NCBI GenBank assembly: GCA_012840535.1
Contig: DULF01000093.1
Span: 1 to 32,970 of the forward strand
DNA: 32,970 nt
Direction: 5' to 3'
DNA from: Clostridiaceae bacterium
Lineage (GTDB): Bacteria; Bacillota; Clostridia; Acetivibrionales; DUMB01
The translations under genes and the position numbers were made by a program. The stretch's first letter is position 1. Every line of letters starts with the position of its first letter. Below the pieces are notes generated by a model. It was given only the letters and a program-made list of their open reading frames with translations. It was not told the DNA's origin and made no database searches. Below are positions 1-32,970 of this stretch, one piece after another.

Positions 1-630
<630 letters not shown>

Positions 631-686
631 TTACTTGTACCTCCCATTTGTCATTTTCCAGTCTATATTTTAAACATACAGTATGG

Positions 687-1322
687 TTAATTTGCTACTT
701 TTACCATACTATATCTTATTACTCGTTCTTTGTAAACATAACCTTTTTGAAATTCCTCAACTACTACATTTTGACCGTATTCTTCGTCTTCTACGTGCAT
801 TACTGCGTTATGTAATTCCGGATTAAATTTTTCTCCTACGCTTTTTATCGGTTCAATACCTAAACTTTTCAAAACTGTCTGAATCTGTCTGCCAATAAGT
901 TCAATTCCTTCGACAAGCGATTCCTTTGTGCTGTCTTTGCCGCATGCCTCCAGCGCTCTGTCAACACTGTCCAATACAGGAAGGAAAGATTTGATTACAT
1001 CACATACAGCGTCCGAGTATAACGCGTCTTTTTCCCTTGCAGTCCTTTTTTTGTAGTTATCAAACTCAGCCGCTGTTCTTTGGAGCAAATCCAAATATTC
1101 ATCACATTTTTTCGATTTTTCATTGATCTGGTTTTTTAAATTCTCAATCTCTTTAGCAAGATTTTCAGTTTCTTCAGACAACTTCTCCTCAGCTGAAGCA
1201 TCTATTTCATTATTAGGGGCTTCTGCCTGTTCATTATCAGAAACTTTTGTCTGCTCATCCTGGGACGTATTGTTCTCTAAAAAGTCCATGTTATCTTCGC
1301 ACTTCTTCTTGTCATTAACCAT
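687..1322 (-). CDS. grpE: GrpE nucleotide exchange factor
   Basis: Dimeric co-chaperone that releases ADP from DnaK. The 211-residue product has an acidic, low-complexity N-terminus, then a long coiled coil (about residues 45-95, with the family stretch AAEFDNYKKR). The C-terminal beta domain ends in GYVYKERVIRYSMVKVAN, close to the family ending GYxxxxRVIRPAMVKVA. The position usually occupied by proline is tyrosine here. I chose the ATG at 1320-1322 (MVNDKKKCED); an AAGGAGGG site precedes it, but with a long spacer of about 14 bases. A longer in-frame reading from 1376 starts with residues unlike the family, and a Met at 1289 (MDFLENN) is a possible alternative. It lies between hrcA and dnaK and is probably co-transcribed with both. 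Confidence 0.95.
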   Translation of the reverse strand: MVNDKKKCEDNMDFLENNTSQDEQTKVSDNEQAEAPNNEIDASAEEKLSEETENLAKEIENLKNQINEKSKKCDEYLDLLQRTAAEFDNYKKRTAREKDALYSDAVCDVIKSFLPVLDSVDRALEACGKDSTKESLVEGIELIGRQIQTVLKSLGIEPIKSVGEKFNPELHNAVMHVEDEEYGQNVVVEEFQKGYVYKERVIRYSMVKVAN

Positions 1323-1391
1323 TTTTATTAAAATTGCCCTCCTTAGTGTTCTTTTGCAGTAAATAAACCAACACAAATAAAATAATTAACA

Positions 1392-1410
1392 CCAGGCCTC
1401 ATCGGCCTGG
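1392..1410 (-). terminator. Intercistronic hairpin between hrcA and grpE
   Basis: A 7-bp GC-rich perfect stem, CCAGGCC/GGCCTGG with a 5-base loop, lies 24 bases after the hrcA stop. On the minus strand it is followed by TGTTAATTATTTTATTTG, which is T-rich but not a clean run. It could be a partial terminator or an mRNA processing and stability element. Processing between hrcA and grpE is known in Bacillus subtilis, so I favour that reading because the downstream genes need this transcript. Confidence 0.5.
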
Positions 1411-1434
1411 CACGGTTTAATTCTTAAGTGACTT

Positions 1435-2493
1435 CTACGTGTCAATCTCCAGGCCTTCTTCCAGGAGTTTTGATATTTCTTCGTTTATTTTCTTTCTAAT
1501 ATAATTAATTGAAGAAATTACCCTTGGATACTCCATTCTGGTTGGCCCAATAACCCCTAATGAACCTATAACAACATTACCGAGACTGTAAGTGGCAGTC
1601 AGTAAACTGCATTCCTTTATCTCGTCCAAAATATTTTCCGTTCCGATTCGCACACTAACGCTGTTGTTATTTTGCCCGGTACTGCTTAATATTTTGCTTA
1701 AGTTTTCTTTTTCATCCAAAGTACTTAAGAACTCTCTTGCCTTGGCAACATTTCTAAACTCAGGATAGTTGAAAATGTTTGTCACTCCGTCAATAAAAAC
1801 CTCAGGAGCATCAATCTGCTTTATACAGCCTACGACCTTTTCTATAACCGGCAGAAGTATATCCCTGGGTACTTCAATTTCGTTGCCCATATCCTTAATG
1901 CTTGGCTGCTTGATGTCTTCGATCGCGAAATTTGCAAACTTGTCGTTAAGCATATTGGAAACTTTAATTAAATCTTCGGAAACTATGCTATCTGATATTT
2001 TTATCAGAAAATTTTTCACCATGCCTGTATTTGTAACAACGACAACAAGTGCCTTACCGGTCTCAACGGGCACAACTTGAACAGCTTTCAGCAAGCTTTT
2101 TTTCATATTTGGAGTTACCGCCATTGAAGTATACTTGGTAAACCGGGACATCACGGTCGAAGCCAGCTTGATTAACTGGCCTATCTCACTGACGCGTACC
2201 TCCATGGCTTGCTCTATGTTTCTTATTTCTTCTTCTGTCAGCTCTTTTACTTGCATCAATTCATCAACGTAATACCTGTATCCTTTATCTGAAGGTATTC
2301 TGCCGGCTGATGTATGAGGCTGCTCAAGATAACCCATCTCTTCCAGGTCTGCCATTTCATTTCTTATTGTTGCCGAGCTCAAACCAAGTTCGTGCTTCCT
2401 GGCGATAGTCCTGGAGCCTACAGGTTCAGCGGTATCGATATAATCATCAACTATTGCTTGCAGTATCCTCCTTTTCCTGTTGTCCAGAATCAT
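1435..2493 (-). CDS. hrcA: HrcA heat-shock repressor
   Basis: Transcriptional repressor that binds CIRCE operators and depends on GroEL for activity, coupling chaperone supply to expression of class I heat-shock genes. The 352-residue length is normal. The N-terminal winged helix spans about residues 1-75, with signatures EPVGSRT, SSATIRNEMADLE and HTSAGRIPSDKGYRYYVD. The rest is the GAF-like dimerisation domain. The ATG at 2491-2493 has AAGGGGTG upstream. A perfect CIRCE element sits 17 bases ahead of the start codon, so the gene is autoregulated. It heads hrcA-grpE-dnaK; dnaJ is expected beyond the left edge. Confidence 0.97.
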   Translation of the reverse strand: MILDNRKRRILQAIVDDYIDTAEPVGSRTIARKHELGLSSATIRNEMADLEEMGYLEQPHTSAGRIPSDKGYRYYVDELMQVKELTEEEIRNIEQAMEVRVSEIGQLIKLASTVMSRFTKYTSMAVTPNMKKSLLKAVQVVPVETGKALVVVVTNTGMVKNFLIKISDSIVSEDLIKVSNMLNDKFANFAIEDIKQPSIKDMGNEIEVPRDILLPVIEKVVGCIKQIDAPEVFIDGVTNIFNYPEFRNVAKAREFLSTLDEKENLSKILSSTGQNNNSVSVRIGTENILDEIKECSLLTATYSLGNVVIGSLGVIGPTRMEYPRVISSINYIRKKINEEISKLLEEGLEIDT

Positions 2494-2509
2494 TTCTTAC
2501 ACCCCTTTG

Positions 2510-2536
2510 TTAGCACTCTCACTCATCGAGTGCTAA
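2510..2536 (-). promoter_or_regulatory. CIRCE operator (HrcA binding site)
   Basis: A perfect TTAGCACTC-N9-GAGTGCTAA inverted repeat, identical to the CIRCE consensus. It begins four to five bases after the predicted transcription start of hrcA and lies wholly in the leader. HrcA bound here should block the hrcA-grpE-dnaK transcript. Confidence 0.98.
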
Positions 2537-2546
2537 TCATATCTTA

Positions 2547-2575
2547 AAAATACCACCCTATTTATTTTTTGTCAA
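2547..2575 (-). promoter_or_regulatory. Sigma-A promoter of hrcA-grpE-dnaK
   Basis: Minus strand TTGACA (2570-2575), a 17-base spacer, then TATTTT (2547-2552). The -35 box is perfect and the spacing ideal. The predicted start near 2540 places CIRCE immediately downstream, the standard class I heat-shock arrangement. Confidence 0.85.
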
Positions 2576-2622
2576 GTGGTTTTACCGATATTATTTGTAA
2601 TCTGTATGATATTATATACCGG

Positions 2623-3774
2623 TTAAAGAAACTCAATAAAAACCTGATTTGCCAAATCCAGCCCTAATTTTGTGAGACGGAGGGTTCTTTCATTAAATTC
2701 TATCAGCCCCCTGGAAATCAGCCTGTCTATTTGCTTTCCGAATAAATCAAAAACATCTGTTTCAAATTTCATTTTAAACTTATCAACATCAACGCCACGA
2801 ATCAACCTTAATCCAAGTATAATATATTCCGAAATCTGCCCGTTAATATCTATTTCTTCGATATTTTCCCGGTGAAACTGATTTTTGGCCGCACAATTTA
2901 TATAATTATTCAAATCATAGGTGTTGTTATATCTTTTGCCGTTAAAATACGAATGCGCTCCGGCGCCCAAACCTATATACTGTCTTCCTTCCCAGTAAAC
3001 GAGGTTATGCTTGCATTCAAACCCGGGTTTTGAGAAATTTGAGATTTCGTAGTGCCTGAAACCATGCCCGGCCAACCTGTCTATGGCGAAATGATACATT
3101 TGCCTGTCCAGTTCGTCTTCAACAGGCTTTAGCCTACCCTCTCCAAGCATATCGCCAAAAACCGTTCCTTCCTCAATTTTCAAACTGTAACATGAAATAT
3201 GGGAAGGCTTGAGTTCAGCCACATTATCAACCGTCTCTGTCCAGTCGTCAAATGTCTGACCCGGCAAACCAAATATCAAATCTACATTAATATTTGTAAA
3301 ACCCGCTTTCCTTGCAAGTTCAAAGTTCTCAATAAATTCTCCTGAACGATGAATTCTGCCGATACTCTCCAAAAGCCTGTCCTGCCATGCCTGCATTCCT
3401 ATGCTGAGCCTGTTGATACCTGTGTCCAGGTACGTTGCCAGTTTATCAAAGGACAGTGTGCCGGGGTTGGCTTCAATGCTTATTTCAGCTCCGGGCTCAA
3501 TGTTAAAATGCTTCCTGCAATTGTTAATGAGCTCACGTATACAGTTTGCATCAACCACCGACGGCGTGCCACCACCAATATAAACAGTGCCGATCTTGTA
3601 ATTTCCCAAAATTCCTTTGTAAGATTCAATTTCATTCTTTAAAGCTTGAAAATACGGATAGATTATATCTTCCCTTCCTGCAAACGAGAAAAAGTCGCAG
3701 TAATAACACTTTGATTTGCAAAAGGGAATGTGTATATATAACCCCAGTGTATTGTCATTTTTCTGTGTTTGCAT
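2623..3774 (-). CDS. hemW: HemW-type radical SAM heme chaperone
   Basis: Radical SAM protein long annotated as oxygen-independent coproporphyrinogen oxidase, now understood as the HemW heme-trafficking branch. The cluster motif CKSKCYYCDF (Cys19, Cys23, Cys26) has the CxxxCxxCxF form of HemW rather than CxxxCxxCxC of HemN. GGGTPS and the HemN C-terminal domain follow. I start at the ATG at 3772-3774 (MQTQKNDNTLGLYIHIPF) because AGAGG sits seven bases upstream and the 15 extra upstream residues do not resemble the family. Product 383 residues. It follows lepA by 122 bases in the conserved order lepA-hemW-hrcA and probably shares the lepA transcript. That spacer holds an imperfect hairpin, 3820-3850, of unknown role. 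Confidence 0.93.
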   Translation of the reverse strand: MQTQKNDNTLGLYIHIPFCKSKCYYCDFFSFAGREDIIYPYFQALKNEIESYKGILGNYKIGTVYIGGGTPSVVDANCIRELINNCRKHFNIEPGAEISIEANPGTLSFDKLATYLDTGINRLSIGMQAWQDRLLESIGRIHRSGEFIENFELARKAGFTNINVDLIFGLPGQTFDDWTETVDNVAELKPSHISCYSLKIEEGTVFGDMLGEGRLKPVEDELDRQMYHFAIDRLAGHGFRHYEISNFSKPGFECKHNLVYWEGRQYIGLGAGAHSYFNGKRYNNTYDLNNYINCAAKNQFHRENIEEIDINGQISEYIILGLRLIRGVDVDKFKMKFETDVFDLFGKQIDRLISRGLIEFNERTLRLTKLGLDLANQVFIEFL

Positions 3775-3896
3775 TCCCAAACCTCTTGTCTCTCCACTCA
3801 AAACCATCAGATCTCTCACCGTTGTCCCGGCCGTTTTGGGACCCGCAACGCAAATTTCCGCAATTTTTGCTTCATATTCTTATCATATGCTTATCA

Positions 3897-5708
3897 TCAG
3901 ACATCCAGCTTCAATACACTCATGAACGCCTCCTGCGGCACTTCAACCGTTCCTATCTGACGCATTCGTTTCTTGCCCTCTTTCTGCTTTTCCAGCAGTT
4001 TCTTCTTTCGGGTAATGTCGCCTCCATAGCATTTTGCAAGGACGTCTTTCCTGTAAGCCTTAACTGTTTCCCTGGCAATAATTTTCCCGCCTATGCACGC
4101 CTGTATAGGAATTTCAAATTGTTGTCTCGGAATTGTTTCCTTAAGCTTTTCCGCAATCTTTCTTGCCCTTGGATATGCTTTTTCCCTATGCACTATAAAA
4201 GAAAGGGCATCCACAATTTCGCCATTTATAAGTATATCAAGCTTTACGAGATCGGACTCCTTGTACCCTATGAATTCATAATCAAGGGAAGCGTATCCCT
4301 TGGTTCTGGATTTCAGCGCGTCAAAAAAGTCATAAATAATCTCATTTAAAGGCAATTCATAAGTGAGTATTACCCTTTTCTCGTCAATATAGGTCATATC
4401 TTTGAAAATACCGCGCCTCTCCTGTGAAAGCTCCATAATGTTGCCAACGTAGTCAGTAGGGGTCATAATGGTAGCTTTAACCATAGGCTCCTCCATTTTA
4501 TCAATTACATTAACCGGCGGCATATTTGTAGGGTTGTCAACATATTTTACCTCTCCGTCGGTCTTGGTTATTCTATAGACAACGCTGGGAGCCGTGGTTA
4601 CCAGGTCGAGATCATATTCCCTCTCAAGCCTCTCCTGTATTACATCCATATGGAGAAGCCCGAGGAAGCCGCACCTGAAACCAAATCCCAACGCAGCGGA
4701 AGTTTCCGGTTCAAACACCAGCGACGCATCATTTAATTGAAGCTTTTCAAGGGCATCTCTCAAATCTTCATACTTCGCCCCGTCTGCAGGGTAAATTCCG
4801 CAGAAAACCATGGGGTTTACTTTTCTGTAACCCGGCAATGGCTCCGCCGCAGGATTGTCTGCAAGGGTTATTGTATCTCCGACCCTTGTGTCCTTGACAT
4901 TCTTTATGCTGGCGGCAATATAGCCAACATCACCTGCATAAAGTTTATCACACGGCGCCAGGGCTCCCGGCCTGAAATACCCGACCTCTGTCACAAGAAA
5001 CTCCTTCCTGGTGTTCATCATTCTGATAACGTCACCGGGTTTCACGCTTCCTTCCTTTACTCTCACGTGCACTATGACACCCTTGTAATTGTCATAGTAC
5101 GAATCGAATATTAGAGCCCGCAGAGGAGCGTCTTCATCTCCTTCAGGATTTGGTATCTTTTTTACAATGCTCTCAAGCACTTCTTCAATATTAATTGAAT
5201 TTTTTGCCGATATTAAAGGCGCATCCGAAGCATCCAGACCTATAACATCCTCTATTTCCTTCTTCACATGTTCAGGCTGCGCGCCGGGCAAATCAATTTT
5301 GTTAATAACAGGAACAATTTCTAAATCATGCTCAAGCGCCAGGTAAACGTTAGCCAGTGTCTGGGCTTCTATGCCTTGCGAAGCGTCTACGACCAGAATC
5401 GCGCCTTCACAGGCAGCCAGGCTTCTTGACACTTCATAATTAAAATCCACATGTCCCGGCGTATCTATAAGATTGAATATATATTCTTTGCCGTCATTGG
5501 CATTATATATCATTCTTACAGCCTGAGCCTTGATTGTGATGCCTCTCTCGCGTTCAATATCCATATTGTCCAAAACCTGTTCAGCCATCTCCCGTTCTGT
5601 CAGGACACCGGTTTTCTCAATCAACCTGTCGGCCAGAGTCGATTTTCCGTGATCTATATGTGCAATTATGCAAAAATTCCTTGTTTTCTTTTGTCTTTCA
5701 CTTGCCAT
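3897..5708 (-). CDS. lepA: Elongation factor 4 (LepA), ribosome back-translocase GTPase
   Basis: Translational GTPase of the EF-G family that acts on stalled or mistranslocated ribosomes. The product is 603 residues, the usual length. Motifs in order are G1 AHIDHGKST near residue 16, [10 protein letters not shown] (switch I), DTPGHVDF (G3) and NKIDLP (G4). The LepA-specific C-terminal domain has [15 protein letters not shown] close to the end. The ATG at 5706-5708 ([11 protein letters not shown]) has GGAGGAG eight bases upstream; a longer reading to 5753 would run through the promoter. The gene has its own promoter and two terminator-like hairpins upstream, which insulate it from the isomerase operon. 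Confidence 0.98.
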
Positions 5709-5751
5709 TAAAATACTCCTCCAAAGTAGTGTAAGCCATTTTCTTTGAAAC

Positions 5752-5781
5752 ATTATAGCACAGCGTTGCTTTACGCGGCAA
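5752..5781 (-). promoter_or_regulatory. Promoter of lepA
   Basis: Minus strand TTGCCG (5776-5781), an 18-base spacer and a perfect TATAAT (5752-5757). It lies about 44 bases ahead of the lepA start codon. The -35 box matches four of six positions. Confidence 0.65.
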
Positions 5782-5805
5782 TACAGGTAACCGTGAAGCT
5801 ATATA

Positions 5806-5861
5806 TAAAAAGAAACCAAAATATAAAGGAAAATCTGTCTTTTTCCTTTATATTTTGGTTT
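5806..5861 (-). terminator. Long AT-rich perfect hairpin with T tract
   Basis: Two perfectly complementary 21-base arms (5813-5833 and 5841-5861) flank a 7-base loop. On the minus strand the stem is followed by CTTTTTATATA, so it fits a rho-independent terminator for transcripts coming from the isomerase side. It ends about 30 bases before the lepA -35 box. The stem is unusually long and AT-rich for a plain terminator. Confidence 0.6.
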
Positions 5862-6101
5862 ATATTCTAGATTTATTTCAAAAAATAATACATTTTATTA
5901 TGAAACACTTTGTTAAAGCCTTATTCCCTGACATGGGGAAATTATCAAGGACGCCTTTTAGTGGTTTGCTTATTTTTAATAAATCCATTTTTCATATTTG
6001 ACTATGAATTCTAGAAAATTGTTCCAAAAAAAGCTACGGATGATGCTCTTTATAATTCTTTATGTTTATTGTTCTATCATGAAAAATATGTGATTCCAGG
6101 C
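5862..6101. other. AT-rich spacer without a recognisable gene
   Basis: Part of the 460-base gap between lepA and the isomerase gene. I see no credible reading frame, RNA gene, repeat or promoter in this stretch. The flanking parts of the gap hold the lepA promoter and two hairpins, listed separately. Confidence 0.6.
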
Positions 6102-6135
6102 AAAAAAATAGGGACTAAGTACGCGTCCCTATTTT
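6102..6135 (-). terminator. Rho-independent terminator of the isomerase operon
   Basis: An 11-bp stem (6105-6115 with 6125-6135, core AATAGGGAC/GTCCCTATT) with a 9-base loop lies 34 bases after the isomerase stop. On the minus strand it runs into seven or more T residues before GCC, a textbook intrinsic terminator. Confidence 0.85.
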
Positions 6136-6168
6136 AAGATTTACCTGAATCCTTAATTTAAATCCACT

Positions 6169-7473
6169 CTAAAATTTTATTAATCTTATCTTGTTAAGTC
6201 TGCAGAAATACTCCAGTTCCTTTACTAAATCGCCGTATCCGGCCATCCAGTGATGACCGATGCCTTCATTGGCAATTATCCTGTTAATTTCATTTATATC
6301 TCTTTCAAATTTAACTTTCAGCGGATTCCCCGGAAATTCCATACCGCACTGTATGGCTTCGCCTGTAATTACCGACATTCTGAAAGTGCCTTTTCTCCCG
6401 ACTATATTAACCAGTGTCACCTTTCCTGTCTTTGCAGGGAAAAGGGAACAAACTCCTGTATCGGCCAGCCGTACAGGTCCAAAATGGATATCATTGTAGC
6501 TGCTTGCTATCGAAAAACCACCTGAACCGCAGTGGGAGAATAAAACCGTATTAAGTTCAGGGTCGGGATACAGCAGGTCCGTATTGTGAACAGGCATACC
6601 TGACAGTTCATACAATATCTTCATTGACACAGTATTATTTATATCGCCTTCACACCCGCATACAATACCTTCTTCAGACAAAAGCGAGTATCCGAGACAA
6701 ACCTTGCCCATCCACTTAGGGTAACATTTGATTACCAGGCCTTCCAGGTCATATTTATTTATTAACTCTTTCATTGCAAAATAATACCTGACTGATTCAA
6801 TGCCATGTTTATCTGTTGAAGTAACTTTGCCAACTTTAGTTTTAAGATTGGCCCAGTATTCTCTTGCCTGTTCTTCATCCGTGGACTTAAAGGCTTCTGC
6901 CAGTTCATCCTCATCCAGATTTTCCACACGCACTCCTGTCCTGTCCTTTATCTCCAATTCATCATAGGCTATATCCGTCATTCCTTTTGTTCTTCCGCCT
7001 ATATTCCCTATCCTGACAAATCTCAATTTATTCCTCAACGCAACAGCCCTGGATATCTGTCCTATCTCAGTAATTACATTTGCATCATCAGTATTTCCGT
7101 ATACATAGAAATAGTCCTTATCCAGCTCTTTAAGCATGCAGCATATTTGCTGCACTCCACATAAAGAACCAGTGTCAACTGCCGGAAAAGCCCAAAGAAT
7201 AACCGGCTTATTGATATAATCAAGCAAATCAAGAAGGTGGTGGTCTTCACTCCATGTTCCCACACATACGCATAAAATGTCAAATTCTTTTCCTTTTAAA
7301 TCATTTGCAGCCTTTTTCATTGTACTGGTGTTATACATAACAGTATCAGATAATACAACTTCAAAACCTGCATTTTTCAAGCTTTCGCATGCACTTTTTA
7401 AAAGCCCAGGAGTTTTATCAAAACCAACTTCGAACTCACCTGCAAGAGCAACAAGTCCAATTATTGGTTTCAC
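6169..7473 (-). CDS. L-fucose/L-arabinose isomerase-family protein, substrate unknown
   Basis: A 434-residue cytoplasmic protein of the FucI/AraA ketol-isomerase superfamily. The N-terminal half is a Rossmann-like sugar-binding region (about 1-160). The C-terminal half carries candidate metal ligands Glu275 (in CEGDINN), Asp299 (in HNTDLLYPD) and His408 (in GIGHHWMAGYGD), placed as expected for the family's Glu/Asp/His divalent-metal site; His314 (SHCGSGG) is another candidate. These equivalences are by eye. It is shorter than E. coli FucI and AraA, typical of the uncharacterised branch. The start is GTG at 7471-7473 with GGGTGAT upstream, inside the end of the preceding methyltransferase gene; the gap is six bases, so the two are translationally linked. 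The substrate cannot be told from sequence. Confidence 0.85.
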   Translation of the reverse strand: MKPIIGLVALAGEFEVGFDKTPGLLKSACESLKNAGFEVVLSDTVMYNTSTMKKAANDLKGKEFDILCVCVGTWSEDHHLLDLLDYINKPVILWAFPAVDTGSLCGVQQICCMLKELDKDYFYVYGNTDDANVITEIGQISRAVALRNKLRFVRIGNIGGRTKGMTDIAYDELEIKDRTGVRVENLDEDELAEAFKSTDEEQAREYWANLKTKVGKVTSTDKHGIESVRYYFAMKELINKYDLEGLVIKCYPKWMGKVCLGYSLLSEEGIVCGCEGDINNTVSMKILYELSGMPVHNTDLLYPDPELNTVLFSHCGSGGFSIASSYNDIHFGPVRLADTGVCSLFPAKTGKVTLVNIVGRKGTFRMSVITGEAIQCGMEFPGNPLKVKFERDINEINRIIANEGIGHHWMAGYGDLVKELEYFCRLNKIRLIKF

Positions 7474-7479
7474 AACATA

Positions 7480-8922
7480 TCACCCTTTCAATCCCATTTG
7501 TTTTTCATATTTTTCAATTATCTCAGCCAGCCTCTTGCTGGTTTCTGAATCAAGCGGAGATTTACTGCCTTTTGCAAGTATGTCATCCACAATATCGCGC
7601 GCTTTCTGAGTTGAACTCTTTGCTCCCTTTCTCCTCCACATTTCATAGTTTGCTCCATTTGATACAAAGAGTTCTACATGCTCTCCGCTTCGCAGATTTT
7701 CAATAGTATTATCCTCCATCAGGTAAGTACCCCTGATGCCAACGTTAGCAATAGTATCAAATGCTATGGTTTCCTCATTAACTTCAATACCCCTAAGGAA
7801 CCTTCTCACGATCCTGCATATCTCGCTATCCATGACCAACTGTTCCAGACTGATTGACATACCTGTTCCGAACATGCCGAGATTTACAATCAAGTCATTG
7901 GCGCCTACAAGGCCTGCTACCGTGCTTAGCATCTTCTCCCATGCGCCCTGTTCGTCATGGAGGTTCGAATCATTGTCCGGAGCTGTTGTATGGCTGGGCA
8001 TGTTGTAATAATGTGCCATTTGTGCCCCCGCTATCCTGAGAAGCGATGACTCAGGCCTTCCTATAAGGACGTTTGTAAGCTTCATTTCGTATGTAGTCCA
8101 GGCTGCACCATATATTACAGGTGTTCCGGGACGAATCAACTGTGCTATGACTACTCCGGAAAGCACTTCCGTATTATGAAGTGTAAGAATTCCTGCAAGA
8201 GTATAGGGGGCTGTCATTCCTGTAATGGGCTGCGGGAGAAAATCAAGAGGGATTCCTTCTTTAGCACACACATATAATGCTTCTACCGCACCTCTTTCCC
8301 AATACAACGGGCTGGTAGTGGAAAGCTGGCTAGCAATATTTGATCCATCTGTAAGACTGTCTTTACCAAGCACGGCCTTTGCCATCTCAATTGCTGCTTC
8401 GTTTATTTTTTCGCTTTCACTTGAATAAAAGACTGGTTTTTTTGAATTGCAAAGTATTTCCTTGATTGAGTAAAGAAGAGCCGTTTCAGGAGTTACATCC
8501 TGTGGACTGTAAGGGACGCCTATTATATCTACATCCTCAAGGTAGTCCGATACGATTGCAAAATTCTCGACATCTTTTTTGGTAGCTTCACGTCTCTCTC
8601 CTGACTCATCCACCAGTGTAAAAACGGCATTATGTCCGCTGGCACAATATCTTTTACCATCTCCCAGGACAACAGCCACATTTCCGTTCCTGTCCAAAAG
8701 CTTCACCTGTGAAGGAACAGTCTTTAGGCACTTTTCAACAACACTCCGTGGAAATTTTACAGTCTGGGTGTCATAGTCCACAATACATCCGTTATCTTTC
8801 AGCAAGTTCAGTACTTTTGTACTATCAATTTTTAAGCCTACTTCTTCAAGCACCCTTAAGGAACTGTTGTGAATAAGATCGATGTCTTCTTTTGATAGGA
8901 CTTCCAGTGTTGACAGTCTCAT
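7480..8922 (-). CDS. MttB-superfamily (trimethylamine methyltransferase-like) protein, non-pyrrolysine
   Basis: A 480-residue TIM-barrel protein of the trimethylamine:corrinoid methyltransferase superfamily. Characterised relatives move a methyl group from trimethylamine or, in non-pyrrolysine members, from quaternary amines such as glycine betaine, to a corrinoid protein. No in-frame amber codon is present, so this is the non-pyrrolysine branch. The stretch SHTTAPDNDSNLHDEQGAWE corresponds by eye to the region holding pyrrolysine in true MttB. I start at the ATG at 8920-8922 (MRLSTLEVLSKEDI), preceded by GGGGTGGG at suitable distance; an upstream in-frame GTG at 8994 has no ribosome site. 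It is the first gene of a two-gene operon with the isomerase. No corrinoid protein, reactivase or transporter lies beside it, so methyl transfer is unproven. Confidence 0.88.
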   Translation of the reverse strand: MRLSTLEVLSKEDIDLIHNSSLRVLEEVGLKIDSTKVLNLLKDNGCIVDYDTQTVKFPRSVVEKCLKTVPSQVKLLDRNGNVAVVLGDGKRYCASGHNAVFTLVDESGERREATKKDVENFAIVSDYLEDVDIIGVPYSPQDVTPETALLYSIKEILCNSKKPVFYSSESEKINEAAIEMAKAVLGKDSLTDGSNIASQLSTTSPLYWERGAVEALYVCAKEGIPLDFLPQPITGMTAPYTLAGILTLHNTEVLSGVVIAQLIRPGTPVIYGAAWTTYEMKLTNVLIGRPESSLLRIAGAQMAHYYNMPSHTTAPDNDSNLHDEQGAWEKMLSTVAGLVGANDLIVNLGMFGTGMSISLEQLVMDSEICRIVRRFLRGIEVNEETIAFDTIANVGIRGTYLMEDNTIENLRSGEHVELFVSNGANYEMWRRKGAKSSTQKARDIVDDILAKGSKSPLDSETSKRLAEIIEKYEKQMGLKG

Positions 8923-9103
8923 AGTTTTTACACCCACCCCTTCTAAGTAAATTGTTTTATTTAGCTGTCTTCTTATAAGTTTTTGTGTCGTCACATGATG
9001 TCATATTGAATTGCAGACCTTTGCAGCCAGTAATATCAATTGTTTGCCCATTTCTAACTACGACTGTAATAAAATGCTTTAGAAATTATTATATGTATTA
9101 ATG

Positions 9104-9119
9104 ACTTAATCGTTTTAGT
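9104..9119. promoter_or_regulatory. Candidate LacI-family operator at the methyltransferase-isomerase promoter
   Basis: The 16-base sequence ACTTAATCGTTTTAGT is an imperfect palindrome around a central CG, with six of eight position pairs symmetric. A CG-centred AT-rich palindrome is typical of LacI/GalR-type operators. It starts three bases after the -10 box and covers the predicted transcription start, a repressing position. No LacI-type gene lies in the window. Confidence 0.45.
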
Positions 9120-9121
9120 TT

Positions 9122-9150
9122 ATTTTATTTGAAAAAATACTGTTTGTCAA
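9122..9150 (-). promoter_or_regulatory. Strong promoter of the methyltransferase-isomerase operon
   Basis: Minus strand TTGACA (9145-9150), a 17-base spacer and TAAAAT (9122-9127). The predicted start near 9115 gives a leader of roughly 190 bases before the ATG at 8922. I see no recognisable riboswitch or strong terminator hairpin in that leader. The stretch 9151-9339 between this promoter and the tRNA terminator holds nothing else I can recognise. Confidence 0.75.
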
Positions 9151-9339
9151 GATTTTTAGTGTAAGAGCTGTGTTTATTCTGGGATAATATCACCTTGTTA
9201 ATTATCTTGAAGCAAAGCATTCGGGTCTGAGTGCGCGCTAGGCAATATACTGTTGGAGAAAGCTGTTACGGCCAAGAGTTATTTAAAAACGTTACATTCG
9301 AAAATGGTGAACAGAGTATTATCAAAATCCAAAACGCCG

Positions 9340-9364
9340 AAAACCCTGATAAAATCAGGGTTTT
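9340..9364 (-). terminator. Terminator after tRNA-Ala
   Basis: An 11-bp perfect stem, AAAACCCTGAT/ATCAGGGTTTT with a 3-base loop, begins 12 bases after the tRNA 3' end. On the minus strand it ends in TTTT followed by CGGCGTTTT, so the T tract is short. Because it is symmetric it could also act on the plus strand. Confidence 0.65.
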
Positions 9365-9375
9365 CAGACAAATCG

Positions 9376-9451
9376 TGGTGGAGCATAGGGGATTCGAACC
9401 CCTGACCCCCACACTGCCAGTGTGATGCGCTCCCAACTGCGCTAATGCCCC
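9376..9451 (-). tRNA. tRNA-Ala, anticodon GGC
   Basis: A 76-base tRNA with encoded CCA. The acceptor GGGGCAT pairs with ATGCTCC and includes the G3:U70 wobble recognised by alanyl-tRNA synthetase. The D arm is GCGC-AGTTGGGA-GCGC. The anticodon loop CTGGCAG reads GGC, decoding GCC (and GCT). The T arm is AGGGG-TTCGAAT-CCCCT. The discriminator base is A. The gene has its own promoter upstream and a hairpin downstream. Confidence 0.97.
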
Positions 9452-9485
9452 ATATATTTATTATTATTTTTGCGGCTTCATGCTT

Positions 9486-9515
9486 ATTTTAATATAGTGT
9501 GCACCTTTAAGTCAA
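9486..9515 (-). promoter_or_regulatory. Promoter of tRNA-Ala
   Basis: Minus strand TTGACT (9510-9515), an 18-base spacer and TAAAAT (9486-9491), about 35 bases ahead of the mature tRNA 5' end. It lies between the ylxP stop and the tRNA. Confidence 0.65.
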
Positions 9516-9557
9516 GCGTAATTTGCAACATTGCCTTTCCTTTGTTTTCATTTATCG

Positions 9558-9848
9558 TCAGCTTATATGAATAATCTCTGTACCGTAGTCCACAAGCACA
9601 ACCCTTCCGTCGTTTTCCACAAACCTTACAACACTGTTAAGCATGCTATCCGCGTGTCCTGTTTCGTTGGAAACGCAAGCCACTCCAATAACTGCATTCT
9701 TCCACTTGTTATTAAGTTCAATTTCAGCCACAGAGGCGTTATATCGGGATTTAAGCCTATCAATTATACTCTTTAATATATTCCTCTTATCTTTTAATGA
9801 AAAAGCTCCATTCATGGATAGCTCAATCCTGCAAACTCCTATAACCAT
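9558..9848 (-). CDS. ylxP: YlxP/DUF503 family small protein
   Basis: A 96-residue protein of the DUF503 (YlxP) family, small conserved Firmicutes proteins best known from the nusA-infB-rbfA region and suspected of a role in ribosome function. Family features are the opening MVIGVCRIEL, LKDKRNILKSIIDRLKSRYN near residue 20 and AVIGVACVSNE in the middle. I start at the ATG at 9846-9848 because GGAGGAG lies directly upstream; an ATG at 9860 overlaps that ribosome site. It starts 18 bases after the binding-lipoprotein gene and is presumably co-transcribed with it, an unusual neighbour for this family. Confidence 0.85.
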   Translation of the reverse strand: MVIGVCRIELSMNGAFSLKDKRNILKSIIDRLKSRYNASVAEIELNNKWKNAVIGVACVSNETGHADSMLNSVVRFVENDGRVVLVDYGTEIIHIS

Positions 9849-9866
9849 ATTCTCCTCCATTTAATG

Positions 9867-10868
9867 CTATCTTTGCCTGCTTGCTTCTATTGCTTTCCAG
9901 TTAATCTCATTAATATTGTCCTTATCGTATACTTTCATTGACATATAGTATTTTTCCTCTACCTTTTCTCCTTTAAAGTATAGGTCAATTGCATCAAAAA
10001 CAATTTGAGCCTGCTCATAAGGGCTTACTGTAACATTTGCCTTATAATATCTGCTGCTGTGGGCAAGGGCTTTCATTGCTTCCACAGACCATGAACCGGC
10101 ACAAACCACCACAATATTCTTTTTCGAGGCTTCAATTGCAGCTACTGCCCCGAATGCGGCATCATCAGTAACACCAAATACTATATCTATGTTCTCGCCC
10201 GAATTAATTAGATCTTCAATAACAGACATGGAATACGACCGGTCAGCTTTGCAGTCGTTCTGGCTGACAATCCTGACCTCCGGCATCTTACCAATTATTT
10301 CTTTGAAACCCCTGACTCTTTCCATGCAAAGATACTGGCTTGGCAAATCAAGTATCGCTATATTTGACTTTCCTGCCAAGTTCTCTTCAATGTAATTTTT
10401 CGTCCACTCCCCAATCATTTTCCCTGCCTTATAATTATCCCACACAACAGATGTGAGTAATTTTCCTCCTCTCGGAGGCTCATCGTAGGCAACAATCGGA
10501 ATATTGGCCTTATTTATCTGCTCGACGGTTGATATTATTTTGTTTGGTTCAACTGATGTCATCAGAATAAGGTCAACCTTTGCGGCAACAAAGTCCTCAA
10601 GTTGCTGGACCTGCCTGTAAAGGTCGGCATCCGCATCCTGTACAATGATTTTATAGCCCCTCATTTCAGCCTCATTTACAAAAGCCGCTTCCGTATCCCT
10701 ATAATACTCATCCTGTCTGTAATACAAAGAAAGTCCGATAACCTTTTTCTTTTCAGTATCTTCCTGCTCTGATACCATCATCACTCTGCCTGCAGTACAC
10801 CCGGTCAAAAGAATACCAAAAACAACAGTTATAAAAACCATCAACAGTTTGTTTCCAGGCATTATCAT
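9867..10868 (-). CDS. Sugar-binding lipoprotein, periplasmic-binding-protein type I (RbsB/LacI-like)
   Basis: A 333-residue secreted protein with a lipoprotein signal peptide (lipobox LLTGC, lipidated Cys24), so it sits on the outer face of the membrane. The mature part has the two-domain fold of ribose/xylose-type binding proteins: KKVIGLSLYYRQDEYYRD at the start of domain 1, DLILMTSVEPN, PIVAYDEPP, and domain 2 with RVRGFKEIIGK and IDIVFGVTDDAAFGAVAAIEA. The ATG at 10866-10868 has AAGGAGAG upstream. It has its own promoter and no CUT2 permease or ATPase beside it, so it is probably not a plain transporter subunit. Such stand-alone proteins can be ligand sensors for YesM/LytS-type kinases, as in the XylFII-LytS-YesN xylose system. 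That role is inferred. Confidence 0.85.
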   Translation of the reverse strand: MIMPGNKLLMVFITVVFGILLTGCTAGRVMMVSEQEDTEKKKVIGLSLYYRQDEYYRDTEAAFVNEAEMRGYKIIVQDADADLYRQVQQLEDFVAAKVDLILMTSVEPNKIISTVEQINKANIPIVAYDEPPRGGKLLTSVVWDNYKAGKMIGEWTKNYIEENLAGKSNIAILDLPSQYLCMERVRGFKEIIGKMPEVRIVSQNDCKADRSYSMSVIEDLINSGENIDIVFGVTDDAAFGAVAAIEASKKNIVVVCAGSWSVEAMKALAHSSRYYKANVTVSPYEQAQIVFDAIDLYFKGEKVEEKYYMSMKVYDKDNINEINWKAIEASRQR

Positions 10869-10887
10869 AAAAGCTCTCCTTTGTAAG

Positions 10888-10916
10888 AAAAGCATCTACC
10901 ACAGGCAGATGCTTTT
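10888..10916 (-). terminator. Leader hairpin ahead of the binding-lipoprotein gene; also end of the ABC operon
   Basis: A 10-bp perfect stem, AAAAGCATCT/AGATGCTTTT with a 9-base loop, ends eight bases before the AAGGAG ribosome site of the 10868 gene. It lies about 80-110 bases past the permease stop and begins some ten bases after the predicted start of the lipoprotein transcript. It can serve as a terminator for the ABC operon and as an attenuator or 5' stabiliser. The T tract (TTTTCTT) is short. Confidence 0.6.
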
Positions 10917-10931
10917 AATGCTGATAATTAA

Positions 10932-10960
10932 AGTATAACATTTCATTATCCACATTTCAA
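10932..10960 (-). promoter_or_regulatory. Promoter of the binding lipoprotein and ylxP
   Basis: Minus strand TTGAAA (10955-10960), a 17-base spacer and TATACT (10932-10937), with an extended TG one base ahead of the -10 box. The predicted start near 10925 leaves a leader of about 57 bases, mostly occupied by the hairpin at 10888-10916. Confidence 0.7.
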
Positions 10961-10998
10961 CAATAACAATCGGCTTATGCCTTATTCAAACAATCAGG

Positions 10999-11835
10999 CT
11001 ACTCTTTAACACCACCCGCTGTCAGTCCGCTTATAAGGTGTTTTTCTATCAGAAGGAAAAGAACTATTACAGGTACTGTAGCAATTGCAGATGTTGCAAA
11101 CAGATACTGCCATTGTATGTCATACCTTCCAAAGAAAGCATAAATACCAACTGTCAATGGTTTCAAATGCTCAGTGGACATTATCGTCAATGCCACGGTA
11201 AACTCATTCCAGGCAGCAATAAATACAAATATAAGCGCAGTAATAATTCCTGGCGCAGAAAGAGGCAAAAGCACTTTTCTTAGAGCCTGCCATTTTGAAC
11301 ATCCGTCAATCCATGCCGCTTGTTCAAGCTCATAGGGAATGGAAGCAAAATAGCCTCTTAATATCCACACGGCAAACGCCTGGTTGAAAGCGGCATCAAC
11401 AAGCACCAGCCCCCATAGGGAGTCTATCAGCCCGAACATTCCGATTATCCTGTAAAGGCCTACAAGTAAAACTATAGGCGAAAACATTTGCGTTATTATT
11501 ATCATGTAAAGATAGGCTTTGGAACCTTTGAATCTCATCCTGGCAAGGGCATAAGCAGCGGGAATTGCACATATAAGCGCTATAATTGTTGAAAGCGATG
11601 CAACAAATATTGTATTGGTAATAAAATTCACCAGCATTACCTTTTCCCATATATCAATGAAATTGCCCGGTGTCCAGACTTTAGGCAAAAAATGAGGAGG
11701 TATGGCATATACTTCAGACTTAGGTTTCAATGCCGTCAATACCATAACTACATAGGGAAAAAGCAAAACTACTAAAAGAACTATTACCGAAACCACCATT
11801 AAACATTTTCCGATAGTTATTTTTCTGCTGTGCAT
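10999..11835 (-). CDS. CUT1 sugar ABC transporter permease, MalG type
   Basis: A 278-residue inner-membrane permease with about six transmembrane segments, the first at residues 11-33 (MVVSVIVLLVVLLFPYVVMV). The cytoplasmic EAA loop ELEQAAWIDGCSKWQALRKV followed by LPLSAPGI is the docking site for the ATPase. Family: binding-protein-dependent transport permease, MalFG. The ATG at 11833-11835 directly follows the stop codon of the MalF-type gene, with GAGGAGGT upstream inside that gene, so the two are translationally coupled. It is the last gene of the operon. The substrate is unknown; CUT1 systems of this shape usually take up di- or oligosaccharides. Confidence 0.93.
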   Translation of the reverse strand: MHSRKITIGKCLMVVSVIVLLVVLLFPYVVMVLTALKPKSEVYAIPPHFLPKVWTPGNFIDIWEKVMLVNFITNTIFVASLSTIIALICAIPAAYALARMRFKGSKAYLYMIIITQMFSPIVLLVGLYRIIGMFGLIDSLWGLVLVDAAFNQAFAVWILRGYFASIPYELEQAAWIDGCSKWQALRKVLLPLSAPGIITALIFVFIAAWNEFTVALTIMSTEHLKPLTVGIYAFFGRYDIQWQYLFATSAIATVPVIVLFLLIEKHLISGLTAGGVKE

Positions 11836-12771
11836 TTAGTCCGACCTCCTCATGACGATAGATACATACAGAATTGAGAAGGCAAGTAGAATCAAGAAAC
11901 TAATTACTGAAACTGCTGCTGCCTGCCCCATTTTGTTCGCCTGGAATGCCATCTTGTAAAGGTAAGTAACTACCGTATCAGTCTGGTTCAGAGGATCTCC
12001 CCTGGTTATAGTCCAGATAATCGGGAATGAATTAAATACATATATAACGTTTAACACAGTACTGACTGTTAATGACTCTTTTAAAAGAGGCAGAGTTATA
12101 TAACAAAAACTCCTCCACCCGCTGGCGCCGTCAATACTCCCGGATTCATACAGAACTATAGGTATAGTCTGCAGCCCTGCCAGTATGACAAAAGATGTAA
12201 AAGGTATCGTAACAAAAATTCCCACCCATATCAGGACAGGAAACGATATTTCCGGTTTTGCAAGCCAATATATGTTTTCCTTAATAATACCAGCCTTTTG
12301 GAGGATAAGATTCATTATTCCATAATTGAAATCAAATATATATTTCCACATTGCAGCAGTGATAATCAGCGAAGTCGCCCAGGGAAATATTAACACTGCT
12401 CTTACTATCCGCCTTCCCGGAAACTTCTTGTTGAGAATCAATGCAATGCCAATTGAAAGCACCGTACTGATTCCAACCACTGCAATTGTCCAGACGAGTG
12501 TATTCTTAAGAACAATCAAAAATGCTTTATCGCTGAATAAATCTTTAAAATTGCCGAATCCTATTAGTCCTTTCCTGATACCCGCAAGGCTCACTTTTGA
12601 AAATGATGTTAAAAACAATTCCAGTATAGGAACAAATATAATTACAGCAATAAGCAGCACACTTGGCGCTATCCATAGATATGGAATCAATTTTTTTATT
12701 TTGCCTTTTTTTCCTATTCCTTTAATGGTTTTGTTATTGTGTTGCAGACTGGTTACTACTGTATCGTTCAT
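11836..12771 (-). CDS. CUT1 sugar ABC transporter permease, MalF type
   Basis: A 311-residue permease partner of the MalG-type protein. A hydrophilic N-terminus of about 30 residues precedes the first membrane segment (LIPYLWIAPSVLLIAVIIFV), and about five more segments follow. The EAA loop reads LYESGSIDGASGWRSFCYIT and continues LPLLKES. The ATG at 12769-12771 (MNDTVVTSLQ) has GGAGGAAT upstream; a longer reading to 12816 would run through the intergenic hairpin. It follows the binding-protein gene by 83 bases that hold a hairpin with duplicated arms. No ATP-binding subunit is in the window, so a shared MsmX-type ATPase elsewhere is expected. Confidence 0.93.
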   Translation of the reverse strand: MNDTVVTSLQHNNKTIKGIGKKGKIKKLIPYLWIAPSVLLIAVIIFVPILELFLTSFSKVSLAGIRKGLIGFGNFKDLFSDKAFLIVLKNTLVWTIAVVGISTVLSIGIALILNKKFPGRRIVRAVLIFPWATSLIITAAMWKYIFDFNYGIMNLILQKAGIIKENIYWLAKPEISFPVLIWVGIFVTIPFTSFVILAGLQTIPIVLYESGSIDGASGWRSFCYITLPLLKESLTVSTVLNVIYVFNSFPIIWTITRGDPLNQTDTVVTYLYKMAFQANKMGQAAAVSVISFLILLAFSILYVSIVMRRSD

Positions 12772-12782
12772 ATCATTCCTCC

Positions 12783-12839
12783 AATGAAAGGTGACATTCC
12801 TAATGAAAGGTGACATCCTCTTTGAGGGATGTCACCTTT
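12783..12839 (-). repeat. Intercistronic hairpin with duplicated 3' arm
   Basis: Two near-identical direct repeats of AATGAAAGGTGACAT(T)CC lie at 12783-12800 and 12802-12818. The inner copy forms a 13-bp stem with 12827-12839 (GGATGTCACCTTT). On the transcript the order is stem arm, first partner, second partner, then the MalF ribosome site GGAGGA. Hairpins after binding-protein genes commonly protect the upstream message and lower permease expression. The second partner makes an alternative pairing next to the ribosome site possible. Confidence 0.7.
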
Positions 12840-12854
12840 TGAATCGCTATCGTT

Positions 12855-14105
12855 TTACCCCTCAGCTTTCTTCTGTGCATCGTTCAATGCTTGTTCTACT
12901 GTTTTCTCACCAAGTATTGCTTCCTGGCAAGCCTTGATAATTTCAAGGCGCATTTCGCCGTATTTCGGATCAGTCAATGGATAGAATTTTGCTACAGGCA
13001 GAAGATCAATAAATTGTTTTATCGTTTCATCCTTCCCTGCCATGATTTTACCAGCAGTCTCGGTAGCCGGCAGCATTCCTTCAATGTTCATGAATTCTTC
13101 ATAGCGGGAATCCTCGAAGAAAAAGTCAAGGAATTTTCCAATTGCCCCAGGAACTTTAGTGGAATTAAAGATCATAAGGAAATCCTGAACTCCCAAGCTC
13201 ATGGGCGGTTTACCTTCATTCACAGGTATCGGCGCAATTCCGTATTCACAGTCAGGTGCTTCGGATTTCAAAATCGTGGGGAAGAAATTAGCTGTAATCA
13301 GCATGCCGAGTTTTCCCTGTCCGAATACCTTCTGTAACTCGTCACGGTTGATTGCAGTTGGTTGAGGATTGGTTGCTTTTTCCTTGTTAATAAGGTCTAC
13401 CATGAATTGTACCGCTTCAATATTTTCAGGACTGTTAATTACCCATTTTCCATCTCTCTTGAAATCTCCGCCATTACCCCATATGAAGTATGCAAAGAAG
13501 GCCTGTCCTTCAAAGTTTGTCATTTCAATACCAAACGGGTCGATTCCTGTTTTTTCCTTTATTACCTTGCATACATCAATCAATTCACTCCAAGTTTTAG
13601 GAGGCTCGGTTATTCCTGCTTGCTCAAAAACTGCTTTATTGTAGTAAAGGCTGCGGATTGATGCAAGGAATGGCATTGCATAAGCTTTGCCATCAATCTT
13701 ACATGCATCATAGAAGGAATCATAGAACTTTTCTTTCAACTCAGGAGATATAACTTCTTCAACCTCCATCAAAAGATCATCTTCCACAAACCTGGAAAAG
13801 TAACTGAAGTTGAGAAGGTCCGGAGCCTGCTTTGTAGATACCATGGTGTTTATTTTCTGCTCAATTATATCCCAGCCAACAACCTGAAGGTCAATTTCTA
13901 TGTTCTTGTTCTCTTTTTGAAAATCTTCTACGACTTTTCTGGCAAAAGGTTCCGTTGCATTACTATATTGCGCAATTACAAAAGTGAATTTACCGGATTC
14001 ACCTTTTTTTCCTCCCGCTCCTTGACACCCTGTAAGGAGCAAACCTGCCACCATCGCAATACAAATTACCAGAGCCAACGTTCCAAGTAATTTCTTTTTA
14101 CTCAT
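12855..14105 (-). CDS. CUT1 extracellular sugar-binding lipoprotein
   Basis: A 416-residue family 1 solute-binding lipoprotein. Its signal peptide ends in the lipobox LLTGC with lipidated Cys27. The mature protein shows family 1 patterns: EIDLQVVGWDIIEQKINTMV, DLLNFSYFSRF, YAMPFLASIRSLYYNKAVFE, TWSELIDVCK, and FGQGKLGMLITANFF. It delivers a sugar to the two permeases encoded downstream. I start at the ATG at 14103-14105 (MSKKKLLG), eleven bases after AAGGA; an in-frame ATG at 14117 abuts that site and is less likely. First gene of its operon, 332 bases downstream of the intact response regulator that probably activates it. The ligand cannot be named. Confidence 0.92.
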   Translation of the reverse strand: MSKKKLLGTLALVICIAMVAGLLLTGCQGAGGKKGESGKFTFVIAQYSNATEPFARKVVEDFQKENKNIEIDLQVVGWDIIEQKINTMVSTKQAPDLLNFSYFSRFVEDDLLMEVEEVISPELKEKFYDSFYDACKIDGKAYAMPFLASIRSLYYNKAVFEQAGITEPPKTWSELIDVCKVIKEKTGIDPFGIEMTNFEGQAFFAYFIWGNGGDFKRDGKWVINSPENIEAVQFMVDLINKEKATNPQPTAINRDELQKVFGQGKLGMLITANFFPTILKSEAPDCEYGIAPIPVNEGKPPMSLGVQDFLMIFNSTKVPGAIGKFLDFFFEDSRYEEFMNIEGMLPATETAGKIMAGKDETIKQFIDLLPVAKFYPLTDPKYGEMRLEIIKACQEAILGEKTVEQALNDAQKKAEG

Positions 14106-14437
14106 GCGCAATCCCATCCTTTCTTTTACTTAAATAGGAAAAATACTAAGAAGCTGAGATTTTGAGAAGATGTTTGTGAAATTGCTTAAGATTGCTTAAA
14201 TATTTTTTTTATCCCCCCTTGCGTTCAAATTAATTTTTGAGCAAACTGCTGCAAAGCCTGTTGTTTGCATATTGTTTTGAAATGTTAGTACAATATAAAC
14301 CATTATCAATAGTCAAAAAGATAGCTCATCTTGAAATAAACTGTTCTTCTGAATATTTTAGAGGCGTTTCACAATTATTATTTTAATATTGGAAGTATTT
14401 ATAAATGAATAGAAAAATCATAGAAATGGTTTAAAAA
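14106..14437. other. Regulatory gap upstream of the ABC operon
   Basis: A 332-base gene-free stretch between the response-regulator stop and the binding-protein start. It contains a tandem direct repeat ATTGCTTAA at 14181-14189 and 14191-14199 (ten-base period), an inverted pair GCAAAC/GTTTGC at 14241-14246 and 14263-14268, and a weak promoter-like pair at 14282-14309. These are plausible contact sites for the neighbouring AraC-type regulator, but the assignment is inference. Confidence 0.4.
14282..14309 (-). promoter_or_regulatory. Weak promoter candidate for the ABC operon
   Basis: Minus strand TTGATA (14304-14309), a 16-base spacer and TAACAT (14282-14287). The -10 box is poor (four of six), which suits an activator-dependent promoter, but other placements in this AT-rich stretch are possible. 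Confidence 0.3.
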
Positions 14438-16024
14438 CTATACTTCTTTGTACTGGCTGGGTGTAAGTCCTGTTACTTTTCTAAAAACCGTACTGAAATA
14501 ATGCTGGTCGCTGAACCCAACCATCCGTGCTACTTCATAAACCATATATTTAGGGTTTTTTAGAAGTTCCATTGCCTTTTTTACTCTAACTTTATTCACA
14601 TAATCGCTGACTGTCATGCCTGTTTCTCCCTTAAAAATCCTCCCAAGATAATCCTGATTCAGAAAAAGCCTGTCGGAAAGGTATTTAGTTGTTATGTCTT
14701 CCCTATAATTTTCAATTATTATTTTCTTTGCCATTTCAACAATATTCCTGGATCTCTTTTCCCTTAAGCGCTCTATATGATCAATACACCTGTCAATCAG
14801 TTTAACCATCCATTCTTTTATTTCATCTATGGTACTGAAACGGTATATCTCTGCATATGGGTTAACATATTCAGGGAACACCTCGCTCAAGAGTTTTCCT
14901 GACTCAGAAAGCACGGCTGAAACCAGGGCCAGAATAAGATTGCAATATGAGTAAATGCAGTCCAATGTTACATTTTTACCGCAGCTCATAAAACTATCGA
15001 AAAAGTTATTTAACATTTGATATAATTTCTCCCGCAAACATAGTCTCAAGTTAATTTTAAACTCCTCAATTTCGAAGGATATGCCGGGCATTCCATTATC
15101 TGCGGTAATATTCCAGTAAGGTATGATACTGCCTTCTCCCATAATAATCTTATGTTTTACAGAATTCAAGGCTTCAATATAGGTCTTGCGAATGCCGGCA
15201 ATACCTTTATAAATCCTTCCAACACCTATGGTAGCAACTATTGGGGCTGCTTTTTCAATTTCATTTTTTATGTGTCCAAGTTCATCTAAAACATCCTCTT
15301 CCCTGTCATCATCCGTTTTCTCAAACAGAAGCACAATCTGCTCGGAAGCGGCAAAAAATACATTGAAATCCTTACAGACTTGCACTAAATCACTCAGCAA
15401 TTTCTCTATGTATTGATTAAGCATTTCACGCTCCTCAATGCCGGAAAAAGTTTGGTCATATGAAATATCAAGAATTGCAGCCTGAAACAGGTCGGATTTT
15501 ATGTTTATATTGAAAAACTTGATTTTTGATTCAAATATTTCATTACTTACCTTGCCGGATATTAAATCATTAAAAAACCTTTCTTTAAGCAAATTTAGAT
15601 TCTGACGGACCTGCTGTCTGAGATTTTCAAGTTCGAATTTCCTGGAAGCCTTATCATCCAGGTTTCTCTTAATTTCATTTGCTATGTCGATGATATCCTG
15701 CGGAGTAACAGGCTTCAGCAAGTATTTCGAAGCTCCATACTCCAATGCCGCTTTCGCATATTCAAATTCATCATGCCCGCTTAAAACAACAGTGGTAAGC
15801 GCAATTCCCCTTTGCCTCAATTCCTTTAAAAGATCAACTCCATCCATTACCGGCATTCTAATGTCCAGTATCATTGCGTCGATCTTTTCTTGTGTAATAA
15901 TCTCCAATGCTTTTAAACCGTTTTTTGCCGTCTTTATATTAAAATAGCTTGCTTTCTCCCGGATACAATTTTCAATGCCCTCTCTTATTTCCGCTTCATC
16001 TTCAACTATAAGCAAATTGTACAT
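14438..16024 (-). CDS. YesN-type response regulator, REC plus AraC DNA-binding domain
   Basis: A 528-residue response regulator. The N-terminal receiver domain (about 1-120) has the acidic pair Glu8/Asp9, phosphoacceptor Asp54 (ILDIRMP), Ser82 and Lys104 (LLKP). A middle region of about 270 residues follows, including GVGRIYKGIAGIRKTYIEAL, a pattern common in YesN proteins. The C-terminal AraC-type double helix-turn-helix (about 425-525) contains RIFKGETGMTVSDYVN and VGFSDQHYFSTVFRKVTGLTPSQYK. The ATG at 16022-16024 has GGGGGGA upstream. It follows its kinase by 21 bases and precedes the ABC operon, so it very likely activates sugar uptake in response to the kinase. Confidence 0.93.
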   Translation of the reverse strand: MYNLLIVEDEAEIREGIENCIREKASYFNIKTAKNGLKALEIITQEKIDAMILDIRMPVMDGVDLLKELRQRGIALTTVVLSGHDEFEYAKAALEYGASKYLLKPVTPQDIIDIANEIKRNLDDKASRKFELENLRQQVRQNLNLLKERFFNDLISGKVSNEIFESKIKFFNINIKSDLFQAAILDISYDQTFSGIEEREMLNQYIEKLLSDLVQVCKDFNVFFAASEQIVLLFEKTDDDREEDVLDELGHIKNEIEKAAPIVATIGVGRIYKGIAGIRKTYIEALNSVKHKIIMGEGSIIPYWNITADNGMPGISFEIEEFKINLRLCLREKLYQMLNNFFDSFMSCGKNVTLDCIYSYCNLILALVSAVLSESGKLLSEVFPEYVNPYAEIYRFSTIDEIKEWMVKLIDRCIDHIERLREKRSRNIVEMAKKIIIENYREDITTKYLSDRLFLNQDYLGRIFKGETGMTVSDYVNKVRVKKAMELLKNPKYMVYEVARMVGFSDQHYFSTVFRKVTGLTPSQYKEV

Positions 16025-16045
16025 TGACGTCCCCCCTTGGTATTA

Positions 16046-17809
16046 TTAGATCTTCACTGGTTCTTCAAGAACAGGAATGGTTATTCTGGCTATCAGAAAT
16101 CCATTTTCCATTCTGTAGCTCAAGCCATAATTGTTCCCAAAATACATTTTGATACGGCTGTCAACATTTTTTATACCTATGCCGTAATTTGAGTCCTGTG
16201 CACCGCTTGATAAAAAGCCATTAAGCCTCTCTGCTTCACTATCTTTCGCACCATTTCCATTATCGGCAACTTCAACAATCAACCTGCCGTTTTCAGAAAA
16301 CGCCTTTATTTTTATAAACCCGTTGGATTCAATTGACTTAATTCCATGATAAATCGAATTTTCCACCAGAGGTTGAATAAGGAGCTTAGGCATATAGAGG
16401 CTTTTTACTTTTTCATCAACTTCGAACTCATAATTAAATTCATCTTTGTATCTGATTTTCTGTATTATGAGATAACTTTCAGCATGCTGCAGTTCCTCGC
16501 TTACCAGAATAATCTCCTTTCCTTTGCTGATACTTATCCTGAAAAGCCTCGAAAGGGAACTGACCATGTTTATTACTTCATCTTTTTTATTGTTATTTGT
16601 CATCCATATGATAGAAGTTAACGTATTATATAAGAAATGAGGATTTACCTGCATTATAAGCGCCCTGATTTCGGCTTCCTTTTTCTTCCGCTGGGCTTCA
16701 TAAATATCTTCTATTGACTGCTTAAGCCTTTTTATCATATCATCAAAAGCGCTGCCTATGAGGCCGAATTCATCCTTGGATTTGAAATTAACCCTTACAT
16801 CGAGGTTTCCCTGCTGAACTTCCTTTATATTGTTTACCAGCTTATTAACCGGTTTTGTAATCTTCATTGACAGGAAAATTGAGAACAGAAATGTTACAGC
16901 AAGGCACAAAAAGCAGATCATAAACGTCATCTGTTTGATTCCTTCACTTGCGGAAAGTATACGGCTGAGTTGCTCAAGACATACATAATTCCATCCCATT
17001 ATATTATTCTTATAATATGTAACCAGGTAGCGCTCTTTCCCGATTTTTGCTTCAAAATAACCCTGGGAACCATCAAACTGCACATTATATCCGATAACGT
17101 CATCAAGTTCACGTCCCAGGACTGACTTATTACTGCAGGACACGATCTTATTGTTTTGATTGACTATAAGTATTTTACCCTGTGGTTCTTCCAAACCTGA
17201 ATAGACTCTGTATATATGATCTTCTCTGATATTTATAAGAATAAGACCTCTAAATTCACCTGTAACAGGATCCCTTGTAATTCTATAGAATGGCAAAGTA
17301 TAAATATTGTTTAGCTCCCTTACATCTCCCCATAAGTATGTTTTTTCCGTGAGTATTTCATTATACCACTTTGTGAAAATTATCCTTTCATAACTATCTG
17401 TCTTATTAATATCATTTGTATACTCTTTTCCGCTGCTGTCAAATATATAAATAGACTGTATTCCCTCAGTATTGTGGTAATTATTCAGCAGCTTTCTCAC
17501 TTCAAATTCGCATCTTACTCTTTCAGCTTCGTCTAATGAATCGATATCCATAAGGGATGTCACAAAGTCGTCCATGCTTAAACGGATGGCTATGTATCTT
17601 TTATTGCTGAGATAATTAAAGACTAGATTGTCCACATCCTTTAGATTTCTGATTGTTCTGATTATTTCCTTTTCTTTTACAACAGACTCAGAAATTTTAT
17701 ATGAAGTAATCCCTATCACAAGTGTAGGAACCAGCGATATTAAAATGAAAAACAATATAAGCTTCTTATTAATACTGATATTGTTGAAGTATTCAACAGT
17801 TTTTACCAT
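16046..17809 (-). CDS. YesM-type membrane sensor histidine kinase
   Basis: A 587-residue sensor kinase. Transmembrane segment 1 is at about residues 16-38; an extracellular Cache-like sensing region covers about 39-290 (GSQGYFEAKIGKERYLVTYY near its end); transmembrane segment 2 is at about 294-315. A HAMP linker (MKITKPVNKLVNNIKEVQQG) leads to the His_kinase domain with QVNPHFLYNTLTSI (phosphoacceptor His391). The HATPase region has LVENSIYHGI, VADNGNG and YGIGIKNVDSRI. I start at the ATG at 17807-17809, though the GAGGTCAC upstream is 13 bases away; a TTG at 17839 would add ten residues. It is paired with the AraC-type regulator directly downstream, and the pair probably senses an extracellular sugar. 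Confidence 0.92.
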   Translation of the reverse strand: MVKTVEYFNNISINKKLILFFILISLVPTLVIGITSYKISESVVKEKEIIRTIRNLKDVDNLVFNYLSNKRYIAIRLSMDDFVTSLMDIDSLDEAERVRCEFEVRKLLNNYHNTEGIQSIYIFDSSGKEYTNDINKTDSYERIIFTKWYNEILTEKTYLWGDVRELNNIYTLPFYRITRDPVTGEFRGLILINIREDHIYRVYSGLEEPQGKILIVNQNNKIVSCSNKSVLGRELDDVIGYNVQFDGSQGYFEAKIGKERYLVTYYKNNIMGWNYVCLEQLSRILSASEGIKQMTFMICFLCLAVTFLFSIFLSMKITKPVNKLVNNIKEVQQGNLDVRVNFKSKDEFGLIGSAFDDMIKRLKQSIEDIYEAQRKKKEAEIRALIMQVNPHFLYNTLTSIIWMTNNNKKDEVINMVSSLSRLFRISISKGKEIILVSEELQHAESYLIIQKIRYKDEFNYEFEVDEKVKSLYMPKLLIQPLVENSIYHGIKSIESNGFIKIKAFSENGRLIVEVADNGNGAKDSEAERLNGFLSSGAQDSNYGIGIKNVDSRIKMYFGNNYGLSYRMENGFLIARITIPVLEEPVKI

Positions 17810-17865
17810 TGCTTGTAACGTGACCTCATGAAATATCAATCTTACTTATGTAAATATATATTAAA

Positions 17866-17893
17866 ATTATAACATAAAATTCTAATTAAGTAA
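17866..17893 (-). promoter_or_regulatory. Promoter of the kinase-regulator pair
   Basis: Minus strand TTACTT (17888-17893), a 16-base spacer and a perfect TATAAT (17866-17871), with an extended TG one base before the -10 box. It lies about 57 bases ahead of the kinase start, in very AT-rich sequence. Confidence 0.55.
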
Positions 17894-17966
17894 TTAAATA
17901 TTAATTAAAAATATTATATAGATTATATTACCTACCTAGTTTGGATTTACCATCAATGCTTTCCCA

Positions 17967-19322
17967 TTATTCATAATCACTATCCAGTTCCTCTTTAATT
18001 GCAGCATCAGCTTTTTCCTTTAGCTCCTTCATGGTATCCTCAAGGCCCTTCTGTCCTGTACAATAAAGCTCTCCGTAAGCAGGAATCAAATTATAAGCAA
18101 TTACAAAACTAGCAGGACCCGGGTCGTTTTCCGGCACAATTTCCAGTTGGCTGTCAAGTATTATATTCCTGATGTCATCCGGTGTTATACCGTCAAAAGA
18201 CAACAGTGAGGAAATATGCTCAGCTATTTTGTTTATATCACCTTCATAAAGGTCTACTCTGCAAGGTATGTCGGTATAAACTGTGTATGCCTCTTCTGCT
18301 ATTACTTTTATAGCTTCGAACGCTTCCCTCTCATGTTTTGTTGTTGACAGAACAGAATATCCGCCTATTATTCCGGGTACAACCTTTTCTCCCTTATTTA
18401 TCTGAGGCAACGGGGCAATGCCGATTTTCCAGTCCCTCGGATATTTTTTCAGGTCGGATACATAGGTCAGTACCCAGCTTCCTGCAGGCCACATTCCGAT
18501 ATTACCTTGAAAAAACATGTCGTATGGCATTTTTTGAGTTTTATACGTCAGATAATCCGGCTGAACTTTATGGACATTTCCGAGGTCAGCCATAAACTTG
18601 AATGATTCTGCCCATCCAGGGTCATCAAAATTTGAGTAACCATCAGGCTTATACAGGGGGATTTTCTTCTGTCTGGCTATCATTGAAAAGTAGATGGTCC
18701 ATTCAATAAAATATGAACCGAAAATATTTTTTTCTTTATTTGTCAGCTGCTTCGCAATATCAATATAATCCTGCCACGTCCAGTCTGCAGCAGGATAAGG
18801 AACTTTTGCGTCGTCAAATATTTTTTTGTTGTAATATACTATATGGATGTCTTTTAACTCAGGTAGCATATATATTTTACCGTCAATTTTTTGAATGTAC
18901 GGGCCAAAAACCTTTTCTACATCATAACCTGTACTTTTGATAAGGTCATCCAACGGTTTAATAACCTTTGAATGTGCATAATTAACGGAAGTGTCTGAGT
19001 TTGAATAAATAAAATCGTATTCAACACCTGCCAAAACACTTAGTTTTATTTTCTTCGTTGAATCCAGCTCATTTCCGGGCAATACTACCGTTTGGCATTT
19101 GTAGCCTGTTTTTCTTTCCACAAGTTCCAAAATCTTTTTTGTTTTATCGTCTTTGGCATGGGAAGGGCCTGCAGCAAACTTCAGGACTATAGTTTCCCCG
19201 GATGCATCGGCCTTCTTTTGCCCAGAGGTATCTATGCCAGGGTTTGCAGCCATATCGCCAAAACAAGAAGCCAGTAATAAAACCATTATTATCAGAGTTA
19301 AAGCTATTGATAAAATTTTCAT
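17967..19322 (-). CDS. Orphan CUT1-type sugar-binding lipoprotein
   Basis: A 451-residue family 1 solute-binding lipoprotein with signal peptide and lipobox LLASC (lipidated Cys20). Family features include KPLDDLIKSTGYD, IYMLPELKDIHIVYYNKKIF, WTWQDYIDIAKQL and MFFQGNIGMWPAGSWVLTYV. It is only distantly like the 14105 binding protein. Start is the ATG at 19320-19322. The GGGGAG ribosome site is 15 bases away and better placed for a four-codon ORF at 19333 (MKRK) whose stop overlaps this ATG. No permease genes lie beside it: the next gene upstream is the decayed kinase, the next downstream the intact kinase. It may use the 10999-12771 permeases, feed a kinase, or be a leftover of a lost transporter. 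Confidence 0.88.
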   Translation of the reverse strand: MKILSIALTLIIMVLLLASCFGDMAANPGIDTSGQKKADASGETIVLKFAAGPSHAKDDKTKKILELVERKTGYKCQTVVLPGNELDSTKKIKLSVLAGVEYDFIYSNSDTSVNYAHSKVIKPLDDLIKSTGYDVEKVFGPYIQKIDGKIYMLPELKDIHIVYYNKKIFDDAKVPYPAADWTWQDYIDIAKQLTNKEKNIFGSYFIEWTIYFSMIARQKKIPLYKPDGYSNFDDPGWAESFKFMADLGNVHKVQPDYLTYKTQKMPYDMFFQGNIGMWPAGSWVLTYVSDLKKYPRDWKIGIAPLPQINKGEKVVPGIIGGYSVLSTTKHEREAFEAIKVIAEEAYTVYTDIPCRVDLYEGDINKIAEHISSLLSFDGITPDDIRNIILDSQLEIVPENDPGPASFVIAYNLIPAYGELYCTGQKGLEDTMKELKEKADAAIKEELDSDYE

Positions 19323-19414
19323 TTTCGTTTCATTTCACTCCCCTGGTTATCATATTGCAGATAAATCGCTACAAACATAGTCAAATATAATTTTTAATGG
19401 TATTTATTAATAGG

Positions 19415-20724
19415 TTAATCCTTCAAAAGTGGAGTAATGATAGTCACTGTTGTTCCTTTATTTTCATTGTTTTTTATTCGTATACCAAATCCTTTTCCGA
19501 AATACATTTCGATTCTTTGATGGATATTGATTAAACCGATTCCTCTTTTTGCCTGACCGCTGTCTGCAAAACCTTCATCCAGTTTCCTGTTGATATTGTT
19601 AAGTGCCTCCTGTGCAATTCCAACTCCATTATCAGTTATATCGAATACAAGGTTGTTATTTAATTTATAGACTTCAATGCATATGGTTCCTTGTCCACCC
19701 ATGGCTTCAAAACCATGGTAGATGGCATTTTCAACTATCGGCTGGAGAATCAGCTTAAGTGTTTTATATTCCAGTATCTCTTCATCATCTATATTGATTA
19801 CAAGTCCTATTTTCCCATTGTATCTGAAATTCTGTATCTCCATATACGCTTTTACATGCTCAATTTCTTCCTTTACTTTGACAATGGGGCCACCTTTATT
19901 TACTGCAAGCCGAAACAATCTCCCAAGTGCTGATGTCATATAACAAATTTCTTCGGCACCGATAATTTTGCCTTCCAGACAATGGATTCAAGGGTATTGT
20001 ATAAAAAATGAGGGTTAATTTGGGCCTGAAGCACATACAATTCTGCCTCTTTCTTTTTCCTTTCAAGTTCATATTCCTTTGTAATAAGTTCCTTGATTTT
20101 TTCAACCATAATATTGAAATACTCTGCAAGTTTGCTAACTTCATAACCTCCAATCAAATCAATCCTTGTATTGAAATTGCCTTCCTGAAATTCTCTCATA
20201 GATTCTATTACCCTGTTCATTGGACTTGTTATGGTTACAGAAATAAAGACAGCGGCTGCAAAAGTGATTAATATTGCAATTACCATGATGGCATAAGCTA
20301 AAAAAGACAATTTATTCATCTTTTCAGTAAGCTCATTTAGCGGAACAATACCCACTGTTATCCATCCGGTAAGACCTGATGTTTGTGTAAACCCTAAATA
20401 GGTTTTACCTTTTTCCGTAAAGGTAAAACTTTTATTTTTATTTGCAAGGGCATTCTCAACCCATACAGGATTTACGTTTTTAGTCTTTAAAGCGTTTTCA
20501 TCCATATGGGATATCAGGCTGCCGTTTTCATCAATTATAAATATCTTACCTGTTTTTCCTATCCTGTTATTCATGTATTTTTCATAAATCGCCTGCTCGA
20601 AAATGGTAAAAATACATAATCCCTTATACTGCATGGTACTATAGTCAAATATTCTGCTTACTGCCAGAATTACATTGTCTTCTCTGGTGTTTGAGAAAGG
20701 CTGGGCTGAAGTGGGATACATCAA
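19415..20724 (-). pseudogene. Broken YesM-type sensor kinase: 5' truncated and frameshifted
   Basis: Remnant of a second YesM-like kinase. The first membrane segment and the start of the extracellular domain are gone. What remains is the late Cache region (KIFIIDENGSLISH, GWITVGIVPLNEL), the second membrane segment, HAMP (SPMNRVIESMREFQEGN) and the phosphoacceptor motif QINPHFLYNTLES. The frame breaks at an A4 run (plus-strand T 19966-19969) and stops at 19936. The other half continues in the next frame from about 19966 to 19415, with LGRLFRLAVNKGG, QPIVENAIYHGFE, ITDNGVGI and KRGIGLINIHQRI. Adding one A gives a seamless join (SIVWKAKIIGAEEICYMTS). Its 5' end lies in the reading frame of a regulator fragment. 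Confidence 0.85.
19966..19969 (-). other. Frameshift site in the kinase remnant
   Basis: The minus-strand codons read AAG GCA AAA TTA, which drops out of the kinase frame. One extra A (GCA AAA ATT ATC GGT) restores WKAKIIGAEE and the whole downstream kinase frame. A one-base loss in an A run explains the break most simply. A sequencing error cannot be excluded. Confidence 0.8.
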
Positions 20725-21226
20725 TGTAACTTATCATTTGGGATACTTCAAAAGCTTTTAAACTGGAAGAACTAGAAAGCAATTCCTTAGCTTCGGAGAA
20801 AGATTTGGGAAGCTGCTTTACACTTTCATATATCCTGCCTATGCCTGCCGAAATTGTTTTCTTAAGATATCTTTTTACGCAATCCTGCATATCAAGTATA
20901 ATTTTTTGCAACGCCTCATTGGTTTCCTGAGAGTTGCATAAAATGATGATTTCTTTATAGCCGTTAAAACACAGGCCTTTCAGTTTCCCATCCATTATCT
21001 CCTGAATAATATTGGTTACTGCAAAAAACAGTAAATTCTTTTCATCTTCCGTATATTGAGCTTCATCTGAAGAGAAATTGTCAATTTCAATAAGTATGGC
21101 TCTGACGTGCCCAGTTTCCAAATTAAGTCCCAGGTACTCGGTTTTTCTGCAAATGGTTTCAATATCGTAACTGCATCCTCTCACAAGTTCATTCAGGAAT
21201 TTCTCCTTTTTCTTGATACTTGTCAC
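20645..21226 (-). pseudogene. YesN-type response regulator fragment lacking receiver and DNA-binding domains
   Basis: An open frame of about 190 residues matching only the middle region of YesN-type regulators: FLNELVRGCSYDIE at the start, HVRAILIEIDNFSSDE, and the typical ISAGIGRIYESVKQLPKSFSEAKELL. The receiver domain that should precede it and the AraC helix-turn-helix that should follow are both missing. After YIDVSH (about 20726) the frame reads through out-of-frame kinase sequence to the stop at 20645. A GTG at 21224-21226 has AAGGGG upstream, so it might still be translated. With neither phosphoacceptor nor DNA-binding domain it cannot act as a regulator. It is decaying together with the kinase fragment it overlaps. 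Confidence 0.8.
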
Positions 21227-21501
21227 AATGCACACCCCTTTGCAAAAAATTAATCACGATCCTTTCCTTAAACAACAGAATCTTGTCTGAATGCATTGAT
21301 GAATGTCCGGCTTAAATCGTAGATAAAACTTGCCTCTAATATAAATAATACTTTTTGCAGGTTGTAATAGAAATAGGCGATATTTAGCATTCAATGGTTT
21401 TTTTAAACATAATATGGATTGCTAAAATTAAAATGCAACAGTATACTATAAAGGTAATTATATTTTAATAACTATACTATCTTATAATTGATGGAGGTAC
21501 T

Positions 21502-21927
21502 ATGGAAAATCAGGAAATTCAGGTTAATAAACCACAAGAATTCAAGTTTAAGCTCGAACGTGCAGAAAAGAATATGTCTTTATTGGCGCTTGTTTTGTTT
21601 TATTTTTCCTTTACCCGCAATGATGCATTGTCAAATATCATCTTTTTTGGCGTAACATCCCTGGTAATCATATATTATTTTATATGGTACAGAAAAAAAC
21701 CGGCTTATGTTATTATTAACGATGAAGAAGTCGTAATTCATAAATTTCCGTTCTTCAAGCCTCTAAGCATAAAAACAAGCGAAATAAAAAACGTTACCAG
21801 GACAAATAAAGCTGTTTGCATAGAGCATTCCAGTTACGGCCAGATGCAATTGTCAAAAATATATAGGTTTTTTCTCCAGGCAGAAGATATCGAAAAAATT
21901 TACAATACACTAAACAATTCTCAGTAA
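21502..21927 (+). CDS. Small membrane protein with PH-like C-terminal domain, unknown function
   Basis: I do not recognise a named family. The 141-residue product has a charged N-terminus, two close hydrophobic segments (about residues 31-46 and 53-72, a membrane hairpin), and a beta-rich soluble tail of about 65 residues. The tail carries AYVIINDEEVVIHKFPFFKP and ISEIKNV-like strands (here TSEIKNVTR), reminiscent of bacterial PH-domain membrane proteins such as the YcxB/DUF304 group. The ATG has GGAGG five bases upstream. rqcH begins 13 bases after its stop, and the rqcH ribosome site overlaps the stop codon, so the two are coupled. The 275-base divergent gap before it holds no promoter I can place with confidence. 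Confidence 0.75.
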   Translation: MENQEIQVNKPQEFKFKLERAEKNMSLLALVLFYFSFTRNDALSNIIFFGVTSLVIIYYFIWYRKKPAYVIINDEEVVIHKFPFFKPLSIKTSEIKNVTRTNKAVCIEHSSYGQMQLSKIYRFFLQAEDIEKIYNTLNNSQ

Positions 21928-21940
21928 GGAGTTGTTTATA

Positions 21941-23704
21941 TTGCCGTTTGATGGAGTTGTAACAAAATGCATTATAGAAGAATTAAAAGAAACAATTCTT
22001 GACGGCCGGATTGAAAAAATATTTCAGCCTGAAAGAGACGAAATAGTGTTGAATATCCGCGCAAAAGGGCAGAACCTTAAGTTGTTGCTCAGTGCAAATT
22101 CAAGCTACCCGAGGATTCATTTTACCGGGGTCGTAAAAGAAAACCCGGCAGCTCCGCCTGTTTTTTGCATGCTTCTTCGCAAACACCTTTCAGGGGCAAA
22201 AATAATAGGAGTTGAGTTCAGTGACTATGAGAGAATTGTCACCCTTCTTGTGGAATCCATAAATGAACTCGGAGATATGTCAGTTAAAAAAATAATTATT
22301 GAGATAATGGGCCGCCACAGTAATATAATACTGGTTAACAGCGACGATAAAATAATCGATTCGATAAAGCACGTGGACAGTGAAACAAGCAGCGTAAGAG
22401 AAGTTATGCCCGCAAGGCCATATATATTGCCGCCTTCACAGAATAAGACAAGCCCTGAAGCACTGGATATGGAAAAGTTGTTTGATAAAACAGATGAATA
22501 TTCCAGTACAAGTTTAGAAAAATACCTGCTAAACAAAATAAAGGGGTTCAGCCCCTTGCTTTGCAGGGAAATATGCTTTCGGGCAGGAGTTGATGAAAGA
22601 ACCTCCATATCCACCCTGTCCGTGCATGCCCGTGAACGCGTCAAAAGCGTACTGCATGAGCTGGTATCACAGATTGCCAGCGGTAAATTCAGTCCATGTT
22701 TGATTTTTGAAGACGGCTCCTTTGAAAAGCCTCTTGATTTTCACTGTGTTGAAATCAGGCAGTATAAAAATATAAAGCATGAGTCTTCGATAAACCGCGT
22801 TCTTGATATATTCTACTCTAAAAAGGACTTAATAGAAAGAATACGGCAAAAAAAGTCCGTCCTTATAAAAGTGCTGCAAACCAACATCGAACGGTGCAAC
22901 AAGAAGCTGTCGCTGCAGCAGGAAAAGTTAAGAGAAGTATCTGACAGGGAAAAGCTCCGGCTTTATGGAGAGTTAATAACCGCCAATATTTACAACATTC
23001 AAAAAAACGCCAAGAGCGTAAAGCTTTTAAATTATTACAGCGAGGGAAACGAGTATATTGAAGTGCCGCTTGATGAGAACCTGTCTCCCCAGGAGAACGC
23101 TCAAAGGTATTTTAAGAAATATGCAAAAGCTAAAAGCGCATATAAATACACAAGCGAGCAATTGCAGGAAACCCTTTCGGAACTGGAATATCTGGAAGGT
23201 GTGCTGGTACAGCTTGAAAACAGCGATAAAATCCAGGAAATTGAAGAGATAAAGGAAGAGCTTATAGAGCAAGGTTATATATCATCAAGGAAAAAGGCCA
23301 GTTCAAAAAGGAAAAATGATAAAACTTCCCTTCCAATGCATTTTAAATCTTCGGAAGGAATAGATATTTATGTTGGAAAGAATAACAGGCAAAATGATTT
23401 CTTAACAATGAAGCAAGCCTCTTCAAAAGACATATGGCTTCATGCCCGGAACATCCCCGGCTCACACGTAATAATAAAAAAGCAGCAAAAGAACATTGGT
23501 GAAAATACTTTACTGGAAGCGGCTATCCTTGCTGCGTACTACAGCCGGGCAAAGATGTCGTCAGCTGTCCCGGTTGATTATACTGAAGTAAAAAACGTTA
23601 AGAAGCCGCCTGGCGCAAAACCCGGCATGGTTATTTATGATAATTTTAAAACTATTATTGTAACACCTGATGAGTCAGTGGTAAAAAGCTTGAAGCAGCA
23701 GTGA
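21941..23704 (+). CDS. rqcH: RqcH (Rqc2/NEMF homologue), ribosome quality control NFACT protein
   Basis: A 587-residue NFACT protein that binds split 50S subunits carrying stalled chains and recruits tRNA-Ala to add C-terminal alanine tails for degradation; older annotations call it fibronectin-binding protein. Domains: NFACT-N (about 1-170, with MPFDGVVTK, RIEKIFQPERDE, PPVFCMLLRKHL, EIMGRHSNIILV), a helix-hairpin-helix region (GFSPLLCREICFRAG), a long coiled coil (about 280-440) and NFACT-R (SSEGIDIYVGKNNRQND, DIWLHARNIPGSHVII, YTEVKNVKKPPGAKPGMV). The start is TTG at 21941-21943: TAAGGAG ends nine bases upstream and the product then begins MPFDG like the family. The residue pair at 97-98 is Glu-Arg where Bacillus subtilis has Asp-Arg. 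Confidence 0.95.
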   Translation: MPFDGVVTKCIIEELKETILDGRIEKIFQPERDEIVLNIRAKGQNLKLLLSANSSYPRIHFTGVVKENPAAPPVFCMLLRKHLSGAKIIGVEFSDYERIVTLLVESINELGDMSVKKIIIEIMGRHSNIILVNSDDKIIDSIKHVDSETSSVREVMPARPYILPPSQNKTSPEALDMEKLFDKTDEYSSTSLEKYLLNKIKGFSPLLCREICFRAGVDERTSISTLSVHARERVKSVLHELVSQIASGKFSPCLIFEDGSFEKPLDFHCVEIRQYKNIKHESSINRVLDIFYSKKDLIERIRQKKSVLIKVLQTNIERCNKKLSLQQEKLREVSDREKLRLYGELITANIYNIQKNAKSVKLLNYYSEGNEYIEVPLDENLSPQENAQRYFKKYAKAKSAYKYTSEQLQETLSELEYLEGVLVQLENSDKIQEIEEIKEELIEQGYISSRKKASSKRKNDKTSLPMHFKSSEGIDIYVGKNNRQNDFLTMKQASSKDIWLHARNIPGSHVIIKKQQKNIGENTLLEAAILAAYYSRAKMSSAVPVDYTEVKNVKKPPGAKPGMVIYDNFKTIIVTPDESVVKSLKQQ

Positions 23705-23712
23705 TATTTTCG

Positions 23713-23721
23713 TGGTATAAT
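23713..23721 (+). promoter_or_regulatory. Extended -10 promoter of the aminotransferase gene
   Basis: TGGTATAAT, a perfect -10 hexamer with the extended TG, lies ten bases after the rqcH stop. No convincing -35 box sits at 16-18 bases. It would start a transcript about 40 bases before the aminotransferase ATG. Confidence 0.55.
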
Positions 23722-23766
23722 ACACTAAAAAAGCGTTAAAACAAGTTTTAGGAAAGGATGTTAAAT

Positions 23767-24951
23767 ATGTTTTCAGAAAAGGTAGTTAAAAATCTCAGCA
23801 GTTCATCGTTTATCAGAGCCATGTTTGAAGAAGGCGAAAGATTACGTAAAATACATGGTGCTGACAAAGTTTACGATTTCAGTATAGGAAATCCGGAATT
23901 TGAGCCTCCTCTTTCTGCAAGAGAAGCTCTTAAGAAGCTTGTATTGGACGAAAAGCCCGGACAGCACCGCTATATGAGCAACGCCGGATACGCTGACGTC
24001 AGGGAAAAAATAGCCGGGTATATCAATAGCAAAACAGGAACAAACCTGGCCGGAAACCATATTGTAATGACCTGCGGAGCTGCCGCCGCCTTAAACGTTG
24101 CATTAAAATCCATTCTTAATTCCGGCGAGGAAGTGATTGTCTTTTCACCCTACTTCGTTGAATATCTCTTCTATATAGAAAATTACGGCGGAGTACCTGT
24201 AATAGTGCCTACCAACCCGGATACTTTCGAACCCGATGTAAATGTACTTGAAAAATACATCACGCCGAAGACAAAAGGCATGATTATCAACTCGCCCAAC
24301 AATCCTACGGGGGTTGTGTACAGTGAAAATGTCTTAAAGGGGATTTCCTCATTGCTGGAATCAAAACAAAAGGAATTCGGAACGCAAATTTATGTATTAT
24401 CTGATGAACCTTATGCCACTATTGTTTATGACGGTGTAAAAGTTCCAAGCATACTTAGAATATTCAAAAACGCAATAATTGTAAACTCCTTCAGCAAATC
24501 CCTTGCGCTCCCGGGAGAAAGAATCGGTTACATTGCGGTAAATAATGAAATAAATGATGTTGAAACACTAATAGATGCTTTGGTGTTCTGCAACAGAACT
24601 TTAGGCTTCGTCAACGCGCCTGCGCTCTTTCAGAAAGTAGTAGCCGAAGCTCTTGACGACGGGGTTGACGTTAACGAATACAAAAAGAGGCGCGATATTC
24701 TGTATAACCACCTGATAAAACTTGGTTTTAAATGCATAAAGCCCCAGGGCGCCTTTTATCTTTTCCCGAAATCCTTAATAGAGGATGATGTGGAATTTAC
24801 AAAACGCGCAATGAAGTACAACCTGCTACTTGTGCCGGGTAAAGGTTTCGGATGTCCAGGGCATGTAAGGCTTTCCTACTGTATAGACATAAAAACCATT
24901 GAGAATTCATTACCTGCCTTTGAAGCACTGGCAAAAGAGATATTAGGGTAG
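23767..24951 (+). CDS. Class I/II PLP-dependent aminotransferase
   Basis: A 394-residue fold-type I aminotransferase using pyridoxal phosphate. Visible motifs are FSIGNPEFEPP near residue 38, RYMSNAGYADVR, NSPNNPTGVVYS (about 175-186), SDEPYATIVYDG (about 212-223), the Schiff-base lysine Lys244 in NSFSKSLALPGERIGY, and the carboxylate-binding arginine in GHVRLSYCID near the C-terminus. The ATG at 23767 is nine bases after AAGGA; the ATG at 23758 abuts that site. The overall pattern is aspartate/aromatic aminotransferase-like, but the substrate cannot be fixed from sequence. It has its own promoter, faces the thiN operon convergently, and shows no functional link to rqcH. Confidence 0.9.
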   Translation: MFSEKVVKNLSSSSFIRAMFEEGERLRKIHGADKVYDFSIGNPEFEPPLSAREALKKLVLDEKPGQHRYMSNAGYADVREKIAGYINSKTGTNLAGNHIVMTCGAAAALNVALKSILNSGEEVIVFSPYFVEYLFYIENYGGVPVIVPTNPDTFEPDVNVLEKYITPKTKGMIINSPNNPTGVVYSENVLKGISSLLESKQKEFGTQIYVLSDEPYATIVYDGVKVPSILRIFKNAIIVNSFSKSLALPGERIGYIAVNNEINDVETLIDALVFCNRTLGFVNAPALFQKVVAEALDDGVDVNEYKKRRDILYNHLIKLGFKCIKPQGAFYLFPKSLIEDDVEFTKRAMKYNLLLVPGKGFGCPGHVRLSYCIDIKTIENSLPAFEALAKEILG

Positions 24952-24973
24952 TAATGTTTTTTAGAAACATGGG

Positions 24974-25036
24974 GTCGATTCTTTCGACTTACTCAAAAGT
25001 GAGATGAAAGAGACGGCCCTTTGTCTCATCCTTGAG
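24974..25036. terminator. Imperfect hairpins between convergent genes
   Basis: The 107-base gap between the aminotransferase and thiN stops holds a 5-bp stem GTCGA/TCGAC (24974-24988) and a larger imperfect structure. In the latter, GAGAC/GTCTC flank an 8-base loop, with outer CTCAA/TTGAG pairing. No long T run follows on either strand, so a bidirectional terminator is plausible but unproven. Confidence 0.35.
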
Positions 25037-25058
25037 AAGAAAATGCCTCCCTGCTTCC

Positions 25059-25694
25059 TCACTTCCTTGACAAGATGACAAGCATCAGCCCGCTTTTTAT
25101 TGTCACTTCAGCGGTTTCATCAACAAACTCGTTGCTTATTCCCCATGTGGAACCCATTTCTATTGTAGCTTCTTGAAGCGGATAATAAAAACCTTTTAAA
25201 GTAACTCCTTCCGCTTTTTCAGAGATGGGAATGAGTGAAACATTGTACCCTTCCCTTTTTTGAAGTGTAATTTTATCCTTAATTAACGTTATTTCATTGT
25301 TTTCGTTTATAATAGATGCTTTTATTCCCTTGTCCAGCAATTTTTTAAGCAAAAAAATATTTGCCAGGGAATGGTCGAGCCGGCTGCCAAAACCACCTAT
25401 AATCTTTATATATGTGCAACCCCTGTCTGCAGCAATGTTTATCGCCAATTCACTGTCAGTCATGTCTTTTTCAACAGGAAAATGCACTATTTCTACTTCC
25501 GTGTTCTCAAACCATTTTAGAACCTCATTCCGCAGAGAATCTAAATCCCCTACAAGAATATGAGGCTTCACACCCATTTTAATCGCATGTAACGCCCCGC
25601 CATCGGCACATACGATCAACTGCACGTCATCAAAATATCTTTTATAATATTCATAATCTGTTATACTGCCATTACATATTACAATTCCTGTCAT
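25059..25694 (-). CDS. thiN: Thiamine pyrophosphokinase
   Basis: Transfers pyrophosphate from ATP to thiamine, giving thiamine diphosphate. The 211-residue length is normal. Motifs: ADGGALHAIKMGVKPHILVGDLDS (about residues 30-53), FPVEKDMTDSELAI with the acidic catalytic cluster, GGFGSRLDHSLANI, and the C-terminal beta sandwich with GSTWGISNEFV. The ATG at 25692-25694 has GGAGAGAG upstream. It follows rpe by 19 bases at the end of the conserved stp-prkC-rsgA-rpe-thiN run, the same order as in Bacillus subtilis. Confidence 0.95.
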   Translation of the reverse strand: MTGIVICNGSITDYEYYKRYFDDVQLIVCADGGALHAIKMGVKPHILVGDLDSLRNEVLKWFENTEVEIVHFPVEKDMTDSELAINIAADRGCTYIKIIGGFGSRLDHSLANIFLLKKLLDKGIKASIINENNEITLIKDKITLQKREGYNVSLIPISEKAEGVTLKGFYYPLQEATIEMGSTWGISNEFVDETAEVTIKSGLMLVILSRK

Positions 25695-25713
25695 ACTCTC
25701 TCCATGTTATGAA

Positions 25714-26373
25714 TTATCCTTGAAATGCCTTTTCCTTAAGCTGCCGGATAATCTGTTCAGTATCAGCCGCGTTGTATACAGTGGAACCTGCTACTATGAC
25801 ATTTGCCCCTGCTTCGGTTATGGCATAAATGTTGCTTAAATCTATGCCCCCGTCAACCTCAATATCTATTTTTAAGCCCCTGCCGTCAATGATCTTTTTT
25901 AATTGCCTTACCTTCTCAACCATGGAACCTATAAACTTCTGTCCTCCAAACCCGGGATTGACAGTCATTATAAGAATCATATCAACATCTTCCATGACCC
26001 ATTCCAGGCTTGAGAGCGGAGTGGATGGATTTAAAGCAACAGCGGTTTTCTTCCCGCTTTTTTTAATCCTGTTCAATGTGCGGTTAAGATGGTAATCGCT
26101 TTCCACATGGACAGATATAATATCAGCTCCTGCGTCAATAAAACTGTCAACATATTTATCGGGATTCTCTATCATAAGATGGACGTCAAAAACGGCGTCC
26201 GTTACTTTCCTTAACGATTTCACTACCGGAGGCCCTATAGTTATATTCGGTACAAAGTGGCCATCCATCACGTCAATATGTATCATGTCAGCTCCTGCAA
26301 CTACAACCTTCTTTACTTCTTCCCCCAGTTTTGAAAAATCTGAAGCCAGTATTGATGGTGCGATTCTAATCAT
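25714..26373 (-). CDS. rpe: Ribulose-phosphate 3-epimerase
   Basis: Interconverts ribulose 5-phosphate and xylulose 5-phosphate in the pentose phosphate pathway. A 219-residue TIM barrel with MIRIAPSILASDF at the start, MIHIDVMDGHFVPN (metal His and Asp), FDVHLMIENPD, MTVNPGFGGQKFI (phosphate loop) and IEVDGGID (catalytic Asp). The start is the ATG at 26371-26373, matching the family start and length. GGGAGG is about 13 bases upstream, and an in-frame ATG at 26397 directly follows the rsgA stop. Part of the rsgA-rpe-thiN run. Confidence 0.96.
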   Translation of the reverse strand: MIRIAPSILASDFSKLGEEVKKVVVAGADMIHIDVMDGHFVPNITIGPPVVKSLRKVTDAVFDVHLMIENPDKYVDSFIDAGADIISVHVESDYHLNRTLNRIKKSGKKTAVALNPSTPLSSLEWVMEDVDMILIMTVNPGFGGQKFIGSMVEKVRQLKKIIDGRGLKIDIEVDGGIDLSNIYAITEAGANVIVAGSTVYNAADTEQIIRQLKEKAFQG

Positions 26374-26398
26374 TCCTGTCAACGACCTCCCCGTCATA

Positions 26399-27277
26399 TC
26401 AATATTTTTTTTTCTGCTTTAAATAATTATAAAGCTGAATATACCTGCTGTACCTGCCGGTATTAATATGACCTTTGCTTAAGGCCTCTTTAACGCCGCA
26501 GTCCGGTTCGCTTATATGGCTGCAATGAGTAAATCTGCACAAATTAATATAGTCCCTGAACTCCGGATAGCAATACTGTAGTTCCTCCGCTTGCATTTCC
26601 AGTTCATCAAAGTTACTGAACCCAGGCGTATCTACAATATAGCCTCCCTCTTGCAGCTTAATCAGTTCTGCATGCCTTGTGGTATGCTTTCCCCTATCAA
26701 TTTTGGCACTCAACTCACCTGTTTTCATCATTCCTGCATTCATAATGCCGTTTATAATTGTTGATTTCCCCACGCCTGATTGACCTGCCAGTACGGAAAT
26801 CTTTCCCTGAAGAACCTCTCTTAAACTGTCCAATCCTATTCCTTTTTTAAGGCTTGTAGCTATAACTTTATATTTGGCTGATGCATATATATCCATGATA
26901 TTTTTATGCTCGTTATCAACATCCAGGTCTATTTTATTTATGCAAACAACTGCAGCAAGTTCCTTGCGCTCTGCAGTGATAAGAAGCTTATCAAGAAGCA
27001 TAAAATCAGCACTTGGCGATTTTACTGAAATTACTATTATAACCTGGTCAACATTTGCGACTGAAGGCCGTATAAGCTGCGAAAACCTGGGCATAATCCT
27101 GTCAATATTTCCAACTTTTTTATCTTTATCAATAATCGTAAAACCAACTTTGTCACCGGGAAGAGGAATAATACCGTCTTTGCGGAAAATTCCCCTTGCC
27201 TTGCACTCAAAAACCCCCTCATCGGATTCTACGTAGTAAAACCCGCCAATACCTTTTGTAATAATGCCTGACGGCAA
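26399..27277 (-). CDS. rsgA: RsgA, circularly permuted ribosome-assembly GTPase
   Basis: GTPase that checks maturation of the 30S subunit. The 292-residue protein has an N-terminal OB fold (about 1-65), then GTPase motifs in permuted order: G4 INKIDLD, G1 GQSGVGKST, G3 DTPGFS. The C-terminal zinc knuckle CRFTHCSHISEPDC supplies Cys-Cys-His-Cys ligands. The start codon is TTG at 27275-27277 (MPSGIITKGIGG), eight bases after AGGAGG; no ATG fits. It lies between prkC and rpe, as in other Firmicutes. Confidence 0.96.
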   Translation of the reverse strand: MPSGIITKGIGGFYYVESDEGVFECKARGIFRKDGIIPLPGDKVGFTIIDKDKKVGNIDRIMPRFSQLIRPSVANVDQVIIVISVKSPSADFMLLDKLLITAERKELAAVVCINKIDLDVDNEHKNIMDIYASAKYKVIATSLKKGIGLDSLREVLQGKISVLAGQSGVGKSTIINGIMNAGMMKTGELSAKIDRGKHTTRHAELIKLQEGGYIVDTPGFSNFDELEMQAEELQYCYPEFRDYINLCRFTHCSHISEPDCGVKEALSKGHINTGRYSRYIQLYNYLKQKKKY

Positions 27278-27351
27278 AATTTCAACCTCCTGTATAATAA
27301 ATGCATTGCTTTAATCATTCAATTATTAGCATAGATAAACCGCTACTGATA

Positions 27352-29352
27352 TTATTCAACGAAAAACTTCGTATAGAATTCACCGTCAAGCTCCATATAC
27401 ACCTCTGTCTTGCCGCCTTCGGGCACAGGTATGGTAAGTCTTAACGGGAACTCAGACTTTTTAACAGTCCTGTGGAATACAACCCTCTTTTCGTTATTGT
27501 CTGAAAGCGTAGCCAATGCATACACTTTAATTTCATCTCCATATTGCTCAGGATAGAGCAATGGTATAGGAGAACTAATGACTGTTTTCCTCTTTAGTGT
27601 GACCTCACCGGTATTATCGTTGTTGTTGCCCGGTTCATCCTGATTTTCATCCTCTCCGGTTTCTTCTTCCTGCGTGGTTTCTTCTCCAAAAACAATATCA
27701 ACAGCCGTTCCTTCCTCTACCGTTATCTTCGGAGAAGGATACTGCTCTATAACCTTCGCTACGGGACTGCTTACATTTTCCGGCTCGATTTTCCCTATTT
27801 TAAGCTTTGCGCTATCCAATAGCTGCTGGACTTCGCTGAAAGTTTTACCTATTAGGTTAGGTACTTCAACCTGTTCCAGTTTTGGACCTATACTTTTGAA
27901 TATTTTTACCAGTGTTCCAGGTTCAACCTCTTCATCCGCTCCAGGCTCAGTCCTGATAACGTGCCCGGTAGGAATTGTATCACTGTTTTCTTCTACTACT
28001 TCTGTCTCCAGACCCAAATTTTTTAAATCAGTTTCTGCGGTTCTATATTCCTTTTTCCCTAAATCCGGTATTTTTATCATGTGAGGCCCTGCACTGACCT
28101 CAAACTCAATTACATTAGCCGCTCCGGGCTTAAATTCCTTGCCCGGCGCAACGCTTTGTGAAATAATGGTACCCTTTTCCTTGGTCTCAGAGAATACAGG
28201 CTTTTCTTCCACAGTTATATTGTGTTTCTCTAAAAGTTCCCTTACTTCATCAATATTTCTCCCAACGTAGTTTTCTATTGTGAAGTTTTCAGTTGGTGGC
28301 GGAAATATGAGAGGCATAATAATCCTGTATCCAATATAAACAAAAATTAATATGATTATTACGGAAGTGGCAACAGCCAGCCATGTTGTCAGGTTATCAT
28401 TTCTCTTTCTGCTTTTATTAGTTTTATTTTTAATTTCTGATTCCTCCTCTTTTGGGACTATATTTCTATTGCCAATATCACGTATTCTCACCGTAGGGCT
28501 GTTATCGTCATTAGAAAATACTACAAAATCGCCATCTGGTTCCTTAAATACTCTATGCAAATCAGCAAGCATCTCTGTGGCTGTCTGATACCTGCTGCTC
28601 TGTTCCTTCTTCATAGCCTTCATTATTATGTCATTAACGCTTCTCGGTATATTGGGGTCTATTGTGGATGGCTCTATCGGAACACTCTGGATATGCTTTA
28701 AAGCTATGGCAACAGGTGTCTCTCCATCAAAAGGTGTACTGCCTGTAACCATTTCATATAACACGATGCCAAGTGAATAAAGGTCTGATTTTTCGTCCAC
28801 AAAACCGCCCCTGGCCTGCTCAGGCGAAAAATAATGCACAGAACCGATAGTGCTTCCAACCATTGTTATAGTCGAAGAAGTCACTGCCTTTGCTATGCCG
28901 AAATCAGTGACTTTTGCTATTCCGTCAGCAGTCAATATGATATTATGGGGTTTGATATCCCTGTGCACTATATGATTACGATGTGCCTGTTCTATTGCAG
29001 AACATATCTGGATTGCTATATTCGTTGCCTCTCTCCACGAAATCCTGCCCTTCTTTTTTATGTATTCCTTAAGGGTAATTCCGTCAATATATTCCATGAC
29101 TATATAGTGGATGCCTTCTTCCTCACCGACGTCATATATGGAAACAATATTAGGATGGGACAAACTTGCCGCAGCCTGTGCCTCAATTCTGAATCTGTTA
29201 ATAAATTCCTCGTCATTATTAAATTCCGGCCTCAGGATTTTTACTGCCACAAATCTGTTAAGTAACCTGCATTTTGCTTTATATACAACAGCCATTCCTC
29301 CGCCGCCGATTTTTTCTATAAGCTCGTACCTACCTCCAAGTATATGTTTCAT
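27352..29352 (-). CDS. prkC: PrkC/Stk1-type membrane Ser/Thr kinase with PASTA domains
   Basis: Sensor kinase that responds to peptidoglycan fragments and controls growth, cell-wall functions and spore germination in relatives. The 666-residue product has a cytoplasmic kinase domain (about 1-270): glycine loop GGGGMAVVY, Lys38, catalytic HRDIKPHN (Asp132), DFG (Asp150) and activation segment TSSTITMVGSTIGSVHYFSPE. A charged juxtamembrane stretch, one membrane segment (about 324-345) and three PASTA repeats (about 355-562) follow. An acidic Asn/Glu-rich linker and an extra beta-type domain of about 80 residues end the protein. The ATG at 29350-29352 has GAGGTG upstream. Its phosphatase partner stp is the preceding gene. 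Confidence 0.96.
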   Translation of the reverse strand: MKHILGGRYELIEKIGGGGMAVVYKAKCRLLNRFVAVKILRPEFNNDEEFINRFRIEAQAAASLSHPNIVSIYDVGEEEGIHYIVMEYIDGITLKEYIKKKGRISWREATNIAIQICSAIEQAHRNHIVHRDIKPHNIILTADGIAKVTDFGIAKAVTSSTITMVGSTIGSVHYFSPEQARGGFVDEKSDLYSLGIVLYEMVTGSTPFDGETPVAIALKHIQSVPIEPSTIDPNIPRSVNDIIMKAMKKEQSSRYQTATEMLADLHRVFKEPDGDFVVFSNDDNSPTVRIRDIGNRNIVPKEEESEIKNKTNKSRKRNDNLTTWLAVATSVIIILIFVYIGYRIIMPLIFPPPTENFTIENYVGRNIDEVRELLEKHNITVEEKPVFSETKEKGTIISQSVAPGKEFKPGAANVIEFEVSAGPHMIKIPDLGKKEYRTAETDLKNLGLETEVVEENSDTIPTGHVIRTEPGADEEVEPGTLVKIFKSIGPKLEQVEVPNLIGKTFSEVQQLLDSAKLKIGKIEPENVSSPVAKVIEQYPSPKITVEEGTAVDIVFGEETTQEEETGEDENQDEPGNNNDNTGEVTLKRKTVISSPIPLLYPEQYGDEIKVYALATLSDNNEKRVVFHRTVKKSEFPLRLTIPVPEGGKTEVYMELDGEFYTKFFVE

Positions 29353-29421
29353 CACAACACCTCAATTCATCATTGCATTCATGACGGTTTGAGAATAATT
29401 TAACAACTCATGCAAAAAAAA

Positions 29422-30171
29422 TCAATTTTTTGAAGACTTCATATCAATAATAATAACAGTGATATTATCCTCACCGCCATACCTGTTGGCTCTGCCAATA
29501 AGTTCCAAACATGCAGCATCAGGATCCTCGCTTTCAAGAACAACGTCCTGTATCTCATCCTCACTGACCATATTGGTCAAGCCATCGGTACACAATATAA
29601 AAACATCATCATTCAGCATTTCGCATGAGTATGTATCAATTTCAACTTCCCCAGCGCAACCGAGCGCCCTTGTTATTATGTTCCTGCTTGGATGGTTTTC
29701 AGCCTCTTCTCTTGTTAGAGAACCCATCCTTATTAGCTCTTCAATAAATGAGTGGTCCGTTGTAATCTGCCTGATTTGTCCGTCCCTTATAACGTATACG
29801 CGGCTATCTCCTACATGTGCAATAAAAAATTTATTATTCAAAGCAACAGCTACGATAACTGTAGTTCCCATTCCAAAGTTTTTCCCCTGAATTCTGGACA
29901 TGGTATATATATCTTTGTTAGCCTTTGCAAGTATCTGGCTGATCGAACTTAAAACATTTTCTTCATCAGCAAGTTTTTCAGCGTATTGCTTAATCTGGCT
30001 GCTTACAATATCTACTGCCATCTTGCTTGCTACTTCGCCGGAATTATGACCTCCCATTCCGTCAGCAATAATAAACGTAGGAGGGACGCCAGGATAGTCG
30101 TAAATAATATTAAAGCTATCCTCGTTTAACTCTCTTACCACTCCCTTGTCAGTTCTGGCCGCAAACCTCAT
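29422..30171 (-). CDS. stp: PP2C-type Ser/Thr phosphatase, PrkC partner
   Basis: Metal-dependent phosphatase that reverses PrkC phosphorylation. The 249-residue length is normal. PPM motifs in order: RELNEDSF, IADGMGGHNSGE, FIAHVGDSRVYV, ITTDHSF, LCTDGLTNM and GGEDNITVI, including the Asp residues that hold the two metal ions. I start at the ATG at 30169-30171 (MRFAARTDKGVVRE), with AGGTGATG upstream; the ATG at 30189 adds six residues without a ribosome site. Located between rlmN and prkC, the conserved order. Confidence 0.96.
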   Translation of the reverse strand: MRFAARTDKGVVRELNEDSFNIIYDYPGVPPTFIIADGMGGHNSGEVASKMAVDIVSSQIKQYAEKLADEENVLSSISQILAKANKDIYTMSRIQGKNFGMGTTVIVAVALNNKFFIAHVGDSRVYVIRDGQIRQITTDHSFIEELIRMGSLTREEAENHPSRNIITRALGCAGEVEIDTYSCEMLNDDVFILCTDGLTNMVSEDEIQDVVLESEDPDAACLELIGRANRYGGEDNITVIIIDMKSSKN

Positions 30172-30198
30172 ATAACCATCACCTAGCATTTTATAGAA

Positions 30199-31236
30199 TT
30201 ATTGATTCTCGATGACCTTTCTTCTCAGCTGGCCACATGCTGCATTAATATCGCTGCCCAACTCGCGCCTTATTGTCGTTTCTATGCCATGTTCTTCGAG
30301 AACTTTCTTAAATCTCTCTATACTTTGCCTGTCACTTTGCCTGAAATCAGTTCCCTCCACTGTATTAACCGGTATCAGGTTAACATGACAGAGAAGCCCC
30401 TTTATCCTATGCGCCAGTTTACGCGCATCGTTTTTTGAATCATTAACTCCGGCAATAACAGCATATTCAAATGTAATCCTTCTCTTTGTAACCTCTGTAT
30501 ATATCTTACATGCTTCAATCAATTTGTCAATAGAATACCTTTTATTTACAGGCATCAGCTGCTCTCTGGTCTCGTCGTCAGGTGCATGTAACGATATTGA
30601 AAGGGTAACCGGCAGATTCTCCTCCGAAAGGCGCAATATGCCCGGAACAAGGCCGCATGTCGAAACAGATATATGCCTGTAACCAACATTCAATCCGTCC
30701 TTGTTGTTAACAATTTTTAAAAACTTTATAACATTATCGTAATTATCAAGCGGTTCTCCAATCCCCATGATAACAATATTTCCTATTCTGATGCCCTGGT
30801 CTTTCTGCATGGCGAGGATTTGCCCGACTATCTCCCCGCTTGACAGGTTTCTTATAAATCCTGCGCCGGTTGATGCACAGAACTTGCAACCCATTTTGCA
30901 GCCAACCTGGGAAGATATGCATGCCGAATAACCATGCTTGTATTTCATTAACACGCTTTCAATAATGTTCCCGTCAATAAGCTTGAACAAATACTTTACC
31001 GTGCCGTCAATACGTGAAACAAGCTTATCCTGAATTTCCAGCCTCCCGATATAGAACTTGTCCTTAAGCTTTTGCCTTAAATCCATGGGAATATTTGTCA
31101 TTTCGTCAAAGCTTCCGATGCCCTTATGTATCCATTGAAACACCTGCTTTGCCCGATATTTTTCTACGCCATAATCTTCGAGGTGTTTGCTGATTTCTTC
31201 AATTGTCATGTCAAGAAGGTTTATTTTCTGTTCCAT
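30199..31236 (-). CDS. rlmN: RlmN, 23S rRNA A2503 / tRNA A37 methyltransferase
   Basis: Radical SAM enzyme that adds a C2-methyl to A2503 of 23S rRNA and A37 of some tRNAs. The 345-residue protein has the cluster motif CKMGCKFC (Cys113, Cys117, Cys120), the conserved CISSQVGC just before it (Cys106), GMGEPLxNYD-type [20 protein letters not shown], and the methyl-carrying cysteine near the C-terminus (Cys334 in NAACGQLR). The ATG at 31234-31236 has AAGGAG six bases upstream. It begins two bases after the rsmB stop. Confidence 0.97.
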
Positions 31237-31238
31237 CT

Positions 31239-32639
31239 TTACTCCTTCTTTATAAATTTCGCAATAAAGAAACCATCAACTTTATCCACGTTGGGAAACA
31301 ACTGAATATACCCTTTGACTGCATCAGCCTTTCGCAAGCTTTGAGGCAAATACCTGGCAACATCAGCAAGGCTGAAGGAACTGTCGGAACTTACAAAATC
31401 CTTTATGACTTCCTCGTTCTCTTCAGGATTTATTGTGCACGTGCTGTAAACAAGGGCACCACCAGGCTTGACGTAGGTTGAAGCCGCACGAAGAATCTTC
31501 TTTTGAAGCCTTACAATTCCGGTTATATCAGCTTCAGTCCTTTCCCACTTAATATCCGGTTTGCGCCTGATTATGCCCAATCCGGTGCAAGGAGCGTCAA
31601 CAAGCACCTTGTCAGCCTTTTCCCTATACCTTTCATCCGGTATCGCAGCATCAAACAACTCTGTTTTTACAATATCCAGTCCCAAACGATTAGCAGCGTC
31701 ATTTATCAGCTTTATCTTATGTTCATGTATATCCCGGGCTATAACACATCCTTCGTTTTTCATCAATTCAGCTATATGGGTAGCTTTTCCGCCAGGTGCG
31801 CTGCAAACATCCATTACAAGTTCCCCTGGCTTTGGATCAAGGATTCGCGAAACAAGCATTGAACTTTCGTCCTGCACCTGAAAATATCCTTTTTTGAAAG
31901 TTTCCATGTCTATAAGGGAATGAGGATTTTTAATAATCAATGCCTGCTCCACATATCTTCCGTTTTCCACTTCATATCCTGATGCCTTCAGATTCTCTGC
32001 CAGTTCATCCCTTGTTGTTTTTAATGTGTTGACTCTGACTGTAATTTCCGGCGCTTCATTATTGCTTTCAAGCAGTTCCTCGGTAAAATCAATTCCAAAC
32101 AAATCCACCCATTTTTTCACCATCCACTCAGGGTGGGAATGCTTTATTGATAAAAACCGTAATACATCCCTGTTTTTATCCGGATATTCTATTTTATCTT
32201 TATTCCTTGCAATATTTCTGAGTATAGCATTAACATACCCGCTTGAAGCGGTATGCCCATATTTTTTAGCCAGTTTAACGCTCTCATTGCACGCCGCTGT
32301 CTCAGGTACCCTGTCAACAAATAAAGTCTGGTACACTCCCATCCTCAGTATATTCATTATCCATGGCGATATTCTGGACAGCTTAACGCTCGAAAATTTC
32401 TCAATAACCCAGTCTATTGTAAGCTTCCACCTTATAGTGCCGTATACCAGTTCCGTAGCAAAAGCCTTATCAATTTCTTTGAGCTTACTTGCTGCAAAAT
32501 GCCTGTTGATTGAAATATTTGAATATGCTCCCTTTTCATTAATATCATACAGAATTTTCAGCGCTGTTTCCCTTGCGGCGTCAATTCCCTTAACATCGTT
32601 TTTGTTTGTTAGCTTGCTCATCCATCCCTGCTCTTTCAT
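31239..32639 (-). CDS. rsmB: RsmB, 16S rRNA m5C967 methyltransferase
   Basis: SAM-dependent cytosine-5 methyltransferase of 16S rRNA. The 466-residue protein has an N-terminal NusB-like RNA-binding domain (about 20-150, with [13 protein letters not shown]) and a Fmu/Nop2 catalytic domain. The latter shows [19 protein letters not shown] (SAM loop), [17 protein letters not shown] (motif IV cysteine) and [13 protein letters not shown] (motif VI catalytic cysteine). The ATG at 32637-32639 overlaps the TAA of the upstream gene as TAATG, so translation is probably coupled; its own ribosome site is weak. A Met at 32621 is a possible alternative start. Confidence 0.95.
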
Positions 32640-32970
32640 TAATCATTTCTTCTTCTGGTAAGCAATACAAGCCTGAGGAGGCTGGCTATTGCTACCGCCG
32701 CCGAAGCGACATAAGTCATTGCCGCGGCCCGTAAAACTTTCTTTGCAGGAGCAATCTCGTCTGCAGCAAGTATTCCGGCGGTTTCAAGAGTCCTGATGGC
32801 CCGGCTGCTTGCGTTAAATTCAACAGGCAGCGTCACGAGATAAAAGGCCACTGCTGCTGTAAACAGGATTATTCCTATATAAATTAATTCTCTTATTTCA
32901 AATATCAAACCAAATATCGCCATATAAGGTCCAAGAGAAGAACCTATTCCCGCAATGGGAACAAGGCTGC
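32639..32970 (-). CDS. YugP-type membrane zinc metallopeptidase, C-terminal part, cut by window edge
   Basis: The frame stays open to the right edge, so only about the last 110 residues are present, and the HEXXH zinc site expected upstream is outside the window. The fragment reads LVPIAGIGSSLGPYMAIFG, a membrane segment (about 32830-32895), VTLPVEFNASSRA, and KVLRAAAMTYVASAAVAIAS leading to a second membrane segment and an Arg-rich tail. These are hallmarks of the neutral zinc peptidase_2 (YugP) family, common directly upstream of rsmB in Clostridia. Its stop codon overlaps the rsmB start. Confidence 0.85.
   Translation of the reverse strand, partial: SLVPIAGIGSSLGPYMAIFGLIFEIRELIYIGIILFTAAVAFYLVTLPVEFNASSRAIRTLETAGILAADEIAPAKKVLRAAAMTYVASAAVAIASLLRLVLLTRRRND

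Follow-up and report, generated by a model that had tools for sequence, protein, structure and literature searches.

The window, by which we mean the whole 32,970-nt stretch of DNA that was analysed, carries on its minus strand two adjacent genes, one for an MttB-superfamily methyltransferase and one for a predicted sugar isomerase. The upstream gene, mttB (7480-8922), encodes a non-pyrrolysine protein of 480 aa counted from its ATG, with the frame staying open upstream as far as a GTG at 8994, and is separated by 6 bases from the downstream isomerase gene (6169-7473, 434 aa, GTG start), exactly as an earlier, sequence-only reading of the region had it. Where that reading placed one strong promoter, a consensus scan located a promoter-like site on the minus strand (9150-9122, TTGACA-17 nt-TAAAAT, 11 of 12 consensus positions); because such sites are not commoner in the window than in shuffled sequence (7 found versus 10.8 expected), the word strong can only mean a match to the consensus. 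The single terminator it described lies behind the pair as an intrinsic-terminator-like hairpin with a U run (6135-6105, minus strand; fold -19.5 kcal/mol, z -4.0). Reading the sequence directly, we also noticed a Shine-Dalgarno-like AAAGGG for the isomerase (7483-7488, minus strand) that overlaps the end of mttB, making the proposed coupling of isomerase translation to mttB plausible. Just upstream of the pair is a tRNA-Ala gene (9376-9451) followed by a separate terminator, a 14-pair hairpin on the minus strand (9367-9337), and the pair is therefore its own unit. Genes for a two-component system and a sugar-type ABC transporter are located further upstream on the same strand as the pair.

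The upstream gene product matches PF06253 over residues 3-477 (313.9 bits, E 1.6e-93, cut-off 25), and its function is well supported at the family level, while its score against the trimethylamine methyltransferase equivalog TIGR02369 remains below the cut-off (406 versus 525 bits). It is not a pyrrolysine protein, as the gene lacks an in-frame stop (TAG) and Asp316 occupies the position of Pyl334 in MttB. The closest solved structures are those of MtgB (9yce/2qne) and MttB (7xcm/7xcl). With the glycine betaine methyltransferase MtgB (2QNE, 9YCE) the window protein shares the fold family by sequence, about 30% identity over the full length and a residue other than lysine at the pyrrolysine position, but that residue is Leu in MtgB and Asp in the pair, and the Tyr/Gly/Arg/His of the MtgB pocket read His/Asn/His/Val, with H97, N98, H311 and D316 of the window protein standing against Y, G, R and L. 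Trimethylamine methyltransferase MttB (7XCL-7XCN) belongs to the same family, and the window protein keeps, as Gly354, the glycine (Gly372) that forms a hydrogen bond to the corrinoid when MttB is bound to MttC (PMC9842639); unlike that enzyme, the window protein has no pyrrolysine and does not keep the Pyl-orienting Gly110 and Tyr364. A structure model of the window MttB, built on five sequences, reached a pLDDT of 37.5 and was set aside.

A tree of 29 MttB proteins placed the pair's enzyme within an 18-member clade (support 100/99), apart from MtgB, MttB and the other copies of genome G410. The signature of this clade is GHNA and PSHTTAP[DEN], the motifs GHNA (96-99) and PSHTTAP (309-315) occurring in nearly all members and His311 in all of them. 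Gly354 is likewise retained throughout the clade, although MtgB has Phe there. At the pyrrolysine position, Asp is found in all pair members, Glu in C29 (a close paralogue with 71% identity and no isomerase beside it) and Asn in the other clade members. The clade members are found in sugar-type surroundings, which include GH38, DUF4432, gluconolactonase, Gfo/Idh and sugar ABC genes: C74 lies with DUF4432 and an AraC regulator, C141 with LacI and DegT, and the G410 copy on C499 with GH38, gluconolactonase and a zinc dehydrogenase, while the Atribacterota B group is found near DegT, ROK, a xylose-isomerase-like protein and sugar ABC genes.

No Pfam family matched the isomerase. Its best-scoring named family is the NCBIfam sulfoquinovose isomerase SftI (NF048012; 180.6 bits, E 4.5e-53, cut-off 700), and the match to L-arabinose isomerase AraA (NF002795) is weak (22 bits, cut-off 622). 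The AF2 model, built from 20 sequences, reached a pLDDT of 92 and resembles E. coli AraA 4f2d (Foldseek E 4.5e-27; VIA-align Z 34.9, rmsd 3.5, 432 residues aligned) as well as L-fucose isomerase 1FUI (Z 30.8), placing it in the L-arabinose/L-fucose isomerase superfamily with the same fold over all 434 residues. The description as fucose-isomerase-like is thus fair by fold, with SftI as the nearest named family by sequence, below its cut-off. The window protein differs from AraA and FucI in being shorter, at about 15% identity, and in forming its own sequence family under all NCBIfam cut-offs. In the profile search alignment, E275 corresponds to AraA E306, H314 to H350 and HH 407-408 to the AraA HH pair, while D299 lies 24 residues past E275, the same spacing as between FucI E337 and D361. 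E275, D299, H314, H407 and H408 are invariant in the 20 isomerase sequences, and the metal site thus retains its Glu, Asp and His. Given the fold match of the model and the invariant catalytic residues, the protein is very likely an active metal-dependent aldose-ketose isomerase, and its function at the family level is well supported.

The sequence-only reading had proposed a neighbourhood search for adjacent members of both families and for recurrent third genes, and both were found. By scanning GTDB genome contigs for the isomerase and by searching 50 Atribacterota and 119 relatives, we detected the pair at nine loci including the window, that is, in three Clostridia and six Atribacterota genomes. 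The eight further loci (L005 and L006 in Clostridia, L007 and L008 in Atribacteria, and those of G434, G436, G438 and G439) share 61-76% identity with the window in MttB and 57-72% in the isomerase; a pair gene is cut by the contig end in L006, L007 and G436. Everywhere (9/9) MttB precedes the isomerase on one strand, with gaps of about 4-48 bases. Within the window's own class the pair is rare: among 391 genomes, an MttB this similar occurs in the window's genome only, and a similar isomerase, besides that of the window, only in G173 (51% identity), a genome without any MttB; SftI is the best-scoring named family for this isomerase as well.

While the isomerase stays directly behind MttB across the two phyla, the other neighbours vary. 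L005 has the order LacI, DegT, Gfo/Idh, xylose-isomerase-like, MttB, isomerase and GH38, with DegT two genes before the pair, whereas L007 and L008 read ROK, DegT, MttB and isomerase. Directly behind the pair, PotD, PotA, PotB and PotC are encoded in L006, L008, G434, G438 and G439. None of the nine loci has a corrinoid gene directly beside the pair. Rhizopine (3-O-methyl-scyllo-inosamine) was considered as a substrate and is a weak lead, insufficient to claim: a transporter protein at the distant locus L019 has the rhizopine-binding protein as its best match (65 bits, cut-off 420), and L005 combines a Gfo/Idh (MocA-type) gene with a xylose-isomerase-like gene.

No corrinoid protein or reactivase was seen within the window, as the sequence-only reading had stated, but both are encoded on other contigs of the same genome, so that their lack is not supported as a feature of the system. 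Single searches of the genome revealed one MttC/MtgC-type corrinoid protein (C194, 211 aa, PF02607 and PF02310, with the motif DLHDIGKN...SALLTTT...GG), one RACo/RamA reductive activase (C65, 609 aa) and one MtqA/AcsE-like methyl-THF methyltransferase (C127:24904-25695, 39% identity), in addition to at least four MttB genes. In a joint query, all three components were present in 7/7 pair-bearing relatives, or 8/8 with the window's genome, and the corrinoid motif DxHxxG...SxL...GG was found in 5/5 pair genomes examined. The G438 genome, one contig of 3.1 Mb, carries its corrinoid gene within a folate C1 cluster, beside a formate-THF-ligase-like gene and together with MTHFR-, Hdr- and MtqA-like genes, these names being assigned by eye from the sequence start and not by a family scan. 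A cobalamin riboswitch, sought as regulatory evidence near the pair and near the corrinoid genes, was not found.

This organization resembles the one described for Eubacterium limosum, in which MtpB, MtcB and MtyB share one MtqC, MtqA and RamQ set encoded apart from them (PMC8604678). There, as in the window's genome, a non-pyrrolysine PF06253 enzyme is separated from the corrinoid protein, reactivase and methyl-THF methyltransferase that several MttBs have in common, and the simplest reading by analogy is that the machinery serving the pair is unlinked and shared. The clade of the window differs from these betaine enzymes in its own signature and in its sugar-type loci. We know of no isomerase partner for MtpB, MtcB or MtyB. 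Since the window's genome has only one B12-binding_2 domain, the corrinoid set may also serve methionine synthesis, with the single corrinoid protein, RACo and MtqA-like enzyme acting in a split methionine synthase; such sharing is known from marine bacteria (PMC12478193).

In other phyla as well, isomerases of this lineage are associated with methyltransferase-type proteins. Fifteen distant relatives (35-40% identity) form a sister group from Planctomycetota, Verrucomicrobiota, Kiritimatiellota, Lentisphaerota, Armatimonadota, Chloroflexota, Spirochaetota, Poribacteria and one uncultured bacterium, and in 10 of these 15 loci the isomerase gene is preceded at a short distance by a UroD-superfamily gene, always of the same family, often in the order DegT-UroD-isomerase (DegT is linked in 9/15). 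Among the members of the UroD superfamily are corrinoid O-demethylases and haloalkane demethylases (PMC13222342), and it is the superfamily of MtvB, OdmB, VdmB, MtoB and CdmB that fills the slot before the isomerase in the PVC, Chloroflexi and Armatimonadota loci, although MttB belongs to a different family and the isomerase-linked UroD members are uncharacterised. A short corrinoid protein and RACo were present in all 15 sister-group genomes. For RACo, the background, which covers Planctomycetota only, is 123 of 392 genomes (31%), and the 5/5 planctomycete carriers correspond to a chance of 0.003 in samples that are not independent. The isomerase tree has a supported split (97/97, 100/99) that separates the MttB-linked from the UroD-linked sequences. 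At one locus, L013, a distant MttB lies behind the isomerase, and because this isomerase falls inside the UroD side of the tree, its position suggests that the link to MttB arose there independently. In L014 (Poribacteria) a PhyH-type dioxygenase is found behind the isomerase instead, which might, as a speculation, be an oxygen-dependent alternative.

We lean towards a catabolic role for the pair, as the window's share of a module that breaks down a methylated, sugar-like compound, with MttB demethylating this compound onto a shared corrinoid protein. In the first step, MttB would transfer a methyl group to Co(I) of the one MttC-type corrinoid protein encoded elsewhere in the genome, the RACo/RamA protein would keep the cobalt reduced, and the MtqA/AcsE-like enzyme would hand the methyl group to tetrahydrofolate; the isomerase would act on the sugar part, either before or after demethylation. 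We infer the functional pairing of MttB with the isomerase from gene order. Across both isomerase groups, an isomerase whose active site is intact adjoins a methyltransferase from one of two corrinoid-type superfamilies, often with an aminotransferase gene nearby. Among the points that count for this reading are the recurrence of the pair at nine loci of two phyla in the same order and on the same strand, the linked DegT and PotDABC genes, the presence of corrinoid protein, RACo and MtqA/AcsE-like enzyme in 8/8 pair genomes tested, the folate C1 cluster of G438, the intact fold and catalytic residues of the isomerase, a gene from a superfamily with corrinoid O-demethylases before the isomerase in 10/15 sister-group loci, the corrinoid protein and RACo in 15/15 genomes of that group, and the precedent of E. 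limosum. The joint substrate suggested in the sequence-only reading, a methylated sugar or a sugar derivative with an N-methyl group, is a sensible class and is strengthened, though not proven. The linked DegT and PotDABC-type (cation/opine) transporter genes in the relatives suggest that the substrate probably also carries nitrogen, examples being an N-methylated amino sugar or a methylated aminocyclitol; any particular identity is a guess. Counting against this reading, all characterised members of the MttB superfamily, which fall outside the window's clade, use trimethylamine or quaternary amines. Furthermore, the isomerase occurs without MttB in G173 and the C29 MttB without an isomerase beside it, the corrinoid set could serve a split methionine synthase, and no cobalamin riboswitch accompanies the pair. 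Most UroD-family proteins found in sugar loci have no known function, which weighs on the same side.

Another explanation would be that MttB demethylates an ordinary quaternary amine, a betaine, imported by the PotDABC-type transporter, with the isomerase as an unrelated neighbour kept by gene order. The known non-pyrrolysine MttB enzymes do all act on quaternary amines, and it is a polyamine-type transporter that is linked to the pair in Atribacterota and L006; however, the isomerase remains directly behind MttB across two phyla amid changing neighbours, the 18-member clade lies amid GH38, DUF4432, gluconolactonase, Gfo/Idh and sugar ABC genes, and H97, N98, H311 and D316 depart from the MtgB residues at these positions. 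We regard this explanation as unlikely. More improbable still is a use of the MttB fold without a corrinoid, in which the protein was recruited for another reaction on the isomerase's substrate, an option also raised in the sequence-only reading. It would fit the lack of a corrinoid gene in the window and right next to the pair at all nine loci, and several active-site positions that differ from those of the characterised enzymes, but it is at odds with the corrinoid protein, RACo and MtqA-like enzyme in 8/8 pair genomes tested and with the glycine at position 354, kept in the whole clade even though MtgB has Phe there. As this machinery is encoded elsewhere in the genome and in the seven relatives, as in E. 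limosum, there is no reason to propose a reaction other than methyl transfer, and the corrinoid-free use was set aside.

It is also very improbable that the isomerase is a sulfoquinovose isomerase and that the module handles a sulfonated instead of a methylated sugar. Among named families, both the window isomerase and that of G173 score best with SftI, and at the distant locus L009 a glycyl-radical enzyme adjoining the isomerase matches, among others, sulfopropanediol dehydratase. The score of 181 bits is far from the cut-off of 700, however, no sulfosugar genes lie beside the pair, and hydroxyproline dehydratase is a better match for the L009 enzyme, which stays far under every cut-off; a sulfonate would moreover leave the MttB or UroD in the next slot unexplained. 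Returning to the methylated sugar-like substrate, we propose only tentatively that the pair represents a pathway of an undescribed kind. In this pathway, a sugar or amino sugar would be demethylated by a corrinoid methyltransferase, which would be MttB in Clostridia and Atribacterota and a UroD-type enzyme in the other phyla, next to a dedicated isomerase. The MttB clade that carries Asp at the pyrrolysine position would then be its superfamily's first example with a carbohydrate substrate. A search of the available literature on corrinoid sugar demethylation and on the MttB-isomerase pair returned nothing relevant.

The MttB superfamily is large, but substrates are known for only a minority of its members, namely trimethylamine and a few quaternary amines. 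Here, we present a clade linked by gene order to a sugar isomerase, an aminotransferase, glycosidases and sugar transporters, which points to a substrate class that is apparently new to testing and offers short, assayable operons. The pair probably helps anaerobes to use a methylated sugar-like compound. If true, this would be an anaerobic, corrinoid-based removal of methyl groups from sugars, a demethylation that to our knowledge is otherwise known only from oxygen-dependent enzymes in aerobes, and it would provide a source of methyl groups for folate metabolism in the little-studied Atribacterota.

A tRNA-Ala (GGC) gene with a strong terminator is located just upstream of the MttB-isomerase pair (window 9376-9451) and is a possible insertion site for it. 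Beyond the pair, a LepA-like elongation factor 4 gene was recognized by eye from the sequence (window 3897-5753); therefore, the pair appears to lie next to housekeeping genes.

Genome G000 also has MttB genes on contigs C29 and C141. On C29 (locus L027, 9002-10441), a paralogue of the pair's MttB (71%) occurs without an isomerase, comes after genes for a two-component system and an ABC transporter of the sugar type, and carries Glu at the pyrrolysine position, in contrast to Asp in the MttB of the pair. On C141 (locus L030), a second MttB (54%, 1643-3079) adjoins the end of a third copy (3026-3245), and these copies neighbour a LacI regulator as well as a DegT gene truncated by the contig end. 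The start of this DegT gene is closely similar to that of the DegT operon in L005, a Clostridia locus with the pair.

In a Lentisphaerae genome (L009, 4991-8184), the isomerase is directly followed by a glycyl-radical enzyme and its activase; the models closest to this enzyme were hydroxyproline dehydratase, sulfopropanediol dehydratase and choline TMA-lyase, all far under the cut-off. Directly behind the Poribacteria isomerase stands a PhyH-type dioxygenase (L014, 4912-5634), whereas in other phyla UroD or MttB is found beside the isomerase. At L012, DegT is separated from the isomerase by two genes, GH38 and one for a glycerophosphodiester phosphodiesterase (3642-7638).

In G431, a Clostridia MAG carrying the pair, two corrinoid proteins are encoded in a single cluster (L119, 1-9688) together with UroD, DUF1638, an AcsE-like enzyme and folate-type C1 genes. 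The genome of L005, G410, possesses approximately 12 MttB genes from several clades. One of these, on contig C94, has large hydrolase-like genes and sugar ABC genes around it as well as a UroD-like gene, a setting that suggests that MttB and UroD enzymes are used more widely in glycan loci.
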